Positions 1-64,000 of a stretch of 64,000 bases of DNA are shown piece after piece. The notes under the pieces were generated by a model. The model saw only the letters and a program-made list of their open reading frames with translations. It did no database searches and was not told the origin of the DNA. The DNA comes from Candidatus Manganitrophaceae bacterium (lineage in GTDB: Bacteria; Nitrospirota; Nitrospiria; SBBL01; Manganitrophaceae), in assembly GCA_016200325.1 (NCBI GenBank), contig JACQEZ010000001.1, forward strand, positions 62,001-126,000. The letters are read 5' to 3'. The translations under genes and the position numbers were made by a program. The first letter of the stretch is position 1. The number at the start of each line of letters is the position of its first letter.

Positions 1-1
1 G

Positions 2-280
2 GCGGTGGTCGCCGTGTCGGAGGAGACGATCTTCAGAGGATATTTGATGCTCCGCTTTAAGACGGTTTTAGGGAGCGCCCGGGGCGCGCTGTTTCTCTCT
101 TCAGTCCTCTTCGCCGCCGGGCATGGTTATCAGGGGATGGCGGGAATTCTCACCGTCGGTGTGTTGGGGCTGATCTTCGGGGCGGTTTACCTCTGGCGTG
201 GAAGTCTCGTTGCGCCGATCGTCATGCATTTTCTTCACGACTTCGTCGGAATCATCCTTCTCTCCACGGTCGGAAAATGA
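2..280 (+). CDS. CPBP-family intramembrane protease, C-terminal part (cut by window edge)
   Basis: This is the C-terminal half of a CPBP (CAAX protease/bacteriocin-processing, Abi) membrane protease; the reading frame is open to the window's left edge, so the start lies outside. The visible part has the family's EExxxR motif (EETIFRG), the FxxxH motif (LFAAGH) and a late HxxxD-like segment (HFLHD) set in hydrophobic helices. The catalytic Glu and His residues are therefore present and the enzyme is probably active. Known family members cleave prenylated or small membrane substrates; the substrate here is unknown. A GTG at 5 is only an internal codon in this reading. It converges on the NYN gene with no spacing. 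Confidence 0.8.
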   Translation, partial: AVVAVSEETIFRGYLMLRFKTVLGSARGALFLSSVLFAAGHGYQGMAGILTVGVLGLIFGAVYLWRGSLVAPIVMHFLHDFVGIILLSTVGK

Positions 281-817
281 TCAGAGCTGTTTAAGCCGCC
301 CTTGGCGGCGGCGCTCGGCCTTGGAGAGGCGGCGGGGATTCCCTTTCTTCGGCCCCGGTTGCGAGAGCGGTTCGGAGCTGTCGTCTTTATCTTCTAGGGG
401 GGCAAGATGGGTCGGTCCGGACGGCCCAGCCGCTCCGATGGAACTGTTTGGAGAGAGGGCCGAGTGGAGCCGCGCTTCAAACTCTCCGGAGAAAACCGCC
501 ACCCCGCCATGGCTTCGAACTTGATCTTGAACCGCCCGGTCGGAGGAGACAACGGTGCATCCCTCCCGAAGCGCCTCCGCCATCCGGATGATTACATCGT
601 CGGCCGATTCTCCATAGCCGGAGAAGACCACCTCAACCCCGCCGCTCCGCTCCGCACCCCCTCTCCCTTCCCCATCAAAAACGACGGTGATCGGAAAACC
701 TTTGATCGTGCGATAGGAAGAGAGCTGGTCGATCAGGCGGCGACGTTTCTCCTCGAGATAGCCCCGGAGGCCCTTTTGCCGACCGATGAAGTTGTAGCCA
801 TCAACGATGATCTCCAT
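281..817 (-). CDS. NYN-domain (YacP-like) putative RNA-binding/nuclease protein
   Basis: The protein has about 178 residues and begins MEIIVDGYNFIG, the N-terminal signature of the YacP/NYN (PIN-like) fold, where the early Asp and Asn line the metal site. Further acidic positions fit the fold: VVFDGEG near 50, the SADD segment and SSDRAVQ. Bacillus YacP (Rae1) is a ribosome-associated endonuclease, so an RNA-cleaving role is plausible but inferred. The C-terminal 40 residues are Lys/Arg/Gln-rich and low in complexity, perhaps for RNA contact. The frame extends 14 codons upstream, but the ATG at 817 starts exactly at the conserved motif and was chosen. Its stop abuts the stop of the protease gene. 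Confidence 0.75.
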   Translation of the reverse strand: MEIIVDGYNFIGRQKGLRGYLEEKRRRLIDQLSSYRTIKGFPITVVFDGEGRGGAERSGGVEVVFSGYGESADDVIIRMAEALREGCTVVSSDRAVQDQVRSHGGVAVFSGEFEARLHSALSPNSSIGAAGPSGPTHLAPLEDKDDSSEPLSQPGPKKGNPRRLSKAERRRQGRLKQL

Positions 818-897
818 GCGGTGATTGTATGCGAGGGGTGGCGGGTTTGGCAAGTACAACGATCAATCTAAAGGCGGGATTCTACTCCCTATCCGGC

Positions 898-2025
898 TTA
901 CTTTGTCCGTTTCTTTTTGATCTGTGCCCAATCGTAGGGGAGCGGCTTGCTCTCCCAGGGGCCTAGCTTTTTGATTTCGTTTTGGATGGCTTCGGCACGG
1001 CTGGCGCTGGGAGGGTGGGTGGAAAGAAGCGGGATGGAGACCCCTTCCTCTTTGGCGAGCCGGTGGAAAAAGGTGATCATGCCATTCGGATCGACTTTCG
1101 CCTCCTTCAGAAGGGCGAGGGCCTCTCGGTCGGCCTCCGATTCTTGATCGCGTCCGAAGCGCAAAAGCGGTAATTGGGCGGCGGCCTCTCCGATCTGCCC
1201 GCTTCCTTGCCCGCCCCATTCGCTAAAAATCAGCGTGAGGACGACCTGCCAGCCGAGCTGATGAACGATCCCTTTCAGACTGTGCCGCTGAAGGACATGC
1301 TCGGCTTCGTGGGCGAGGACGCCGGCGACCTCTTCGGCCGAATCGGCTGCGCGAATCAGCCCGGTGAAAATGACGACATGTCCCCCCGGGATTGCAAACG
1401 CATTAACCGTCGGGTCATTGGCCACGTGCCAGTGAAAGGGGTAAGGGGCTCCTTTCGTCAGGCGCTCTCCGATCTCCTCGATCGCCTGGGTCGTCTCCCC
1501 TTTCGGGAGGAGTGTCAAGCCGGTCTGAGTCTGCGCATAAATCAGATCGCCCCATTGTCTTTCCGAGGCGAGGGAGATTCTCTGAACGGCCCATGCGGCG
1601 AGGGTATCCGACTGCCACCAGAGCGCCAATCCCAAAAGGAGGGGGAGGAGAAGAATAAAACCGAGGAGCATCCAGCCGAACCGCATTCCCCTTTGAACGC
1701 GTTCGGTCTGCTTTCGCCACTGCATCAGCTGCGGCGCGAGCGAAGGAGGGGCGAGGGAGAGGAAGGTCTCTTTGGCACGATCGTCGGAGAGAACCAGTGA
1801 TCGCACCGCTCCATTTTCAGTCCAGGCGAGGGTCATCTGATCGTGGTTGAACCCGCCGGCGGTCACCCGCAACGCTTCGAAGAGGAGGGTCTCTTCCATC
1901 GGCTCACCCGGATGAAGGGTAACGCCTGTGACCGTTATCCGAACCGGTATCCGGCTTCCCTGGGGTGGAAGTCCCGGGCCGAAGGAGAGCGCCTCAAACA
2001 GTTCTATCTCAGAGAGGGAAGCCAC
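898..2025 (-). CDS. M48-family membrane metalloprotease
   Basis: This is a zinc metalloprotease of about 375 residues. An N-terminal beta-rich region of about 110 residues (DUF7092-like) is followed by one or two transmembrane helices (GFILLLPLLLGLALWW). The catalytic domain carries HEAEH in a VLAHEAEHVLQRH context, and a downstream ESEADREAL segment provides the third zinc ligand. Later HPPSASRAEAI is typical of BepA/Oma1-like M48 enzymes. Such proteases act in envelope quality control. The GTG at 2025 was chosen because it follows the upstream AIM24 stop (2033) by a few bases; longer frames would overlap that gene. It is probably cotranscribed with the AIM24 gene, whose product may be related to membrane stress. 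Confidence 0.85.
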   Translation of the reverse strand: MASLSEIELFEALSFGPGLPPQGSRIPVRITVTGVTLHPGEPMEETLLFEALRVTAGGFNHDQMTLAWTENGAVRSLVLSDDRAKETFLSLAPPSLAPQLMQWRKQTERVQRGMRFGWMLLGFILLLPLLLGLALWWQSDTLAAWAVQRISLASERQWGDLIYAQTQTGLTLLPKGETTQAIEEIGERLTKGAPYPFHWHVANDPTVNAFAIPGGHVVIFTGLIRAADSAEEVAGVLAHEAEHVLQRHSLKGIVHQLGWQVVLTLIFSEWGGQGSGQIGEAAAQLPLLRFGRDQESEADREALALLKEAKVDPNGMITFFHRLAKEEGVSIPLLSTHPPSASRAEAIQNEIKKLGPWESKPLPYDWAQIKKKRTK

Positions 2026-2032
2026 CGGCCGC

Positions 2033-2827
2033 TCAGTTATCCCCCTCCAGCAGACCGCCCAATCCGCCGAGGATCGATCCCTCCTCTCGTCCCCGGCCGA
2101 GCCCCGGTATCGCCGAGTAAAGCCGGCTCGCCAGGCGGCTGAGCGGGAGCGATTGCAGCCAGATCTTCCCCGGCCCCTGAAGGGTGGCATAGAAGAAGCC
2201 CTCTCCCGAAAAGAGGGCCGACTTGATTTTGCCGATATACTCAATGTCGTAGGTGACCGACGGCTGCAACGCAACGATGCAGCCGGTATCGACCCGGATC
2301 ATCTCGCCGGGGGCGAGATTTTTTTCGGCCAATGTCCCGCCGGCATGGATGAAGGCGAGTCCGTCTCCTTCGAGCTTCTCCATGATGAATCCTTCCCCGC
2401 CGAAGAGACCGACCCCCAGCTTTCGTTGAAAAGCGATTCCGACCGAGACCCCTTTGGCCGCGCAGAGGAAGGCATCTTTTTGACAGATGAGCTGGCCGCC
2501 GAGCTCCTTCAGATCGACCGGGATGATCTTCCCCGCGTAAGGGGCGGCGAAGGCCACTTTTTTCTTGCCGCTTCCCCGGTTGATGAAGATCGTCATAAAG
2601 AGCGACTCGCCGGTCAGCAGCCGCTTGCCGGCGCCGAGAAGGGCCCCCATCAAACCGGACTTCTGCTGGGAGCCGTCGCCGAAGACCGTTTCCAGCTCGA
2701 TTCCGCTCTCCATGAACATCATCGCGCCCGCCTCGGCCACGGCCGCTTCGGCGGGATCGAGCTCGATCTCGACATACTGCATCTCCGATCCGAAAATTTG
2801 ATAATCGATTACATCCATTCGTGCCAT
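2033..2827 (-). CDS. AIM24 / TIGR00266 family protein
   Basis: This is a 264-residue all-beta protein of the AIM24 (TIGR00266) family. Recognisable features are the EIELDPAEAAVAEAGAM segment near the start, the MMFME signature, repeated glycine-rich strands (GGEGFIMEKLEGDG, ALFSGEGFFYATLQGPG) and a C-terminal QSLPLSRLASR segment that is common in the family. Yeast Aim24 is needed for mitochondrial inner-membrane organisation; the bacterial function is not established. The ATG start is supported by an AGGAG Shine-Dalgarno (SD) sequence seven bases upstream. It is the first gene of a pair with the M48 protease, which suggests a joint membrane-associated job. Confidence 0.85.
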   Translation of the reverse strand: MARMDVIDYQIFGSEMQYVEIELDPAEAAVAEAGAMMFMESGIELETVFGDGSQQKSGLMGALLGAGKRLLTGESLFMTIFINRGSGKKKVAFAAPYAGKIIPVDLKELGGQLICQKDAFLCAAKGVSVGIAFQRKLGVGLFGGEGFIMEKLEGDGLAFIHAGGTLAEKNLAPGEMIRVDTGCIVALQPSVTYDIEYIGKIKSALFSGEGFFYATLQGPGKIWLQSLPLSRLASRLYSAIPGLGRGREEGSILGGLGGLLEGDN

Positions 2828-2950
2828 CTCTTTGCTCCTTTATTTGGGCCCGTTGGCCGCGGGTGGTTCTCCCGAGGTTCTGCGACGCATTATATCGATC
2901 CATTATTGGAATCTCAAGGCCGGGATGTTTGCTCGACGACTGAATCGGAT

Positions 2951-4675
2951 TTAAACGGGGAGATCTTTCTTCGGCTGCTCGGCGATGTCCTTCAATTGCT
3001 CTTCGCGGAGCAGCTCCAATCCTTGAAGGAGCTGGGTTTGAACGACGGTAAAGAGGTGGCGGGCATAGAGAAGCCGCGGGAGGAGAACATAGGCGGCCCC
3101 CTCTTCATAGAAGCGGCGCGCCCCGCGGATCGTCTCCGAGGTGACGATCACCGCACTCTGCGGGCAGAGCGTTTGGATCTGCTTTAACAGACGGTGGTTG
3201 GTTGTCCCTTTCAGGAACGTATCCGGAATCGTCGAGATCACCACGCGCGCCTCGCCGATGCCGGCATGCCGGAGGGTTTCGGGATGGGCGATGTCGCCGT
3301 AGACGCAGGCGACCCCATTCTTCTTTAAGATCTCGAGGGTCTGTGGATTAAAATCGATGACGAAGAGTTTTTCTTTTAGATAAGGCATTTCATGGTTAAT
3401 CTGAAAGAGGAAGGAGCTCGCCTCTTTGAAGAAGCCGAGGAGAACGATTTCTTTTCCCACCCTCACCGCAGAAAAGGGAGAGGGGGCCACCGGTTCTTCG
3501 GGCTTCACCTTCTTCAGGCGCCTCAGCGCAAATCCGACGATATGCTCACTGTAAAGGATCAGATAGCTCGACAGGACCAGGCTGAGAATCAAGCTGAGGA
3601 TCACAATGGAGACGACCGACTCATTGACATGATGGTAGGCGGCGCCGAGCGTGACGATCACCAGGGAAAACTCGCTGATCTGGGAGAGGTTGATCGATGT
3701 GAGCAGCCCGGTCCGCAGGTCGAGGCCGAGGGCGCCGAGGGTCGGGAGAAGGGTGATAAATCGGCTAAGGATGACGAATGTCGTCGTCAAAAAAGCGGTC
3801 GCCAGGAGGCTCGGCGTAATGGCTGGGGCCTTGAGTCCCAGGGCGACGAAAAAGAGGGTGATGAAGAAGTCCCGGATGCCGGTGATCTTGGCAATGACGT
3901 CGAGACTATAGGGGAAGGCGGCGATCGAGAGGCCGGCGATCAGCGCCCCCATCTCCTTCGAGAGGCCGACCGCGTTGGCCATGCCCGACACCAGAAAACA
4001 CCAGGAGAGCGAGGTCGTCAGCATCAGCTCCGGCGACTTCGCGATCCAGACAAAGAGTCTCGGCAAAAGGTATTTGCTGATGAAAAAACAGAGGGAGAGA
4101 AGCCCCGCCCCCGCAAGGAGCGAGGAAAAGAGGGAAGAAAGCTCGGGCTGAAGCAGGTTCGGCTGGAGGGCGAGGAAGACGATCGCCCAGATGTCTTGAA
4201 AGATCAGAATGCCGACCGTCGTCCGTCCGGCCAGGGTATCGATTTCATATTTATCATAAAGCAGCTTGACGGCGATCAGTGTGGAGCTGAGGGAGAGGGC
4301 GAGCGCCAGATAGGCGAGATTAAAATTGATTTGTCCGGAGAAGAAACCGAGCCATCGAAAGAAGAGGATTCCCAGGGCGATGCAACCGAAGAATTGAACG
4401 CTCCCGGCGACCGCGGCGGTCTTGCCGGCATCAATCAGCTTGGTCAGGTTGATCTCCAGGCCGATGATGAAGAGAAGGAGGATCAATCCGATCTCGGAGA
4501 TCAGCTCGATGCTCGCCTCGTCGGCGATGATTCCAAACCCCATTTTCTGGCCGAGGAGGATTCCGCCGAAAATATAGCCGAGGATCAGCGGCTGTTTGAA
4601 CCTTCGCGCGACGAGGGCGGAGAGGGTCGCAAAGATAATGCTGACCGCGATGCTGGTCAGAAGGTTCATCTGCAT
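2951..4675 (-). CDS. Kef-type CPA2 cation/proton antiporter with RCK-like domain
   Basis: This 574-residue membrane protein has about 12 predicted transmembrane helices (residues 1-385) of the CPA2 Na+/H+ exchanger fold. Diagnostic segments are GYIFGGILLGQ, the FIIGLEINL core and LIFQDIWAI, which holds the Gln-Asp pair typical of KefB/KefC-type proteins. The last 170 residues form a TrkA-N/RCK-like Rossmann domain (IVLLGFF, FVIDFNP, VYGDIAHPETL) that binds nucleotides and gates K+ efflux in characterised relatives. The first glycine motif of that domain is degenerate (GFFKEASS), so the ligand may differ. It probably exports K+ in exchange for H+. It is a single gene, preceded by the terminator of the luxE operon. 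Confidence 0.88.
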   Translation of the reverse strand: MQMNLLTSIAVSIIFATLSALVARRFKQPLILGYIFGGILLGQKMGFGIIADEASIELISEIGLILLLFIIGLEINLTKLIDAGKTAAVAGSVQFFGCIALGILFFRWLGFFSGQINFNLAYLALALSLSSTLIAVKLLYDKYEIDTLAGRTTVGILIFQDIWAIVFLALQPNLLQPELSSLFSSLLAGAGLLSLCFFISKYLLPRLFVWIAKSPELMLTTSLSWCFLVSGMANAVGLSKEMGALIAGLSIAAFPYSLDVIAKITGIRDFFITLFFVALGLKAPAITPSLLATAFLTTTFVILSRFITLLPTLGALGLDLRTGLLTSINLSQISEFSLVIVTLGAAYHHVNESVVSIVILSLILSLVLSSYLILYSEHIVGFALRRLKKVKPEEPVAPSPFSAVRVGKEIVLLGFFKEASSFLFQINHEMPYLKEKLFVIDFNPQTLEILKKNGVACVYGDIAHPETLRHAGIGEARVVISTIPDTFLKGTTNHRLLKQIQTLCPQSAVIVTSETIRGARRFYEEGAAYVLLPRLLYARHLFTVVQTQLLQGLELLREEQLKDIAEQPKKDLPV

Positions 4676-4747
4676 GGAAGCGGTATATCTCCAAGTGGGA
4701 TTTTTTTATTGTATCAGGTTCTATTGGAAATGGAGGAATTTCGGGTG

Positions 4748-4766
4748 AAAAAGGCCGATCACGGCC
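4748..4766 (-). terminator. Rho-independent terminator of the luxE-luxC-aminotransferase operon
   Basis: Read on the minus strand, GGCCG-TGAT-CGGCC forms a five-base-pair GC stem with a four-base loop followed directly by TTTTT. It lies about 33 bases beyond the aminotransferase stop codon and upstream of the Kef gene, so it closes the three-gene operon. Confidence 0.7.
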
Positions 4767-4798
4767 GACGAGGGGGAAGAAAAAGGGCAAATGCTTAG

Positions 4799-5995
4799 TT
4801 ACTTGTGAAGAGATCTTTCAATGATCTCCAGCCCTTTCTGCATGTCCCGTTCAGAAAGGGTGAGGGGCGGGGCGATTCGAACGACGGTGTTTGTGTGAAG
4901 GGTCCAGCCGAGGATCAACCCCGCTTTTCGGCAGCGTCCGACAAACCGGGCGGTCTGTTTCGGATCGGAGAGCTCCAACCCGATCATCAGCCCTTTCCCT
5001 CGAACGTCCCGAATCGCGGTATTCTTCCGGGCGATTTTCCGGAGGCCCGATTGAATTTTCTCTCCCATCGCCGCGGCCTGCCGCGGAAGGTCGTTTTCAA
5101 CGATGAAGTTGAGGCTCGCCAGCCCTGCGGCCGCGCAGACCGGGTGGCCGCCAAAAGTGGTTACATGCGAGAGGGGCGGGTCGACTGAGAGCTGCTTCAT
5201 GATGGCCGGACGGGCGATGAAGGCGCCGAGCGGCATTCCTCCCCCCATCGATTTGGCGACGGTGAGAATGTCGGGAACGACCCGCCAATGCTCCATCGCG
5301 AAGAGCGTCCCGGTCCGGCCGAAGCCGGTCTGCACCTCATCGAAGATCAGGAGCGCGCCGGTCTCTTTGCAGCGGGCGCGGAGGGCGGGGAGGAACCGGT
5401 CGTCGGGAATCCGAATTCCCCCTTCCCCCTGAATCGGCTCGGTGATGACGGCGGCGACCGAATCGTCGATCTGCTTTAGTGCGCCGAGATCGTTAAAGGG
5501 AAGAAAAGTCACGCCGGGGAGGAGCGGCTCAAACGGTCTTCGATAAATCTCCCGGCCGGTTACCGAGCAGGCGCCGTGCGTGTCGCCGTGAAAGCTCCCC
5601 TCGAAGCTGATCAGCCGCTTCCGGCCGGTGACCTTCTTGGCCAACTTCAGCGCCCCCTCGTTGGCTTCCGTCCCGCTGTTTGTAAAATAGATTTGAGAGA
5701 GCGTTTTGGGAAGGAGCTGCGCCAGCCGTGTCGCCAACTCGACCTGAGGCAACTGAACATACTCGCCGTAAACCATGACGTGGAGGTATTTCTCCGCCTG
5801 GGCTTTGATCGCCTTGACCACCGCTGGATGGGTGTGACCGATGCCGGCGACGCCGATCCCTGAAATAAAATCGAGGTAGGCCTTTCCATCGGTGGTGTAG
5901 AGATACGAGCCCGCGGCATGATCGATCTCCAGCCCGATCGGATCGGGGGAGGTTTGGGCGAGATGTCTTCGGAACCGGCGGCGGAGAGAGGTCAC
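4799..5995 (-). CDS. Class III PLP aminotransferase (ArgD/GabT-like), third gene of lux-like operon
   Basis: This is a 398-residue fold-type I, class III aminotransferase. Visible motifs are the N-terminal LDFISGIGV, the phosphate-binding NSGTEANEGALKLA (106-119), FHGDTHGA, the cofactor-contacting IFDEVQTGFGRTG (217-229) and TVAKSMGGGMPLGA with the Schiff-base lysine K248. Substrates of the class include acetylornithine, ornithine, GABA and omega-amines. A GTG start at 5995 overlaps the luxC stop by four bases, so the gene is translationally coupled to a fatty-acyl reductase rather than to arginine genes. The natural inference is amination of the aldehyde made by LuxC/LuxE, but a GABA- or acetylornithine-type reaction cannot be excluded from sequence. 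Confidence 0.85.
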   Translation of the reverse strand: MTSLRRRFRRHLAQTSPDPIGLEIDHAAGSYLYTTDGKAYLDFISGIGVAGIGHTHPAVVKAIKAQAEKYLHVMVYGEYVQLPQVELATRLAQLLPKTLSQIYFTNSGTEANEGALKLAKKVTGRKRLISFEGSFHGDTHGACSVTGREIYRRPFEPLLPGVTFLPFNDLGALKQIDDSVAAVITEPIQGEGGIRIPDDRFLPALRARCKETGALLIFDEVQTGFGRTGTLFAMEHWRVVPDILTVAKSMGGGMPLGAFIARPAIMKQLSVDPPLSHVTTFGGHPVCAAAGLASLNFIVENDLPRQAAAMGEKIQSGLRKIARKNTAIRDVRGKGLMIGLELSDPKQTARFVGRCRKAGLILGWTLHTNTVVRIAPPLTLSERDMQKGLEIIERSLHK

Positions 5996-7359
5996 GTGTT
6001 CTCCCAGTCGACGAATCGGAGCAGATCGAGCAGGCGAAATCGCCCGTCATGATGCCAGGTGAGCGGCGGTTTTTGCATCTTTCCGATCGGACAGATCCGA
6101 TTGACCCCGGCCTGTGCCAGGGAGAAGATCAGCTCGCTCTGGCGCGCCTGTGGGGCGGCGATGCCGACCGCCTGAAGGTAGGGCCGGAGCGGTTCGAGAT
6201 GTCCCGGGACGTCGGAGAGGTCGCGGACCGGTTTGATCCAGATGGTCCGCGCCAGCGGAGAGATCGAAAAGTGCGGATCGGGATCGTAGAGGACGGTCCA
6301 ATCGATTCCGGAAGGGCTCGGAAAGACCTGTCCTCCCTTAAGCGGGATCGCCCCCCGAAGCTGCTGGATCTCCGCCGCCTCGGCGGAGGTCGTGATCCCT
6401 TTGGGGAGCCGATACGAGGCGACATAGAGCGACTGGGCGAGCCATTGGGCGAATGCCACCGGTGAGGCGGTCCCCCCTTCCTCGACATAATAGAGATGGG
6501 GCGAGAGGCAGCCGCGCTGGTCATATAAGCTGATGTCGGTGGCCGCTTCCTCCGCGCTCTCCTTGCTGATCGATTCCCGCGCAATCACCCCAAGACTCAG
6601 CCGGTGACCATGCAAGATCGCCCGCGTGGTCGGCGGGATCTCTGCGCGAAGCGTTTTGATCGTCTCTTCTCCGCCGTAGGCGATCACCAAGTCGGCCTTT
6701 TGAAAGGCGGTCTGTGTGAGGTCGACCTGCGCGTTCGGCCAGGTCAAAACGGCGAGGCTTCCGGACAAATCGGGCCGGATTTTTTCGAGTGACCGGGCAA
6801 AGAGGACCGGTAGAAGAAATTCATCCTGGCTGACTTTGGCCAGGTTCGATGACTTTGCGAGGAGGCTGCAGACCAAGCTGAAGACGGAGGTGCCGGGAAT
6901 ATTCCCGGGCAAGATATGAACCGCCAGCCGCGGGCCAAACGCCCGGCTAAATCCGATCCCTTTCGGCTTTAAACGAAAATGATCGAGTAGGCTCGGATCC
7001 CCGATTTCGGCCTCGAGGAATTGGAGCAGGACCGGGCGGGTTAAATGCTTGAAGAGATCGTCGAGCGCCCACTTGATCATCCCCGGCGAATCGCCGGTGA
7101 TCCGCGGAAGAAGCTGCTCCGCCTCCTGTCGGATCGAATCGCTTGGATCGACCCAACAGCGCGCCGCGGCATCGATCCAGTCGACGATCTTGTAAATCGA
7201 TTCCGATGCGAGTCGCTTTTGCGCTTCAATGAGGCGGTCGGCGATGTGCGCCAACGACGCGGTGGAGAGGCGGGGGCGCGTCACCGGAATTCCGGCGCAA
7301 TCCCGCTCTGTCTCTTCGATCGGGTCGAGCGGCTGTTCGGGAAGATAGTATCCCTTCAT
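5992..7359 (-). CDS. LuxC-like acyl-CoA/acyl-protein reductase
   Basis: This 455-residue protein belongs to the LuxC family of NADPH-dependent acyl reductases (aldehyde-dehydrogenase-like fold). Family marks include HILPGNIPGTSVFS (the nucleotide-binding stretch), LVIAYGGEETI, ILHGHRLSLGVI and YDQRGCLSPHLYY, where C284 aligns with the acyl-accepting cysteine of bacterial LuxC. In luminous bacteria LuxC takes the acyl group from acylated LuxE and reduces it to a fatty aldehyde. The ATG at 7359 was chosen over longer frames because it overlaps the luxE stop as ATGA and has a purine-rich GGAGAGAG just upstream. No luciferase (luxAB) is present in the window, so the aldehyde probably serves another pathway. 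Confidence 0.85.
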   Translation of the reverse strand: MKGYYLPEQPLDPIEETERDCAGIPVTRPRLSTASLAHIADRLIEAQKRLASESIYKIVDWIDAAARCWVDPSDSIRQEAEQLLPRITGDSPGMIKWALDDLFKHLTRPVLLQFLEAEIGDPSLLDHFRLKPKGIGFSRAFGPRLAVHILPGNIPGTSVFSLVCSLLAKSSNLAKVSQDEFLLPVLFARSLEKIRPDLSGSLAVLTWPNAQVDLTQTAFQKADLVIAYGGEETIKTLRAEIPPTTRAILHGHRLSLGVIARESISKESAEEAATDISLYDQRGCLSPHLYYVEEGGTASPVAFAQWLAQSLYVASYRLPKGITTSAEAAEIQQLRGAIPLKGGQVFPSPSGIDWTVLYDPDPHFSISPLARTIWIKPVRDLSDVPGHLEPLRPYLQAVGIAAPQARQSELIFSLAQAGVNRICPIGKMQKPPLTWHHDGRFRLLDLLRFVDWENT

Positions 7360-8435
7360 CTCTCTCCGATTCCTTTGTGAGAGCCGAGCAGATCGTCGTG
7401 GGTGATCGAGCATCCCTTTGGCGTCGCGCCCGGCGCCCGGCCGAGCAGAAGAATCCCCCCCTCCCCCTCTCGCCCGAGATCCTCCGTGAGGATGGCGGCG
7501 ACGGAATCGATATTGGCCAGATCGTAATGGGCGAGGAGGCCGACGTCTCCCTTTGCAACCGGTCTCAGCGTCTCCGGATGGAGAAGGCGACTGCGAAGCT
7601 GGGGTGGGGCGATGTAGACGCGCGGCCCATCGACCCCGGCCACGCCGTCATAGAACTGCGAGGTCATCTCCGACATTCCATACTCATTGATGCACCACGC
7701 CGGAGGAAGGCCGAGGTATTCCTGATAGAGCGCATCGAGGGAGGCGCGCGGGATCTCTCTTGATTTTCCCTTGAAGCCGCCGGTATCCATCAGCCTGCTT
7801 TTTTCCGGAAGCCGGATCCGAAGCGTCTGATCTCGCAGGAAGTCGAGAAAGTGAACAAAAGAAAACGAGGTCCCGAGAAGGGCCACCGGCTCGTCTCCTT
7901 TTGTCAGATCGGAGGCGAGCCGCGCCGCATCGAGTTTTCCCTCGCGGATATAGTAACGGCTTCCTTCGGTTCCGTAGGCCGCGCGGATCACTTCCATCAT
8001 GAACGAGAGCGATGCGTGGGGCGTCTCGTCGGGTGAGGGGGTCAGGATCGCCATTTTTATCCGGTCTCCCTCCGGCAGGAGGTGTCTTCTAAAATGGGTC
8101 CGGATGGCCGCCGCCGCGATTTCAAGGTCGAAGAGGGGATGGCGACTTTTGTCCGTCCCGGTCGTCCCGCTCGATTGAAAGAGCCGGGCCGCCTCCTCCA
8201 CCGGCCGGCAAGAGATGGCGGCGACCTTGAACGCCATCGCCGGAAGGGGGGGGATCTCCTCCCACGTTTGAACACGGCCGGGGCGCTTCTCTTGCGAGAG
8301 GCAAAAGCGGCGATAAGGAAGGTTGAGCTCGAATTGGCGCTGAAAGAGGCGCAGGGCGGCCTCGTTGAAGCGGCTCTCAGAAAGCGGCCCGATGGTATCG
8401 ATTAAGTCTAAGATCTGATCTCTCAGTTCATTCAT
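7356..8435 (-). CDS. LuxE-like acyl-protein synthetase
   Basis: This is a 359-residue member of the LuxE/PaaK-like adenylate-forming family. The phosphate-binding loop LFQSSGTTGTDKS (near 90) and the INEYGMSEMTSQFYDG segment, which matches the YGxTE-type adenylate motif, are clear. LuxE activates a fatty acid with ATP and holds it as an acyl thioester before handing it to LuxC. It is the first gene of a three-gene set coupled by four-base overlaps (luxE-luxC, luxC-aminotransferase). A candidate -35/-10 pair ends only a few bases upstream of the ATG, so the message may have almost no leader. The natural acyl substrate is unknown; a non-fatty carboxylic acid is also possible. Confidence 0.83.
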   Translation of the reverse strand: MNELRDQILDLIDTIGPLSESRFNEAALRLFQRQFELNLPYRRFCLSQEKRPGRVQTWEEIPPLPAMAFKVAAISCRPVEEAARLFQSSGTTGTDKSRHPLFDLEIAAAAIRTHFRRHLLPEGDRIKMAILTPSPDETPHASLSFMMEVIRAAYGTEGSRYYIREGKLDAARLASDLTKGDEPVALLGTSFSFVHFLDFLRDQTLRIRLPEKSRLMDTGGFKGKSREIPRASLDALYQEYLGLPPAWCINEYGMSEMTSQFYDGVAGVDGPRVYIAPPQLRSRLLHPETLRPVAKGDVGLLAHYDLANIDSVAAILTEDLGREGEGGILLLGRAPGATPKGCSITHDDLLGSHKGIGER

Positions 8436-8443
8436 CTCTCTGA

Positions 8444-8473
8444 GAGATACACCATGGATTGAGCGACTGTCAA
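8444..8473 (-). promoter_or_regulatory. Candidate sigma-70 promoter of the luxE operon
   Basis: On the minus strand TTGACA (8468-8473) and TATCTC (8444-8449) are separated by 18 bases. The predicted transcript start falls within a few bases of the luxE ATG at 8435. The -35 box is perfect, the -10 box is moderate. Confidence 0.45.
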
Positions 8474-8535
8474 GGACGGAAAGGAAGGTCGGTCCGAGGT
8501 AAAAGTATTTTATCGCTGTCGGAGCAGGGGCGCGC

Positions 8536-9084
8536 TTACCTCAACGGCTGAATCCGAGCTGAATCGAGACGACGGAAGCGCTTCTTCACCGCCGTGTAAA
8601 TCATCGCCGCGATCAGGACTACCATCTCGGACGCATCGAGCGGGCTTCCTTCCTCCTCGGTGAGAGGGCGAATGGCGCATCCGCCCCCCCCGCCGCTGCC
8701 CGGTTTTCCGCTCTCCGCGCCGGAGGCGGCCACGTCGCCGCTGGCGATCTCTTTAGAAACTTCATTGGAAAAGGTGCTCTCCGTGCCCGATTGGTCATAG
8801 GCGGTCACGGAAAAATAGTGGACGCCCGGTGCGAGACCGGAGAGGGCCTGACTGGTTACCGCCTGAACGTAGGTCGACTCGGTATATATTTGAGAGGCGG
8901 TTCCATGATAGATTTTGTAGCCGATCACATTGGCATCCGAACTGGGGTCCCAGGAGAGAAGCGGGTCCTGGGCAGAGACGAGCGAGGTCGGGCCGAGCAA
9001 CGCGGCCAAGAGAAAGATTCCCTTCATCCTCTTCGTAAAGAGATTCCGTTTGTGCTTTTTAAAGAAAAGAGGGATGAATTCCAT
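8536..9084 (-). CDS. Exported fibronectin type III protein with C-terminal sorting-like tail
   Basis: This is a secreted or surface protein of about 182 residues. It starts with a Lys/Arg-rich segment and a hydrophobic signal (GIFLLAALLGPTSLVSA). One fibronectin type III domain of about 90 residues follows (LLSWDPSSDANVIGYKIYHG, ending YFSVTAYDQSGTESTFSNEV). The C-terminus has a Gly-rich stretch ending in a single Cys (GGGGGCAI), a hydrophobic helix and an Arg/Lys cluster (KKRFRR). This layout resembles MYXO-CTERM/JDVT-type sorting signals, in which the Cys region is processed for surface attachment. The ATG at 9084 has a GGAAGG ten bases upstream; the ATG at 9027 is an alternative that gives a shorter signal peptide. 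The binding partner is unknown. Confidence 0.65.
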   Translation of the reverse strand: MEFIPLFFKKHKRNLFTKRMKGIFLLAALLGPTSLVSAQDPLLSWDPSSDANVIGYKIYHGTASQIYTESTYVQAVTSQALSGLAPGVHYFSVTAYDQSGTESTFSNEVSKEIASGDVAASGAESGKPGSGGGGGCAIRPLTEEEGSPLDASEMVVLIAAMIYTAVKKRFRRLDSARIQPLR

Positions 9085-9339
9085 TTTGAATGGACCTTCC
9101 ATGTGAGAGGATTTTCCGGCCTTCGGTGATGGCCTTTCTGTATAAAGCAATTCGGATGCCGGAGCGAAGTCAGGAACGGAAGAGGCCTCTTTAATAGATG
9201 TTCCAACGGGATATAAATCAGAATGCTTCCAGAAGACGACGTCCGCGGGCGGTATCTGTGTAATGAAGTACTGATCACGGTAACAATTTTGTGAACTACA
9301 GATGAAAATCGGCTCTTGAGACTGTATGACCTGAAATGG

Positions 9340-9368
9340 TTGACAGCGCCATCGGCCCCACCTATAAT
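9340..9368 (+). promoter_or_regulatory. Near-consensus sigma-70 promoter for the crcB riboswitch transcript
   Basis: A perfect TTGACA (9340-9345) and a perfect TATAAT (9363-9368) are spaced by exactly 17 bases. Transcription should begin near 9375, just before the fluoride aptamer. A promoter this strong fits control by transcript termination downstream rather than at initiation. Confidence 0.85.
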
Positions 9369-9379
9369 CAGGATCACAT

Positions 9380-9469
9380 GGCGAAGCGGCGATGGAGTTC
9401 GCCGGAACCGCCCGGAGCAATGGGCTGATGACTCCTACTTGAGTGTGCAACTTGGGTAGGAGTTTTTTT
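9380..9469 (+). promoter_or_regulatory. Fluoride riboswitch (crcB motif) with expression platform
   Basis: The leader has the fixed parts of the crcB/fluoride aptamer in order: GGCGATGGAGTTCGCC (9388-9403), AACCGCC (9406-9412), and GGGCTGATGACTCCTAC (9422-9438). The 3' part of the aptamer (ACTCCTAC) can alternatively pair with GTAGGAGT at 9456-9463 to make a terminator followed by a run of T. In characterised fluoride riboswitches, fluoride binding stabilises the aptamer, prevents terminator formation and turns on the downstream gene. The next gene is crcB, a fluoride exporter, so the assignment is mutually supporting. Confidence 0.93.
9431..9469 (+). terminator. Riboswitch-controlled intrinsic terminator before crcB
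   Basis: ACTCCTAC (9431-9438) pairs perfectly with GTAGGAGT (9456-9463), eight base pairs, and the T-run continues to 9469. The 5' arm is shared with the end of the fluoride aptamer, so aptamer and terminator are mutually exclusive. Confidence 0.85.
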
Positions 9470-9515
9470 ATCTCTAGAAGAGATCCGAGCCCGGTTCGAT
9501 AATAAAGGAGCGGCA

Positions 9516-9890
9516 TTGATTCAATATCTGATGGTGGGGATCGGCGGATTTCTGGGGGCGATCGCCCGCTATGTCGTCGACGGCTGGATCAGTAGAAGAA
9601 TGGGGGCGCTCTTTCCGTATGGGACGTTTGTCATCAATATCAGCGGAAGCTTTGTCCTCGGCCTCTTCGCCACGGCCATTACCGAGCGGTTTATCGTTCA
9701 TCCCCACTGGCGTCTCTTGATTGCAATCGGTTTTGTCGGAGCGTATACAACCTTCTCGACCTTTGAATACGAAACCCATCGCCTGATGGAAGAGGGAAGT
9801 TTTACGTTGGCGCTGTTGAATATTCTCCTCAGTGTGACGGCCGGACTCCTGGCGGTCCGGCTCGGAATTGTGTTGGCGCGACAAATCTAG
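9516..9890 (+). CDS. crcB: CrcB/Fluc fluoride channel
   Basis: This 124-residue, four-helix protein exports fluoride as a dual-topology dimer in the inner membrane. Family signatures are GGFLGAIARY at the N-terminus, PYGTFVINISGSFVLG with the conserved Asn, and GAYTTFSTFEYE containing the Phe/Thr/Ser residues that line the fluoride pores. It starts at TTG 9516, five bases after an AAAGGAG ribosome site; no ATG in frame fits better. It is controlled by the fluoride riboswitch immediately upstream and is followed ten bases later by a DUF190 gene. Length and motifs match functional family members. Confidence 0.95.
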   Translation: MIQYLMVGIGGFLGAIARYVVDGWISRRMGALFPYGTFVINISGSFVLGLFATAITERFIVHPHWRLLIAIGFVGAYTTFSTFEYETHRLMEEGSFTLALLNILLSVTAGLLAVRLGIVLARQI

Positions 9891-9899
9891 AGGGCTTTC

Positions 9900-10247
9900 A
9901 TGATCAAAAAGGAAAAAGCGAAGCGGCTTACGATCTACCTCGATGAGACCGAGCAGTGGCATGGCCGCGCCCTCTATGAGGCGCTGATCGAGTTCTTTCA
10001 GACCCGGCAAGTGGCAGGGGTCTCCCTTTTTCGCGGCTTTGCCGGCTACGGCCAAAGCCGCGTCCTTCATACCCCGAAGATCCTTCGCCTCAGCGAGAAT
10101 CTTCCGATTAAGCTCGAAGTCATCGAATCGCCGGCGACGATCGATCGGCTTCTCCCGGAGATTGCAAAGATGGTTCGGAAAGGGGTGATTGAGCTCTCCG
10201 ACTCGGAGGTGATCCGATCGAGCGATACCGAAGAGGAAGATCGATAA
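9900..10247 (+). CDS. DUF190 family protein linked to crcB
   Basis: This is a 115-residue cytoplasmic protein of the DUF190 family. It shows the family's opening KRLTIYLDETEQWHGRALYEALIEF, the AGVSLFRGFAGYG centre and a P-II-like alternation of strands and helices. DUF190 genes are often beside crcB; their biochemical role is not established, though the ferredoxin-like fold suggests a small-molecule or regulatory sensor. It lies ten bases after crcB and so falls under the fluoride riboswitch. The acidic C-terminal tail (DTEEEDR) is not part of the conserved domain. Confidence 0.88.
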   Translation: MIKKEKAKRLTIYLDETEQWHGRALYEALIEFFQTRQVAGVSLFRGFAGYGQSRVLHTPKILRLSENLPIKLEVIESPATIDRLLPEIAKMVRKGVIELSDSEVIRSSDTEEEDR

Positions 10248-10248
10248 A

Positions 10249-10278
10249 TTGACAAATTCAGTTGGGCTCGGCTAGAGT
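10249..10278 (+). promoter_or_regulatory. Candidate sigma-70 promoter for the exported-protein trio
   Basis: TTGACA (10249-10254) is followed after 17-18 bases by CTAGAG/TAGAGT (10272-10278). It sits just after the DUF190 stop and upstream of the start chosen for the next gene (10298). Confidence 0.5.
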
Positions 10279-10297
10279 GAATAGAAGAGGAGCCGCC

Positions 10298-10672
10298 TTG
10301 AAGATCCATCGCACGACATCGATCTATCTCAATCCCCTTCTTCTGATCGTCTGGTTTTTCATCTGGGGGATCTGCCCTTGGAGCAACGCCACCCCGATGG
10401 CGCAGGCGGCCGGGGAGCATGCCCATCCAGGCGCGGACCGCTCCCATCACTCCTCCAAGGGGGCGGAGCACTCCTGCTCCGGCTCCATCTCCTATAGCAA
10501 GAGCGACCTTGGTTCGGATCGTCTTTTGGATTCGGTGGAGCCGATTGAACCGGCCCTGATCCTCGCCGGCTGTCCCGCCGGCTCGAACCGCCTGCCTTAC
10601 TTCTTCGAATTAACGTCCCTGCCACGATTATTGAACGCCTACTATCAGCTCTATTCCGTCTACCGGATCTGA
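10298..10672 (+). CDS. Uncharacterised exported His-rich protein
   Basis: This 124-residue protein is not assigned to a known family. It begins with a basic n-region and a long hydrophobic helix (PLLLIVWFFIWGI), either a signal peptide or an anchor. A His/Ser-rich stretch follows (HAHPGADRSHHSSKGAEHSC) with six His and a Cys, which could bind a metal ion; this is inference only. The TTG at 10298 was selected because AGAGGAG precedes it by five bases and an upstream promoter would exclude earlier starts. It is the first of three consecutive genes for exported proteins, with the next start 56 bases beyond its stop. Confidence 0.55.
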   Translation: MKIHRTTSIYLNPLLLIVWFFIWGICPWSNATPMAQAAGEHAHPGADRSHHSSKGAEHSCSGSISYSKSDLGSDRLLDSVEPIEPALILAGCPAGSNRLPYFFELTSLPRLLNAYYQLYSVYRI

Positions 10673-10728
10673 TTTCCCCCTCGATAAAGTTTTTTGCACT
10701 CTTTTTGTACTTTACGAGGGAGAAGCGC

Positions 10729-11544
10729 GTGTTTTATCTCTGGTCGATTCTTGTTTTGTTAATGTCTTTATCGGAACCGGTCTACGGCCAGTCCGACTAT
10801 CGAAACCTCGACCCAGGGCGCCCGATCTCCATTGAGGATGCGCAGCCGATCGAGTTCCGCGCCTTTGAGTTTCAGCTCGGCCTCCCCCGCTATATCGGGC
10901 ACCGGGGCGGCGGATATAGTCTTTCTGTCGAACCGGGGCTGACCTGGGGATTGATAAAAGATGGGGAGGTCGGCCTGGAAGGGGAGGGGGTGGCCCGGCA
11001 CGACGGAGAGACAAAGAGCGGCCTCGCCGCGACAGAGATTCACCTTCTCTACAATCTCAACCAGGAGAGCGAGACCCTCCCGGCATTCGCGGTTCGCCCG
11101 GAGATATTCCTCCCCACCGGTCCGTTCGGCGGCGATCATCTCCACGCGGGACTCAAAGGGATCGTCAGCAAGACGCTCGGGATGAATCGATTTCACCTGA
11201 ATGGAGCCTACACGGCGGGGCCGACCGAAGCGCCGGGTCAGGGAGGGGATCGGGTCGGCCGATCGCTTTATGGGATCGCTTATGAACGGACCTTCCCGAT
11301 CCTCTTTGCCGTCTTATTGGCCGACCTGTATGCGGTTCGGCCGATCGACGGCGGGCGAACCGAGGTTATCTCCGAGCTCGGCGGCCGGCTGCAGCTGACA
11401 CCGACCTGGGTGGTCGATGCCGGCCTGTTTCGTCTCGTACGAAGTGAAGGGGAGAGCCGCTATGGGTTCACCGTCGGAGTGTCGACTGTTTTTTCATTCC
11501 GGCGGTTTTTCCCCGTGACGCAACGCAAGGGAGGAGAAGGATGA
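10729..11544 (+). CDS. Predicted outer-membrane beta-barrel protein
   Basis: This is an exported protein of about 271 residues with a short signal peptide ending near SEPVYG-Q. The mature part alternates strands with many aromatic, Gly and charged residues (FEFQLGLPRYIGHRGGGYSLSVEPG, GLKGIVSKTLGMNRFHLNGAY, RLQLTPTWVVDAGLFRLV). It ends in an amphipathic strand (GFTVGVSTVFSFRRFF) near the C-terminus, as barrel proteins do. Sequences of this type are often annotated as outer-membrane transporter or alpha-amylase-like barrels; no precise function can be given. The GTG at 10729 follows GAGGGAG by six bases. Its stop overlaps the next start (ATGA), so it is translationally coupled to the next exported protein. 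Confidence 0.6.
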   Translation: MFYLWSILVLLMSLSEPVYGQSDYRNLDPGRPISIEDAQPIEFRAFEFQLGLPRYIGHRGGGYSLSVEPGLTWGLIKDGEVGLEGEGVARHDGETKSGLAATEIHLLYNLNQESETLPAFAVRPEIFLPTGPFGGDHLHAGLKGIVSKTLGMNRFHLNGAYTAGPTEAPGQGGDRVGRSLYGIAYERTFPILFAVLLADLYAVRPIDGGRTEVISELGGRLQLTPTWVVDAGLFRLVRSEGESRYGFTVGVSTVFSFRRFFPVTQRKGGEG

Positions 11545-12692
11545 AGACAGGTCGATTCTTCTGGGCGATGAGCGTACTCCTTCTTCTGGCATTTCCTGCA
11601 TCGGCCGAAAAGAGAGAGTCGGTCTTCTACCTTCCGGGAGAGTACAATTTCGCCACGCGGCGGGTCTACCCCGAATTTAATGCGCTGCTCAACATCATCG
11701 ATATCGGGCATGCGGACTTGGCGGAGCGGCTGATTCAGGCGAAGAGTGAAGCAGAGGCGATCCAATCGATCGAGGGAGATCTCTTCCGGGACGTCACGAA
11801 GATGTTCCTCGGTCAAAAGCGCCGGCCGCGGTTTTCGCCGTCGGAGGAGACGATCGCTCCGGAGAGTGTCAAACTCGCCTGGCGGGTGAACAAGGCATTC
11901 GATTGGACCCATTATCTTCACCGGCAGGTCTACGATATTTTCTCCGACGATCGGGTGAGCGAGAAAGACCGGGCGATCCGCGGCGCCCTGAACTACTATC
12001 TCACCGAGCCAAAACGGACCTTTCCGCTCGATATAAAATCGATGCGGCTGATGGAAGGGCAATCGTTCTCCGGTTACTGGAAAGAAAAGTACCCGAAATT
12101 CAACGGCGCCATCTGGGCCTATCATTGGCTGCAGCTGGCGGCCAACGAGGCGCTCCTAGAGCCCGATCCGAAAGTGCGTCGAAGGAAGATGGAGACCGCC
12201 GTCGACGAATTCAAAAAAATGTTCCTCGATCCCGCGCGCCTCCCGAAGCATATGCCGATGGCGCATGAGATCTCGCCGACCTTCGCCGACCGCTTTCCCG
12301 AAATCGCCGCCACCTTCGACAACCTCCACAGCTTTCACGACATTTACATGGACATTTTGACGAATCCGGCCGTTCGGAACAAGCGGGAGGAGGCGGTCCG
12401 GCAGCTTCATTTGATGCAGGCGCCGATCGAGAATTTAGAGACGATGCCGCTCCATCCCTTGCCGCCGATCCCGATCGAGCAGCAGCAGGCGCTGCTTCAG
12501 ATGAATCCGGAAGAGGCGATGGCGATGATGATGATGTCGACCGAGGCGCAGCTGGCATTTCTCAAGATGTCCCCGGAAGAGCGACGAGAGCGGCTAGATT
12601 ACATAAATCGGCAAGATCAACAAGATCAAATAGACAAGCGGCGCGACACGGACGGAGCGGAGCACGGCATGCAAGGTCATCCGGGGATGTGA
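11541..12692 (+). CDS. Uncharacterised exported protein
   Basis: The protein has 383 residues with a clear Sec signal peptide (MKTGRFFWAMSVLLLLAFPASA). The mature part is largely helical and rich in Trp, His and Tyr (WTHYLHRQVYDIF, HWLQLAANEALL, FDNLHSFHDIYMD). The C-terminal 100 residues are Pro-, Met- and Gln-rich (MNPEEAMAMMMMSTEA) and end in a His/Gly/Met tail (HGMQGHPGM). I do not recognise a family. It is coupled by a four-base overlap to the predicted outer-membrane barrel, so it is probably a periplasmic partner of it. The Met/His content could reflect metal binding, but no defined site is visible. Confidence 0.6.
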   Translation: MKTGRFFWAMSVLLLLAFPASAEKRESVFYLPGEYNFATRRVYPEFNALLNIIDIGHADLAERLIQAKSEAEAIQSIEGDLFRDVTKMFLGQKRRPRFSPSEETIAPESVKLAWRVNKAFDWTHYLHRQVYDIFSDDRVSEKDRAIRGALNYYLTEPKRTFPLDIKSMRLMEGQSFSGYWKEKYPKFNGAIWAYHWLQLAANEALLEPDPKVRRRKMETAVDEFKKMFLDPARLPKHMPMAHEISPTFADRFPEIAATFDNLHSFHDIYMDILTNPAVRNKREEAVRQLHLMQAPIENLETMPLHPLPPIPIEQQQALLQMNPEEAMAMMMMSTEAQLAFLKMSPEERRERLDYINRQDQQDQIDKRRDTDGAEHGMQGHPGM

Positions 12693-12728
12693 CGTCGGGC
12701 GGCGGCGCACCATTAAAGAAATAAACTG

Positions 12729-12746
12729 TTGACAAGTCGCGCGACT
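12729..12746 (+). promoter_or_regulatory. Perfect -35 box next to a 12-bp palindrome upstream of gpmA
   Basis: TTGACA (12729-12734) is followed immediately by AGTCGCGCGACT (12735-12746), a perfect 12-base palindrome located where a repressor would block RNA polymerase. No convincing -10 box is present at ordinary spacing, so the promoter reading is tentative. Confidence 0.35.
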
Positions 12747-12828
12747 GTTGGCACCCTATGCGGGATTTTCATCGGGGATGCGCCGGAAGATCGGGCGCTG
12801 CTTGGACGACGTGCGTGGAGAGAAAAGA

Positions 12829-13578
12829 ATGAAAAAACTGGTGTTGGTCCGCCATGGCCAGAGCGTGTGGAACAAGGAAAATCGGTTTACCGGATGGACC
12901 GATGTCGGGCTGTCGGAGCAGGGGGTCGAGGAGGCGCGCGAGGCCGGTCGGTGGCTGGCCAAAGAGGGATATCGATTCGATCTCGCCTATACCTCGGTCT
13001 TGAAACGGGCGATCAAAACCCTTTATCTCATTCAAGAGGAGATGGACCTCCTCTGGATTCCGGATCAGAAGAGCTGGCGGCTCAACGAGCGGCATTACGG
13101 CGCCCTTCAGGGGCTGAACAAGGTGGAGACGACCGAGAAATTCGGCGCCGAGCAGGTGAATATCTGGCGCCGCAGCTTCGACATCCCTCCCCCGCCGCTC
13201 ACGCGGGACGACGCGCGCTATCCGGGGAACGATCCGCGTTATGCCGATCTCAAGCCGGAAGAGATTCAGTTGACCGAATCGCTCAAAGAGACCATCGCCC
13301 GCTTTCTCCCCTACTGGCATGAGACGATCGCTCCGACGGTGCGGGCTGGAAAGAAGGTCGTGATCGTGGCGCACGGAAACAGCCTCCGCGGGTTGGTGAA
13401 GTATCTCGACAAGATGTCGGATGAGGAGATTGTCGCCTACAACATCCCGACCGGGATTCCGTTGGTTTATGAGCTGAACGATGATCTGACCCCGATTCGC
13501 CACTTTTATCTGGGCGATCCGGAGAAGGTGAAAAAGGCGATCGAAGAGGTTGCCGGCCAGACGAAGAAGAAAGGGTAG
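12829..13578 (+). CDS. gpmA: 2,3-bisphosphoglycerate-dependent phosphoglycerate mutase
   Basis: The protein has 249 residues and is the cofactor-dependent mutase that interconverts 3- and 2-phosphoglycerate in glycolysis. It shows [20 protein letters not shown] with the phosphorylated histidine, [11 protein letters not shown], the [11 protein letters not shown] loop and [13 protein letters not shown] with the second catalytic His. These match GpmA rather than broad-specificity phosphatases. The ATG at 12829, after GGAGAG, starts at the conserved motif; a longer frame exists upstream but adds nothing typical. It is a single gene, converging with the LAB_N gene. Confidence 0.95.
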
Positions 13579-13591
13579 GCGCGGGCGTCGA

Positions 13592-13885
13592 TCAGGGATC
13601 GGTCGGTTCGACCGCCGGGCGTTTCCCTTCGGACCGTCGAATGAGGTGGAGGTTGCGGGCATAGATGAAGAGGCCGCCCACCTGTCCGAAGATGAAAACC
13701 GGATCGGCGGTGTGGAGCGCATAGATGAAGAGAATGCCGCCCCCGGCGATGCTGAGGTACCAGAATTCGATGGGAATCACGCTCCGGCCTTTTTTCTCGC
13801 TTTTGAGCCACTGGACCAGAAAGCGCATGGAGAACAGCGCTTGTCCTAGAAATCCGATGGCCAGCCAGACGGCGTGTGAGTCCAT
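13592..13885 (-). CDS. Small membrane protein with lipid-A-disaccharide-synthase N-terminal (LAB_N) domain
   Basis: This 97-residue membrane protein carries a LAB_N (PF07578-type) domain: AIGFLGQALFSMRFLVQWLKSEK, then SVIPIEFWYLSIAGGGILFIYAL and DPVFIFGQVGGLFIYARNL, giving three helices. Stand-alone LAB_N proteins occur near lipid-A and undecaprenyl-linked sugar modification genes and resemble small multidrug-resistance-type flippases; the exact function is unsettled. A GGAGG ribosome site sits before the ATG at 13885, so the longer upstream frame was rejected. No lipid-A gene is next to it. Confidence 0.8.
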   Translation of the reverse strand: MDSHAVWLAIGFLGQALFSMRFLVQWLKSEKKGRSVIPIEFWYLSIAGGGILFIYALHTADPVFIFGQVGGLFIYARNLHLIRRSEGKRPAVEPTDP

Positions 13886-14141
13886 GGCGTTCCTCCTCGT
13901 TGACGAATCATTTAAATGAATAATATAGATGGATGGTATCGGCCTTATTATATACCGGATGAAAATCGACCGATCGAGGTAGGATTGCGTCTCGATGGGC
14001 TTGGAAAAAAATGAACCTACCACAGTCATGGGGGAGAAGCAAGTCGCGGGGGTGGTTGAATAGATCGGTCGGGAACGGGGATTTGGCTTCAAACGCGCAG
14101 GGCGCTGTTCCTTCTAACTTCTGGTTTCTCTTCTTTCCTTT

Positions 14142-14172
14142 ATTCCGCACTTCGAAATTCGCATTCCGCAAT
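14142..14172 (+). repeat. Dispersed short repeat, copy a (core CATTCCGCAAT)
   Basis: This noncoding segment after the MscS-GT20 stop contains a TTCCGCACTTCGAAATTCG-like element followed by the core CATTCCGCAAT at 14162-14172. The same 11-base core recurs at 23209, 33057 (opposite strand) and 45147, always beside related ATTCCGCA/TTCG pieces. Confidence 0.6.
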
Positions 14173-14179
14173 GATCTCC

Positions 14180-16348
14180 TCAGCCGGCGATCCGGTGAAT
14201 TTCCTCGAAGATGGTTCCCATCCATCGATAGACATTGTTTATTCGGACCTGCTGGCGCATCTCCTCCATCAAGACCTTTTTGATGGAAGTGGTCATCCCG
14301 AGAGATGTTTTGATCGCCTCCGCCAGCCCTTCCACGTCATAAGGATTGATCAAGAACGCCCCTCGAATTTCTTCGGAGACCCCTGCGAGCTCGCTTAAGA
14401 GGAGGACCCCCCGCTCGTCGATCTGAGAGGCGAGGAACTCTTTTGCAACGAGATTCATTCCGTCGGCGAAGGAGCTGATGATGGCGAGGTCGGCCGCCCG
14501 GTAGTAGATCGCCAGCGTCTCCGGGGCGATGTAGATCGGGCGGTAATCGATCGGCCGCCACCCTTCTTTCCCGTGGCGTTTATTGATCTCGCGGGCGGTC
14601 TGAAGGAGCGCTTCTCCATAGGTCTGATAGTCGGCCATCTCGGTGCGGCTCGGGGAGGCGATCTGGATGAAGGTGAACTTTTTCTTGAATTGCGGGTAGC
14701 GGGTAAAAAAGAGGTCGATCGCGTTGAATCGCTCGACGAGCGCTTTGGTATATTCGAGCCGGTCGACGCCGATTCCGATGAAGCCGTCAGGTCCCAGCGA
14801 CAACCTCTTCCGCAGCGCCGCCATCTCTTCTTCCGCTTCCGGGATGGAGGCGAGCCGGAGCCAGGCCTCCGTATCGATGCTGATCGGAAAAGCTTTCACA
14901 TAGACCGTTCGGCCCCGATACAAGACCGACTCTCGCGCCGGGTCGACCGGCAGGTTTAAAATCTGGCGGACGCACTCGAGAAATTGATCGCGATAGAACG
15001 GGGTCTGAAAGCCGATGAGGTCGCAGCAGAGGAGCGACTCGAGCAGTTCCCGTCGGCAGGGGGCGACCCGGAAGACATCGTACGACGGCCAAGGGATATG
15101 CCAGAAGAGGGAGAGGACCGCCTCCGGCTGACGCTCTCGGAGGAGAAGCGGGGCATAGGCCAAGTGATAGTCTTGAATCCAGACGATCGGGTTTTTCCCC
15201 TTCGTCTCCGATAAAACCGCCTCGGCAAACCGCTCATTGACCTCTTTATAGTAGCGCCAGTCCTCTTCCATAAATTGGACCTTGTCCATCGCTTTATGGA
15301 AGAGGGGCCAGAAAAAACGATTGGAGAAGCCGTGATAATAGTGCTCGATTTCTTCTTGATTGAGCCAGATCCGCTTTAAGGTATAGGTCGGATGGTGGGG
15401 AGGGACCGCGACCTTCCCCTCCGGATCCGAGGCTTCCCGATCGGCATCTCCGCTTCCCCAGGCGACCCAGATTCCGCGTGCGGCCTGCATCACCGGGTCG
15501 AGCGCCGACGTCAGCCCGCCGGCGGGACGGTCGCAGCGGATCTCATCATCCATCCAGCGGTGAACATACGGCTCTCGATTTGAGACGAGGACGAGCATTC
15601 GATTGGAGAGATTGGTTTCGATCACCGTTCGGACTTTTGCACTGTCCCAGACTTCGTCCCGGGAAGGGGTCGTGATGAATCCATGCGCGATTCTGCGATT
15701 TGGAACCAGGTAGGTTTGGCCTGAAGGGGACTGAATCCGGGTGGTCCGCCACAAGACCTCTTGCACGATCCCCTCTTCGCCGGAGTGGAGGCGGATCCGA
15801 TCGCCGATACGCAGACGCCGCTCCGAGAGAAGGTGATAGCCGGCCGCCGTGTCCGACAAGGTCTCCTGAAAGGCCAGCACGGTCGCGAGCCCGCCGATCC
15901 CGATCACCGTCAGGAAGGGGGAGACCGGAACGTCGATCCTCAAGAAGAGAAGGAGCGTTCCGACGAGAACAAAAAGAGCATAGATCCCCTTGTGCACCGT
16001 CTTGCTGACCGGGGCGACGATTCCCTGTTCGGTCAAGAAACGCTGAAGCACCCAGAGCGACAGGTGAATCGCCATCAACGTGCCGGTGGCATAGAGATAG
16101 AGATCGAGGACCTTGTCGATATACCTGACGGCGCGGGGTGGACCGGGGAGGTGGGTCAACACCACATAGAGGCCGAGAACCCACGGCCAGAAAAAGGAGA
16201 GCCGTTCGATCCGATGGCTGAAATCTCCCCAGCGCAGCATCCGTTTTATTAGAAACCTCCGGAAGCAGTGGGCCGCAATGACCGCCACGGCGGCCAACCC
16301 AAAGGACGGGGCCAACTCCCATAGAAAACCTGTCGGCAGGCTGAGCAT
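14180..16348 (-). CDS. Fusion of MscS-type mechanosensitive channel and GT20 trehalose-6-phosphate synthase
   Basis: One uninterrupted frame of 722 residues joins two families. Residues 1-230 carry several transmembrane helices, a pore-helix-like segment (IGIGGLATVLAFQETLSDTAAG, about 149-170) and the MscS beta domain (RIGDRIRLHSGEEGIVQEVLWRTTR, then VPNRRIAHGFI). The usual MscS C-terminal alpha/beta cage is missing. From about residue 251 a full GT20 domain begins (LVSNREPYV, PAGGLTSAL, VWIQDYHL, FWHIPWPSYDVFR, GVDRLEYTKAL, SFADGMNLVAKEFLASQ), as in OtsA, which makes trehalose-6-phosphate from UDP-glucose and glucose-6-phosphate. No phosphatase domain follows. A GGAG site precedes the ATG. 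Glucosylglycerol-phosphate synthase is an alternative activity. It could couple membrane tension to compatible-solute synthesis. Confidence 0.88.
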   Translation of the reverse strand: MLSLPTGFLWELAPSFGLAAVAVIAAHCFRRFLIKRMLRWGDFSHRIERLSFFWPWVLGLYVVLTHLPGPPRAVRYIDKVLDLYLYATGTLMAIHLSLWVLQRFLTEQGIVAPVSKTVHKGIYALFVLVGTLLLFLRIDVPVSPFLTVIGIGGLATVLAFQETLSDTAAGYHLLSERRLRIGDRIRLHSGEEGIVQEVLWRTTRIQSPSGQTYLVPNRRIAHGFITTPSRDEVWDSAKVRTVIETNLSNRMLVLVSNREPYVHRWMDDEIRCDRPAGGLTSALDPVMQAARGIWVAWGSGDADREASDPEGKVAVPPHHPTYTLKRIWLNQEEIEHYYHGFSNRFFWPLFHKAMDKVQFMEEDWRYYKEVNERFAEAVLSETKGKNPIVWIQDYHLAYAPLLLRERQPEAVLSLFWHIPWPSYDVFRVAPCRRELLESLLCCDLIGFQTPFYRDQFLECVRQILNLPVDPARESVLYRGRTVYVKAFPISIDTEAWLRLASIPEAEEEMAALRKRLSLGPDGFIGIGVDRLEYTKALVERFNAIDLFFTRYPQFKKKFTFIQIASPSRTEMADYQTYGEALLQTAREINKRHGKEGWRPIDYRPIYIAPETLAIYYRAADLAIISSFADGMNLVAKEFLASQIDERGVLLLSELAGVSEEIRGAFLINPYDVEGLAEAIKTSLGMTTSIKKVLMEEMRQQVRINNVYRWMGTIFEEIHRIAG

Positions 16349-16543
16349 CGCATCTCCATTCGGGACCCAGAGGCAGTCCTGCCGTTAATCTTAAATGCTC
16401 CGGTGTTCAAAAAGCAAGAACCGCTCCGGCATTTCAAGACCGCACCGGTTTTTCTCCACTTCCACACCGCATCTGCGTCGGAATCGCTCCCTCTTGCCCG
16501 GATCGCTCTAAAATCGTTAGACTAGAGACAAGTGGAGTGAACA

Positions 16544-17041
16544 ATGGGACTGCGCTTGCGAACACCGATTCTGCCGATTGCGCCGGTGGCCGGATGGCTC
16601 AATAGCGGACCGATCGACGTCGCCGCTCACGGCGCGGCGGTCACCCTGCTTCATTTTTGGGCATTGAGCTGCCCTCTCTGTAAAGATCAGATGCCGGCGG
16701 TTGTGCAGTGGCTGGAGCGGTACGGGCCGAGGGGGCTCCGGGTGATCGGCGTTCATACCCCTTTGGTTGAAACGGATAAGAATGAGGTGATGGTCGAGCG
16801 GATGGTCCGTGCCTTCAAGCTCACCCATCCGATCGTGCTTGATCAGGAGGGGGTGGTGGCATCGACCTACCAGGTCGACGCCGTCCCGACCTATTTTCTT
16901 TATGATCGCAACCTTCTTCTTCGATACCGCCATACAGGATCTCAGGCGACGGCGCCGGTGACACGGATGATCGAGCGGTTGTTGAATGAGGCCGAACAGG
17001 AAGAGCGCGGCGATCGACGTGCCGTTGTGGGAGGAAATTGA
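16544..17041 (+). CDS. Thioredoxin-fold (TlpA/peroxiredoxin-like) protein without signal peptide
   Basis: The protein has 165 residues and a TlpA-like thioredoxin fold: LLHFWALSCPLCKDQMPAVVQWLERY with a CPLC redox pair (C43, C46), GLRVIGVHTPLVETDK, and the cis-Pro segment DAVPTYFLYDR. There is no signal peptide or membrane helix, which suggests a cytoplasmic thiol-disulfide reductase or reductant partner; most TlpA proteins are periplasmic. A GGAG site precedes the ATG. The next gene starts one base after its stop, so the two are cotranscribed. Confidence 0.8.
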   Translation: MGLRLRTPILPIAPVAGWLNSGPIDVAAHGAAVTLLHFWALSCPLCKDQMPAVVQWLERYGPRGLRVIGVHTPLVETDKNEVMVERMVRAFKLTHPIVLDQEGVVASTYQVDAVPTYFLYDRNLLLRYRHTGSQATAPVTRMIERLLNEAEQEERGDRRAVVGGN

Positions 17042-17042
17042 A

Positions 17043-17552
17043 ATGGAAATCAAAAAGGTTAACCCGGAGCTCGCTTTTGCCGGTCATCCGATCGACGAGG
17101 AGCTGATCACATTGCGTGAGAGGGGATATCGGATGTTAATCGATACGACGATGCCGGAGGAGTTTCGGGAGCCGGAGCGGCGCAAAGCGGAGCGGGCCGG
17201 CCTGCGTTACGCCGAACTTCCGGTCGACGCCAAAGCATGGTCCAAGGAGAACTTTCTACAATTAGAGGAGATCCTCTTTCCCCAAGAGGCCCGCCCGGCG
17301 TTGATCTGCTCCCCGCAGGGGAGGCGATCCGGGGTGTTGGCGTTGGTTTGGGATGCCATTCAAAATGCCTACACGGTGGAGAAGATGGAGGAGCGCGCCC
17401 GGCAGTTCGACTTGAACCTGCCGGAGATCGCCAAGGAATATATCCAGAAGAACAGCCCGGCCTATAGTCCCGAGCCTAAATTACGGGTTCCCGAGGGGCT
17501 TCCGTTCCCTTTCGACGATGAGACCCTTCCGGGCGGATTTCACCGCCCTTAA
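17043..17552 (+). CDS. DUF442-like (dual-specificity phosphatase fold) protein
   Basis: This 169-residue protein resembles the phosphatase-like domain of beta-lactamase-hydrolase-like (BLH/DUF442) proteins: an N-terminal LAFAGHPIDEELITLRERGYRMLID strand-helix, a GLRYAELPVDAK segment and LICSPQGRRSGVLA. The last carries a Cys-x5-Arg loop (C89, R95), as in protein tyrosine phosphatases. DUF442 domains are linked to sulfide oxidation and persulfide handling in other bacteria; a role in phosphate ester or persulfide chemistry is inferred. The ATG at 17043 has a GGGAGG ribosome site within the preceding gene's end. A weak hairpin (GGGCGG/CCGCCC) overlaps its stop codon. Confidence 0.65.
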   Translation: MEIKKVNPELAFAGHPIDEELITLRERGYRMLIDTTMPEEFREPERRKAERAGLRYAELPVDAKAWSKENFLQLEEILFPQEARPALICSPQGRRSGVLALVWDAIQNAYTVEKMEERARQFDLNLPEIAKEYIQKNSPAYSPEPKLRVPEGLPFPFDDETLPGGFHRP

Positions 17553-17643
17553 AAAGGGAGGTGGTTTGCTGAGGGTCGGTTCGGCACGCTTTCACCCAAA
17601 GCAGACAAAAAGCAGGATAGAGGCCCTCTTTAATGAGGCGCAC

Positions 17644-17673
17644 TTGTATCCACGCGACCAAATTGCATAGAAT
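17644..17673 (+). promoter_or_regulatory. Candidate sigma-70 promoter for the ferritin-like gene
   Basis: TTGTAT (17644-17649) and TAGAAT (17668-17673) are spaced by 18 bases and lie about 90 bases before the ferritin-like start. A clear repressor site such as a Fur box was not recognised. Confidence 0.4.
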
Positions 17674-17762
17674 AATAGAGGCGCAAGGTTCAGGTAGAGT
17701 TACCTGCGCATCGATCTTCCCGATGTTCGTGGTTGTCGAAGCTGACAGAAAAGGAGGTTACA

Positions 17763-18329
17763 ATGGAAAAGCAGGAGAAGCCTTTCTTGACCGATATTAA
17801 AACCCTTCGCGAGCGCGCTCGCCAGAATATAGAGAAAGGGGCGGTGACACAGACGTACCAGGGGGACATCAATACGGCCATCGATATCTTAAATCAGGCG
17901 CTGGCCACCGAAATCGTCTGCACGCTCCGATACAAGAACCATTACTACATGGCGAGCGGGATTCATGCGCAGGCGGTGGCGCAGGAGTTCCTGGAACATG
18001 CCAATGAAGAAGAGATGCATGCCAATCAGATCGCCGAGCGGATCACGCAGCTCAACGGCAAGCCCGATTTCTCACCGCAAGGCTTGATTTCGAAGAGCCA
18101 CTCCGAATATGTGGAGGGGAATACTCTTGTCGAGATGATCAAGGAAGATCTGGTGGCCGAGCGGATTGCGATCGAAAGCTATTCCGAGATCATCCGATAC
18201 TTCGGTGAAAAGGATCCGACCAGCCGGCGGATTATGGAAGAAATCCTCGCCAAAGAGGAGCAACATGCCGAGGAGCTCTCTAACCTTCTCCAGACCCTCG
18301 ATGAACCTACTAAAGAGAAAGCGGCCTAA
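17763..18329 (+). CDS. Bacterioferritin-like (ferritin-superfamily) protein
   Basis: This 188-residue four-helix protein of the bacterioferritin/ferritin-like superfamily carries the di-iron ligands in the right order: E50 (ALATEIVCTLRYK), E83xxH86 (EEEMHANQIAERI), E133 (LVAERIAIESY) and E165xxH168 (AKEEQHAEEL). The SHSEYVEG loop is typical of the group often annotated bacterioferritin. Such proteins store iron or detoxify peroxide with iron. The ATG at 17763 follows AAGGAGG. It stands alone and converges on a CBS-domain gene. Confidence 0.85.
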   Translation: MEKQEKPFLTDIKTLRERARQNIEKGAVTQTYQGDINTAIDILNQALATEIVCTLRYKNHYYMASGIHAQAVAQEFLEHANEEEMHANQIAERITQLNGKPDFSPQGLISKSHSEYVEGNTLVEMIKEDLVAERIAIESYSEIIRYFGEKDPTSRRIMEEILAKEEQHAEELSNLLQTLDEPTKEKAA

Positions 18330-18397
18330 ATCATCCGAGACAGAGATCGAAAACGAATGACACCCGACCCCTGCGTTGCGGAAGAAAGCTGGCCGAT

Positions 18398-18802
18398 TTA
18401 CTCCCACTCCCCCGTTCCCCAGCCCAATCCTGCGCGCAGGAGATCCCGTCGGGTGATCGTTCCGATCAAAATCCCCTCTCGGACAACTGGCAGCCGCTGA
18501 AGGTGTGCATCCTCCAACGTCTTGCTCGCATCTGCAAGGGATAATTCCTCTGTCACCACCGGCACACGGGCCATGATCTCCTTGGCCTTGATCTCCTCCA
18601 GCCGGCGCGGGCCCGGCAGCACCCGCAACAACTCCTGCTCTCCGACCATCCCGACCACCCGGCCCTCCCGGGTGACAATGGGGATGGCGGTGTGGCCGCT
18701 GTCGAGGAGCTCGGCAGCGATATCAAACGCCGAATCGTACTCGCGGGCGAAACGCGGTTTTCCCAGCCGAAGTTGCCCGATTTCCCGAGTTTTAACCTTC
18801 AT
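18398..18802 (-). CDS. Two-CBS-domain protein
   Basis: The 134 residues form one pair of CBS motifs. The first spans AFDIAAELLDSGHTAIPIVTREGRVVGMVGEQELLRVL; the second SLADASKTLEDAHLQRLPVVREGILIGTITRRDLLRA. CBS pairs (Bateman modules) bind adenosine nucleotides such as AMP, ATP or SAM and regulate partner proteins; here no enzyme domain is attached. An AAGGAG ribosome site lies before the ATG. It converges on the ferritin-like gene, and no partner is evident from context. Confidence 0.88.
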   Translation of the reverse strand: MKVKTREIGQLRLGKPRFAREYDSAFDIAAELLDSGHTAIPIVTREGRVVGMVGEQELLRVLPGPRRLEEIKAKEIMARVPVVTEELSLADASKTLEDAHLQRLPVVREGILIGTITRRDLLRAGLGWGTGEWE

Positions 18803-18867
18803 GATGGCTTCTCCTTATGATTTAGGACTTCTTTAAATCAGTCATCCGTTCTTTTTTTCTCACCCGC

Positions 18868-19113
18868 TCAGCGCTTGAAGATCCAAGCGGAAAAGACCAG
18901 GATCAATAAGCGATACCGCATCAAAATTACCTCGACCGGAACCGATTCCCTTTCTTCCCGGATGCGAGAGAGAAGCCGCGTCGGCCAATCGGACAGGTTG
19001 TCGATTCTCTTGTGGCGTTCTCCCCAGGTTCGCATCCAGAGGACAGGACGAAGGGGGATCGGAGGGAGGGGTGAAGATTTTCTTTCTCGAATCCAGATCG
19101 GCTGTTTCATCAT
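18868..19113 (-). CDS. Possible small basic protein with hydrophobic C-terminus (doubtful)
   Basis: This open frame of about 81 residues begins at tandem ATG codons (19113/19110) after GAGGGAG, a good ribosome site. It is rich in Arg, Trp and Pro and ends in a short hydrophobic helix (YRLLILVFSAWIF), as a tail-anchored protein would. No family is recognised. The frame extends further upstream only through the inverted-repeat block at 19151-19250, which is not protein-like, so only the short form is offered. It could be spurious. Confidence 0.25.
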   Translation of the reverse strand: MMKQPIWIRERKSSPLPPIPLRPVLWMRTWGERHKRIDNLSDWPTRLLSRIREERESVPVEVILMRYRLLILVFSAWIFKR

Positions 19114-19150
19114 CTCCCTCGTTGAAAGTGTCCCGTTTCCATCCGTCGCC

Positions 19151-19250
19151 CCCGCCGCATCGCGCTCTGGCTTTATGCGGCGGGAAGGGTGACCGGCGAG
19201 GCGGTGCGGGGAAATGCGACGGGGGTGCGTCGCAGGCCGCCTCGCCGGTC
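19151..19250. repeat. Two consecutive strong inverted repeats downstream of degP
   Basis: CCCGCCGCAT (19151-19160) pairs perfectly with ATGCGGCGGG (19175-19184). Then GACCGGCGAGGCGG (19191-19204) pairs perfectly with CCGCCTCGCCGGTC (19237-19250), and inside this loop TGCGACG (19215-19221) pairs with CGTCGCA (19228-19234). Neither side has a T-run, so these are not ordinary intrinsic terminators. The block lies 29 bases beyond the degP stop. It could form cruciforms in DNA or a stable folded RNA 3' end. Confidence 0.75.
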
Positions 19251-19278
19251 GGCGGGAACGGGTGTCCATGATTCAGTG

Positions 19279-20769
19279 TTAAGCCGTCAAGCTTAAGAAG
19301 AGGGTGTTCCCTCGCCGATGGACCAGGAGCAGGGCACTCTCTTCTTTTTTGAATCCCGAGACGACCTGCTCATAGTCGCCGATATTTCGAATCTGCTTTC
19401 GATTGATTTCGATAATCACGTCTCCCGGCCGCAGCCCGGCTTCTTCCGCCCGGCTTCCATCCTCAACCTGATCGACCAGCACCCCTTGAAGTCCCTTCGG
19501 CAGCTCGAAGCGCTGCTCCAGCGTTGGGGTGAGGGTTCGAACCTGCAGCCCGGTGAAGGCGGCGCTCGATTCCGCCCCCTTTTCATCCTTGCCGGCCATG
19601 GCGACATCCTGAGGCTGTTCGCCCGGGGAGACCGCGATCTCTTTTTCTTTTTTATCTCTCCAGACGGTCAGTGTGATTTTTTGGCCGACCGGCGCGGCGG
19701 CGACCCGCTTCCGGAGTTGTTCCGGGCTGTCGATTGTTTTGTTATCGACTGCGACCAGGATGTCTCCCCGCTGAATTCCCGCTTTCTCGGCGGGGCTGCC
19801 GGCAAGGACATCCCCGATGAGCGCCCCCTTCGGCTCCTTTAACCCGAACTGTTTGGCCAGCTCCGGGCTGACCTCCTGGATCGACACGCCGAGCCATCCG
19901 CGGACCACCTTTCCGTTTTTGACCAAGCTGTCCATAATCGTATGGGCCATGTCGCTTGGTACCGCGAAGCCGATTCCCATGTAGCCGCCGGTTTGGCTAA
20001 AGATGGCGGTATTGATTCCGATCAGCTCGCCCCGCCGGTTCACCAGGGCGCCGCCGGAGTTGCCGGGGTTGATGGCGGCATCGGTCTGAATGAAGTCTTC
20101 ATAATCGGCGATGCCGACGTTCGCCCGCCCCACCGCCGAGACGATCCCCGCCGTCACCGTCTGATTCAGGCCGAACGGATTGCCGACCGCCAAGACATAT
20201 TCTCCGACCTGCAGCTGATTCGAATCCCCCCACGGCATTGATGGAAGATTCTCAGCGTCGATTTTCACAACCGCCAGGTCGCTCTTCGGATCGCTTCCGA
20301 TCACCTTGCCTTTGAATTCCCGCTTGTCGGCGAGCAGCACTTTGACCTCGTCGGCCTGCGCGATCACGTGGTTGTTGGTGACGATGATGCCGCTTGGATC
20401 GACGATCACGCCGGAGCCGAGCCCCTGCGACCGCCGGGGGTGCTGCGGGGATGGCCGCTCGCCCGGCCGATCGCCGAAGAAGCGTTTAAAGAAAGGATCA
20501 TTAAACATCGGGGGCATCGAAGGGGTGTCTTCCCCGCTCTTCACAACACGCGTGGTTGAAATGTTGACCACCGCAGGGGTGACCCGCTTTGCAATTTCAA
20601 TGAAGAGGTCATCGGCCGGAACGGCCGCCCGCAGCGGCGTGATGTCGCGTCGGACCTCCGCCGCCTGGCCGACCGAGGAGAGGTGGAGATGGGAGGTGAG
20701 AAAGCCGCCGACGGCCAACCCGAATAAAAGAAAAACAGTTGGAGCTAAAATCGTTCTAATCCGTTTCAT
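19279..20769 (-). CDS. degP: DegP/HtrA-family periplasmic serine protease
   Basis: This 496-residue Do-type protease has an N-terminal signal/anchor helix (TILAPTVFLLFGLAVGGFL). The trypsin-like domain has the triad H134 (IVTNNHVI), D164 (SDLAVVKI) and S238 (NPGNSGGAL). Two PDZ domains follow: GWLGVSIQEVS to about 385, and a second with GLQGVLVDQVEDGS and GDVIIEINRKQ at the C-terminus. It degrades or chaperones misfolded envelope proteins. It has a strong GGAGG ribosome site. It lies 125 bases downstream of the sensor kinase gene in the same direction, with an inverted repeat between, so it is a likely target of that two-component system. Confidence 0.95.
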   Translation of the reverse strand: MKRIRTILAPTVFLLFGLAVGGFLTSHLHLSSVGQAAEVRRDITPLRAAVPADDLFIEIAKRVTPAVVNISTTRVVKSGEDTPSMPPMFNDPFFKRFFGDRPGERPSPQHPRRSQGLGSGVIVDPSGIIVTNNHVIAQADEVKVLLADKREFKGKVIGSDPKSDLAVVKIDAENLPSMPWGDSNQLQVGEYVLAVGNPFGLNQTVTAGIVSAVGRANVGIADYEDFIQTDAAINPGNSGGALVNRRGELIGINTAIFSQTGGYMGIGFAVPSDMAHTIMDSLVKNGKVVRGWLGVSIQEVSPELAKQFGLKEPKGALIGDVLAGSPAEKAGIQRGDILVAVDNKTIDSPEQLRKRVAAAPVGQKITLTVWRDKKEKEIAVSPGEQPQDVAMAGKDEKGAESSAAFTGLQVRTLTPTLEQRFELPKGLQGVLVDQVEDGSRAEEAGLRPGDVIIEINRKQIRNIGDYEQVVSGFKKEESALLLVHRRGNTLFLSLTA

Positions 20770-20808
20770 CTTGCAAAAACCTCCTGATTGCTTTTTTTGA
20801 TCTAAACC

Positions 20809-20850
20809 AAAGTCATCCGGCCGAAATCATTCGGTATTGATGATGACTTT
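20809..20850. promoter_or_regulatory. Nested inverted repeat in the degP upstream region
   Basis: AAAGTCATC (20809-20817) and GATGACTTT (20842-20850) are perfect inverted arms. In the loop CCGAA (20821-20825) pairs with TTCGG (20830-20834). The site lies between the sensor kinase stop and the degP start. It may be an operator for the upstream response regulator, or an RNA hairpin. Confidence 0.5.
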
Positions 20851-20894
20851 AAACCAGAGAGGTTAAAACGGAATTAATTGAAGATTAAAAAAAT

Positions 20895-22334
20895 CTAATC
20901 GTTTCGGAGGGGAAAACGAAGGGTAAAGAGGGTTCCGAGGCCGGGGGTGCTGTCGACCTGGATCGTTCCGCCATGGGCATAGACGATCCACCGAGAGATC
21001 GAGAGCCCCAGGCCGCTCCCTTTGGGGTGGATCTCGCGCGCGGCGTCGGCGCGATAGAAGCGGTCAAAGATTTTCGTGAGATCCTCGTTTGGGATCCCGA
21101 TTCCAGTGTCGGCAACGGCGACCCGCGCGTGCGCTCCCTCCCGCGAGAGGGTGACGACGATCCGCCCTTCCCGTGGCGTATAGCGGATGGCGTTCTCGAT
21201 CAGATTGAGCAGCAGCTCCCGAAGCCGGTCGGAGTCCCCGGTGACGACCGCCTCTTCACGGCAGTCGAAGCGGAGCGAGATCTCTTTTTCTTTTGCGAGC
21301 AGCTCCATCTGCCCAAGCGTTTCGCGAAAGAGGGGCGCCAGCGCGACCGGCTTTCTCTCCAGACGGGCCTCTCCCAAGTCGGCCTTCGAGAGGAGGAAGA
21401 GCTCTTCGACGATCCGGGAGATCCGGTCGATCTCCTCCAGCGAGCTGGCGAGGGTCATCTGATATTCTTCCATCGTCCGGGCCTGGCGCAGCGCCAGCTC
21501 GGTCTCCCCTTTTAGGATCGTCAGCGGGGTGCGAAGCTCATGGGAGGCGTCGGCCGAAAATTGGCGGAGCCGCTGAATCGACTCTTCCAATTGCGCGATC
21601 ATGGCGTTGAACGTTTCGGCCAGGCGGCCGAGCTCATCGTGCCCGGCGTGGATCGGAATGCGGCGGGAGAGATCGCCGGCCGTGATCTGGCGGGCGACTT
21701 GGGCCATCGCATCGACCGGCTGCAGCGCCCGGCGGGTCAAGAGCCAGCCGCCGGCCACCACCACCAGAAGGGTGGCGGGGAAAATCCCGAGGAGAAGCAG
21801 CCGCAGGCGGCTTAATACCGATTCGAGATTCTTCAGCGAGCCGCCGACCTGAAGGATATTGACCAGCCGCCCGTTTTGAATGACCGGGTAGGTGATCCAG
21901 CGGATTTTCCCCCGCTCGGGGTCGAGGAACGTTTCATAGGTGAATCGGCCTTGAGCCGCATTGCTGAGCGCCGGCTCGGTCAACGAATAGGGCCGCTTGG
22001 AGAGATTCCGGGAGCGGGCGCCGGATCGGCCGAGCGGATCGAAGAGCTGGAAGAAGCCGGTGGAGAGATCGGGGTTGTCGAGCTGTTGCAGGAGGCTCTC
22101 GATGTCGAGTTCCGGAAGAACCGACTGCCGATCGGTCGAGGCATGCGCGAGCGCCTCTGCGGTCGATCGAAGCGAGCGATCAAAATCGGCATGCAGCGTC
22201 TTCGAGAAATAAAAATAGAGGATCACGCCGACGAAGAGGAAGACCCCCGCCAAGATGGTGCCGTACCAAAGGGCGAGCCGCCCCCGGATCGAGACCGGCC
22301 AAGCCCATCCTTGGAATTCAGCTTTTGAGAACAT
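20895..22334 (-). CDS. Two-component sensor histidine kinase
   Basis: This 479-residue kinase has a first transmembrane helix (YGTILAGVFLFVGVILYFYF), a periplasmic sensor of about 125 residues, a second helix (LLGIFPATLLVVVAGGWLL), HAMP (ALQPVDAMAQVARQITAGDLSRRI), HisKA with H265 (ADASHELRTPLTILKGE) and a HATPase domain with N, G1 and G2 boxes (LIENAIRYTP, ADTGIGIPNE, GSGLGLSISRWI). The architecture is that of CusS/BaeS-like envelope or metal sensors. The ATG at 22334 has GGAG six bases upstream and overlaps the regulator gene's end by 17 bases; a GTG at 22346 is the alternative. The degP gene follows. Confidence 0.92.
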   Translation of the reverse strand: MFSKAEFQGWAWPVSIRGRLALWYGTILAGVFLFVGVILYFYFSKTLHADFDRSLRSTAEALAHASTDRQSVLPELDIESLLQQLDNPDLSTGFFQLFDPLGRSGARSRNLSKRPYSLTEPALSNAAQGRFTYETFLDPERGKIRWITYPVIQNGRLVNILQVGGSLKNLESVLSRLRLLLLGIFPATLLVVVAGGWLLTRRALQPVDAMAQVARQITAGDLSRRIPIHAGHDELGRLAETFNAMIAQLEESIQRLRQFSADASHELRTPLTILKGETELALRQARTMEEYQMTLASSLEEIDRISRIVEELFLLSKADLGEARLERKPVALAPLFRETLGQMELLAKEKEISLRFDCREEAVVTGDSDRLRELLLNLIENAIRYTPREGRIVVTLSREGAHARVAVADTGIGIPNEDLTKIFDRFYRADAAREIHPKGSGLGLSISRWIVYAHGGTIQVDSTPGLGTLFTLRFPLRND

Positions 22335-22983
22335 AGCCGACTCCACGAACGGTTTGAATCAGCGGGCGCTTAAAGCCGCGGTCGATCTTGTTCCGAAGGT
22401 AATTGACATAGACATCGATGACATTCGTAAAGGTGTCGAAGTGAATGTCCCAGACATGCTCCGAGATCATCGACCGGGTCAAGACCCGGTTCGGGTTGCG
22501 AAGGAAGTATTCGAGAAGGGCATATTCCTTGGTGGTCAGTTCGATTTTTTGTCCGGCCCGGCGGACATCGTGGGAGACCGGATCGAGGGTCAGGTCGTCC
22601 GCCTGAAGCAAAGACGCGACGGCGCCCCCTCTGCGGAGGAGCGCGCGGATGCGGGCGAGGAGCTCTTCGATTGCAAACGGCTTCACCAGATAGTCGTCGG
22701 CGCCGAGGTCGAGTCCCTTCACCCGATCGCCGACCGCCGTCCGGGCGGTGAGGACCAGCACCGGAATCTTGTATCCCTTTTGCCGCAGCCATTGAAGCAC
22801 CTCGAGCCCCCCTTTTTTCGGAAGGGTGAGGTCGAGGAGGATCAGGTCATAGGGGACGACCTCAATCTGATCGATCGCCGACTCCCCGTCGCCGATCACA
22901 TCGACGGCATAGCTCTCTTCTTCAAGTGCCCGGCGGACGAACCGGGCGACCTTCTCCTCATCTTCCACTACTAAAAAGCGCAT
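22318..22983 (-). CDS. OmpR/PhoB-family response regulator
   Basis: The protein has 221 residues. The receiver domain has the acidic pocket VVEDEE, phospho-acceptor D51 (ILLDLTLP), TAR and the conserved Lys in YLVKPF. It is followed by a winged-helix DNA-binding domain (LTTKEYALLEYFLRNPNRVLTRSMISEHVWD, then VYVNYLRNKID and TVRGVGYVL). It is closest in type to CusR/CopR-like regulators. It is the first gene of regulator-kinase-degP. No Shine-Dalgarno sequence precedes the ATG, and a TATACT box ends seven bases before it, so translation may be leaderless. Confidence 0.93.
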   Translation of the reverse strand: MRFLVVEDEEKVARFVRRALEEESYAVDVIGDGESAIDQIEVVPYDLILLDLTLPKKGGLEVLQWLRQKGYKIPVLVLTARTAVGDRVKGLDLGADDYLVKPFAIEELLARIRALLRRGGAVASLLQADDLTLDPVSHDVRRAGQKIELTTKEYALLEYFLRNPNRVLTRSMISEHVWDIHFDTFTNVIDVYVNYLRNKIDRGFKRPLIQTVRGVGYVLKS

Positions 22984-22990
22984 GGCGGCG

Positions 22991-22996
22991 AGTATA
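22991..22996 (-). promoter_or_regulatory. Candidate -10 box (TATACT) of a leaderless response-regulator transcript
   Basis: On the minus strand TATACT is followed by seven bases and then the ATG of the regulator gene. This places the transcript start at or beside the start codon. No good -35 box is seen. Confidence 0.4.
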
Positions 22997-23208
22997 ACAC
23001 ATCCGGTGTCGTCTTAAAACGGCAGGGCTGCGAGGGGTGTGATTCAGTAGCGGTATAATAATCCCATCGAACCGGCCGCGATTCCAACGCGGGCAAATCG
23101 GCCCTACCTCAACCATTCGATCGGCTGCCAACTCCGCCCCGCCCTCTTCCGTTCGGAAAAGCCCGCCGCCGGTGCCGATGTATCCGGAGATTTTTTCTTT
23201 TTAATCCG

Positions 23209-23219
23209 CATTCCGCAAT
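23209..23219 (+). repeat. Dispersed short repeat core, copy b
   Basis: CATTCCGCAAT occurs here within AATCCGCATTCCGCAATTCG, in the noncoding gap between the response regulator gene's upstream region and the propeller lipoprotein's 3' end. It matches copies at 14162, 33057 (minus) and 45147. Confidence 0.6.
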
Positions 23220-23240
23220 TCGAAATCGGCGATGTTCTTC

Positions 23241-24359
23241 TTACTCTTCCATCTTGCTCATGCCGGTCCAGGTGCCGAACCATTTGTTCCCTTGTGCGTC
23301 GAAGGCGATCGAGAAGACATTGTCGTCTTGGAGGCCGTCGGCGACGGTGTAGGTCCGCCATGTCTTTCCGTCAAATCGAGAGATCCCATGATCGGTTCCG
23401 ATCCAGAGGACGCCGTTCGTGTCGATCTCGACCGCGTGGACGAAGTTGCCACCGATCGTCCCGTTTCCGGCGGTATAGGTGGTCCACCGCTTTCCGTCAA
23501 AGCGGGAGAGGCCCGCCCCCCACGTTCCGACCCAAATGTTATTTTCCCGGTCGACGGCGATGTCGAGGACGAAATCGGCATTGGCGGCGCGGTTCTCCTT
23601 CCGCATCCCGCCGTGGTGTCCCGATTCGTCATAAGAAGAAGCACCGCTTTCTGCTGTTCCTTTCGCTGCACCGCCGACGTCGGCGCCGAGCCCGTCGCGA
23701 TGGGTGTAGCCGGTCCAATTTTTTCCGTCGAATCGGTTGATTCCCCCTTCGGTGCCGAACCAAAAATTTCCGTTGTGGTCTTTGGCGATCGCATAAACCC
23801 ATTTGTCGAGGAGACCGTCGGCTTCGGTGTAGGTCGTGAAGCGCGTTCCATCGAAGTGGCTGACCCCTTTCCAGGTAGCGATCCAGGCGGTGCCGTCGGA
23901 ATCAAAATAAATGTCATAGACCCAGAGGTCGCCGAGCCCGCTGCCCGTCGGATAGACCGTCCAGGCCGTATCATAGGTGATCCGCCCGCCGCCATAAGGG
24001 GTATAGGTGACCCACTCCTTTCCGTCGTATCGCGAGAGGCCGCCCCCGTAGGTGCCGACCCACTTCCTCCCTTGGCGATCGACCGCCACCTTGTAAATGC
24101 CTTTTGCGAGGAGCCCTTGGGTCGATCGGATCGTGAAGATCTCATGGCGGTCGGGGGTGCGGGTGTCGTAGCGGATCAGGCCGCTGGCCAATCCAAGCCA
24201 GAGGTCCGCTCCGTCGAATGCGAGGCTCTTCACATTTGCGCCGGTCTCAAAGTTGGTGAAGCGGGGAGGCGGCGTCGGGTGAGGGGGTGAGATCGGAGTC
24301 GGCTGCGAGCAGCCTGTAAAAAGGAGGATCAGAACGATTGCGGAGAGTCTTAATTTCAA
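23241..24359 (-). CDS. Beta-propeller lipoprotein (two-component-regulator propeller repeats)
   Basis: This 372-residue lipoprotein has signal peptide MKLRLSAIVLILLFTGC with the lipobox cysteine at residue 17. The mature protein consists of about seven Reg_prop blades with repeated WxGTxGGLxRxDGxxWxxYT patterns, for example KWVGTYGGGLSRYDGKEWVTYT, NFWFGTEGGINRFDGKNW and VLWIGTDHGISRFDG. These propellers are usually the periplasmic sensor part of hybrid kinases; here the propeller stands alone and is lipid-anchored. It may bind a ligand or protein at the membrane, but no partner is identifiable. Confidence 0.85.
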   Translation of the reverse strand: MKLRLSAIVLILLFTGCSQPTPISPPHPTPPPRFTNFETGANVKSLAFDGADLWLGLASGLIRYDTRTPDRHEIFTIRSTQGLLAKGIYKVAVDRQGRKWVGTYGGGLSRYDGKEWVTYTPYGGGRITYDTAWTVYPTGSGLGDLWVYDIYFDSDGTAWIATWKGVSHFDGTRFTTYTEADGLLDKWVYAIAKDHNGNFWFGTEGGINRFDGKNWTGYTHRDGLGADVGGAAKGTAESGASSYDESGHHGGMRKENRAANADFVLDIAVDRENNIWVGTWGAGLSRFDGKRWTTYTAGNGTIGGNFVHAVEIDTNGVLWIGTDHGISRFDGKTWRTYTVADGLQDDNVFSIAFDAQGNKWFGTWTGMSKMEE

Positions 24360-24380
24360 TCAGCCAGGGCTCCGTTTTTG

Positions 24381-24409
24381 TTGACAAACAAAAAAGTTGG
24401 TAGTATTCT
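24381..24409 (+). promoter_or_regulatory. Sigma-70 promoter of tRNA-Val
   Basis: A perfect TTGACA (24381-24386) and TATTCT (24404-24409) are separated by 17 bases. The box pair lies about 100 bases upstream of the tRNA-Val gene, which implies a 5' leader removed by processing. Confidence 0.7.
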
Positions 24410-24506
24410 ACAAAACATTGCCCGGCTGATCAAGTCATATGAACCGTACGGTGCGATCCTTCCCGTGGTTCATAAGCTGTTATCGAGCGCGCAAACGGTG
24501 GCCATC

Positions 24507-24582
24507 GGGCGGATAGCTCAGTTGGTAGAGCGTCGGCCTTACAAGCCGAAGGTCACAGGTTCAATCCCTGTTCCGCCTACCA
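24507..24582 (+). tRNA. tRNA-Val (anticodon TAC)
   Basis: This is a 76-nt cloverleaf with a D-arm GCTCAGTTGGTAGAGC, anticodon stem TCGGC/GCCGA around the loop CTTACAA, a T-arm with GGTTCAATCC and encoded CCA. The acceptor stem pairs GGGCGGA with TCCGCCT (one G-U at the first pair). It is followed about 160 bases later by tRNA-Asp. Confidence 0.95.
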
Positions 24583-24742
24583 CATGAAAGGCCGGATCAG
24601 GAAATCGGACCGAGATTCACACAGACGTTGCGCGCGTTGCGGAAGATCTGCTGTAAGCGTTGCTTTATATTTGCTTAATATCGTATTGACCTGCTCGGAG
24701 CATTGATCCGGGCGAGATAAAAAAACGGTCGTAGGTGATGCG

Positions 24743-24819
24743 GGGGCCGTAGTTCAGCTGGTTAGAACGCCGGCCTGTCACGCCGGAAGTCGCGAGTTCG
24801 ATCCTCGTCGGCCCCGCCA
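24743..24819 (+). tRNA. tRNA-Asp (anticodon GTC)
   Basis: This is a 77-nt cloverleaf. The acceptor stem GGGGCCG/CGGCCCC is perfect, the D-arm is GTTCAGCTGGTTAGAAC, the anticodon loop CTGTCAC reads GTC, the T-loop is GTTCGATCC and CCA is encoded. Confidence 0.96.
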
Positions 24820-24926
24820 TCTTGTATTGAAGATCACAGATCGATCGAACAGAGAAGCCATTACGATTCACATCCGTCCTAATTTAACGCTTTAGGAATG
24901 TACCGATTCAAGGAGATCCAACCGTT

Positions 24927-25649
24927 TTGCCAGGTTCACACGCTTCCATCTTAGAACTGGTTCTTGCCGCCGGTCTTGTCGCAAAGTTTGTCCTGACTGC
25001 TCTCCTCATCGCTTCGATCGTCACCTGGGCGATCATCCTCTATAAGTGGATTACGCTGCGGAAGGCCGAGGCTGAGAACCGCCGTTTCTTGGTCCTCTTC
25101 TCGAAATCCGATAACCTGGTGGAGATCCAACAGAAGGCCCTCAAACGGAATGAGGGACCGATGGTGGTCATTTATCAGGCGGCGATGGATAAGATGCGGC
25201 CTTATCTTGAAGGGAGCGGGGAGTCGCTCTCCCCCTCGCTCGATGGGAACCGTCCGATGATTTTGGCCGGCCTTCAGCGCACCCTCCAGAGCGGCATCCA
25301 GGACGAAATGGCCCATCAGGAGCGCTACCTTCATCTGCTTGCAACGGTGGGGAACACCGCTCCCTTCGTTGGGCTGTTTGGAACCGTCTGGGGAATCATC
25401 GACTCCTTTCAGGAAATCGGCCGGCAGGGAAATGCGAACATCGCTTCGGTGGCGCCGGGGGTGTCGGAGGCGTTGATCGCCACGGCGGCGGGCCTCTTTG
25501 TGGCGATTCCCTCGGTGATCGCCTATAATATCTTCGTTAATAAACTCCGTAAAATGGAAGTCCAGTTGGAAGTCTTCGCGTCGGAGCTCACCTCGTTGGT
25601 GGAGGAGAAGATGTTCCACCTCACAGAGAGCGGCCGGAAGGTGAGATAG
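24927..25649 (+). CDS. tolQ: TolQ (MotA/TolQ/ExbB proton channel)
   Basis: This 240-residue inner-membrane protein has three transmembrane helices and the MotA/ExbB core ATVGNTAPFVGLFGTVWGIIDSFQEIG followed by EALIATAAGLFVAIPSVIAYNIF. With TolR it forms the proton-driven motor that energises TolA during outer-membrane constriction. Order and neighbours (tolR, tolA, tolB, pal) support TolQ over ExbB. It starts at TTG 24927; an AAGGAG lies 11 bases upstream, a long but usable spacing. Confidence 0.93.
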   Translation: MPGSHASILELVLAAGLVAKFVLTALLIASIVTWAIILYKWITLRKAEAENRRFLVLFSKSDNLVEIQQKALKRNEGPMVVIYQAAMDKMRPYLEGSGESLSPSLDGNRPMILAGLQRTLQSGIQDEMAHQERYLHLLATVGNTAPFVGLFGTVWGIIDSFQEIGRQGNANIASVAPGVSEALIATAAGLFVAIPSVIAYNIFVNKLRKMEVQLEVFASELTSLVEEKMFHLTESGRKVR

Positions 25650-25798
25650 CGCCGTCGGTCGATCCCTCACAGAGAAGGGGGTCGCCTCTCAGCGAAGAAT
25701 GTATCCGGTAAAATGAAGATACCCCTATTTAATCAAATAATAAATCGCCGATCCGGCCGATCTGGTAGAGAATAGCCGAATATAGAACGAGATAGAAA

Positions 25799-26221
25799 AT
25801 GATGTCTTCATCCGAGCGCCATCGGAAATTGATGGCCGAGATTAATGTGGTTCCGCTGGTCGACGTGGTGCTCGTGCTGTTGGTCATCTTCATGGTGACC
25901 GCGCCGCTCCTGTACCGTGGGATGGATATCAAGCTGCCGCAGGCGGCGACCAACACCATTAAAGCGGATGAGCGGAAGGTTTTAACGATTGAAAAGAACC
26001 AATCGGTCTACCTCGATAAGGAAGAGGTCGGAATGGCCCGGCTGGAGGGAAGGCTCCAGTCATTGAAGGGGGCCTCACCCGATGTCTCGATCTACCTTCG
26101 CGCCGATCGGGATGTTCCTTATGGGACGGTGGTTCAGGTAATGGATTTAATCAAGCGCGCTGGAATCGACAAGCTCGGCATCGTGACGGAACCGCTTCAG
26201 AAGGACTCCTCTTCCCGTTAG
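25799..26221 (+). CDS. tolR: TolR (ExbD/TolR family)
   Basis: The 140 residues comprise a short cytoplasmic N-terminus, a single transmembrane helix (VPLVDVVLVLLVIFMVTAPLL) with the conserved Asp of the proton path, and a periplasmic domain ending YGTVVQVMDLIKRAGIDKLGIVTEP. It is the stator partner of TolQ. The gap of about 150 bases from tolQ is larger than in many operons and contains no other gene. Confidence 0.92.
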   Translation: MMSSSERHRKLMAEINVVPLVDVVLVLLVIFMVTAPLLYRGMDIKLPQAATNTIKADERKVLTIEKNQSVYLDKEEVGMARLEGRLQSLKGASPDVSIYLRADRDVPYGTVVQVMDLIKRAGIDKLGIVTEPLQKDSSSR

Positions 26222-26312
26222 CTTCCAGTCAGATCTTCCGTCTGCCCCTTCGCGCCTCCGATGAGGCGCTCGGCGAGAACCTAAATTTCTCTGTCGAAAT
26301 TGATCGGTCTCC

Positions 26313-26401
26313 TGGTATAATGTTTGCCGGAGCGTTGCCTTTCGCGAGTGAAAGGCGAAATCGATCGTCTCCGGGCGGATTTTTTCCGCCGCTGTTTTTA
26401 A
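26313..26401 (+). promoter_or_regulatory. Extended -10 promoter and two hairpins in the tolA leader
   Basis: TGG-TATAAT (26313-26321) forms an extended -10 promoter between tolR and tolA. Downstream, GCCTTTC (26338-26344) pairs with GAAAGGC around a short loop. GGCGGA then pairs with TCCGCC across a T-rich loop near 26375-26391, and a T-rich stretch follows. The second hairpin could act as an attenuator or partial terminator ahead of tolA. Confidence 0.4.
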
Positions 26402-26478
26402 TTTTATGTAGAGCGCTTATCGGAAGCGCCGGATCGTTGCCGCATCGGCCAATGTGGCAGCGATTTCATGGGAGATCG

Positions 26479-27384
26479 ATGGCAGCGCGTTGGAGTTCCG
26501 ACTGGGAGTCTGGAAATGGAATCGCTTTCCGTCGGACAGAGGGGCTTTCCCGAATGGTGGCCCTCTCCGTCTTCTGTCATCTCGCCTTTTTTTCTTTGGT
26601 CGCCTTCGGCCGCATTTTTTGGGGCGGGTCGCCCTCCCTTCAGAGTTATCAAGTGACCCTGGTCTCTCCGACATCGAACGCTCCTTCGGCTCCCGCCGCG
26701 CCCCCGTCGCTTCCACAAGCGCCGACCCCGCGGCCTCCGGCGGCCGCACCGGCGCGACCGGCTCCGCCGCCGGCGCCGGTCGTGAAGGCGCCTGCCACAA
26801 AGGGATTGCCTCCGCCTCCGATGAAGCCCGATCCGGAGCGGCTACAAGAATGGTGGAAAAAAAAAGTAGGATCGATTAAAATACCTCCGGTTTCGCCGAA
26901 GAGCGCTCCGGCGCCGGCGAAGGAGATGCCGAAACGTCCAATGATATCCCCGATCCCAACCGAATCGCAACCGCTTACCACCTCGAAGGAAGAGAGTCCC
27001 GTGACGCCCGCTCCCGCAGCCCCGGCCGCCCCGGCGCCGACGCAGGAAGCGTCGGCCTCCGCCGTCGTTGCCGCCGCTGGAGCGGCGTTGAATCCATCGC
27101 TCTTTAAATTTCCTTATTATCTGCGAAGCATTCAGAACAAAATAAGCGAAAATTGGGCCCCCCCCCATCATGAAGAACAGACAGAAGCGGTCATCCGATT
27201 CAGCGTCACCCGGAGCGGTCGAATTGAGCTCCCGGAAGTTGAGAAAAGCTCGGGCAACAGCCAGTTTGATCAGGCGGCGCTGCGCGCGGTCTACAACGCC
27301 AATCCGCTGCCGCCGCTTCCCGAAGGGCTTACGGAAGACCCGCTGAAGGTTCATTTCAGCTTCACTCTTCAGAGGGGTTCGTAA
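26479..27384 (+). CDS. tolA: TolA-like protein with TonB-type C-terminal domain
   Basis: This protein has about 301 residues. After a short cytoplasmic start there is one transmembrane helix (MVALSVFCHLAFFSLVAFGRIFW). A Pro/Ala-rich spacer of about 150 residues takes the place of the long alpha-helix of Escherichia coli TolA. The C-terminal domain is TonB/TolA-type (YYLRSIQNKISENWAPP, AVIRFSVTRSGRIELPEVEKSSGN, FDQAALRAVYNANPLPPLP). It bridges the inner-membrane motor to TolB and Pal. The start is uncertain: the ATG at 26479 has GGGAG upstream and lies after a predicted promoter; earlier in-frame ATGs would fall before that promoter's transcript start. Confidence 0.85.
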   Translation: MAARWSSDWESGNGIAFRRTEGLSRMVALSVFCHLAFFSLVAFGRIFWGGSPSLQSYQVTLVSPTSNAPSAPAAPPSLPQAPTPRPPAAAPARPAPPPAPVVKAPATKGLPPPPMKPDPERLQEWWKKKVGSIKIPPVSPKSAPAPAKEMPKRPMISPIPTESQPLTTSKEESPVTPAPAAPAAPAPTQEASASAVVAAAGAALNPSLFKFPYYLRSIQNKISENWAPPHHEEQTEAVIRFSVTRSGRIELPEVEKSSGNSQFDQAALRAVYNANPLPPLPEGLTEDPLKVHFSFTLQRGS

Positions 27385-27386
27385 GC

Positions 27387-28685
27387 GTGCGGAAGGGGTT
27401 TCTTGTTCTGATACTGATAGGAATTCTTCTTTCGGAGATGTCCGGGTATGCGGCCGACGTTTTTATCGGAACGACCCGCTCCGGTTATGAGAAGATCCCG
27501 TTGATCATCTCTCCTTTCCAGGGAGAGGGAGAGAATGCGGAGCAGATCTTGGTCGCAGAGACGGTCCTTCAGGCCGATCTGGAGCGCTCTCAGTTTTTCA
27601 AAGTCGTCGAACGGACCAAGATCCTTCCGGCTTCAGGAATGACCGGCGCGCCCGATGCGAAAACGATCGCCAAGGCGGCGACCGAGGGAATTCAGGTGAT
27701 GGCGTGGGCCAAGCTGACCGCCAAGGGGGAGGAGTGGGTGTTGGAGAGCTACGCCTACGAGACGGCGAAAGGCGAGCAGGTCGTGGCGGTCCGGATGACC
27801 GGCGACCGGAAATCGATTCGTGCGATGGCCCATCGCTTCTCGGACAAGCTCGTCTCCTATTTTACCGGTGAGCCGGGGATCGCCCAAACCAAGCTCGCCT
27901 ATGTCTCTGACAGCAGCGGTCGGAAGGAAGTCTATCTGATGGACTACGACGGCGCCAACGAGATGCGGATCACCGGAGACCGGGGGATCGTCGTCTCCCC
28001 GCGGTGGTCCTTCGATGCCGGCATCATCAGCTATACGTCATACCGGGAAGGAAATCCCGACATCTATTTTCTCGACCTCAACACCGGACGGCGCCAACGG
28101 ATGGTCTCTTTTCCGGGATTGAACCTCTCGGCCGTCTGGTCGCCGAAGGGGGATCGGGTCGCCTTTGCGGCGACCAAAGACGGCAACTCCGAAATCTATA
28201 CGATGCGTCCCGACGGGGGAGATATCCGGCGGATCACCTTCAACGGAGCGGATGACCTCTCCCCCTCATGGTCGCCGACCGGACGGCAGATTGCCTTTAC
28301 CTCCGATCGGGGAGGGACGCCGCAGATCTATCTGATGGATGCAGACGGATCGAATGTGCACCGTCTGACGTTCGGGGGCGACTACAATACCTCGCCCTCC
28401 TGGTCTCCCAAGGGGGATTGGATCGCCTACGCTTGCCGGAATGCGGAAAAGCGTCAGAAGATCTGCGTCGACAGCGTCGACGGGCAGCAGTCGGTCCACC
28501 TGACGGAGAGCGGTCCCTGGGATGATGAGTCGCCGACCTGGGCGCTCAATGGCCGAGACGTGGCATTTACCTCCAATCGGACCGGAACAAATCAGATCTA
28601 TGCGATCCATGCCGACGGGACCGGGCTGATCCGGCTGACGTCGAATGGAGCAAATAACACCGCGCCGGCCTGGTCGCCGAAGTGA
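27387..28685 (+). CDS. tolB: TolB periplasmic beta-propeller
   Basis: The protein has 432 residues, starting at GTG two bases after the tolA stop. Signal peptide VLILIGILLSEMSGYA is followed by the TolB N-terminal domain (IPLIISPFQGEGENAEQILVAETVLQADLERSQFFKVV) and a six-bladed WD40-like propeller with repeated PSWSPxGxxIAFTSxRxGxxxIYxMxxDG units, for example SPSWSPTGRQIAFTSDRGG. It binds Pal and TolA in the periplasm. Length and domain order are standard. Confidence 0.95.
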   Translation: MRKGFLVLILIGILLSEMSGYAADVFIGTTRSGYEKIPLIISPFQGEGENAEQILVAETVLQADLERSQFFKVVERTKILPASGMTGAPDAKTIAKAATEGIQVMAWAKLTAKGEEWVLESYAYETAKGEQVVAVRMTGDRKSIRAMAHRFSDKLVSYFTGEPGIAQTKLAYVSDSSGRKEVYLMDYDGANEMRITGDRGIVVSPRWSFDAGIISYTSYREGNPDIYFLDLNTGRRQRMVSFPGLNLSAVWSPKGDRVAFAATKDGNSEIYTMRPDGGDIRRITFNGADDLSPSWSPTGRQIAFTSDRGGTPQIYLMDADGSNVHRLTFGGDYNTSPSWSPKGDWIAYACRNAEKRQKICVDSVDGQQSVHLTESGPWDDESPTWALNGRDVAFTSNRTGTNQIYAIHADGTGLIRLTSNGANNTAPAWSPK

Positions 28686-28774
28686 CCGTCCGTTTGACTT
28701 TCGAACGGCGGGGCAAGGGTCAAAATTTTTATTCGCAACACCACACCAACGGGCATCGTTTACGGAGGAAACAC

Positions 28775-29371
28775 ATGGGGAGGAGCTTTTCATATTTCGC
28801 AGGACTGTTTATCTTATTCGCGGCGTTCGTATTAACCGGCTGTCCCAAAAAGGTCTCTTCGACCGAGGGGACGGCGGGCGTCGGCCGAGAAAAACCGGCC
28901 GAGCCCCCCGCCTCAACCGCTCCGATCGAGCCGCCGATGGCGCGCCCGGCGCCGCCGGTGGAAGAGAAAATGCCGCCGATGGCGGGAGGAGATAAATCGG
29001 GGATGGAGGGGGGAGCGCCGGGGGGCGAGTCGGTCTCCGCGCTTCAAGACATCTTTTTCGATTTTGATCAAGCTTCGATCCGGCCCGAGTCGAGGAAAAT
29101 CTTGGAGGCCGATGCACAATGGCTGACGAGCCATCCTCAGGAAAAGATCCAGATCGAAGGCCATTGTGATGAGCGGGGAACCGAGGAGTATAACTTAACG
29201 CTCGGCGAGCGGCGCGCCAAGTCGGTTCTCAACTTCCTCGTGAATATGGGGGTCAGCCCGTCGCGGCTCTCTTTCATCAGCTACGGGGAGGAGAAGCCGT
29301 TCTGCAGCGACAGGTCGGAGGATTGTTACCAGAAGAACCGCCGGGCCCACTTCGTCGGCGGCCCCAAGTAG
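28775..29371 (+). CDS. pal: Pal peptidoglycan-associated lipoprotein
   Basis: The protein has 198 residues. The signal peptide ends in lipobox LTGC, then comes a Pro/Ala-rich linker of about 60 residues and an OmpA-like domain (IFFDFDQASIRPESRKILEADAQWL, IEGHCDERGTEEYNLTLGERRA, ISYGEEKPFCS, NRRAHFV). The Asp and Arg that bind diaminopimelate (D and R of CDERGTEEYN..R) are present. The ATG at 28775 has a strong ACGGAGGA ribosome site. A second pal-like gene lies two genes downstream and shares a nearly identical 51-base segment. Confidence 0.93.
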   Translation: MGRSFSYFAGLFILFAAFVLTGCPKKVSSTEGTAGVGREKPAEPPASTAPIEPPMARPAPPVEEKMPPMAGGDKSGMEGGAPGGESVSALQDIFFDFDQASIRPESRKILEADAQWLTSHPQEKIQIEGHCDERGTEEYNLTLGERRAKSVLNFLVNMGVSPSRLSFISYGEEKPFCSDRSEDCYQKNRRAHFVGGPK

Positions 29372-29414
29372 GCGGCGGATGTTGATGGAACCGATTGGGA
29401 AAGAGGAGGGGCGG

Positions 29415-30242
29415 ATGCGATTTTCCGTGTTTTTGATCGCCGGAGTGGTCCTGCTGCAAGGATGCGGATATTCCCTTCGGATGGTCGATGTGGCCGACGA
29501 GCGCCGGGAGGTTCGGAGCAAGCAAGAGAAAGAAGAGCATGTTGTCCGGCTCGACGCCCAGATGAAGGAAATGCAGGAGCAGTTCTCCCGGCTTCAGGCC
29601 GATCTGAAGCTGGCAAAGGAGGAGAATCGAAAAGGGCTCGCCGATCTTCAGAAAAGACGCGCCGATGTCGATATTCGCTTCGATGAAGGGGACATCCAGC
29701 TTCGGATCATCCAGGGAAAAATTGAGAAGGAAGAGCGCCGCTCCGGAGATCTCTCCCATCAGGTCGAGAATTTGGCCTTCCGCCTCAATGAACAGGAGAA
29801 AAAATCGGAAGCGCTTCAAAAGGCATTGCAGGCCCAGATTGAAGAGGTCAAGCGGATCAGCGCCGGACTTCAGAAGGGCTCGGAAGAGCAGGACCGACGG
29901 CTGAAAGAGGTGGCCGGCCACCTCACGCAGCTCTCCAAGGAGATCCAGCCGGCGCTGAGCGCCCAAGCAGCCCAGCTCGATGAGATGGGAAAACAGCTCC
30001 GCCAGATCGGCGGGACCGATGTGGAGCAGTTGAGCAAAAGCCTGGTCGATCTCTCGAAAGCGCTCGATCTGCTCGGAGAGAAGATCACGGCCAAGGTCGA
30101 TGAACAGGAGAAACTGCTGAGCAAGACGACCAAACGGGTGCAGGTCTTGGAGTCGAAGGTCGCTCCCAAGGGGAAGCAATCTTCCCTTCAAGAAGAGGGA
30201 TCGGGCGAGCCGTCAAATCCGGCTGCGCCCGGGGGAATGTAG
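29415..30242 (+). CDS. Coiled-coil lipoprotein in the tol-pal operon
   Basis: The protein has 275 residues. Signal peptide MRFSVFLIAGVVLLQGC has its lipobox cysteine at 17, followed by an almost continuous heptad-patterned helix (RLDAQMKEMQEQFSRLQADLKLAKEEN and later blocks) rich in Glu, Lys, Gln and Leu. It resembles the trimerising coiled coil of CpoB/YbgF without the TPR part, or an Lpp-like spacer. No enzymatic motif is visible. The GGAGGGG site precedes the ATG at 29415. Its place between two pal genes suggests a role in envelope tethering, which is inferred. Confidence 0.7.
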   Translation: MRFSVFLIAGVVLLQGCGYSLRMVDVADERREVRSKQEKEEHVVRLDAQMKEMQEQFSRLQADLKLAKEENRKGLADLQKRRADVDIRFDEGDIQLRIIQGKIEKEERRSGDLSHQVENLAFRLNEQEKKSEALQKALQAQIEEVKRISAGLQKGSEEQDRRLKEVAGHLTQLSKEIQPALSAQAAQLDEMGKQLRQIGGTDVEQLSKSLVDLSKALDLLGEKITAKVDEQEKLLSKTTKRVQVLESKVAPKGKQSSLQEEGSGEPSNPAAPGGM

Positions 30243-30307
30243 CGGATTTAAAAAGAATGGATGGTTATTCGGCAAGGGCAGTGGACGCACGATTGGGAGG
30301 AACGTTG

Positions 30308-30883
30308 ATGAAGAAGGGATCATTTCTGTTTGTGTTGGTTGGAGTCGGTTTGGTTTTCTTACAAGGGGGATGCGCCAAGAAGATCACCCCCGTTTCAGGG
30401 ACGGCGACGCTCAGCGATGAGCGGTCGGCCGGGAGCCTTCCCCCGCCGGGAGTGAATGAGGAAAAAATTCATGAGGAGCGGGTTCAAACCGACCACCCCT
30501 CCTCCATTCAAGAGAACCGGAATGAGCAGATGGCGGCCGCCTCCGAGAAGAGCGACGATCTGCTCGATGTCTTCTTCGAATACGACCAGGCGATCTTGAA
30601 AGAGGAATCGAAGGCGAACCTTCAGAAAAATGCAAAGCGGTTGACTGAGGGACGGGTTAAGATCCGAATCGAAGGGCATGCCGATGAGCGGGGGACCGAG
30701 GAGTATAACTTAACGCTCGGCGAGCGGCGCGCCCAGGCGGTGAAGCGGTTTCTGACCGCGTTGGGGATCGATAAGAGTCGGATTCAGACGATCAGCTATG
30801 GCGAGGAGCGGCCTTTCTGCAATCAGCATGAAGAGAACTGCTACAAGCAGAATCGCCGGGCTCACTTCGTTGTGACGCCGTAA
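30308..30883 (+). CDS. Second Pal-like OmpA-domain lipoprotein
   Basis: The 191 residues include a lipobox at LQGGC and an OmpA-like domain with DVFFEYDQAILKEESKANLQKNAKRL, IEGHADERGTEEYNLTLGERRAQAV, ISYGEERPFCN and NRRAHFVV. Peptidoglycan-binding residues are kept, though the 'GHC' of the first Pal is 'GHA' here. It is a paralogue of the first pal, with strong conservation limited to the binding core. GGAGGAA lies before the ATG at 30308. Confidence 0.9.
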   Translation: MKKGSFLFVLVGVGLVFLQGGCAKKITPVSGTATLSDERSAGSLPPPGVNEEKIHEERVQTDHPSSIQENRNEQMAAASEKSDDLLDVFFEYDQAILKEESKANLQKNAKRLTEGRVKIRIEGHADERGTEEYNLTLGERRAQAVKRFLTALGIDKSRIQTISYGEERPFCNQHEENCYKQNRRAHFVVTP

Positions 30884-30904
30884 GAGGATGCCATAAGAGG
30901 ATGA

Positions 30905-31762
30905 ATGATGCGTTTTGATCTCTTGGGAAGCGGGGGATGGAGGGGGATGGTCCTCTTTCTCTCCTTGGCGGGGTGTGCGCTCCAGTCGAGCGTTGTCGAG
31001 ATGGAGAGCGACATCGATACGGTGCGGCGACATCAGCGGGAGCTTCAAGGCCGACTGGAGCGGATTGAAAAAACGCCCCCGTCGGCTTCGTCGTCGGCAT
31101 CGGGTGGGAAGATGCCGGCCGACCTGATGGTCCGCGTCGACGGCCTCGGCGGCGACCTGCAGGCATTGAACGGCCGGGTCGATGAGGGGAATCATCTCCT
31201 CTCCGCGCTCGCCAAGCGGATGGAGGATCAAACGTTCCGAACCGAAGAGCTGTTGAGCCGGCTCGATGCCCTGGAAGCCCGGGTGCAGGCGCTGGAGAAG
31301 GGGGCGCCGGTCAAGGCCCCCGACCCTTCCGAAGGGAAGTCGATCTTGCCGGGGAAGAGCATCGATCCCAAATCAAGGGGGGCCTCCCTCACCCCGACCG
31401 AAGCCTACAATCTCGCCTACAACGACTATCTCAAGGGAAATTACGACCTTGCGATCATCGGATTTCAAAACTTTACACAGCAGTATCCCGCTTCGGGTCT
31501 GATTCCCCAGGCGCTCTATTGGACGGGGGAGAGCCATTACAATAAAAAAGCGTTCAATAAAGCGATTGAGTCGTTCGAGCAGATCGTCCAGCAATACCCG
31601 AAGAGCGAGAAGGCGCCGAACGCCCTGCTGAAAGAGGGGTACGCCTATATTGAGCTGGGAGACCGGATCAAGGGGCGTCTTTATTTGAAAAAGGTGATCG
31701 AGCAGTTCCCCAACTCCAACGAATCGAACCTTGCAAAAGATCGGCTCGCCGGCCTAAGATAG
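30905..31762 (+). CDS. cpoB: CpoB/YbgF-like tol-pal coordinator with TPR repeats
   Basis: The protein has about 285 residues. A short signal with lipobox SLAGC replaces the usual soluble export signal, so this version is probably lipid-anchored. Then come an N-terminal coiled coil (VVEMESDIDTVRRHQRELQGRLERIE), a linker, and three C-terminal TPR units (AYNLAYNDYLKGNYDLAIIGFQNFTQQYP, ALYWTGESHYNKKAFNKAIESFEQIVQQYP, ALLKEGYAYIELGDRIKGRLYLKKVIEQFP). In E. coli CpoB links Tol to PBP1B activity. The first two codons are both ATG (30905, 30908). Confidence 0.88.
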   Translation: MMRFDLLGSGGWRGMVLFLSLAGCALQSSVVEMESDIDTVRRHQRELQGRLERIEKTPPSASSSASGGKMPADLMVRVDGLGGDLQALNGRVDEGNHLLSALAKRMEDQTFRTEELLSRLDALEARVQALEKGAPVKAPDPSEGKSILPGKSIDPKSRGASLTPTEAYNLAYNDYLKGNYDLAIIGFQNFTQQYPASGLIPQALYWTGESHYNKKAFNKAIESFEQIVQQYPKSEKAPNALLKEGYAYIELGDRIKGRLYLKKVIEQFPNSNESNLAKDRLAGLR

Positions 31763-31842
31763 GGTGGAATTCGGAGTGAAAGCCCAAAAAACCACACTCG
31801 GCCATCCGGAGGCCTCTTCAAGAGATTTCAGGGAAGAACGAC

Positions 31843-33717
31843 ATGTCTAAGATTCAGATTTTGCCGGAAAGCTTGGCCAATAAAATCGCCGCCGGCGAGG
31901 TGGTCGAGCGGCCCGCTTCGGTCGTCAAAGAGCTGGTCGAGAATGCGATCGATGCCGGCAGCCGTCAAATCTTCATCACCCTCTCCGAGGGGGGGATTCG
32001 CCGGATTGTCGTGCAAGACGACGGCGAGGGAATGATGCGTGAAGATGCGCTCCTTGCCTTTCAACGGCACGCGACCAGCAAGGTGGCCGAGGAGTCCGAC
32101 CTCGCCGCGATCACCACCCTCGGATTCAGAGGAGAGGCGCTCCCGAGCATCGCCTCGGTCGCGCGGGTTCGACTCGTCACCCAGGCGGCGTCGGAGACGG
32201 AGGGGACGGAGATCATTCTGGAGGGGGGACGGGTCGAGGGGATGAAGACGGTCGGCGCCCCCCGCGGGTCGCTCTTCGAGGTCAGCGATCTCTTCTTCAA
32301 CACGCCGGCCCGGAAGAAATTTTTAAAATCGGCGCAGACCGAATTAAGTCATGCGACCGATATTATTTTTCACCTGGCTCTCTCCCATCCGATGATCCAT
32401 TTTCGTCTCACCCATGGGAAGAAGGTTCTCTTCGACGTACCGGCCGTCTCGGAGCTTAAAGACCGGATTCTTCAGCTCTTCGGTGAAGAGGTGATGGGAC
32501 AGCTGATGGAAGCGCATGGCGGCGGCCATCTCGCCGCCGGGGAGGATGAAGGCCGCCTCTATCTCGACACCTTTTTTTCCCGTCCGCCGCTGCGGGGGAA
32601 CCATCGAAAGGATCAGTATCTCTTTGTCAATCAGCGGCCGGTCCGAAGCCCGCTTCTCTCTCATGCGATCTATGACGCGTACGGCAGCTATCTGATGAAG
32701 GGAGAGCACCCCTGCTACATCCTTTTTCTCTCGATCGATCCGTCGGCGGTCGATGTCAATGTCCATCCGATGAAGCGGGAGGTTCGCTTTCAGCAAGCCG
32801 ATCCGGTTCATGAATCGGTCCGAAGCCTCCTCCGAAACACCCTCTCGCTGGCCGGTCTTGATGAGCTGCCGGTGGCCGTTCCGTTCGAACGAATCCTCCC
32901 GATGCCGTCCGACCGTTCTTTCGGCGGAAGCAACCCCGATCGTCCGTCGCGCTGGGTCGGATGGCCCGGCGAGGCGGCGGAGAAGCGGGGGACTTATTGG
33001 TCGGCCGAGAAGGGGATTACCTATGAGCCTGAACAGCCGCGGAATGGGGAATTCGGATTGCGGAATGAGAAACAGACCGATTTCCAATCGGCACTCGGCA
33101 TCCCACATGCGGAACTCCCGCCGATCCGTCCGTTAGGGCAGGTCTATGGAACGTTTCTTCTGGCGGAGATCGACGGCGAGCTGACGATCATCGACCAGCA
33201 TACCGCCCACGAGCGGATCCTTTATGAGCGGTTTCTGGAGCGATGGCGGGCGCTGCAGCAGACGCAGGGGGGCGGCCCTTTCGGCGCGGTCCAGCCGCTG
33301 CTCGTCCCCCAACAGGTCGATCTTCCGCTGAATAAAGCCGGGTTATTGAGAGATTATCTCGGCGATCTGGCGCTGTTCGGGTGGGGAATCGAGCATTTCG
33401 GTGAGACGACCTTCCTCGTCCGCGAGGTGCCGGCGCTCATCTCTAAAATACACCTTGAGTCGTTCTTGCTCGATTTAACCGACGATCTCGCGGCGCTGGA
33501 GATCTCGTCCAAGGCCGAGCAGCCGATCCTCAACGTCATCGCGTCGATGGCCTGCCATGGCGCGGTCCGGGCGAACCAGCCGCTGACCTCCCCGGAGATC
33601 GAGGCGCTGCTCAAAGACTACTTTGAGATGAAAACCCCGCCGACCTGTCCGCACGGCCGGCCGATCCTCCTCCGATATCCTCTCCTCGAATTGGAAAAAC
33701 TCTTCAGAAGAAAATAA
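31843..33717 (+). CDS. mutL: DNA mismatch repair protein MutL
   Basis: The protein has 624 residues. The GHKL ATPase domain has KIAAGEVVERPASVVKELVENAIDAGS, VQDDGEGM and GFRGEALPSIASV. The C-terminal domain has the endonuclease metal motif as D451-QHTAHERILYE-462 (consensus has Ala where T454 stands) and CPHGRP near 602-607, which fits an endonuclease-type MutL as in bacteria lacking MutH. The interdomain linker carries an insertion related to a dispersed repeat (near 33039-33115), read in frame. It follows the Tol genes and is probably in a separate or read-through transcript. Confidence 0.95.
   Translation: MSKIQILPESLANKIAAGEVVERPASVVKELVENAIDAGSRQIFITLSEGGIRRIVVQDDGEGMMREDALLAFQRHATSKVAEESDLAAITTLGFRGEALPSIASVARVRLVTQAASETEGTEIILEGGRVEGMKTVGAPRGSLFEVSDLFFNTPARKKFLKSAQTELSHATDIIFHLALSHPMIHFRLTHGKKVLFDVPAVSELKDRILQLFGEEVMGQLMEAHGGGHLAAGEDEGRLYLDTFFSRPPLRGNHRKDQYLFVNQRPVRSPLLSHAIYDAYGSYLMKGEHPCYILFLSIDPSAVDVNVHPMKREVRFQQADPVHESVRSLLRNTLSLAGLDELPVAVPFERILPMPSDRSFGGSNPDRPSRWVGWPGEAAEKRGTYWSAEKGITYEPEQPRNGEFGLRNEKQTDFQSALGIPHAELPPIRPLGQVYGTFLLAEIDGELTIIDQHTAHERILYERFLERWRALQQTQGGGPFGAVQPLLVPQQVDLPLNKAGLLRDYLGDLALFGWGIEHFGETTFLVREVPALISKIHLESFLLDLTDDLAALEISSKAEQPILNVIASMACHGAVRANQPLTSPEIEALLKDYFEMKTPPTCPHGRPILLRYPLLELEKLFRRK
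33057..33067 (-). repeat. Dispersed short repeat core, copy c, inside the mutL linker
   Basis: On the minus strand CATTCCGCAAT occurs within CATTCCGCAATCCGAATTCC. Here the element is translated as part of the MutL linker (RNGEFGLRNEK and onwards). The surrounding 75 bases hold more copies of related GCGGAAT/CGGCAT pieces. Confidence 0.6.
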
Positions 33718-33772
33718 CCGCGTCCATCTCCGCAAGAGGCCGTTCACCCGCCGTTTGTTGCGGTGCGGGAGG

Positions 33773-34927
33773 TCATGCGCGGTCGATCAGCGCGGGGAGG
33801 ACCTTTGCGGCGTCGAAGTAGGCCTCGGCAATCTCCCTGGCCGCCCGGCAATGAAACGGATAGCGGCGGTTGATCTCCTCAATGCCGGCGAGCGCTTCCT
33901 CCGGGGAGTGAAACGTCAGAAGCCCTGCGCCGGTCGGGATCGAATCGGAGAAGCCGGTCTCCTGGGTGAGGACCGGCCGGCCGCTCGCCAGATAGGCGGC
34001 GCTCCGTTCGCTGAACCAGCCGCTCCGTGTCGCTACATAGCCCTCCTTGGCGACGGTGAATTCCCCTTTAGAGGCCCGGATATACGCTTGATAGGTCCAG
34101 GGGGTCCGGGTCGGCTCTCTCGGATTACAGAGCCCCCACCCTTTGCTCGACAAAAGCGCGCGCGGCACCGAAGGGCCTCCAACGGCCAGCTCGAAAACCG
34201 CTCCGACCCGCTGCGGCAGGTCGATATAGGGACCAAAGCTCTCCGCCTTCATCCCATAACGCCGGCCGGCATATTCGCACGCCGGATAATGGGGATCCCA
34301 CGTCATCACCGTTGTAAACTTGCCCTCTTCCGGGCCGGGCGTCTGCGGCCAGAGATCGAGGACCACCGGCTGCCGGGTCGGCTGCCAGGGAAATCGGTCG
34401 TCCGGAATGGAGGCGCGCGGGGTGCCGATGTTTTCTGCGAAAGAGAAAAAAGCGGTATGTCCTTCCGCCCGCTTTCCGGCCGCCGGATCGGTCAGGTGGC
34501 GGATCTGCGTAAAGGTCGGATCGGTGTCGATCAGCGCCCGGACCGGAATCGATTGAAACCAGGGGCGAAGGGGATTGATGCCGGAGAGGTTGAGGAGGAG
34601 GTCGGCGCTTTTGCAGAGGTCGATCACCCGATCACCGCACGGCCCATGCCACCGCCCGGTATGGGCGTCGTGATAGGCCCAGCGATCGGCCAGTCCGACC
34701 TGCTTGAAAATCTCCGACGCAAATGACAGCCCATAGGTCGGATCGGTGTCGGTCCGATCTCGAACCGGGTCGTAACAGGAGGGGTAATCATCGCTGTCCT
34801 CGACAAAGTAAACCTCATATCCGAGGCGCGCATAACCGATTGCATATTGCAGATGATGCCAGACCAATCCACCGAGCGGCCCGCGAATGATATACCCGAG
34901 GAGAATGATTCGAAGGGGACGTTGCAT
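33773..34927 (-). CDS. GT-B-like glycosyltransferase, last gene of glycan operon
   Basis: This 384-residue protein is probably a retaining GT-B glycosyltransferase. It has an N-terminal Rossmann start (RIILLGYIIRGPLGGLVWHHLQY), LGYEVYFVEDS, a mid-region TTVMTWDPHYP, and a C-terminal donor-binding type segment ([39 protein letters not shown], then PTGAGLLTFHSPEEALAGIEEI), which resembles family GT4 ends. The donor sugar is unknown. It is a clear paralogue of the gene at 36171-37349. It is expected to be cotranscribed with the acyltransferases, exporter and GH-GT2 gene. Confidence 0.75.
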   Translation of the reverse strand: MQRPLRIILLGYIIRGPLGGLVWHHLQYAIGYARLGYEVYFVEDSDDYPSCYDPVRDRTDTDPTYGLSFASEIFKQVGLADRWAYHDAHTGRWHGPCGDRVIDLCKSADLLLNLSGINPLRPWFQSIPVRALIDTDPTFTQIRHLTDPAAGKRAEGHTAFFSFAENIGTPRASIPDDRFPWQPTRQPVVLDLWPQTPGPEEGKFTTVMTWDPHYPACEYAGRRYGMKAESFGPYIDLPQRVGAVFELAVGGPSVPRALLSSKGWGLCNPREPTRTPWTYQAYIRASKGEFTVAKEGYVATRSGWFSERSAAYLASGRPVLTQETGFSDSIPTGAGLLTFHSPEEALAGIEEINRRYPFHCRAAREIAEAYFDAAKVLPALIDRA

Positions 34928-34998
34928 GATATGCCTTTTATCCGCCCGCCGTGGTTAGATCAAACCATGGCGAACGGTTGCGGGCTCTCTCTCCAATA

Positions 34999-35589
34999 CT
35001 AGGGTTTCGATGATGCTCGCTCCGATTCGATTCCATTTCCCCGAGGGCGCGTCCAGCCGACGATTTTGGCCGGATTGCCTGCGACGATGGCATAAGGGGG
35101 GACCTCAAAGTCGACGACGGCGGCCGCGCCGACAATCGCCCCTTCTCCGATCCGGGCGCCGGAGAGAAGAACGGCGCGCGCGCCGATCCAGACATTCTCT
35201 CGGATAATCACTTCGGTCTGGGATGTCGGAGGGGCGCGGCGCCCCTCTCCTTCCCCCGGACCGAACGGGATGTCCGCGAAGGAGTCGGCGATGACCACCT
35301 CGTGCGCAAAGAGGGCATAATCTTCAATCACGACACGGCGGTTGGTCGAGAGGATGACCCCGACCAATGTACAGTAGTCGCCAATTTCGACCTCTCCTTC
35401 CGGACCGAGGTTAAAGAAAGTGCCTGAATAGATTCCGCTGTTCCGTCCCACCCGCAGGCCGCACGGACGCTCGCTGCGAAAGTGGAGGAACGAAAACGAG
35501 CTGTAGAGCCAGCTCCCTTCCCCGAGGAGGACGTTGGGCGGGAGCGGTTTTCCAAACCAATCATGCGGCAGGAGGGTGGAATTATTCAT
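34999..35589 (-). CDS. Hexapeptide (left-handed beta-helix) acyltransferase B
   Basis: This 196-residue acetyltransferase-type protein has repeated hexapeptide turns ([90 protein letters not shown]). The ending [13 protein letters not shown] is typical of sugar O- or N-acetyltransferases such as WbbJ and Maa. An aspartate/His pair in the insert ([10 protein letters not shown]) is in the catalytic position. The ATG at 35589 overlaps the upstream acyltransferase by eight bases. It is a paralogue of that gene; the two may act at different positions on the glycan. Confidence 0.85.
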
Positions 35590-36166
35590 CGGCCCGCACC
35601 TCCGGCCGGACCCATTTCGCCGGATTGCCGGCGACGGAGGCTCCGGGGGGGACGTCCGAGGTGACGACCGCGCCGGCGCCGACGCGTGCTCCCCTTCCGA
35701 GGCGGACCCCTTTGAGGATGATCGCCCCAATTCCAACCCAGACGTCATCCTCCACCACGACGGGGCTTGTCACCAAGGGAGGCCGCTGATTGGGATCTCC
35801 TCCCGGCGCATTTCGAATCGCGTCCTCTTTGCGGAGGTCGGGATCGAGGGGGTGGAAATCGCAGTCGGCAATCGTGACGTGATAGGAGAGGATGACGCGC
35901 TTCCCGATCCGGATCCGTTCGGCGCACATCAAGACCGCGCCGACGAGAATCGAATCGTCGCCGACCTCCACCCGCCCGGAGGGCTCCACGTTGAAGGTCG
36001 TCCAGGTATAGACCTTGACTCGATCGCCGATTGTCAGCCCCGGCTCGCAGATGCTTCGAAACCGGGCAAAGCTCTCCTTGCGCTCCAGATAGCAACCTTC
36101 CCCGACGCGAACATTGGCGGGTAAAGAGGCGTGGTCCCAGGCGCCGGTGATTTCACGAAGGTCCAT
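35582..36166 (-). CDS. Hexapeptide (left-handed beta-helix) acyltransferase A
   Basis: The protein has 194 residues and the same left-handed beta-helix fold ([113 protein letters not shown]). The His in [15 protein letters not shown] fits the catalytic His of the CoA-dependent acetyltransferases. The ATG at 36166 starts four bases after the upstream glycosyltransferase stop; a longer frame would cover that gene and was rejected. It probably acetylates a sugar on the exported glycan. Confidence 0.85.
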
Positions 36167-36170
36167 CGTC

Positions 36171-37349
36171 CTATCCCAATCCGATTCGCTCAAGCAGATC
36201 GCATAAGACCCGTTTCGAGTCAAAATAGAGCCGGGCGATCTCTTGCGCCGCGTTTTGATGCCGGCTGTAATCTGCTTCGACTGAAGCGATCGCTTGTAAG
36301 GCCTGCTCCGGGGTTGAGAAGGCGAAGAGCCCTTCTCCCGTCGGGATGATCCCGGAAAATCCGGTCTCCTGAATGACGGCGGGACGCCCGGCCGCCAGGT
36401 AGCAGATGGAGCGGCAACTGAACCACCCCGACCGGGTGGCGACATAAACGTTCTTTGCGACGCTGAACTCGCCCCGGGAGCTTTGAATGTAGGAGCGGTA
36501 GGCCTCGGCGGTCTCGGAGATCGAGTGGGAGTCGATCACCGACCAGCCCAAGGAGCGCCAGCGGTCGTGGGGGACCCCCGCTCCGCCGACCGCCACCTCA
36601 AAGGAGGCCGCCGCGCGTGATGGGATTTCCTCCACCCGCCCGAACTCTCGTTCCTTGCTCCCATAGGTGACTCCAGCGTGTTCAATCGGCTTCTGAAAGT
36701 TATTCCAGGTCATCACCGTCGTCCATCGGTTTCCCGGGGGGGCCGGACGCCAGCGCTCCGGTATGACGACGGGACGGGTCGGCTGCCATGGAAGGCCGAG
36801 CGTCGGTAAGGCGCAATCCGGCTGACCGATCCGTTCTGCGTAGGTAAAGAAGTGGTCGTGCGCGCGGTAACCGCGGCTTCCCTGCCAGCCGGGCCGGCGA
36901 TCCCATTTCGGGAAGTTGACGAAGTGATTCCAGCCGGGATCGGTGTCGATGAACACCTTGCGCCTGCAGCGCATATATTCTTCCCGCAAGAGGGAGCCGC
37001 CCGAAACATTGAGAAAGAGATCGGCGCCGGCGACGATCTCGGCCATCGTCGTGGCATCGATCCCATAGCTCTTCCCATTCATGTCGCGGAAATGCCATCG
37101 ATCGGTCAGGGAGGGGGAGAGATCTGCCAGCGACTGCTGAAGAAATCGCGCCCCATAGGTGCCATCCTCGCCATATTCCTTCCGGGTCGGATCATAGGTC
37201 TGCCAGCCGGTGTCCTCCAGGTAAAAAACGTCGAATCCAAGCCGTTCCAAACCGAGGAGGTATTGACCATAATCCCAGACGACCCCGCCGACGGGATAGG
37301 TTGCAATCATTCCGGTGACGACGGCCCTCATGCTTCGATCCGCTCGCAC
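36171..37349 (-). CDS. GT-B-like glycosyltransferase, paralogue of 33773-34927
   Basis: The protein has 392 residues and the same layout as its paralogue: [54 protein letters not shown], then [60 protein letters not shown]. Several GT-B donor-site features are retained, including the Gly-rich NVSGG. GTG at 37349, with GGGGAGA upstream, is preferred; an ATG at 37331 is possible. The two transferases may act successively or on different acceptors. No characterised family could be named with confidence. Confidence 0.75.
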
Positions 37350-37415
37350 CGTCTCTCCCCAAGAGCGTGCAGGCCGGTTTGCGCCGGTCGAGCGGCGAGC
37401 CGATCGGAGGCGTCC

Positions 37416-39218
37416 TCAATCACGGGATCGCTCCTCCTCCAGATGGCGTTTCAGATCGTCGGCGTGATGGGCGGCGCCGACGTAAGCGGAGGGATCGGAG
37501 AGAAGATCGACCAGCCGTCCCCCCTCGATGACGAGGAGCAGGTCGCAATATTGAAGGGTGCTCAAGCGATGGGAGATCAAAAAACTGGTCCGCCCTTGCA
37601 TCAGCCGGCCCATCGTCCCCATGATCTCGGCTTCGGTCGCCGTGTCAACCGAGCTGGTCGGCTCATCCAAAATCAGCAGCGGCGCATTTTTCAGAAACGC
37701 GCGGGCGAGTGAGATCCGCTGCCGCTCTCCTCCGGAGAGACGCATCCCCCGTTCGCCGACGAGGGTGTCGTAGCCGTCGGGGAGTCGGGAGATAAAGGTA
37801 TCTGCACGGGCGGCCTGCGCGGCGGCGATGATCTCTTCCTGGCCGGCGGTCGGGCGGGCATAGGCGATGTTCTCCGAGATCCGGGTGGAAAAGAGAACCG
37901 GCTCCTGGAGAACGATCGCAAACTGATTCCGGAGGTCCGCCAGCCGATAGTCGCGCAGATCGATGCCGTCGAGGGAGATCTTTCCCTCGGTCGGATCATA
38001 GAGCCGCATCAGCAGGCTGATCAGCGTTGTTTTGCCGGTGCCGGTCCGGCCGACCACCCCCACCCGCATTCCCGGCTCAATCGAGAAGGAGATCTCCCGC
38101 AAGACCGGATGTTTTGGATCATACCCGAACGAGACACGGTCGAAGGCGATCGCCCCGGCGGCTCGCTGAAGCGGTCGGGCATCGGGGCGTTCGACGACTT
38201 CCGGAAGCTCATCCATCAATTCGAACGTCCGCTGTGCGCTCGCCAGGGAGGACTGAACGGTCGCCGTCTGCCGGCTGATCGCCCGAAGCGGGCCATACAG
38301 TTGCGAGATATAGGTGATCACGATCAACAGCTCCCCGAGGGTCAGCCGCCCCGATTGGACATGAAGGACGCCGATAAACAGGACTGCCGCGGTGCCGCCG
38401 GCGATCATCAAGTTAATGACCAGTCCAAAGAGGCCCTCCGCCAGGGCGAGTCGAAGCCGTGCCTGCATCCCGGCCCCCGACTCTTTCGCGAAGCGACTTT
38501 CCTCCCGCGTCTCTTGTCCGAACGCTTTCACCACCCGGACGGCGGTCAACACTTCTTGGACGATTTTAAGGGCATTGCTCTCCAACCCCTTGACCGCCTG
38601 GTAATCGGTCCGCATCCGGCGATTGTATTCGCGAGAGAGGAGAAAAAGGAAAGGAGAGACGGCGAGGGCGATCAGGGCGAGCGGCCCATCGATCCGGGCC
38701 GTGACGATAAGCATCGAGATCAATGTCACCCCCGAGGTGACGATCGGAATGACGCCATGGATGGTGATCCATTGGATCGCCGGGGCGTCATATTGAATCC
38801 GATAGATCGAATCGGCGGTTCCTTTCGAATCATGAAAGGCCAGCGACAGGCGTTGCACATGGCGGAAGAGGGTCGATCGAAAGCCGAGGGTGAGGGTCTC
38901 TCCGACATAGGTCTGAAGAAAATAATTCGTCAATTCCTGCGCCTGGCCGAGAAGGACGATCAAGACCTGAAACCCGGCTGCGATGAAGAGCAGCCGCAAT
39001 GGCGTCTGAACCGACCCCTCGGGGAGAAGGTCCAAAAACCAGGGGAGCGGCGCCCCCCCGATCACATTGTCGACCGCGATCTTCAGCGGAAGGGGGGTCA
39101 GGAGAAAGAGCGGGGAGGCGAGAAGATCGCAGAGAAGGATCAGGCCGAGGAAAGGCCAATAGGGCCGGGCTTGCAGGAGGATCCGTCGATAAAGAGTGAC
39201 GCCTGATCGAGGGGTCAT
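37416..39218 (-). CDS. MsbA-like ABC exporter (TMD-NBD half-transporter)
   Basis: The 600 residues comprise six transmembrane helices (residues 15-300) fused to an ATPase domain. That domain has Walker A VGRTGTGKTTLISLL, Q-loop IVLQEPVLFS, signature RLSGGERQRISLARAF, Walker B PLLILDEPTSSVD and H-loop SFLISHRL. Type IV half-transporters of this kind move lipids, lipid-linked sugars, peptides or drugs as dimers. It overlaps the GH-GT2 gene by four bases (ATGA), which ties it to glycan export. No peptidase domain is present. Confidence 0.92.
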   Translation of the reverse strand: MTPRSGVTLYRRILLQARPYWPFLGLILLCDLLASPLFLLTPLPLKIAVDNVIGGAPLPWFLDLLPEGSVQTPLRLLFIAAGFQVLIVLLGQAQELTNYFLQTYVGETLTLGFRSTLFRHVQRLSLAFHDSKGTADSIYRIQYDAPAIQWITIHGVIPIVTSGVTLISMLIVTARIDGPLALIALAVSPFLFLLSREYNRRMRTDYQAVKGLESNALKIVQEVLTAVRVVKAFGQETREESRFAKESGAGMQARLRLALAEGLFGLVINLMIAGGTAAVLFIGVLHVQSGRLTLGELLIVITYISQLYGPLRAISRQTATVQSSLASAQRTFELMDELPEVVERPDARPLQRAAGAIAFDRVSFGYDPKHPVLREISFSIEPGMRVGVVGRTGTGKTTLISLLMRLYDPTEGKISLDGIDLRDYRLADLRNQFAIVLQEPVLFSTRISENIAYARPTAGQEEIIAAAQAARADTFISRLPDGYDTLVGERGMRLSGGERQRISLARAFLKNAPLLILDEPTSSVDTATEAEIMGTMGRLMQGRTSFLISHRLSTLQYCDLLLVIEGGRLVDLLSDPSAYVGAAHHADDLKRHLEEERSRD

Positions 39219-41800
39219 CCCTTCCGCTCTCCTTGGGTCTGGTCGATGGCGCCGAGAAGAGAGGAGAGTCCTTCATTGCACTCCTGAACCGCCCGCCCGA
39301 TGAGAAAGAGGGCGCCTGCGCCAAAAATAGCGGCGGGGATCCAGGCGTGGTCGACCATCGCCGCAGCAGACAGGGTCAGCAACAGAATGAACAGGAGGCC
39401 TCCCCCCTGGGTGATCCTCGGCCAGGCCCTAAAGCGAACGAGCTGCTTTCCCCCTCCATGCTCCTCGATGACCATTTGCAGCCGTGTGGCGCCGAGGAGG
39501 CCGCCCTGCAATTGAAGATCCCACGGGTCAAAATCGCCGCCGCACTGGAGATACGGCTCGGTATATTTTCCACACTTCTCTTTCAAGATCGATTGGAGAG
39601 TGTAGAGCCGGGATTCGGCCGATTGCCAGCGCTCGCTCCAAACGGTCGCGTTCCGGGGCAGGGGAAGAGCCCATTGATTTTGAGGAAGCGGGTCGGGGTG
39701 TTTACCGCCGCCGGGCCCCCTCCAAGGAGAGAGGCCGTGGCGCAGACGGCCGATCAGCCGCGCGAGCGGTTGAATCAAATGCAAGAGGGCGGTGATGACC
39801 TGCAGCTTCAGCAGGCGCTTGCCACGTGGGGCGCCGTGGAAAACGGCCCGCCGCGCACTCAGCCACGATTGAATTGCGGGGATGACCAGGGCGAGGAGAA
39901 AAAGAGGAACCACCGTCCAGAGCGGTTTCCATAGGGGGCTTAGGAGCGAGAGCCCTCCCAAGAATAAAAGAAGAAGGTACCATTCCGGCATGAGCGGCAG
40001 CGAGGCGAGGGTCGTCGGGTGGGGCTCATAGAGCGACTGAAAGAGGGCGCTTCCCCAGGTGCCGTGGTAGATGCGCGCCCCCCATCCAAGCGGTTGGGTC
40101 CATCCCTTTCCGTAGAGGCGTCCTGACCAGGTGAGATGGCCGGCGGTGTTGTATTTCTCCGGCCACTTCTTGGCGAGCAGCGCCTCCGCCTTGCCGTACC
40201 CTTGCTGCTGCTTCCAGTATCGGACCACCGAGTTGCGGCGGTGATGCCAGACCATCGCCGCGGGGCTAAAACCGAGGGTGCCGCCCCGCTGCTGCAGTCG
40301 CCAACAGAGGTCGACGTCGTCTCCCGCCGCGCGGAATTGGGGATCGCAGCCGCCGACGGCAAGGAGCGCCGAGCGGCGAAAAGCCATGTTGCAGCCGGGG
40401 ATATGCTCCGCTTCTTGATCGGAGAGGAGTACATGGATCGGTCCCCCCGGTGCATTGGCGACACAATCGGCGATCGATCCGTCTTCCGGCGGGGGGAGAT
40501 TCGGACCGCCGACCCCGACATGGGGGGTCCGCATAAACATCGCGGCGAGATAGGTGAGCCAGTGCGGATCGGGGTAAGCATCATCGTCGATATAAGCGAC
40601 GATCTCTCCCCGAGCAGCCGCAAGCCCGCTGTTGCGGGCGCTTCCGAGCCCCCGATTCTCCGTCTGGATCAACTGAAAGCCGTACTCCTCGGCGATGGCG
40701 CCGGTCTCATCGGTCGAGCCGTCATCGACGACGATGACTTCATAATTCGGATAGTCGAGCCGCATCAACCCCTCGAAGCAATCCCGGATGGTCTTCGCGC
40801 CGTTGTAGCTGCAGACAACGACGGAGATCAGCGGCCAGGAAAGGTCGGAAGAAAAGGGGACCTCGGAAAATGCCTTTCTCACGGCGGCGAGCGCGCGCTT
40901 CGGGCGGCGCGTTCGGGTGATGAGACCGAAATCCCAATCTTCGATATCGTGGCCTCCCCGGTGCCACTCGTCGGTCCAAGAGAAGACAAAGGCGCCGGCG
41001 CAGCCGGCGGAGAAAGCGGTTCGAATCTGCCAGTCGAGCGTTTCTGCCTGACCCTCCTCGCCATTTCGACGGCTATCGAGCCCGATTTCCGCCATGATCA
41101 GCGGCCGCTCCCCGGCGATGTTCTGAAGGCGGGCGAGATAGGCATTGAGGGTCGCTTCCGATTCAAGGTAGACGTTAAAGCAGAAGAGGTCGATAAACGG
41201 CAGCTGCAAATATTCGGTGGTCGGATAATTCACATAGGTCACCAACGCCCCCGGATCTTCTCTCTTGACGGCGAGGTAGAGCCGTTCCAGAAAGCGCTCG
41301 ACCGGACGTCGACCCTGCCAACGGACGATGGGGGCCGGGATCTCATTGCCGATCGAGTAGCAGAGGAGCGCCGGATGCCCGGCGCAGGCGGCGACCCCGG
41401 CACGAAGGCGGTTTTCAATGTCCGCGGCGCGGCGCGGGTCATCAAGAAAGGTGACATGCTGCTCCCAGGGAAGTCCGATCATCACCCGCAGGCCGTGTCG
41501 CTGGGCGGCATCGAGAAGCCAGCGGGGCGGCACGGTGTAGGTCCGAACGGAATTGATTCCGTTTTTGGCCATCAGATCGAAATCCGCTTCCACCTGATCG
41601 GGCGAATATTCCTCCTGATGCGGCCCGCGGGGACGGAAGGTTCCATAGGTCACCCCCCGAAGATACCATTTCTCCTCGCCGACATAGAGGAACTTTCCCC
41701 GGACCGTCGGCCGTTGGAGTTTTGGATGGGTCGGAATAAGCAAGGAAGCAGTTTGGGTCCCGACCCGGGGAGCTTGGATCGTATCGCTGTCAGGCGTCAT
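39215..41800 (-). CDS. Glycoside hydrolase-GT2 glycosyltransferase fusion with membrane segments
   Basis: One frame of 861 residues. Residues 31-310 form a GH (clan A/GH2-like TIM barrel) domain with general acid E153 in YSIGNEIP and nucleophile E238 in IMAEIG. Residues 325-560 form a family 2 glycosyltransferase with VVDDGSTDE, the DxD-type YIDDDAYPDP and GDDVDLCWR. C-terminal segments are hydrophobic (WYLLLLFLGGLSLLSPL and LWTVVPLFLLALVIPA), followed by a soluble cysteine-containing stretch and two final helices. Thus it likely builds and trims a polysaccharide at the membrane. It starts a six-gene operon at the ATG after GAAGGG. Polymerase-hydrolase fusion is unusual; the sugar is unknown. 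Confidence 0.85.
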   Translation of the reverse strand: MTPDSDTIQAPRVGTQTASLLIPTHPKLQRPTVRGKFLYVGEEKWYLRGVTYGTFRPRGPHQEEYSPDQVEADFDLMAKNGINSVRTYTVPPRWLLDAAQRHGLRVMIGLPWEQHVTFLDDPRRAADIENRLRAGVAACAGHPALLCYSIGNEIPAPIVRWQGRRPVERFLERLYLAVKREDPGALVTYVNYPTTEYLQLPFIDLFCFNVYLESEATLNAYLARLQNIAGERPLIMAEIGLDSRRNGEEGQAETLDWQIRTAFSAGCAGAFVFSWTDEWHRGGHDIEDWDFGLITRTRRPKRALAAVRKAFSEVPFSSDLSWPLISVVVCSYNGAKTIRDCFEGLMRLDYPNYEVIVVDDGSTDETGAIAEEYGFQLIQTENRGLGSARNSGLAAARGEIVAYIDDDAYPDPHWLTYLAAMFMRTPHVGVGGPNLPPPEDGSIADCVANAPGGPIHVLLSDQEAEHIPGCNMAFRRSALLAVGGCDPQFRAAGDDVDLCWRLQQRGGTLGFSPAAMVWHHRRNSVVRYWKQQQGYGKAEALLAKKWPEKYNTAGHLTWSGRLYGKGWTQPLGWGARIYHGTWGSALFQSLYEPHPTTLASLPLMPEWYLLLLFLGGLSLLSPLWKPLWTVVPLFLLALVIPAIQSWLSARRAVFHGAPRGKRLLKLQVITALLHLIQPLARLIGRLRHGLSPWRGPGGGKHPDPLPQNQWALPLPRNATVWSERWQSAESRLYTLQSILKEKCGKYTEPYLQCGGDFDPWDLQLQGGLLGATRLQMVIEEHGGGKQLVRFRAWPRITQGGGLLFILLLTLSAAAMVDHAWIPAAIFGAGALFLIGRAVQECNEGLSSLLGAIDQTQGERKG

Positions 41801-42273
41801 TGGTGTCCCTTCTACATAACGGATGGCTTTTGGGTGACTCGGTTTAACGTGGCTGTGATGGCTCTTACATTCAGGTTGTGATCAACCGTGATGATCTGAA
41901 AAGGTTTCCTCAGACATCATCGAGAAATCATCGGGCGATCAGGGCAATCTTTAAACGGGCCAATCATTGCTTCCAGAGAAGACCTTTTTGGAAAGCATTT
42001 TCAGCCGGATACCAGCCGAATTTAAAGCGTAGAGAATGGATTGCTGGGGTGCGGATCACTAAAAAAGTCATAAATCACCGTTTCTTTTGGGGAAGACTGC
42101 CGAGGTGGAGGCTACCTTTAATTTCATGAAGATGGTATAACTCGCGAAAGCAGTCGACCCCTTCTGGAGCGCCGGCTGGTCCCCACCGGTTGCTTATCTA
42201 CAAAAGGTGGAACTAATGTTGCAATGGTTTATATATATCGTAGGGTTTGCGTCTTCTCCATGTCAAGAAGGAA
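41801..42273. other. Intergenic region between divergent glycan operon and miaA
   Basis: This stretch of about 470 bases is visibly more AT-rich than the flanking genes and has no supported gene; an 83-codon frame at 41878-42129 has no ribosome site or recognisable family. It should hold the promoters of the glycan operon (leftward) and of miaA (rightward). A TATATA run at 42229-42234 is a plausible -10 box for miaA. Confidence 0.5.
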
Positions 42274-43242
42274 ATGTCGAATTCTGATTTTATAGAAAAG
42301 CAGGAGCGGCCTTGGATCGTGCTGGTGGGTCCGACTGCGGTCGGGAAAAGCGCCATCGCCGAGCGCCTCGCCCTGTCCCTAAATACGGAAATCCTTGTCG
42401 CCGACTCCCGCCAGGTCTATCAACAGATGGACATCGGCACCGACAAGCCCTCCCGGGAGGCCCGGGCGCGCGTTCCGCGGCACTTAATCGATCTGATCCC
42501 CCCCGATCACCCTTTCTCGGCCGGAACCTATATAAAATATGCGGAGGAGAAGATCGCGGCGCTGCGCCAACGGGAGAAGTTGATTTTTATCGAGGGAGGG
42601 ACCGGCCTCTATCTGAAAACACTTCTCTATGGACTGTGGGAGGGGCCGCCGGCCGATTGGGATCTTCGAAGCCGTCTTATGGATGAGGAGAAGGAAGGGG
42701 GCGCGGGGACGCTGCACCGGCAGCTTGCCGAGGCCGATCCCGCCGCGGCGGGGCGGATTCACCCGAATGATCTCCCCAAAATCATCCGAGCGCTCGAGGT
42801 CTATCAACGGGTCGGCCGACCGCTCTCCGAGCTGCATGCGGCCCATCGGTTCAACGCGCCGCCGAAGGGATCGTATCTTTTCATCGGGCTGCGGCGAGAT
42901 CGGGAAGATCTCTACCGACGGATTACACGGCGGGTCGAATCGCAAATCGAGCGGGGATTGGTGGAGGAGACTGCCCATCTTCTCGCGGCGGGATATTCAC
43001 CCAGCCTGCAGTCGATGCGGGGATTGGGGTACAAACAGATGATCCCCCATCTTCAGGGCGAGCGGACGTTGGAGGCGTCGGTGGAAATCCTCGAGCGGGA
43101 GACCCGCCGTTATGCAAAGCGGCAGATGACCTGGTTTCGGGCCGATCCCCAAATCGAATGGCTCGATTTGCGGCCGGACGAGCCGCCGGAGGAGACCGCC
43201 GAGCGGATTCTCAGCTTGAAGTATTTAAAGATTATGTTATAA
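42274..43242 (+). CDS. miaA: tRNA dimethylallyltransferase
   Basis: The 322-residue enzyme transfers the dimethylallyl group to A37 of UNN-decoding tRNAs. Visible: P-loop LVGPTAVGKSAIAE (18-31), the VADSRQVYQQMDIGTDKP motif, FIEGGTGLYLKTLLYG, RIHPNDLPKIIRALEVY and the later RYAKRQMTWFR. Start is ATG 42274 after AAGAAGGAA; a TTG at 42247 is an alternative. Usually cotranscribed with hfq or mutL elsewhere; here mutL lies about 8 kb away on the other side of the glycan operon. Confidence 0.95.
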   Translation: MSNSDFIEKQERPWIVLVGPTAVGKSAIAERLALSLNTEILVADSRQVYQQMDIGTDKPSREARARVPRHLIDLIPPDHPFSAGTYIKYAEEKIAALRQREKLIFIEGGTGLYLKTLLYGLWEGPPADWDLRSRLMDEEKEGGAGTLHRQLAEADPAAAGRIHPNDLPKIIRALEVYQRVGRPLSELHAAHRFNAPPKGSYLFIGLRRDREDLYRRITRRVESQIERGLVEETAHLLAAGYSPSLQSMRGLGYKQMIPHLQGERTLEASVEILERETRRYAKRQMTWFRADPQIEWLDLRPDEPPEETAERILSLKYLKIML

Positions 43243-43327
43243 TCCTGATCAATTTTTCCGATCGGACAATAAGGTAAAGACAGGGTAAAAGACAGACGTA
43301 AAGACGGGAGCGAAGACGGTAAAAATC

Positions 43328-44272
43328 ATGGCGCAGAAGCAACGATCGAAAAAGCCGGCGGGCCGCTCATTAAAGAGGACGAAAACAACCTCCCGGAAGG
43401 GTGCTTCAGGCCTTTCTCAAGCGCGGATCGGGATCATCGGCGGAAGCGGCCTCTATCAGATGGAGGCGCTGAAAGAGGTCCGGGAGCTCTCCCTCTCGAC
43501 CCCGTTCGGGAAGCCCTCCGGAAAATTCATCCTCGGCACATTGGAAGGGACGCCGGTTGCTTTTCTGGCCCGTCACGGACAAGGGCATGTCCTGCTCCCC
43601 TCGGAGATCAATTATCGCGCCAATATCTTCGCCATGAAGACCCTCGGCGTCGAGCGGATCCTTTCGGTCAGCGCGGTCGGCAGCATGAAAGAGAAGATTG
43701 TGCCGGGGCATATCGCCATCCCGAGCCAGTTTTGTGATCTCACAAAGGGGAGAAAGAGCACCTTCTTCGGCGGAGGGATCGTCGCGCATGTCAGCCTTGC
43801 CGACCCGGTCTGTCCGGAGCTGGGGGGAATCGTTGAGGAAGCGGCGGCGGCGGTCGGCGCGACGACGCATCGGGGCGGGACCTACCTCTGCATGGAGGGG
43901 CCGCAATTCTCTACCCGGGCCGAATCACAGATCTATCGCGGCTGGGGGATCGATGTCATCGGCATGACCAACGCCACCGAAGCAAAGCTCGCCCGCGAGG
44001 CCGAGATCTGCTACATCACGATCGCGCTGGCGACCGACTATGACTGCTGGCATGTTTCCGAAGAGCCGGTCACGGTGGAGATGGTCATCAAAACCCTCCT
44101 GGAAAATGTTGCCCTCTCGAAGAAGATTATTCAGGCGGCGGTCGGTCGGATCGGAGAGGAGCGGCGCTGTCCCTGCGCCGAAGCGATGAAGCATGCCATC
44201 ATCACCCCGATGTCGGCCGTTCCCAAAAAGACGCGGGCCGATCTAAAACCGATCATCGGAAAATATGTCTGA
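43328..44272 (+). CDS. mtnP: 5'-methylthioadenosine phosphorylase family protein
   Basis: The protein has 314 residues. After a Lys/Arg-rich N-terminal extension of about 32 residues comes the nucleoside phosphorylase fold: IGIIGGSGLYQME, FLARHGQGHVLLPSEINYRANI, LSVSAVGSMKE, YLCMEGPQFSTRAES, and DVIGMTNATEAKLAREAEICY with ATDYDCWH. These match MTA phosphorylase rather than purine-nucleoside phosphorylase (PNP). It converts 5'-methylthioadenosine to adenine and 5-methylthioribose-1-phosphate in methionine salvage. The basic extension is unusual and has no ATG downstream to shorten it. It overlaps the next gene by eight bases. The upstream leader has short AAGAC-type imperfect repeats. Confidence 0.9.
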   Translation: MAQKQRSKKPAGRSLKRTKTTSRKGASGLSQARIGIIGGSGLYQMEALKEVRELSLSTPFGKPSGKFILGTLEGTPVAFLARHGQGHVLLPSEINYRANIFAMKTLGVERILSVSAVGSMKEKIVPGHIAIPSQFCDLTKGRKSTFFGGGIVAHVSLADPVCPELGGIVEEAAAAVGATTHRGGTYLCMEGPQFSTRAESQIYRGWGIDVIGMTNATEAKLAREAEICYITIALATDYDCWHVSEEPVTVEMVIKTLLENVALSKKIIQAAVGRIGEERRCPCAEAMKHAIITPMSAVPKKTRADLKPIIGKYV

Positions 44273-45077
44273 AGCTCCGTATAAAAAAAGAGGCGGCGGT
44301 TTGCAGGGGGAAGGTCGCGCCCCCCTCGTCGCGTCGATTATTTTCGGATCCGCCGCCCTGCTTTTCACCGGTTGCGCCGCCCTCTTTGCTCCGCCGAACG
44401 TCCCCCCTCCCGTTCAAGAGTATACCCAGGTCGATCTCGTCTCCTCCCGGCTTACGCCGGAGGCGCTGAAATCGGGCGGGCTCGCCGTGTTGGCCGTCCT
44501 GATTACCGATGCGCCGGAAGGATTTCAGCAGAACGCCGCCTATGAGCTCTTTCAGGGACTCCGCTTCTCTTTTCCGCAGGCGCATATCATCCCCCGCGCG
44601 GCGGCCATTGATAAGGTCATTGCCGCGGATCGGCTTCAAGAGTACAAAGCGTTCGTGAAGGCCTATCCCGAGAAACGGCGAATGACGCTCGACGAGGCAA
44701 AGTACTGGGGAGAGATTGAAGGGGTCCGGTATCTCTTTATCGGAGCGGTCGACCTGGCCGACAAGCATACCGAGGCCCGGATGGTTCAGGGGAGGGAGAG
44801 CGCCGTCGCCGGAAAGATCTCCGTCTTCGCTTCGGGCCCCAGCATGATCCCGGAAGAGGTTCGAAAGAGTGTCGCCCTGCGGGGCGAGATCTGGGACAGT
44901 CAGTGTGGCCAGGCGGTCTGGATTGGGAAGGGCGAGGCCGCAGTGGTGGAAGAGGCCGGAAAAGAGTTGGTGCGGGTGGAGGATGTTTTCATCTCGGCGG
45001 CACGGAGCTTGACGAACGCTCTGGCCCGGACCGTCGCCGAGAAACCGGTCTCCGTTGCGAAAGGATGTCAGTCGTAG
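44265..45077 (+). CDS. Uncharacterised lipoprotein downstream of mtnP
   Basis: The protein has 270 residues, overlapping mtnP by eight bases. The signal-like segment (APLVASIIFGSAALLFTGC) ends in a lipobox cysteine, though it starts after an unusually long basic stretch. The mature part has alternating strands and helices (GGLAVLAVLITDAPEGFQQNAAYELFQGLRF, IIPRAAAIDKVIAADRLQEY) resembling GNA1162-like or LpoB/CsgG-type lipoproteins. I cannot assign a family securely. A dispersed repeat follows its stop. Confidence 0.6.
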   Translation: MSEAPYKKRGGGLQGEGRAPLVASIIFGSAALLFTGCAALFAPPNVPPPVQEYTQVDLVSSRLTPEALKSGGLAVLAVLITDAPEGFQQNAAYELFQGLRFSFPQAHIIPRAAAIDKVIAADRLQEYKAFVKAYPEKRRMTLDEAKYWGEIEGVRYLFIGAVDLADKHTEARMVQGRESAVAGKISVFASGPSMIPEEVRKSVALRGEIWDSQCGQAVWIGKGEAAVVEEAGKELVRVEDVFISAARSLTNALARTVAEKPVSVAKGCQS

Positions 45078-45093
45078 CAATTTTGGATTTTGG

Positions 45094-45164
45094 AATGCGG
45101 ACTGCGGAGTGAACCAAATGAGATTTTGTGTTTATCCCAAAATCTGCATTCCGCAATCCGCATT
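45094..45164 (+). repeat. Composite inverted repeat containing dispersed repeat core, copy d
   Basis: AATGCGGACTGCGGA (45094-45108) and TCCGCAATCCGCATT (45150-45164) are inverted arms with one mismatch. Inside, AGATTTTG (45121-45128) pairs with CAAAATCT (45138-45145). The core CATTCCGCAAT is at 45147-45157. The element lies between the lipoprotein gene and the PfkB gene, ending just before the latter's ribosome site. Confidence 0.75.
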
Positions 45165-45185
45165 TTTAACTTTTGAGGAGGCATT

Positions 45186-46094
45186 ATGAGTTTATTGGTG
45201 GTCGGGTCGGTGGCGTTTGATTCGGTGAAAACCCCTTTCGGCGAAGCAAAGGAGGTGCTCGGGGGATCGGCCACCTATTTTTCGACGGCGGCGAGCTACT
45301 TCACCGACGTGAAGCTGGTGGCGGTGGTCGGGGAGGATTTTCCCGAAGCGCACCTTGAATTTTTGAAAAAGAAAGGGATCGATTATCAAGGGCTGGAGCG
45401 GCGCTCCGGGCGGACGTTCCGCTGGCGCGGGGAGTATGGTTTTCAGCTCAATGAGGCGAAGACGCTCGAGACGCAATTAAATGTCTTCGAATCGTTCCGG
45501 CCGACCCTCCCGGCGTCTTATAAAGATGCCGATTTCGTCTTCCTCGCCAACATCGATCCCGGATTGCAGCTCGATGTGCTCAAGCAGGTGAAGCAGCCAA
45601 AATTGGTTGCATGTGATACAATGAATTTCTGGATTGAGGGAAAGCGGGATGCGCTGATTAAAACCCTCGGTGAGGTCGACATCTTCATCATCAACGACGG
45701 CGAGGCGCGCGAGCTGGCCCGTGAGTTCAACCTGGTGAAGGTCGCCAAGAAGATCCTCTCATTCGGCCCCAAGACCCTCATCATTAAGCGAGGGGAATAC
45801 GGGGCGCTGATGTTCAATGGCCAGACCACTTTTGCCGCCCCCGCGTTTCCGCTCGAAAATGTTTTTGACCCGACCGGAGCGGGCGATTCGTTTGCGGGAG
45901 GGTTTATGGGCTATCTCTCGCAGAACGGGACGGTGAACGAGGCGACGATCCGACAGGCGGTCATTTACGGAAGTGTCATGGCCTCCTTTAACGTCGAGGC
46001 GTTCAGTCTCGACCGGATGCGTGACTTGACCCGCGAGGAGATCAATGCACGGTATCAAGAGTTTAAGTCGTTGACCTCTTTCGAAAGCATCTGA
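45186..46094 (+). CDS. PfkB-family sugar/nucleoside kinase
   Basis: The protein has 302 residues and the PfkB ribokinase fold, with LVVGSVAFDSVKTPFG and LGGSATYFSTAASYF at the N-terminus. The second signature NVFDPTGAGDSFAGGFMGYL contains the catalytic Asp. Members phosphorylate ribose, adenosine, fructose or similar substrates. The neighbouring mtnP suggests a role in purine or ribose salvage; the specificity cannot be deduced. A GAGGAGG site precedes the ATG. Confidence 0.9.
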   Translation: MSLLVVGSVAFDSVKTPFGEAKEVLGGSATYFSTAASYFTDVKLVAVVGEDFPEAHLEFLKKKGIDYQGLERRSGRTFRWRGEYGFQLNEAKTLETQLNVFESFRPTLPASYKDADFVFLANIDPGLQLDVLKQVKQPKLVACDTMNFWIEGKRDALIKTLGEVDIFIINDGEARELAREFNLVKVAKKILSFGPKTLIIKRGEYGALMFNGQTTFAAPAFPLENVFDPTGAGDSFAGGFMGYLSQNGTVNEATIRQAVIYGSVMASFNVEAFSLDRMRDLTREEINARYQEFKSLTSFESI

Positions 46095-46152
46095 AACAAG
46101 GCGGCGTTGCATCGGGCGCCGTATCTATCTCCATCCATGAAGGAGGAGCCGA

Positions 46153-46920
46153 ATGCGTTGGAAGAACGCACTGATCTTGATTCTTATCCCGCTGTGTGCC
46201 GCCTGCGGAATGAAAGAGGCGCAAGTTAAAAAGGAGAAGGAGGCCTCGGCCCATTATAAGTTGGGGGTCTCGTATCTGAACGACACTCTCCTCCAGAAGG
46301 CCTTTATCGAATTCCAAAAGGCGGTCGAGATCGATTCGGGTCACCGAGATGCACAGTACGCCTTGGGGCATGTTCATTTTCTCCAAGAGGATTATAATGA
46401 GGCGATCGCCTCATTCAAGAAAACCCTTTCGATCGATCCGAAGTTTTCGGACGCCCACAACTACCTCGGCAAAACCTATGAGGCCCAGGGGAAGTTGGAT
46501 CAGGCGGTGAGCGAATATCAAGAAGCGCTCAAAAACCCGCAGTACGATACCCCGGAAAAGCCGAATCTGAATCTCGGAATGGTCTACATCAAACAGGGGA
46601 AATACGATCAGGCGATCCGCTCGCTCCAGACCGCGGTCCGACTCACCCCGCCCGGCTCACCGGCGCTCATCGCCGTCTCACAAAATGAATTGGGAAAGGC
46701 TTACCTCCAAACCGGGAAGTTTAAAGAGTCCATCGCCTCCTACCAAGAGGCGATCCGCCTGGTGCCGAATTATCTCGATGCCCACCTCAATCTGGCCTCC
46801 GCCTACTTGAAGGAGGGCTCCAAAGGGCTTGCCGCAGGCGCGTTCAAGAAAGTGGTGGATCTCTCCCCCAAAAGCCCGCAAGCGAAAGAGGCGCAGAAAT
46901 TCTTGGATGCGCTTCGCTGA
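46153..46920 (+). CDS. TPR-repeat lipoprotein (PilF-like)
   Basis: The 255 residues carry a signal with lipobox LCAAC and then about six TPR units (AHYKLGVSYLNDTLLQKAFIEFQKAVEIDS, AQYALGHVHFLQEDYNEAIASFKKTLSIDP and so on). The number and pattern are those of PilF/PilW-type pilotins and general TPR scaffolds. No pilus gene is in the window, so its role is only generally 'protein interaction at the outer or inner membrane'. The strong AAGGAGGA site precedes the ATG. Confidence 0.85.
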   Translation: MRWKNALILILIPLCAACGMKEAQVKKEKEASAHYKLGVSYLNDTLLQKAFIEFQKAVEIDSGHRDAQYALGHVHFLQEDYNEAIASFKKTLSIDPKFSDAHNYLGKTYEAQGKLDQAVSEYQEALKNPQYDTPEKPNLNLGMVYIKQGKYDQAIRSLQTAVRLTPPGSPALIAVSQNELGKAYLQTGKFKESIASYQEAIRLVPNYLDAHLNLASAYLKEGSKGLAAGAFKKVVDLSPKSPQAKEAQKFLDALR

Positions 46921-47063
46921 CCTGCATCTTCGCCGGTCCGCTGATATAATGGAGGGGTCGGGCGAGCCCTCAGTCCCCTCCGACCGGTCTACAACGCCAT
47001 GGAAAAAATGTTGGATCATCAATTCGGGAGCGCACCAAGAGCCCAATGGAATAGGTTTGGCAG

Positions 47064-47858
47064 ATGGAAAATTTAGGTGAATTTCTCCAGCAACAAAGGG
47101 AAAGCAAACGGATTTCGATGGAGGAGGTTGCAGCCCGGACTCGGATTGCCGTCCGATTCATCCGGCTGATCGAGGAGAATCGATTCGATCAACTCCCCAA
47201 TGTCGTCTCCGCCAAGGGATTCCTCCGAAGCTACGCCCGTTGTATCGGCCTCGACGAGACTGCCGTCTTAGATCGATTCTCCGGGGCGGGCCCGGAGACC
47301 GAGCCTCCTCCGGCTGAAGTGGTCGAAGAGAAGGTGCCGGCCTATATCGAGCGGAAGCAGCCCGATCGCCTCCCCTTTCCGCTCTGGGCGGCGCTCGCGG
47401 TGATTGGGGTAATCCTCCTTTTCTTGGCGGTCGCCTTTCTCATGCCGAAGGGCCGAGAGCCGGTTTCACCCCCCCCTCATGAAATTCCTGCTCCGGAGGG
47501 AGGGGGACCCTCCGAGCCCCCCTCTCCCATTCCGGCCCCGGAAGGGGAAGGGGCGCCGTCTCAGGCCCCGGTGGCACCGGCGCCGGCGTCGCTGCAGGAG
47601 GCTTCCGTCGTTCCTCCCTCGCGTGTCTTGATGATCGAAGCGGTGGAGCCTTCCTGGGTGCATGTCACCATCGATGGGACCGAGACCAAGGAGGCCCTCT
47701 TAAAACCGAGTGAGAAGGTCCGGTGGGAGGCGAAGGAGAAATTTGTCCTCACCGTCGGAAACGCAGGCGGGGTTCGGGTCTCTTTGGATGGGCAAGACCT
47801 CGGTCCGCTCGGTCCGACCGGCCGGGTGGTGAAGCGAGAAATTACCGTCCGGCAATAA
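47064..47858 (+). CDS. RodZ-like helix-turn-helix membrane protein (DUF4115)
   Basis: The 264 residues include a cytoplasmic helix-turn-helix domain (NLGEFLQQQRESKRISMEEVAARTRIAVRFIRLIEENRFDQLP, SAKGFLRSYARCIGLD), a transmembrane helix (LWAALAVIGVILLFLAVAFLM), a Pro/Glu-rich periplasmic linker and a C-terminal DUF4115 domain (VLMIEAVEPSWVHVTIDG, VRWEAKEKFVLTVGNAGGVRVSLDG). This is the RodZ layout; RodZ anchors MreB to the elongasome. No mre genes are adjacent. It ends about 40 bases before tRNA-Thr. Confidence 0.85.
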   Translation: MENLGEFLQQQRESKRISMEEVAARTRIAVRFIRLIEENRFDQLPNVVSAKGFLRSYARCIGLDETAVLDRFSGAGPETEPPPAEVVEEKVPAYIERKQPDRLPFPLWAALAVIGVILLFLAVAFLMPKGREPVSPPPHEIPAPEGGGPSEPPSPIPAPEGEGAPSQAPVAPAPASLQEASVVPPSRVLMIEAVEPSWVHVTIDGTETKEALLKPSEKVRWEAKEKFVLTVGNAGGVRVSLDGQDLGPLGPTGRVVKREITVRQ

Positions 47859-47899
47859 GGACTTGATTTTGTAGAGTCCTCGGTGTAAAAAGGAGCGAC

Positions 47900-47974
47900 G
47901 CCGGCGTAGCTCAGTGGTAGAGCAGCTGATTCGTAATCAGCAGGTCGTCAGTTCAATCCTGACCGCCGGCTCCA
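47900..47974 (+). tRNA. tRNA-Thr (anticodon CGT)
   Basis: This is a 75-nt cloverleaf. The acceptor GCCGGCG/CGCCGGC is perfect, the D-arm is GCTCAGTGGTAGAGC, anticodon loop TTCGTAA reads CGT, the T-loop contains GTTCAATCC and CCA is encoded. It lies about 40 bases after the RodZ-like gene and could be processed from its transcript. Confidence 0.96.
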
Positions 47975-48205
47975 TGAAAAGTCTCCCTCTCGCCGTTTCT
48001 TAATGAGACCCTCTCAGAATTTCCTGCCACTTTCCTGAGTCACCTCAACAAAAATCGTTTCAACCATCTCTTTTTTTGGAACCCATTCGACGTTCCTGTC
48101 TTAAACGGATCAACGAAAATAACTCGCCGCTTTTAACCTCCCCGCGGGCCTACCCCTAAACGCTCGCATCGGTGCTCAGTGAGTTCTCAGGGGAGAGATT
48201 TTTCC
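47975..48205. other. Noncoding stretch after tRNA-Thr
   Basis: About 230 bases with no supported gene; they separate tRNA-Thr from the yfiR promoter. The stretch is pyrimidine-rich and relatively AT-rich; no conserved RNA or repeat was recognised. The leader of yfiR follows. Confidence 0.5.
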
Positions 48206-48234
48206 TTGAAAAATAGACTAAGCGAGGATACGAT
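48206..48234 (+). promoter_or_regulatory. Sigma-70 promoter of yfiR
   Basis: TTGAAA (48206-48211) and TACGAT (48229-48234) are spaced by 17 bases. The transcript would start near 48241 and have a leader of about 135 bases before the chosen yfiR start. Confidence 0.55.
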
Positions 48235-48333
48235 TGTCTTTTAATTCGTACCGAGAGTGTTTCTCAGCTTCCGCAGCGGTTTTTGCGTCAACCGAATCGG
48301 CAGTTTCGAATATTTTAAAATCGAGGCGGCATG

Positions 48334-48364
48334 CCGGTCGGGCATTGTGCTCCGCCCCGACCGG
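48334..48364 (+). promoter_or_regulatory. Hairpin just upstream of the yfiR ribosome site
   Basis: CCGGTCGGG (48334-48342) and CCCGACCGG (48356-48364) pair perfectly (nine pairs, 13-base loop). The hairpin ends directly before the GGATCGGAG that serves as ribosome site for the start at 48378, so it could affect translation. If yfiR starts further upstream it would be inside the coding region. Confidence 0.4.
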
Positions 48365-48377
48365 ATCGGAGTTGTTT

Positions 48378-48914
48378 TTGGCGAGGGCTTTTTTCTTATT
48401 CATCTTTATCGGAACGCTTCTTTTCTCGTTTCGGGCCGAATCGGTCTCTCTCTCCGAGTATCAGGTGAAGGCCGCTTTTCTCTACAATTTTGCCAAATTC
48501 GTCGAGTGGCCAGCGGAGGCCCTTCCGGAAGGCCAGCCCTTCGTGATCGGAATCTTGGGACAGGATCCCTTCGGAAGTTTGATTGATGAGGCGGTGGCGG
48601 GGAAGACGGTCCACGATCGACCCATTGCAGTGAAGCGATACCCAAAAGTCGAGGAGGTCGCCGGCGCGAATATCCTCTTCATCAGCGATTCGGAAGGTCC
48701 GAATGTCTCCCACATTTTAAAGCGGCTTGACCGTGCGCCGATCCTGACCGTCAGCGATCTGGGGCGGTTTGCCGATGAGGGGGGAATGGTCCAATTGTTG
48801 GTTGATCAGAACCGGGTCCGCTTTGCAATCAATGTGGCTGCGGTCGAACAGGCCGGCTTAAAGCCAAGCTCTCAGCTGTTGAAGCTTGCCCGGATCGTCG
48901 GCAATCCGACGTAG
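48378..48914 (+). CDS. YfiR-family periplasmic protein (DUF4154)
   Basis: This is a periplasmic protein of about 178 residues. The signal-like N-terminus (ARAFFLFIFIGTLLFSFRAES) is followed by the YfiR domain: VSLSEYQVKAAFLYNFAKFVEWPAEAL, FVIGILGQDPFG, ILFISDSEGPNVSHIL, ILTVSDLGRFADEGGMVQLLVDQNRVRFAIN and ending LKPSSQLLKLARIV. In Pseudomonas YfiR inhibits the diguanylate cyclase YfiN (TpbB) by binding its CHASE8 sensor. The TTG at 48378 with GGAG upstream is a best guess; longer in-frame starts exist. It converges with a CHASE8-type histidine kinase gene. Confidence 0.85.
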   Translation: MARAFFLFIFIGTLLFSFRAESVSLSEYQVKAAFLYNFAKFVEWPAEALPEGQPFVIGILGQDPFGSLIDEAVAGKTVHDRPIAVKRYPKVEEVAGANILFISDSEGPNVSHILKRLDRAPILTVSDLGRFADEGGMVQLLVDQNRVRFAINVAAVEQAGLKPSSQLLKLARIVGNPT

Positions 48915-48957
48915 ATTCGACGGTAAGAGAGGCGCTGTGTCGACTCCGGGGCGTCTC

Positions 48958-51174
48958 TTATCCGACGCTCTCTTTGCGTCGTTCAAATCGATACGGCAGA
49001 AAGACGGTAAAGGTCGATCCCTTTTCGTATTCACTCTCGACCCGGATCTCTCCTTGGAGCAGCTGCACCAGTTCTTTCACGATTGCCAGACCGAGCCCGA
49101 CCCCCCCGAATTCCCGGGTGGCGCTGGCATCGACTTGATGAAATGCCTCGAAGATTTTGGAAAGGTTTTCCGGCTTGATCCCGATGCCGGTGTCTTGAAT
49201 TGAAAATTCGACCCCGTTCTTCTCCGGCAGATCCTTTGTTGAAAGGACGATCCCGCCTTGCTTGGAAAACTTGACCGCGTTCGATAGGAAGTTCACGACC
49301 ACCTGTTTTATTTTTTCAGGGTCGGATTGGATGGTTGGAAAGACCGCAGGCTTGTTAAATTGCACAAAAAGCGATTTTTTCTCGAACAGCGGTTGCATGC
49401 CGGACAAGATCCCCTCCATCAGCAGCGGAAGGTCGATGGGGCCGAGGCGGACGGTCATCTTTCCCGATTCGATCCGGGAGAGGTCGAGGACATCATTGAC
49501 CAGATTTAAAAGGTCATGGGCGTTTCTCTGGATCCCCTGCAGCGGCTCTTTATAGCTTTCGGGGGGCGTGCCGTAGATGTCATCCAGCAGCAGCTCGTTA
49601 TATCCGATAATGGCATTCAGCGGGGTGCGAAGCTCGTGGGAGACGTTTGAAACGAACTCCGATTTGATCCGATTCGCCTCGAGCGCCTGGATCGTTTTTT
49701 TCTTCAGCTCTTCTTCCGCTTCCCGCTGCTGGGTGATATCTTCCGCGATCCCGGCGGTCCGGTAGACCTCGCCCGCTTTGTTTTTAATCGGAAAACTGCG
49801 GTCTCGAATCCAGCGAACCGACCGGTCCGGACGGATGACGCGATAGACGATATCGCTCCCTTCTCCCCGAGCCTGCCTTTCCAAATTAGCGATCACCCCC
49901 TCCCGGTCTTCAGGGTGGACCGCTTCGACAAACGATTTCGGCTCCTGATAGAGGCTCTCGCAACTCCGGCCCCAGATTTTTTCATAAGCGGGACTGATGT
50001 AGAGCATTTCTGATTTGTGTGGATCGGACATCCAAAAGACCTGATGGATATTTTCGGCGAGCTGACGAAACCGATTTTCCGACTCTTTTAATTTTTCTTC
50101 CCCCTCTTTTCGTTCGGTGATATCGGTGAGGGTGCCGATGTACCCGACCGGCGCTCCGGTCTCATTCCGCAGGGGAATCGCTCCGCCATAGATCCAGGTC
50201 ACTTTACCGTAAGGGGTCTGGAAGCGGTATTCGGAGGCAAACTCTTTTCCTTCTTTTGCCGCATCGTACCATTCACGAAAGACCCGCTCCCGATCCTCCG
50301 GGTGGAGGGCGCGGGCCCAGCCGGTTCCTTGAGCTTCCTCCGGCCTCATCCCCGCCATCTCGCACCAGCGCTCGTTGACGAAGAGGCAGTGGCCCTGCGT
50401 ATCGGTCTGAAAAATGCCGACCGGCGCATGGCTCGTCAGGGTCCGAAACCGCAGCTCGCTTGCCCGCAGCGCCGCATCGCGGCTTTGGATCTCATCGAGC
50501 ATCTCGTTGAACCCCTGCACCAGGAGGCCCAGCTCGTCTTGGCCCTGCTTTGTTGCGCGAATGGTATAGTCTCTCTCCTCCGAAATCGCTTTCGCCGTCC
50601 GGACCAGATGAAAAATCGGCTGGGAGATCACCCGTTGAAAGCGAGAGGCGAGGAGGAGCGCCACCAGGGAGGCGGCGACAATGAGGAGGGTGGTGACGGC
50701 GATCGATTGCTTCAGCGCCGAGTAGACATCGGTCAGGTCCGACTGGATGTAGACGGTGCCGATTTTTTCATTGCCGAGAAAAATGGAGCGAAAGAGGGTG
50801 AGTGAGTTTCGATCAAAGCGGGCGCCGTCCGCTTCGAGCGGAGGTGGTTTAAACTCGGTGACCGGATCCGCCACATAGGTCGAAAAGAGCTGACTGTCTT
50901 TCGTATAAATGGCCGCCGCGATCACGTGGGGGTAGGCCGCCAATGCTGATAAGGTCTCTTCTCCCGCTTTGGGATCGTTAAATGTCAGCGCGGCGGTGCT
51001 GTTGGTGCCGAGGACCGCGGCCAGGGTGGAGAGATTGTAGGTGAGGTTTTCACGGACTTTGACGAGATGGTAGGTGATCGACGCGGCGCCGGCCAAGATC
51101 AATACGATGCTGCTGGTCAACAACGTCAGCAACATCAGCTTCGATTTGATCGATCGATCTTGAAAGCGCAGCAT
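48958..51174 (-). CDS. CHASE8-HAMP-PAS-PAS histidine kinase
   Basis: The protein has 738 residues. TM helix 1 (LMLLTLLTSSIVLILAGAA) is followed by a periplasmic CHASE8-like sensor (residues 38-150: STAALTFNDPKAGEETLSALAAYP), TM helix 2 (SIAVTTLLIVAASLVALLLA), HAMP (to about 231), PAS1 (about 243-355), PAS2 (about 368-485), HisKA (SNVSHELRTPLNAI) and HATPase (NFLSNAVKFSKQGG, DTGIGIKPENL, GGVGLGLAIVKEL). There is no GGDEF domain. CHASE8 is the sensor of YfiN, and yfiR lies convergent 43 bases away. No ribosome site is visible before the ATG. Confidence 0.9.
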   Translation of the reverse strand: MLRFQDRSIKSKLMLLTLLTSSIVLILAGAASITYHLVKVRENLTYNLSTLAAVLGTNSTAALTFNDPKAGEETLSALAAYPHVIAAAIYTKDSQLFSTYVADPVTEFKPPPLEADGARFDRNSLTLFRSIFLGNEKIGTVYIQSDLTDVYSALKQSIAVTTLLIVAASLVALLLASRFQRVISQPIFHLVRTAKAISEERDYTIRATKQGQDELGLLVQGFNEMLDEIQSRDAALRASELRFRTLTSHAPVGIFQTDTQGHCLFVNERWCEMAGMRPEEAQGTGWARALHPEDRERVFREWYDAAKEGKEFASEYRFQTPYGKVTWIYGGAIPLRNETGAPVGYIGTLTDITERKEGEEKLKESENRFRQLAENIHQVFWMSDPHKSEMLYISPAYEKIWGRSCESLYQEPKSFVEAVHPEDREGVIANLERQARGEGSDIVYRVIRPDRSVRWIRDRSFPIKNKAGEVYRTAGIAEDITQQREAEEELKKKTIQALEANRIKSEFVSNVSHELRTPLNAIIGYNELLLDDIYGTPPESYKEPLQGIQRNAHDLLNLVNDVLDLSRIESGKMTVRLGPIDLPLLMEGILSGMQPLFEKKSLFVQFNKPAVFPTIQSDPEKIKQVVVNFLSNAVKFSKQGGIVLSTKDLPEKNGVEFSIQDTGIGIKPENLSKIFEAFHQVDASATREFGGVGLGLAIVKELVQLLQGEIRVESEYEKGSTFTVFLPYRFERRKESVG

Positions 51175-51587
51175 TCTACGTTATTCTAATCCGATCCCGA
51201 CGTCTTATCTTGGCAGTTTCGAACCGAAGTCCAAGGTCTTGTCCGTGCCGGCCGAGACCTGAGCACTCCCTAACAATCAGAAAAATAGATGGTGCTCCGG
51301 GGAGGAACGCTCTGATTCGCTTCCACGGCAGAGGGTATCCGGAAGGGATCCCAGGCGCTGGCGGCAGTCTTTTAAAGGTATCAAATCTCGGGATTGATAT
51401 CAATCACGTATTACGCACGTATTACACACGTATTACGATGAAAACCGACCCTTGCCAGGCCGGTGGACCGCACCCTGACACCAAAGGGAGCCGTGTGGGG
51501 TGGGAACCCCGCTCCCGAACCGAGCGCCTCCGGATGTCCAAACCGACCTCCGCCGAGGTAAAGAAATTCTTCCCTCAGCCCGGCCCC
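51175..51587. other. Divergent intergenic region between kinase and transporter operon
   Basis: About 410 bases without a supported gene; frames that cross it show no family features. It contains a three-unit 11-base tandem repeat (51405-51437) and precedes a good promoter for the GldA-like operon. The remaining sequence is unremarkable. Confidence 0.5.
51405..51437 (+). repeat. Three tandem copies of an 11-base unit
   Basis: The unit CACGTATTAC(G/A) occurs three times with no gaps: 51405-51415, 51416-51426 and 51427-51437; only the last base of the middle copy differs. An 11-base period places each unit on the same face of DNA, as in an array of operator half-sites (iterons). Confidence 0.8.
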
Positions 51588-51616
51588 TTGACACTGAAAA
51601 TCGATTGTTATAACTT
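51588..51616 (+). promoter_or_regulatory. Sigma-70 promoter of the Gld-like transporter operon
   Basis: TTGACA (51588-51593) and TAACTT (51611-51616) are 17 bases apart; TATAAC at 51609 overlaps as a further -10 candidate. It lies about 50 bases before the start of the ATPase gene. Confidence 0.6.
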
Positions 51617-51664
51617 ACACGGTTGCTGGTTTACGCAAAGGTCAATGAAAGGGTTTATGGCAAT

Positions 51665-52648
51665 ATGATCGAGGTCATGCATTTAGGGAAGCGATACGGA
51701 GAGGTTGTTGCAATCGATGACGTCAGCTTCAGCGTCCCCAAAGGGGAGATCCTCGCTTTTTTGGGGCCGAACGGCGCCGGGAAGACGACGACCATGCGGA
51801 TTCTCACCTGTTTTATGCCGGCGACGAGCGGAACGGCCCGGGTGGCCGGTTTTGATATTTTCGAGTCGCCGATGGAGGTGAAGCGGCGGATCGGCTACCT
51901 TCCGGAAAATCCGCCGGTCTATCCGGAGCTGACGGTATCGGAATATCTGCGCTTTGTTGCAAAAATAAAAGGGGTGCCGACCGTCCGGGTGAAAGCGGCG
52001 CTGGCGTCGGCGCTGGAGAAGTGCAACATCGGCGATGTGGCGAATCGGCTGATCGGGAACCTCTCCCGCGGCTACCGGCAGCGGGTCGGCCTGGCGCAGG
52101 CGATGATCCACAACCCGGACGTCTTGATTCTCGATGAGCCGACCGTCGGACTCGATCCGAAGCAGATCATCGAAATACGCGAGCTGATCAAGAACCTCGG
52201 CGGCGAGCATACGATTGTTCTCTCCACCCACATCCTCCCCGAAGCGACCGCCGTTTGCCAGAAGGTGGTCATCATCAACCGCGGACGGATCGTCGCCGTC
52301 GACTCCCAAGAGCGCCTTTCGGCGCAGGTGCGCAAGTCGGAGAAGATCTCGGTGCGGGTTCGCCGCGGCGAGTCGGTCAATCCGGAGCAGATTTTGTCGA
52401 TCGCCGGGGTTCATCATCTTCTTCCGCAGCCGGCGAGCGACGGTGAGGGGGCGTTTATCGTGGAGGTGGAGCTCGGCCGCGATGTCCGCGAGGAGCTGGC
52501 GCGGCGGGTGGTGGAGAGCGGATGGGGCCTGCTTGAAATGAAGCCGTTGACCGTCAGCCTCGAAGAGGTCTTCCTCCAGTTGACGACCGAAGAGAAGGGG
52601 GTCGAAGCAGTGGCCGCACCGGCGCCGACGGAAGGGGTGGTTCTATGA
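51665..52648 (+). CDS. ABC transporter ATP-binding protein (GldA-like)
   Basis: The 327 residues form an ABC-2-type ATPase: Walker A FLGPNGAGKTTTMRIL, Q-loop YLPENPPVYPEL, signature NLSRGYRQRVGLAQAM, Walker B DVLILDEPTVGLD and H-loop VLSTHIL. The C-terminal 100 residues (VRVRRGESVNPEQILSIAGVH and onward) match the DUF4162-type tail of GldA/CcmA-like ATPases. It overlaps the permease by four bases (ATGA). The ribosome site for the ATG at 51665 is weak. Confidence 0.92.
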   Translation: MIEVMHLGKRYGEVVAIDDVSFSVPKGEILAFLGPNGAGKTTTMRILTCFMPATSGTARVAGFDIFESPMEVKRRIGYLPENPPVYPELTVSEYLRFVAKIKGVPTVRVKAALASALEKCNIGDVANRLIGNLSRGYRQRVGLAQAMIHNPDVLILDEPTVGLDPKQIIEIRELIKNLGGEHTIVLSTHILPEATAVCQKVVIINRGRIVAVDSQERLSAQVRKSEKISVRVRRGESVNPEQILSIAGVHHLLPQPASDGEGAFIVEVELGRDVREELARRVVESGWGLLEMKPLTVSLEEVFLQLTTEEKGVEAVAAPAPTEGVVL

Positions 52649-53415
52649 GAAATATTTGGATCCTCGCCGAAAAGGAGCTGAAGCTCTATTTCATCTCGCC
52701 GATCGCCTATGTGTTGGCGACGGTTTTTCTGATTATTACCGACTACCTCTTCCAGAGCCAGGTCTTCGCCGTTTCGAGCATCTCGATGCAGATCATGCGC
52801 TCGCAGGGAAATCTCCCGCAATTCAATCTTCATGAGGCGCTCTTTCAGCCGATCTTCTTCAGCATGAGCATTATTCTGTTGTTGATCATGCCGTTGCTGA
52901 CGATGCGGCTTTTCGCGGAGGAGAAGAAGGGGCGGACCTCGGAGCTGTTGATGACCTCGCCGCTGACGATCACCGAGATCGTCCTCGGGAAATTTTTAGC
53001 CGCCTGGGTGGTTTATGCGCTGCTGTTGCTCTTAACGATGCACCTGCCGGTGATGATGACCAGCTTTACCCATGTCGCCTGGAAGCCGCTCGCCGCGAGC
53101 TACCTGGGGCTGTTGTTAATGGGAGGGGTTTTTCTCTCGATGGGGCTCTTTGCCTCCTCATTGACGGAGAATCAGATCGTCGCTGCCGTGATTTCATTTG
53201 GGATTTTGATCGGCTTCTGGTTAATCGGCCTGACCGCGCAGACGGCGGCCGACTCCCCGGTCGGAGAGCTGTTCAGCTATCTCTCCCTGATCGAACACCT
53301 TGCCAACTTCGTAAAAGGGTTGATCAACACGCGCGACCTGACCTATTTTATCTCCCTGACGGTCTTGGGGCTGTTCCTCACCCATCGTGTGGTCGAATCG
53401 CAGCGATGGAAGTGA
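52645..53415 (+). CDS. ABC-2 permease (GldF-like)
   Basis: The 256-residue membrane protein has six helices, starting MRNIWILAEKELKLYFISPIAYV with the typical ABC-2 N-terminal elbow, then LLIMPLLTMRLFAEEKKGRTSELLMTSPLT and LENQ-like SSLTENQIVAAVISF. These match GldF/NosY permeases. The system transports an unknown substrate; in Flavobacterium, GldAFG is needed for gliding, but relatives occur widely in non-gliding bacteria. Confidence 0.9.
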   Translation: MRNIWILAEKELKLYFISPIAYVLATVFLIITDYLFQSQVFAVSSISMQIMRSQGNLPQFNLHEALFQPIFFSMSIILLLIMPLLTMRLFAEEKKGRTSELLMTSPLTITEIVLGKFLAAWVVYALLLLLTMHLPVMMTSFTHVAWKPLAASYLGLLLMGGVFLSMGLFASSLTENQIVAAVISFGILIGFWLIGLTAQTAADSPVGELFSYLSLIEHLANFVKGLINTRDLTYFISLTVLGLFLTHRVVESQRWK

Positions 53416-53520
53416 GATAAATGGCGATCCGCCGTCCGTACGCAGCGTTCAGCAAATCTTAAAAGGGTTTAAGCTGACCCCGGACGGCAGAGAGCGGATC
53501 GCTTCTATTGAGGTTTTAAA

Positions 53521-55071
53521 ATGCGTTTGAAACAGACGTTCAGCATTCTTTCCGGTGTGGCGGGGGTGGGTTGCGGACTGGCCGGTCTCTTTCATTATCT
53601 GATCTGGGGAGCACCGCTCTGGGTAACCACGGCGCTCGAGGGGACGGCGCTGCTTCTCCTTACCCTCTTTTTGGTCACCCACTTCGAAATGGTGAAAGAC
53701 ATCTCAACCCGTCGGTCGACCAAATTCGGGGTGAACAGTTTTCTCATGATTGCGATCTTCATCGCCATCCTGTCTATTATCAACTTTATCCTGGCGCGGC
53801 ATCCGCTCCGGTACGACCTCTCCGGAAGCGGCGCCTTCTCCATCTCCCCTCAGACGGTCAGCGTCCTCAAGAACCTCAAGAATGAGGTGAAGGTAATCGG
53901 CTTTTTCCCGGAGCGGAGCAATGTCAAGGGGCAGGCGAAAGACCTCTTTGAAAATTACCGGTATGAGACCGACAAGATCAAATTTGAGATCGTCGATCCC
54001 GACAAGAAGCCGACGGTCGCCAAGCAGTATGGGATTACCGAATACGACACGATCGTCCTGGAGTCGGGGGGGCAGAAGGCGACGCTCCGGACCGTCTCCG
54101 AGCAGGAGGTGACGGGGGCGCTCATTCGGATCAGCCGCGCGTCGAAGAAGAGCTTCTATTTCGTCGAAGGGCACGGCGAGCACAGCCTCGACGATTTGGA
54201 GCGGAACGGCTTTTCTTTCTTGAAAGATTCGTTGGAGAAAGAGGGCTTCGCCGTCAAAAAACTCCTCCTGCTCTCCGAGAAGAAGGTTCCGGACGATGCC
54301 GCGGTCGTCGTGATCGGCGGGCCGCAGCGTCCGTTCATCGAAGAGGAGAAGAAAGCGCTCGATGAGTATCTCGCGCGCGGCGGCCGGCTCTTTGCCCTGG
54401 TCGACCCGCTGGTGAAAACCGATCTGGAGCCGCTCCTTGCCAAGTGGGGGGTGAAGCTGGAGAATGACCTGATCCTCGATCCCGGATCGAGCTTGAGCGC
54501 GGTCGTTCCGATCGTCAACCCCGGCAGCTATCCGCCGCACCCGGTGACCGACCGATTTAACCTCGGCACCTTTTTCCCCCTCTCCCGCTCGGTCAATTTC
54601 GATCCCGCTACAGAGGGGACCCTCCGCTTTGAGCCGCTCTTGAAATCGGCGCCGGGAACCTGGCTGACGAAAAGGGTCGAGGGGGATCTGAACATCGATC
54701 CGAGCCGCGACAAGCCGGGCCCGATCATCTTCGGGGGGGTGATCCGCTATAAAGACGAGCCGGCCCCCGCCGCCGCGGAGGCCGGAAAGCCCGATCCGAA
54801 GAAGATGCGGCTCGTCGTCATCGGAGATGCCGACTTCGCCACCAACGGCGTCGTCCGATCGGCCGGCAACGGCGATCTGTTTCAGAACGTCGTCAGCTGG
54901 CTCGCGGAGGAGGGGGACCTCGTCTCCATCCGCTCGCAAGAGGCGCAGAACGGCACCCTGCTGCTGAGCAACCAGCAGCATCGGTTTAATTTCTACAGCT
55001 CCGTATTAATCGTTCCTTTGGTGATTTTTTCGATCGGCCTGACGGTGTGGCGGAGGAGGCGCCGGCTGTGA
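53521..55071 (+). CDS. GldG-like ABC transporter auxiliary protein
   Basis: The protein has 516 residues. N-terminal helices (SGVAGVGCGLAGLFHYLIWG, LFLVTHFEM, FLMIAIFIAILSIINFILA) are followed by a large soluble ABC_transp_aux (GldG) domain: DLSGSGAFSISPQTVSVLKNLKNEVKVIGFFPE, YRYETDKIKFEIVDPDKKP, KSFYFVEGHGEHSLDD, VVVIGGPQRPFIEEEKKALDEYLARGGRLFALVDP, ending VVIGDADFATNGV and a final helix. The family shares a periplasmic GATase-like (IFT52/GldG) fold. It is coupled to the next gene by a GTGA overlap. Confidence 0.88.
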   Translation: MRLKQTFSILSGVAGVGCGLAGLFHYLIWGAPLWVTTALEGTALLLLTLFLVTHFEMVKDISTRRSTKFGVNSFLMIAIFIAILSIINFILARHPLRYDLSGSGAFSISPQTVSVLKNLKNEVKVIGFFPERSNVKGQAKDLFENYRYETDKIKFEIVDPDKKPTVAKQYGITEYDTIVLESGGQKATLRTVSEQEVTGALIRISRASKKSFYFVEGHGEHSLDDLERNGFSFLKDSLEKEGFAVKKLLLLSEKKVPDDAAVVVIGGPQRPFIEEEKKALDEYLARGGRLFALVDPLVKTDLEPLLAKWGVKLENDLILDPGSSLSAVVPIVNPGSYPPHPVTDRFNLGTFFPLSRSVNFDPATEGTLRFEPLLKSAPGTWLTKRVEGDLNIDPSRDKPGPIIFGGVIRYKDEPAPAAAEAGKPDPKKMRLVVIGDADFATNGVVRSAGNGDLFQNVVSWLAEEGDLVSIRSQEAQNGTLLLSNQQHRFNFYSSVLIVPLVIFSIGLTVWRRRRRL

Positions 55072-56489
55072 GGTTTAAGGCCACCATCGTCCTCTCTCTC
55101 CTCCTTCTGATCCTGGGCGGCTATCTCTACTACATCGAGATCCCCAGCGACCGGAAAAAACAGGAGGCGGAGATCCAACAAAAGCGCCTCTATTCTTTTA
55201 CCCCGGCGTCCATCACCAACCTGACCATTAAGAATGCCAACGGCGAGACGATCGAGTTTCTTCATGACCCCGACCATCCCGAAGATCCATGGCGTATCAC
55301 CCGTCCGGTCGAAACGATCGCAAACGATGCCGCCGCCTCGATGCTCGCCTCGCAGCTCGAACGGCTCGAAGCCGGCCGGGTGGTCGAGGAAAAGCCGGAG
55401 GCGCTGAAGGAGTTCGGCCTCGACCCCCCGGTTTACTCCGTCATCGTCACGTTGAACCGGGTCGACACCGAGATCCTCGAGGTCGGAAGCGAGAACCTCA
55501 CCGGGAGCGAAGTCTACGTCCGAAAGGGAGCGGGCACCCCGGTCTATCTGGTCCCCGCCGCGATTAAGAAGTCGCTGAACAAAGATCTCCGGGGCTGGCG
55601 GCAGCAGGAGGTCCTCCACTTCGCCTCAACCGACGTAAAGCGGGTGCAGATTGAATCGCCCCGCCAGCAGATCGAAATCGCCCGAGAAGGGGAGGGCTGG
55701 CAGATCAAGAAGCCGATCCAGACCAAGGCCGATCCGACCGAGGTCTCGAATCTCCTCGGCAGCCTCTCCAGTCTTCGCGGTGAGGAGTTCATCGATGATC
55801 GAAAAGCGGAACGGATGAAAGCATTCGGCCCGCCGATCTTGAAGGTTCGACTTGGGGTCGCCGAGGTGGAGCGGGAGGCCCGCTTTTACAGACTTTCCTC
55901 CGAGCCTGAGACGGTTTATGCGGTGACGACCCCGTTTGCTCCGATCTACAAGTTTTCTGCGCAAACCTTAAAGGCGATCGAGGAGCCGGCGGCGACCTAC
56001 CGGGACAAACGGGTCGTCGATCTCTCCGGCCCGGTGTCGGTCGAGCAGATCTCTATCCGGAAAAAAGGCGGGGCATTGCTGCTGGAGAAAAAAGAGGGGA
56101 GCTGGTCGATCCAAGGGACCCCGGCGAAGAAGGTGTCCGATCCGGAGAAGGTCAATGGACTCCTCTCCGAGCTGGCCGACCTTCGGGTCGCCCGTTTTAT
56201 CGACGCGCCGCCGCCGACCGCGGCGAAGGTCGGTTTAACCGATCCGGAATGGTCAATTCAGCTCAAGGGGAAAGAAGGAAAGCTGTTGGGCGAGGTTGCC
56301 CTCGGCCGCGCCGAGGGAAGCGCGCTGTACGCTCAGAGCTATAACCAGCCGGGTCCGTTCTTGGTCAACAAAGAAGACACCGAGCGGCTTCGGCAGGCGG
56401 CCGAATCGATCAAAGCCGCCGAAGCGGCGCCCCCGCCACCTGCCGCCGCACCCGCGCCGAAACAGGAAAAAAATCAGCCGCCCGGCTGA
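55068..56489 (+). CDS. DUF4340 domain protein, partner of the GldG-like transporter
   Basis: The protein has 473 residues with one N-terminal helix (TIVLSLLLLILGGYLYYIE) and several DUF4340-type repeats outside the membrane, for example VEFLHDPDHPEDPWRITRPVETIANDAAASMLASQLERLEAGRVV and related blocks near 190-260 and 345-420. The C-terminus is Ala/Pro-rich (EAAPPPPAAAPAPKQEKNQPPG). DUF4340 genes usually follow gldG genes; their biochemical role is unknown. The GTG at 55068 has GGAGGAGG eight bases upstream. Confidence 0.85.
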   Translation: MRFKATIVLSLLLLILGGYLYYIEIPSDRKKQEAEIQQKRLYSFTPASITNLTIKNANGETIEFLHDPDHPEDPWRITRPVETIANDAAASMLASQLERLEAGRVVEEKPEALKEFGLDPPVYSVIVTLNRVDTEILEVGSENLTGSEVYVRKGAGTPVYLVPAAIKKSLNKDLRGWRQQEVLHFASTDVKRVQIESPRQQIEIAREGEGWQIKKPIQTKADPTEVSNLLGSLSSLRGEEFIDDRKAERMKAFGPPILKVRLGVAEVEREARFYRLSSEPETVYAVTTPFAPIYKFSAQTLKAIEEPAATYRDKRVVDLSGPVSVEQISIRKKGGALLLEKKEGSWSIQGTPAKKVSDPEKVNGLLSELADLRVARFIDAPPPTAAKVGLTDPEWSIQLKGKEGKLLGEVALGRAEGSALYAQSYNQPGPFLVNKEDTERLRQAAESIKAAEAAPPPPAAAPAPKQEKNQPPG

Positions 56490-56583
56490 CGACAGAATCG
56501 AACCTTCTTTAAATAATTTTCGCCTTCCCTGCAATCTCAACCAACCCTTCCCGTTTTTTGTGGCGACCCTCTCGAAATTTTTC

Positions 56584-56615
56584 TTGACTCCGTACCTAGG
56601 TACAGGGTGTACTCT
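56584..56615 (+). promoter_or_regulatory. MerR-type promoter/operator with elongated spacer
   Basis: TTGACT (56584-56589) and TACTCT (56610-56615) are 20 bases apart (19 with GTACTC). The spacer has the perfect dyad GTACCTAGGTAC (56592-56603). This sequence closely resembles mer operators (TTGACTCCGTAC...GTAC), where MerR twists DNA to activate transcription. Here it lies just before the merR-type gene and the arsenic genes. Confidence 0.85.
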
Positions 56616-56622
56616 CTTTCTT

Positions 56623-57036
56623 ATGGAGCCGTTCACGATCGGAAAATTAGCTCGGTTATCGGGTGTCGGCGTCGAGACGGTCCGCTTCTATGAACGACGG
56701 GGACTCATCAAGCAACCTGCCGTTAAAGAGGGATTTAGAAAATACTCCGAGGCGGATGCGCAGCGGATCCGCTTCATCAAGCGGGCGCAAGATCTCGGAT
56801 TTACGCTCAAGGAGATTAAAGTCCTTCTCGAATTGAACGCCGATCCACGATCGACGTGTGCGGATATAAAAGATCAAACCGAGGCCAAGATGAAGGAGGT
56901 GGAGGAGAAGATCCGCGACCTGAAGAAAATGAAAAAGTCTCTTGAGCGCCTTTCCGTCGCCTGTGGTGAAGGGAAGAAGGCGATCGCTCATTGCGAGATT
57001 TTGAACTGCTTTGAGCCGGGCTGGAAGTGCGAATAA
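56623..57036 (+). CDS. MerR-family metal-responsive regulator
   Basis: The protein has 137 residues. The MerR winged helix (FTIGKLARLSGVGVETVRFYERRGLIKQP, FRKYSEADAQRIRFIKRAQDLGFTLKEIK) is followed by a long dimerisation helix with cysteines C79, C114, C124, C129 and C136. The C79-C114 spacing of 35 equals that of C82-C117 in Hg-sensing MerR, and a third Cys follows after ten residues (nine in MerR). That suggests a thiophilic trigonal site for Hg(II), As(III) or Sb(III). The gene is the first of an operon with arsI, an aquaporin and arsC, which favours As(III) as the signal. Confidence 0.88.
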   Translation: MEPFTIGKLARLSGVGVETVRFYERRGLIKQPAVKEGFRKYSEADAQRIRFIKRAQDLGFTLKEIKVLLELNADPRSTCADIKDQTEAKMKEVEEKIRDLKKMKKSLERLSVACGEGKKAIAHCEILNCFEPGWKCE

Positions 57037-57051
57037 AAGGAGGAGAACGCA

Positions 57052-57453
57052 ATGCGTATTCATCTGTCCATAAACGTTAAGAATGTCCCGGATTCGGTCC
57101 TTTTTTATGAGAAGGTCTTTGGTATGAAGCCGCAAAAACAGACGTCAAGCTATGCGAAGTTTGATTTGAATGATCCGCCGCTGAATTTTTCCATGCAGTC
57201 GGGAGAAGGGGCGATCAGCCGGGTTTCTCATTTTGGGATTGAGGTAAGTTCGCCCGATGACGTGATGAAATGGCAGAAAGAGCTCACTGAAAAAGGGTTA
57301 GTGAGGCTCGTCGAGAGCGACACGAAGTGTTGTTTCGCCCGCCAGGACAAGGTTTGGTTTACCGATCCCGACGGCAACGAATGGGAGGTCTTTTATGTCC
57401 ATGAGCAACTTCCCGTCACCGAGAAAATGGAGCAGGCCGCCTGTTGCAGCTAG
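57052..57453 (+). CDS. arsI: ArsI-like C-As lyase / glyoxalase-family protein
   Basis: This 133-residue vicinal-oxygen-chelate protein has N-terminal IHLSINVKNVPDSVLFYEKVFG and metal ligands H4, H60 (SHFGIEV) and E112 (NEWEVFYV). The vicinal pair C93-C94 in TKCCFARQDK matches the organoarsenical-binding cysteines of ArsI. ArsI is an Fe(II)-dependent dioxygenase that removes methyl or aromatic groups from trivalent organoarsenicals. Members without the pair are CadI-type or glyoxalases. The C-terminus adds another CC (AACCS). It is preceded by AAGGAGGA and overlaps the next gene by ten bases. Confidence 0.88.
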   Translation: MRIHLSINVKNVPDSVLFYEKVFGMKPQKQTSSYAKFDLNDPPLNFSMQSGEGAISRVSHFGIEVSSPDDVMKWQKELTEKGLVRLVESDTKCCFARQDKVWFTDPDGNEWEVFYVHEQLPVTEKMEQAACCS

Positions 57454-58124
57454 GTCGGAAAGCGCTCGCCGAATTGATCGGAACGTTTGCCTTGGTCTTC
57501 GCCGGCTGCGGGAGTCTGATGGTGATTGAGCGAATGCCGGGCGCGCTTCTCCCTTCCGCGGTTCCGGTCGTCTTCGGGCTGGTCGTCGCCTGCATGATCT
57601 ACGCGGTCGGCCATATCAGCGGGGCCCATTTTAATCCGGCGGTCACCCTCGCTTTCTCGGTCGCAAGGCATTTTCCGATCGCCGAGGTGCCGGCCTACTG
57701 GTTGGCGCAGATCGTCGGAGCGGTTCTCGCCTCTTCCCTGCTGGACGCACTCCTGCCGGTTGGAGCCCTTTATGGCGCGACCGTGCCCCGGCTCGGGACG
57801 CTTCCGTCATTGGGGATGGAGTGGGTCCTCTCTTTTTTTCTGATGTTCGTCATCATCGCGGTGGCGACCGATTCTCGATCGGAGGGAACGATGGCGGGTG
57901 TTGCGATCGGAGGCATCGTCACAGTGTGCGCCTATGTGGGCGGGCCGCTGACCGGCGCCTCGATGAATCCCGCCCGGTCGCTGGCTCCCGCTCTATTCGA
58001 GCATCGATTGGACGTGCTCTGGATTTATATCGTCGGGCCGGCGGTTGGAACCACCGCCGCAGCACTGACCTATGAGTGGGTGCGCTGCTATCCCGAATCT
58101 AAAAATGCGAAGGGGTGTTGCTGA
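57444..58124 (+). CDS. Aquaporin-family channel (AqpS/AqpZ-like) in arsenic operon
   Basis: The protein has 226 residues and six membrane helices with two NPA boxes ([13 protein letters not shown] and [15 protein letters not shown]). The N-terminus [16 protein letters not shown] and the selectivity segment fit the AqpZ/AqpS clade. In Sinorhizobium AqpS in an ars operon lets As(III) leave the cell. A TTG start at 57444 overlaps arsI by ten bases, so it is translationally coupled. The C-terminus ends in CC (AKGCC). Confidence 0.88.
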
Positions 58125-58125
58125 G

Positions 58126-58548
58126 ATGAAGATCCTCTTTCTCTGCGTCGGTAACTCGGCGCGGAGTCAGATGGCGGAAGGGCTCGCGAAAGAAATCTTT
58201 AGAGTGCGGGCCGAGATTCGGAGCGCCGGCTCGCAGCCGGGTGAAAAGGTTCAACCCGATGCGATCGAGGTCATGAAGGAGGTTGGGATCGACCTTTCTG
58301 CGCATCGTCCGAAGTCAATCGATGCGCTTCCGCCGGCCTTCCTCGCTGCGCTTGATTATGTCATCACCCTCTGTGCCGAAGAGATCTGTCCGGTCGTTCC
58401 GTCTCAGAAGGCCCAACGGCTTCATTGGCCGATTCCGGACCCGGTTTCCATCGGAGAGACGGAAGAAGCAGCACGACAGGCCTTTCGGACGGCCCGCGAC
58501 CGGATTAAGGAGCGGTTGATGGCCTTTGCAAAAAACGCCGATGGGTGA
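58126..58548 (+). CDS. arsC: Thioredoxin-type arsenate reductase
   Basis: This 140-residue arsenate reductase has the low-molecular-weight phosphatase fold. The P-loop is C7-VGNSA-R13 ([13 protein letters not shown]), a downstream cysteine pair C83/C88 (LCAEEICPV) stands in the redox helix, and D105 lies in PIPDPV. It reduces As(V) to As(III) using thioredoxin. It begins one base after the aquaporin stop. No arsB/acr3 pump is seen, so As(III) would leave by the channel. Confidence 0.92.
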
Positions 58549-58551
58549 CTG

Positions 58552-59112
58552 CTATTTTTTCAGCTTCTCCAGATACTGTTTGCGGACCTTCGCCACCTTC
58601 GGCTCGATCACCACCCGGCAGTAGGGCTGGTCGGCGTTGTTCTTGTAATACTCTTGGTGATACTCTTCCGCAGGGTAGAGTTTCTCAAGCGGCGTCACCT
58701 CGGTGACGATCGGCGCGCTCCAAATCCCCTTCGCGGTGAGTTCTTTGATCACCTGCTCGGCCGTCGCTTTTTGCTCGGGGGTCTCATAAAAAACGGCGGA
58801 GCGGTACTGCGTCCCCTCATCGGCCCCCTGGCGGTTTAACGTCGTCGGGTCGTGGATCGTAAAGTAGATCTCGAGGAGCTCACGGAAAGAGATCGTCTTC
58901 GGATCGAACGTCACCTGAACCACCTCGGCATGTCCCGTCGTGCCGCTGCAGACCTGGCGATAGGTCGGGTGGTCGATCGCTCCGCCGGTGTAACCCGACA
59001 CCACTTTTTCGACCCCCTTCAAATCGGCAAAAACCGCTTCAAGACACCAGAAGCAGCCGCCGCCGAGGGTGGCGTTTTCTCTTCCGGGTGTATCGCCCTG
59101 ATTCGTAGCCAT
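58552..59112 (-). CDS. msrA: Peptide methionine-S-sulfoxide reductase MsrA
   Basis: The protein has 186 residues with the catalytic GGGCFWCLEAVF motif (C20 attacks the sulfoxide), YTGGAIDHPTYRQVCSGTTGHAEVVQVTFDP and YHQEYYKNNADQPYC. It repairs methionine-S-sulfoxide. The cysteines near the C-terminus (QPYC) could be the recycling cysteine. It has an AAAGGA ribosome site and its stop is separated by three bases from that of arsC on the other strand. Confidence 0.95.
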   Translation of the reverse strand: MATNQGDTPGRENATLGGGCFWCLEAVFADLKGVEKVVSGYTGGAIDHPTYRQVCSGTTGHAEVVQVTFDPKTISFRELLEIYFTIHDPTTLNRQGADEGTQYRSAVFYETPEQKATAEQVIKELTAKGIWSAPIVTEVTPLEKLYPAEEYHQEYYKNNADQPYCRVVIEPKVAKVRKQYLEKLKK

Positions 59113-59209
59113 CGCGCATTCCTTTCATTTAAGCGTGGTCTCTCCCTTATCTTGCCAGAGGGAGAGCGCCTTTTCCAGGGGGTGGCAGAAAAGGGACGGC
59201 CGCGTCGCT

Positions 59210-59938
59210 TTAGGATCCCTCCAGCCGTCCGAGGAGCGCGACCTCCAAAAGATAGATCCGATCATTGGAGCCCCAGGTGGACAAGAGGCGGAGCTTGAGG
59301 TACTTCGCTTTCACCTCCGGAAAGTGAAATTCTTGGTAAGGATGCTCGAAGAGCTTGAGGTTCTGCGTCTGAAATTTTCCGATCGATTTAAATGTGCCGG
59401 TGGGGGAGTCGTTTCCGCTCAGCAGCTCGAACTCCTTTACATTGCCGGGATCGGTCTTGCTGATGTAGATGCCGAACTGATCGAAAAGGGCTGCGTGGTT
59501 GTCCTTGAATCCATAGACCGCCTCTTCTTTGATGTTGCAGAAACAATAGCTTGTTTCGTCGCCATCGGCGGTCGCGCGCCATGACTCACCGGCCGCCGCC
59601 ACCAGCTTTCCCCCATTCTGAGGCGCCAGCAGATTCGTTTTCTCCGCGGCGGGGAGTTCTTTTTTTGATCGATTGGTTTGAGAGGAGGCGGACCCGGCGC
59701 CGGCCTGCAGATCCCCACCCTGTTTCAAGGAGGGGGCCGGAGGGTTTTCCGAGGGGGGCGCCGCCGGTTTGGCGGTTTCGAGCGCCGTCTGAGGAGTCGG
59801 TTTCTCGGTCCGCTCGAGAAAACCGGCTTGGTTCAGGGCGGCCACCAGGCCGGCCGTCGCGGTCAGGACCCCGGCGGCGGCGGTGAGAATGCCGGGGAGC
59901 GTATACCAAAATCCTTTTTCTTTTGACTCATCGGTCAT
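59210..59938 (-). CDS. Membrane-anchored protein with discoidin (F5/8 type C)-like domain
   Basis: The protein has 242 residues. A hydrophobic helix near the N-terminus (LPGILTAAAGVLTATAGLVAALNQAG) is followed by a Pro/Ala-rich linker of about 90 residues and a C-terminal jelly-roll-like domain of about 130 residues (CNIKEEAVYGFKDNHAALFDQFGIYISKTDPGNVKEFELLSG, FPEVKAKYLKLRLLSTWGSNDRIYLLEVALLG). The pattern resembles carbohydrate- or lipid-binding discoidin domains. The ATG at 59938 has only a weak ribosome site. Function unknown. Confidence 0.7.
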   Translation of the reverse strand: MTDESKEKGFWYTLPGILTAAAGVLTATAGLVAALNQAGFLERTEKPTPQTALETAKPAAPPSENPPAPSLKQGGDLQAGAGSASSQTNRSKKELPAAEKTNLLAPQNGGKLVAAAGESWRATADGDETSYCFCNIKEEAVYGFKDNHAALFDQFGIYISKTDPGNVKEFELLSGNDSPTGTFKSIGKFQTQNLKLFEHPYQEFHFPEVKAKYLKLRLLSTWGSNDRIYLLEVALLGRLEGS

Positions 59939-60277
59939 GATAAGGAGCCTCGGTCGGTCCTGGGAAAGACAAATGTTTCCCCGGTCCGGTCTTTGTATAT
60001 TCGAAATTTCAAGCAGAGTCAATCGATTTCAAAACGAACCCTCCGTTCCACCTTCCTTTATCGCCGCTCTTTTTGTCAACCCCCTTTCAGGCGAAGCAAG
60101 GGGGTCTCTTCTTCCATCTTGCGGTGATTTAGCCACTCTTTGTATAATGAGCTTAGGATCTCACAGCGTTCAAGCGGCCGCCCCTATCGATGTTCCCTGC
60201 AATCGATCGAAACGCAGCTCCTTGTCCCCTCCAACCCCGGCCTCATCGGGAAGTCATGTCACTCAGGAGAATGATTT
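59939..60277. other. Intergenic region upstream of sulfate-type transporter
   Basis: About 340 bases without a gene. It contains a promoter (60119-60148) for the transporter and, at the left, the divergent upstream region of the discoidin-like gene. I saw no attributable riboswitch in the 120-base leader. Confidence 0.5.
60119..60148 (+). promoter_or_regulatory. Sigma-70 promoter for sulfate-type ABC operon
   Basis: TTGCGG (60119-60124) and a perfect TATAAT (60143-60148) are 18 bases apart. The transcript would start near 60155 and have a leader of about 120 bases. Confidence 0.55.
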
Positions 60278-61294
60278 TTGACCCCTTCTAAAGCCATTCT
60301 GATCGGCGCGCTTGTCTTGATGGTGCTCTACACCGCGCCCGTTTTTATGTCCGAAGTGGGAGGGGGGTCTCAGACCCTCGTCCTCTATGGATTCAGCATT
60401 TTGGAAGAGGTGATGTCGTCAGGTATCCTTCCGGCTTTCCAGGCAAAGTGGAAGCAAGAGACCGGAGAGCCGATCCGCTTCTACACCTCCTTCTCAGGCT
60501 CGGGAACGGTGATGAACCAGATCCGGTTCGGCGCGCCGGCCGACGTGGCCATCTTCGCTCACACCCTGGATGCCTACCGGCTGAAAGAAGCGGGGTTGAT
60601 CCGGAGCGATTGGACCGCCGAGCCCCACCAAGGGATCGTCAATCGGACCCCGATTGTTCTGATTGTCCGGCCGGGAAATCCAAAGGGGCTGCAAAGTTTC
60701 GACGACCTCCGGCGCCCGGGGATCGGGATCGTCCACCCCGATCCGCAGACGTCGGGCGGGGCGCTCTGGGCGCTGTTGGCGGAATATGGCGCGTTTGCCC
60801 TCCCTGCGGGGGGAGACCGCACCTCGGCGCACGATGGGATGGTCGATCTCTGGAAAAATGTCATCGTCCTCGGCGCGTCGGCCCGGGCGGCCCGGACCCA
60901 ATTCGAAATGGGGTTCGGCGATGTCTTGATTACCTATGAACAAGAGGCGGTCAAAGATCTCTTGCGGGGCCGATTCAAATATGGGCTGGCGGTGCCGGAG
61001 CGGACGATCTACAGCGAGCACCCGGCGGTGGTCATCGACCGAAACGTGACCCCGGCGAAAGGGCGTCTGATTCGGGCGTTTCTCGATTTTCTCTGGACCG
61101 AGGAGGCGCAGCGGATTTTCGTGAAATACGGTTTCCGCTCGGTCACCGACGATCGGCTGAATGAGGAGAACCACTATTTTTCCAGAGTGGCGTCCCCCTT
61201 TACCGTTGCCGATCTGGGGGGATGGAATCGGGCTTATTCCGAGATTGTCGAGGGGCTTTGGCGGAAAGAGATTCTGGAGGAGGTACACCGATGA
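60278..61294 (+). CDS. Sulfate-type ABC transporter substrate-binding protein
   Basis: This 338-residue protein has an N-terminal hydrophobic segment (AILIGALVLMVLYTAPVFM) and the sulfate/thiosulfate-binding fold (TLVLYGFSILEEVM, YTSFSGSGTVMNQIRFGAPADVAIFAH, IVHPDPQTSGGALWALLAEYGA, ASARAARTQFEMGFGDVLITYEQEA). These segments are characteristic of the Sbp/CysP family. A TTG start lies eight bases after AGGAG. It is coupled (ATGA) to the permease. Related oxyanions such as molybdate cannot be excluded, but the family motifs favour sulfate or thiosulfate. Confidence 0.85.
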   Translation: MTPSKAILIGALVLMVLYTAPVFMSEVGGGSQTLVLYGFSILEEVMSSGILPAFQAKWKQETGEPIRFYTSFSGSGTVMNQIRFGAPADVAIFAHTLDAYRLKEAGLIRSDWTAEPHQGIVNRTPIVLIVRPGNPKGLQSFDDLRRPGIGIVHPDPQTSGGALWALLAEYGAFALPAGGDRTSAHDGMVDLWKNVIVLGASARAARTQFEMGFGDVLITYEQEAVKDLLRGRFKYGLAVPERTIYSEHPAVVIDRNVTPAKGRLIRAFLDFLWTEEAQRIFVKYGFRSVTDDRLNEENHYFSRVASPFTVADLGGWNRAYSEIVEGLWRKEILEEVHR

Positions 61295-62139
61295 TCGATG
61301 CCGATACCTCGCGCGGGGCTCGCGTTCGTGTCCGTTTCCCCTGGCGCGGGCTGATTATCTCGGCGCTCTTTTTCGTCTTGTTTCCGCTGTTGATCATGCC
61401 GATCGGCGCTATTTTCCTCTTCGCCACCCGCGACGGGCTCGGCCGGTTCATTCACGCCCTCTCCGGCGAGGGGGCGCAGTTCGCCCTTCGACTGAGTCTC
61501 TTCACCGCCTTGGTGACGAGTTTGGTGAACTCGGTCTTGGGGACACTGACCGCTTATATCTTTGCCAACTATCGCTTCCCGGCGAAGCGGCCGCTCGGGA
61601 TTTTAATCAATCTTCCGGTTGCGATCCCGACCGTCGTGGTCGGAACGTCGCTGCTCCTTCTCTGGGGACCGATCGGCATCGTCGGGCGCTACCTCGATCC
61701 GTTGGGCTTCCGGCCGATGTTTGCGATCGCCGGCATCTTAATGGCGCATGTCTTTGTCACCTTTCCCTACATGCTCGGGGCGGTGAAGCCGGTGTTGGAT
61801 GAGCTGGAGGTGACTTACGAAGAGGCCGCTTACACAATGGGGGCAGGCCGGTTGAAGACCTTCTGGTATGTAATCCTCCCTTCCTTAAAGGGGGCGCTTT
61901 TTACCGGCACCCTTTTGACCTTCGCCCACTCGCTGGGGGAGTTCGGGGCGACGGTGATGGTCTCCGGAAATCTGCGGCTTCGGACCCAGACGGCGCCGCT
62001 CTATATCTTTTCCCAATTCGAGGCGGGAAATATCGAAGCGGCCAACGCGGTGGCGGCGGTCCTCGCGATTTTCTCGTTCGTGATCTTTTTTATCCTCCTC
62101 CGGGTGACGGAGGTGGAGGCGTCGGAGGAGAATGGATGA
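61291..62139 (+). CDS. Sulfate-type ABC transporter permease
   Basis: The protein has 282 residues with about six helices and a permease EAA-type loop (YEEAAYTMGAGRLKTFWYVILPSLKGALFTG), as in CysT/ModB. Only one permease gene is present between the binding protein and the ATPase, whereas typical sulfate systems have CysT and CysW; a homodimer is likely. GGAGGAGG precedes the ATG at 61291, which overlaps the binding-protein stop (ATGA). Confidence 0.88.
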   Translation: MIDADTSRGARVRVRFPWRGLIISALFFVLFPLLIMPIGAIFLFATRDGLGRFIHALSGEGAQFALRLSLFTALVTSLVNSVLGTLTAYIFANYRFPAKRPLGILINLPVAIPTVVVGTSLLLLWGPIGIVGRYLDPLGFRPMFAIAGILMAHVFVTFPYMLGAVKPVLDELEVTYEEAAYTMGAGRLKTFWYVILPSLKGALFTGTLLTFAHSLGEFGATVMVSGNLRLRTQTAPLYIFSQFEAGNIEAANAVAAVLAIFSFVIFFILLRVTEVEASEENG

Positions 62140-62205
62140 AGCCTCCGGTCCGCGGCTTGAGGGTCGAACCGTTTTATCAATCGAAGGGAAGCGCGAAGGG
62201 AAGCG

Positions 62206-64000
62206 ATGTCGATCACCCTTAAAGATATCCTCAAAAAATATGGGGAGCAGACAATCGTCGAAAATGTCACGCTGGAGATCTTTCCCGGCGAGCTCTTTGT
62301 CCTGCTCGGCGCCAGCGGCAGCGGCAAGACGACGCTGCTGAGAATGATCGCAGGGCTGGTCCACCCCGATCGCGGGGAGATCTTCCTGCAGGGGACAATG
62401 GTCAATGATATGACCCCGCAGGAGCGGAACGTCGGCTTCGTCTTTCAAAATTATTCCCTCTTCCGCCACATGACGATCGCCGAGAATATCGGCTTCGGGC
62501 TTCGCTTGCGGCGGATCCCCAAGAAAAGCCGCGACGAGAAGATCCGGCACCTGCTCGATCTGATCGGGCTGCCCGGTTTCGGCGGCCGTTTCCCCTCGCA
62601 GCTCTCCGGAGGCCAGCAGCAGCGGGTGGCGGTGGCACGGGCGCTCGCCTATGAGCCCCAGGTGCTGTTGTTAGACGAGCCGTTCGGTGCGCTCGATCTG
62701 AAAACGAGGGTACAGCTTCGACAAAGCTTCAAGCAGATCCAGCGGCAGCTCGGCGTGACAACGGTGCTGGTGACGCACGATCAGACCGACGCGTTCGAGC
62801 TTGGCGATCGGATCGGGATCATGGACCGTGGAAAGCTCCTCGCCCTCGGCGCCCCGACCGAGGTCTACAAGCGTCCCAAATCGGAATATGTCGCCCAATT
62901 TCTCGGCGCCTCGAATTTTTTCACAGGTGTGATGCAGGAGCGGAATATCCAAATTGGATCGGCCTTTCTCCCCCTGCCGGAGGGGATGGCCCCTCCCGAC
63001 AAAGGGGAGCGGGTCCAGGTGTTGATCCGGCCGGAAGAGTTCGAATTGGCGACCCAGCGGGACGAGATTCGGGGCTCCTTTTTGGGAGAGGGGGAGGTCC
63101 GCGAGTGTCTCTTTGTCGGCGCCCATTATCGAATGACGGTGCACGTTCCGGGAATCGTCCGCTCCATCACCGGCGGCTTCGGCGACAACGACCCGACCTC
63201 GCTGTTTGTCCAGATGGGCCTGGGCCAGAGCCAGAGCGGCTGTCCCAACCAACCGGGGGAGAAGGTGGTCGTGGGGGTCCGCGCTTTTCACATTCTCCCT
63301 TATCAAGGGCTGCGTATTTTGGTGGCGATCGATGGGTCGGAGCATGGCGAGTATGCGCTGCACTTCGCCGTCTATTTGGCGAAGAAAACGCAAGGGGCAT
63401 TGACGATTGTCGGGGTGGCGGAGCGTTTTCTCGAGGAGACGAAGGCGCGGGAGGGGCTGACCCAGGCCAATCAGCGGGTCCAGAAGGAGCTGCAGGAGGT
63501 GACGACCGCCTACCGTCGGGGGCATCCCGCCGAGGAGATTCTCAACGAGACGGAGCAGAACCGCTACGACTTGGTTATTCTGGGAACGCGCGGCCGCCAC
63601 GCGCCAAGCCGATTTCTCGGATCGACCGCCGCGCGGGTCTCGGTCAATTCACCAACCCCGGCGCTGATCACGCCGACCCCTTTTCAGGAGATCAAAAAGA
63701 TCCTGATCTGTATCGCCGGGGAGCGGGTTCGCAAGTCGGATGTCCGGTTCATCGGGAGGATCGCTCGGAGCACCGGCGCCGCCGTTACCCTCTTTCATGT
63801 TCATTCCGACAACGAAGGGAAAGATGAGAAAGATGTGACCCGTTATCTTCAGGATGTCATGCGAATTCTGCAGAGCCTCGGCCTGCCGGTGGAGATGAAG
63901 ATGGGGGAGGGAGAAATTGTCGGCATGATTTTACATGAGGCGGTGGAGGGGAACCATGATCTGTTGATCCTCGGCACCCGCGTCGGCAACCTCCGCGAAG
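62206..64000 (+). CDS. Sulfate-type ABC ATPase fused to two universal stress protein domains (runs off window)
   Basis: The frame is open from ATG 62206 to the window end, at least 598 residues. Residues 1-350 are a CysA/ModC-like ATPase: Walker A LLGASGSGKTTLLRM, Q-loop VFQNYSLFRHM, signature QLSGGQQQRVAVARAL, Walker B VLLLDEPFGALD, H-loop VTHDQTDAFELG and a TOBE-like region. From about 369 a universal stress protein domain begins (RILVAIDGSEHGEYALHFAVYLAKK), with the ATP-binding motif ILGTRGRHAPSRFLGS, ending near 488. A second follows from about 496 (KKILICIAGE, then LLILGTRVGN). A direct link from transport ATPase to UspA sensing is unusual. A GAAGGG site precedes the ATG. Confidence 0.88.
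   Translation, partial: MSITLKDILKKYGEQTIVENVTLEIFPGELFVLLGASGSGKTTLLRMIAGLVHPDRGEIFLQGTMVNDMTPQERNVGFVFQNYSLFRHMTIAENIGFGLRLRRIPKKSRDEKIRHLLDLIGLPGFGGRFPSQLSGGQQQRVAVARALAYEPQVLLLDEPFGALDLKTRVQLRQSFKQIQRQLGVTTVLVTHDQTDAFELGDRIGIMDRGKLLALGAPTEVYKRPKSEYVAQFLGASNFFTGVMQERNIQIGSAFLPLPEGMAPPDKGERVQVLIRPEEFELATQRDEIRGSFLGEGEVRECLFVGAHYRMTVHVPGIVRSITGGFGDNDPTSLFVQMGLGQSQSGCPNQPGEKVVVGVRAFHILPYQGLRILVAIDGSEHGEYALHFAVYLAKKTQGALTIVGVAERFLEETKAREGLTQANQRVQKELQEVTTAYRRGHPAEEILNETEQNRYDLVILGTRGRHAPSRFLGSTAARVSVNSPTPALITPTPFQEIKKILICIAGERVRKSDVRFIGRIARSTGAAVTLFHVHSDNEGKDEKDVTRYLQDVMRILQSLGLPVEMKMGEGEIVGMILHEAVEGNHDLLILGTRVGNLRE

Follow-up and report, generated by a model that had tools for sequence, protein, structure and literature searches.

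In Thermoproteus tenax the operon msc-gt-tpsp encodes a trehalose synthase complex, in which MSC, a protein of 197 aa, resembles the transmembrane region of MscS, and the synthase activity of TPSP requires the GT4 protein; the authors proposed that the operon products act jointly under stress, and described the operon as unique to the Thermoproteales (PMC3634074). In TcMscS from Trypanosoma cruzi (9bgq), an MscS core without the C-terminal cage is a functional, tension-gated heptameric channel (PMC12334622). The locus analysed here resembles the former in that a transmembrane-only MscS-type protein is tied genetically to a GT20 synthase, and the latter in having a cage-less MscS core, although TcMscS has fewer helices and no attached enzyme. 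It differs from the T. tenax system, with its three separate proteins and fused phosphatase, in encoding one polypeptide, in a genome that lacks the phosphatase domain PF02358.

The window, a 64,000-nucleotide stretch of DNA from a Candidatus Manganitrophaceae bacterium, holds on its minus strand an open reading frame at 14180-16348 that reads without interruption through 722 aa and a stop codon, and whose product joins five predicted MscS-type helices and a beta domain (residues 1-229) to a GT20 domain (252-722). Pfam matches residues 163-225 to the MscS beta domain (PF00924, E 8e-11, 42.3 bits against a cut-off of 20.2) and residues 253-718 to PF00982 (E 3.5e-120), the latter over profile positions 4-472 of 473 and thus a complete GT20 fold. 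The C-terminal cage of MscS (PF21082), which the close MscS relatives of the fusion do have, gave no Pfam match in the protein, whose residues from 230 to 722 consist of linker and GT20. NCBIfam, PDB sequence and PDB structure searches were concordant with this architecture. The preliminary description of this DNA, which left the strand unstated, had proposed a single-frame fusion in which a complete GT20 enzyme takes the place of the cage; the frame, the Pfam matches and orthologues across the genus bear out both points.

On the minus strand, residues 1-142 (15923-16348) make up four predicted membrane helices that form a YnaI-like paddle, a segment delimited by the model and by dN/dS, and residues 143-175 (15824-15922) make up the MscS pore helix TM3a/TM3b, placed by alignment, model and a match to 7raz. 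The beta domain (residues 176-229, 15662-15823) follows from Pfam and the model, the junction (residues 230-251, 15596-15661) from alignments and the model, and the synthase (residues 252-722, 14183-15595) from Pfam, alignment with OtsA and structure matching. A GGAG motif at 16354-16357, five bases before the ATG, is by consensus a possible ribosome-binding site, and a promoter scan of the gene gave no sigma-70-like site, an uninformative negative. The homology to MscS stops where the beta domain ends; a few residues on begins the N-terminal helix of the GT20 relatives: the junction helix (236-246) aligns with that helix in stand-alone enzymes, and in two of these (L045 and L006) the Met start corresponds to V236. 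An internal start yielding a separate GT20 protein was considered and rejected, as no start codon is conserved at the junction.

The pore and beta domain were modelled with low confidence in the full-length AF2 model and acceptably only when the N-terminal half was modelled alone (pLDDT 79), which gave helices at 6-40, 54-65, 72-107 and 112-137, pore helices at 143-159 and 161-175, and a beta domain extending to about residue 227. This model matches MscS, YnaI and TcMscS structures, with Z of 10-13 for the MscS fold, and its residues 142-229 superpose on MscS 93-180 (7raz; 87 residues, 1.7 Å, Z 12.2) with a constant offset of 49, so that the gate leucines L105 and L109 of E. coli MscS correspond to L154 and L158 of the fusion. 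Both leucines are kept, together with G150, G153 and A155, while G108 and A102 of the E. coli protein are replaced by V157 and I151, changes that, judging from the sequence, could alter or abolish gating. The fusion thus shares with MscS/YnaI channels (PF00924, PF21088, PF21082) the five helices found in YnaI, the pore helix, the beta domain and the gate leucines, and differs in carrying an enzyme where those channels carry the cage. Elsewhere in the window genome there is a short MscS-like frame of 194 aa (L003, 1150-1731), with counterparts of 169-183 aa in other members of the genus, which is possibly another cage-less MscS.

In the GT20 half, 12 catalytic and substrate positions are identical to E. 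coli OtsA: R258, G278, Y338, W347, D393, H417, R530, K535, R568, D629, N632 and E637 correspond to OtsA R9, G22, Y76, W85, D130, H154, R262, K267, R300, D361, N364 and E369, among which R9, Y76 and R300 (fusion R258, Y338 and R568) are phosphate contacts. This half also matches trehalose-6-phosphate synthase structures with a TM-score of about 0.9 (normalised by target), one of which, 8fhw, is titled a homotetramer, and by its residues it is apparently complete and competent. The OtsA equivalog model TIGR02400 scores 424 bits, under its curated cut-off of 564.85, compared with 286 bits for the glucosylglycerol-phosphate synthase model, likewise under its equivalog cut-off. While the complete GT20 fold and the catalytic residues are common to the fusion and to OtsA and OtsA-OtsB proteins (TIGR02400, NF011071, PF00982), the fusion is unlike these in being membrane-integrated, in having neither a phosphatase domain nor a phosphatase partner, and in falling under the equivalog cut-offs.

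Each of the six genomes searched of the genus Candidatus Manganitrophus carries the fusion: besides the window copy there are four full-length orthologues at 80-82% identity and one that is truncated where its contig ends, and the complete chromosome CP114561.1 encodes it with 725 aa. The genus assignment of the window genome rests on conservation of the gene neighbourhood and on 81% identity to records named Manganitrophus or Manganitrophaceae. That two genes had been joined by an assembly error or a frameshift has next to no likelihood, given that all six genomes carry the fusion, that frame, junction and length are the same in independent assemblies, the complete chromosome included, as the read-through of the junction called for in the preliminary description showed, and that synonymous sites have diverged. 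Identity to the window copy rises from 56-59% over residues 1-112 to 75-79% in the pore region, 84-87% in the beta domain and 86-87% in GT20; dN/dS is 0.11-0.26 in TM1-4, 0.02-0.04 in TM5 and the beta domain, and 0.04-0.07 in GT20. Both halves are under purifying selection, with TM1-4 the fastest-changing part and the pore helix and beta domain the most conserved. Outside the genus, we found no MscS fused to GT20 among about 300 Nitrospirota genomes, and of the 379 plasmid records matched by the fusion query, none did so over 80% of its length. The preliminary description had allowed for the fusion being a widely described family; in the one open-access library searched, no paper turned up that describes an MscS-GT20 fusion, DUF5752 or HAMP-TPS.

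The fusion is the only GT20 of its genome. Open reading frames and tblastn showed neither otsB nor any other trehalose gene within about 6 kb of it, and a search for trehalose-6-phosphate phosphatase (PF02358) found none in the six genomes of the genus, so that the earlier remark on the lack of a nearby otsB can be extended to the entire genome and to the genus as a whole, and the distinction it drew from the standard otsA/otsB arrangement stands. Because the genus has no PF02358 phosphatase, the predicted product is trehalose 6-phosphate (T6P) and not free trehalose, and the osmolyte pathway would be incomplete. The window genome does encode generic HAD phosphatases. One HAD-IIB protein (L155, 982-2805), present across the genus, was considered as OtsB and set aside, since it is no obvious OtsB and its HAD-IIB domain is fused to an apparent ATPase/helicase-like domain. 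Four further loci, on four contigs, encode TreY, two TreZ and a TreS-maltokinase, all over curated cut-offs (TreS by an N-terminal domain model); this set amounts to a rich phosphate-free trehalose route, and free trehalose would therefore be available independently of the fusion protein.

In the two sister-family genomes PF02358 does occur, and in each a stand-alone GT20, 57-59% identical to the fused GT20, and a stand-alone phosphatase are encoded by separate genes, with no fusion. In our trees the fused GT20 and the two sister-family enzymes form a clade (100/99) that is separate from the OtsAB clade and from that of the sensor-GT20 proteins. The sister-family phosphatase gene lies downstream of a GlpD-like gene, identified as such by eye, and a gene for a small membrane protein (L082, 396-3910; L083, 154-3424), a possible hint of glucosylglycerol metabolism.

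The MscS half has a different set of relatives, the closest being channels about 350 aa long that have the cage in full. Separate MscS and GT20 models were used here, as mixed alignments had set MscS-only rows on the GT20 part. In similarity searches, MscS proteins encoded in trehalose clusters match at E 1e-27 to 1e-34 and most other MscS proteins of the order at 1e-8 to 1e-11, and the tree places the fused MscS half inside this trehalose-cluster family (99/99, or 98/94 without suspect rows), albeit with long branches. Its position there beside MscS-DUF5752 fusions may reflect long-branch attraction, and we therefore limit the claim to membership of the family. Upstream of otsA or otsAB, a gene of this family occurs on the same strand in no fewer than 21 Nitrospirota genomes, spread over 14 families, a lower bound that corresponds to 21 of the 39 genomes with both genes in the matches listed. 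The spacing from MscS to GT20 is 59 to about 3,500 bases, and the usual order is mscS-DUF5752-treT-otsAB, the intervening genes encoding DUF5752 and a TreT-type GT4; nine such loci, ending in otsA or otsAB, were delimited. In one genome (G042) the MscS gene lies 59 bp from otsAB, which is followed by a gene for a sugar-binding protein, and in another (G119) a sensor-GT20 gene comes immediately after it. Where Manganitrophus has a stand-alone paralogue of the trehalose-cluster MscS, a sugar-binding protein of the same kind follows it.

These clusters resemble the T. tenax operon in that a GT4 glycosyltransferase is also tied in, and are comparable to it despite its description as unique to the Thermoproteales; the window genome, which encodes neither TreT (PF21269) nor DUF5752, does not have MSC, GT4 and TPSP encoded together. 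The conserved cluster and the T. tenax operon strengthen the case that this MscS family is linked functionally to trehalose-phosphate synthesis.

Both fusion partners have also been joined to other modules. In three genomes (G126, G188 and G276) DUF5752 sits after the MscS beta domain, again replacing the cage, and these fusions (L122, 8484-9866; L123, 7975-9357; L146, 8789-10168) are followed downstream by treT and a gene for a sensor-GT20 protein. Many Nitrospirota GT20 proteins, for their part, begin with a periplasmic sensor with two TM helices and a HAMP-like linker, with weak similarity to WalK sensors; we located them at 20 loci, and they are widespread, including in the family that dominates the class. 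Like the fusion they have an N-terminal membrane sensor joined via the same GT20 N-terminal helix, but the sensor is not MscS and their GT20 domains form a separate, well supported clade. It follows that N-terminal membrane-sensor control of GT20 recurs, and that both partners swap modules, MscS cores taking up trehalose-cluster domains and GT20 membrane sensors.

Given this setting, the explanation that we favour, and to which we give just under an even chance, is that the protein is a turgor-regulated, membrane-integrated trehalose-6-phosphate synthase with an MscS tension-sensing core as its N-terminal half. Stated as a mechano-enzyme, in which the MscS core senses membrane tension and directly switches the glycosyltransferase, as the end point of an old partnership between MscS and trehalose synthase that other Nitrospirota show in the form of gene clusters and MscS-DUF5752 fusions, the proposal is more tentative. 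The MscS half would form a complex, probably heptameric, in the inner membrane, with the GT20 domains hanging in the place of the cage; the short helical junction (230-251) would relay the opening or closing motion of the pore helix and beta domain to the synthase, which would be active at low tension (hyperosmotic stress) and stop when tension is high (hypo-osmotic shock), whether or not ions flow. We infer tension control, like its direction, the coupling, the heptamer and the T6P product; it is suggested by the fact that MscS cores reshape with tension and that a short helical segment here links the beta domain to the enzyme. The preliminary description is borne out in part, with the osmotic-response device that it suggested standing as a possibility. 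MscS proteins are heptamers, and the structures of E. coli OtsA and fungal Tps1 are tetrameric or dimeric; the symmetries therefore mismatch, which counts against this explanation, as do V157 and I151, the fast-changing TM1-4, the incomplete osmolyte pathway, the lack of an adjacent osmotic or trehalose gene and the low confidence of the full-length model over the pore and beta domain.

Alternatively, the MscS half might neither sense nor conduct and act as an anchor or scaffold that gathers several GT20 domains at the inner membrane, perhaps close to pools of sugar nucleotides or to the synthesis of envelope glycans, for which role fast variation in TM1-4 and the departures from E. coli MscS at V157 and I151 can be cited. 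However, the pore helix and beta domain are constrained more strictly (dN/dS 0.02-0.04) than an anchor needs, the gate leucines are kept, and the clusters pair the synthase specifically with full-length MscS channels, and we regard a pure anchor as unlikely. Another alternative is a working channel that carries its enzyme, the fusion fixing a 1:1 ratio with no allosteric control, so that, as proposed for T. tenax, trehalose compounds would be made under stress and solute released on down-shock. The msc-gt-tpsp operon and its model (PMC3634074), the mscS-treT-otsAB clusters, and the function of TcMscS without a cage (PMC12334622) speak for such a channel; yet the product would be T6P in a genus without PF02358, free trehalose would come from TreY, TreZ and TreS encoded elsewhere, and seven GT20 domains below the pore may impede flow, and we consider it quite unlikely.

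The same metabolic facts, six genomes without the phosphatase and trehalose supplied by TreY, two TreZ and TreS-maltokinase, raise the question of whether the GT20 half makes T6P for osmoprotection at all: T6P might be a turgor signal, or another acceptor might yield a glucosylglycerol-phosphate-type product, to which the phosphatase gene near a by-eye GlpD-like gene in the sister genomes would also point. Against this, every OtsA residue checked is present, including R258, Y338 and R568, the protein fits the OtsA model far better than that of glucosylglycerol-phosphate synthase (424 and 286 bits), and the genome has generic HAD phosphatases, and we hold such a role to be improbable.

The protein is best read as a membrane module for tension sensing that is coupled to the synthesis of trehalose phosphate, with tension control itself as a proposed property. 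Through the mscS-DUF5752-treT-otsAB cluster, the proposal from T. tenax that MSC acts with trehalose synthesis can be put to the test in bacteria, and the unknown domain DUF5752 gains a setting. Should tension indeed control the enzyme, turgor would be coupled to compatible-solute metabolism with no need of transcription, kinases or ion flux, and MscS folds would prove to drive enzymes and not pores alone, in a genus of manganese-oxidising bacteria, Candidatus Manganitrophus, that has fused what related bacteria keep as neighbouring genes.
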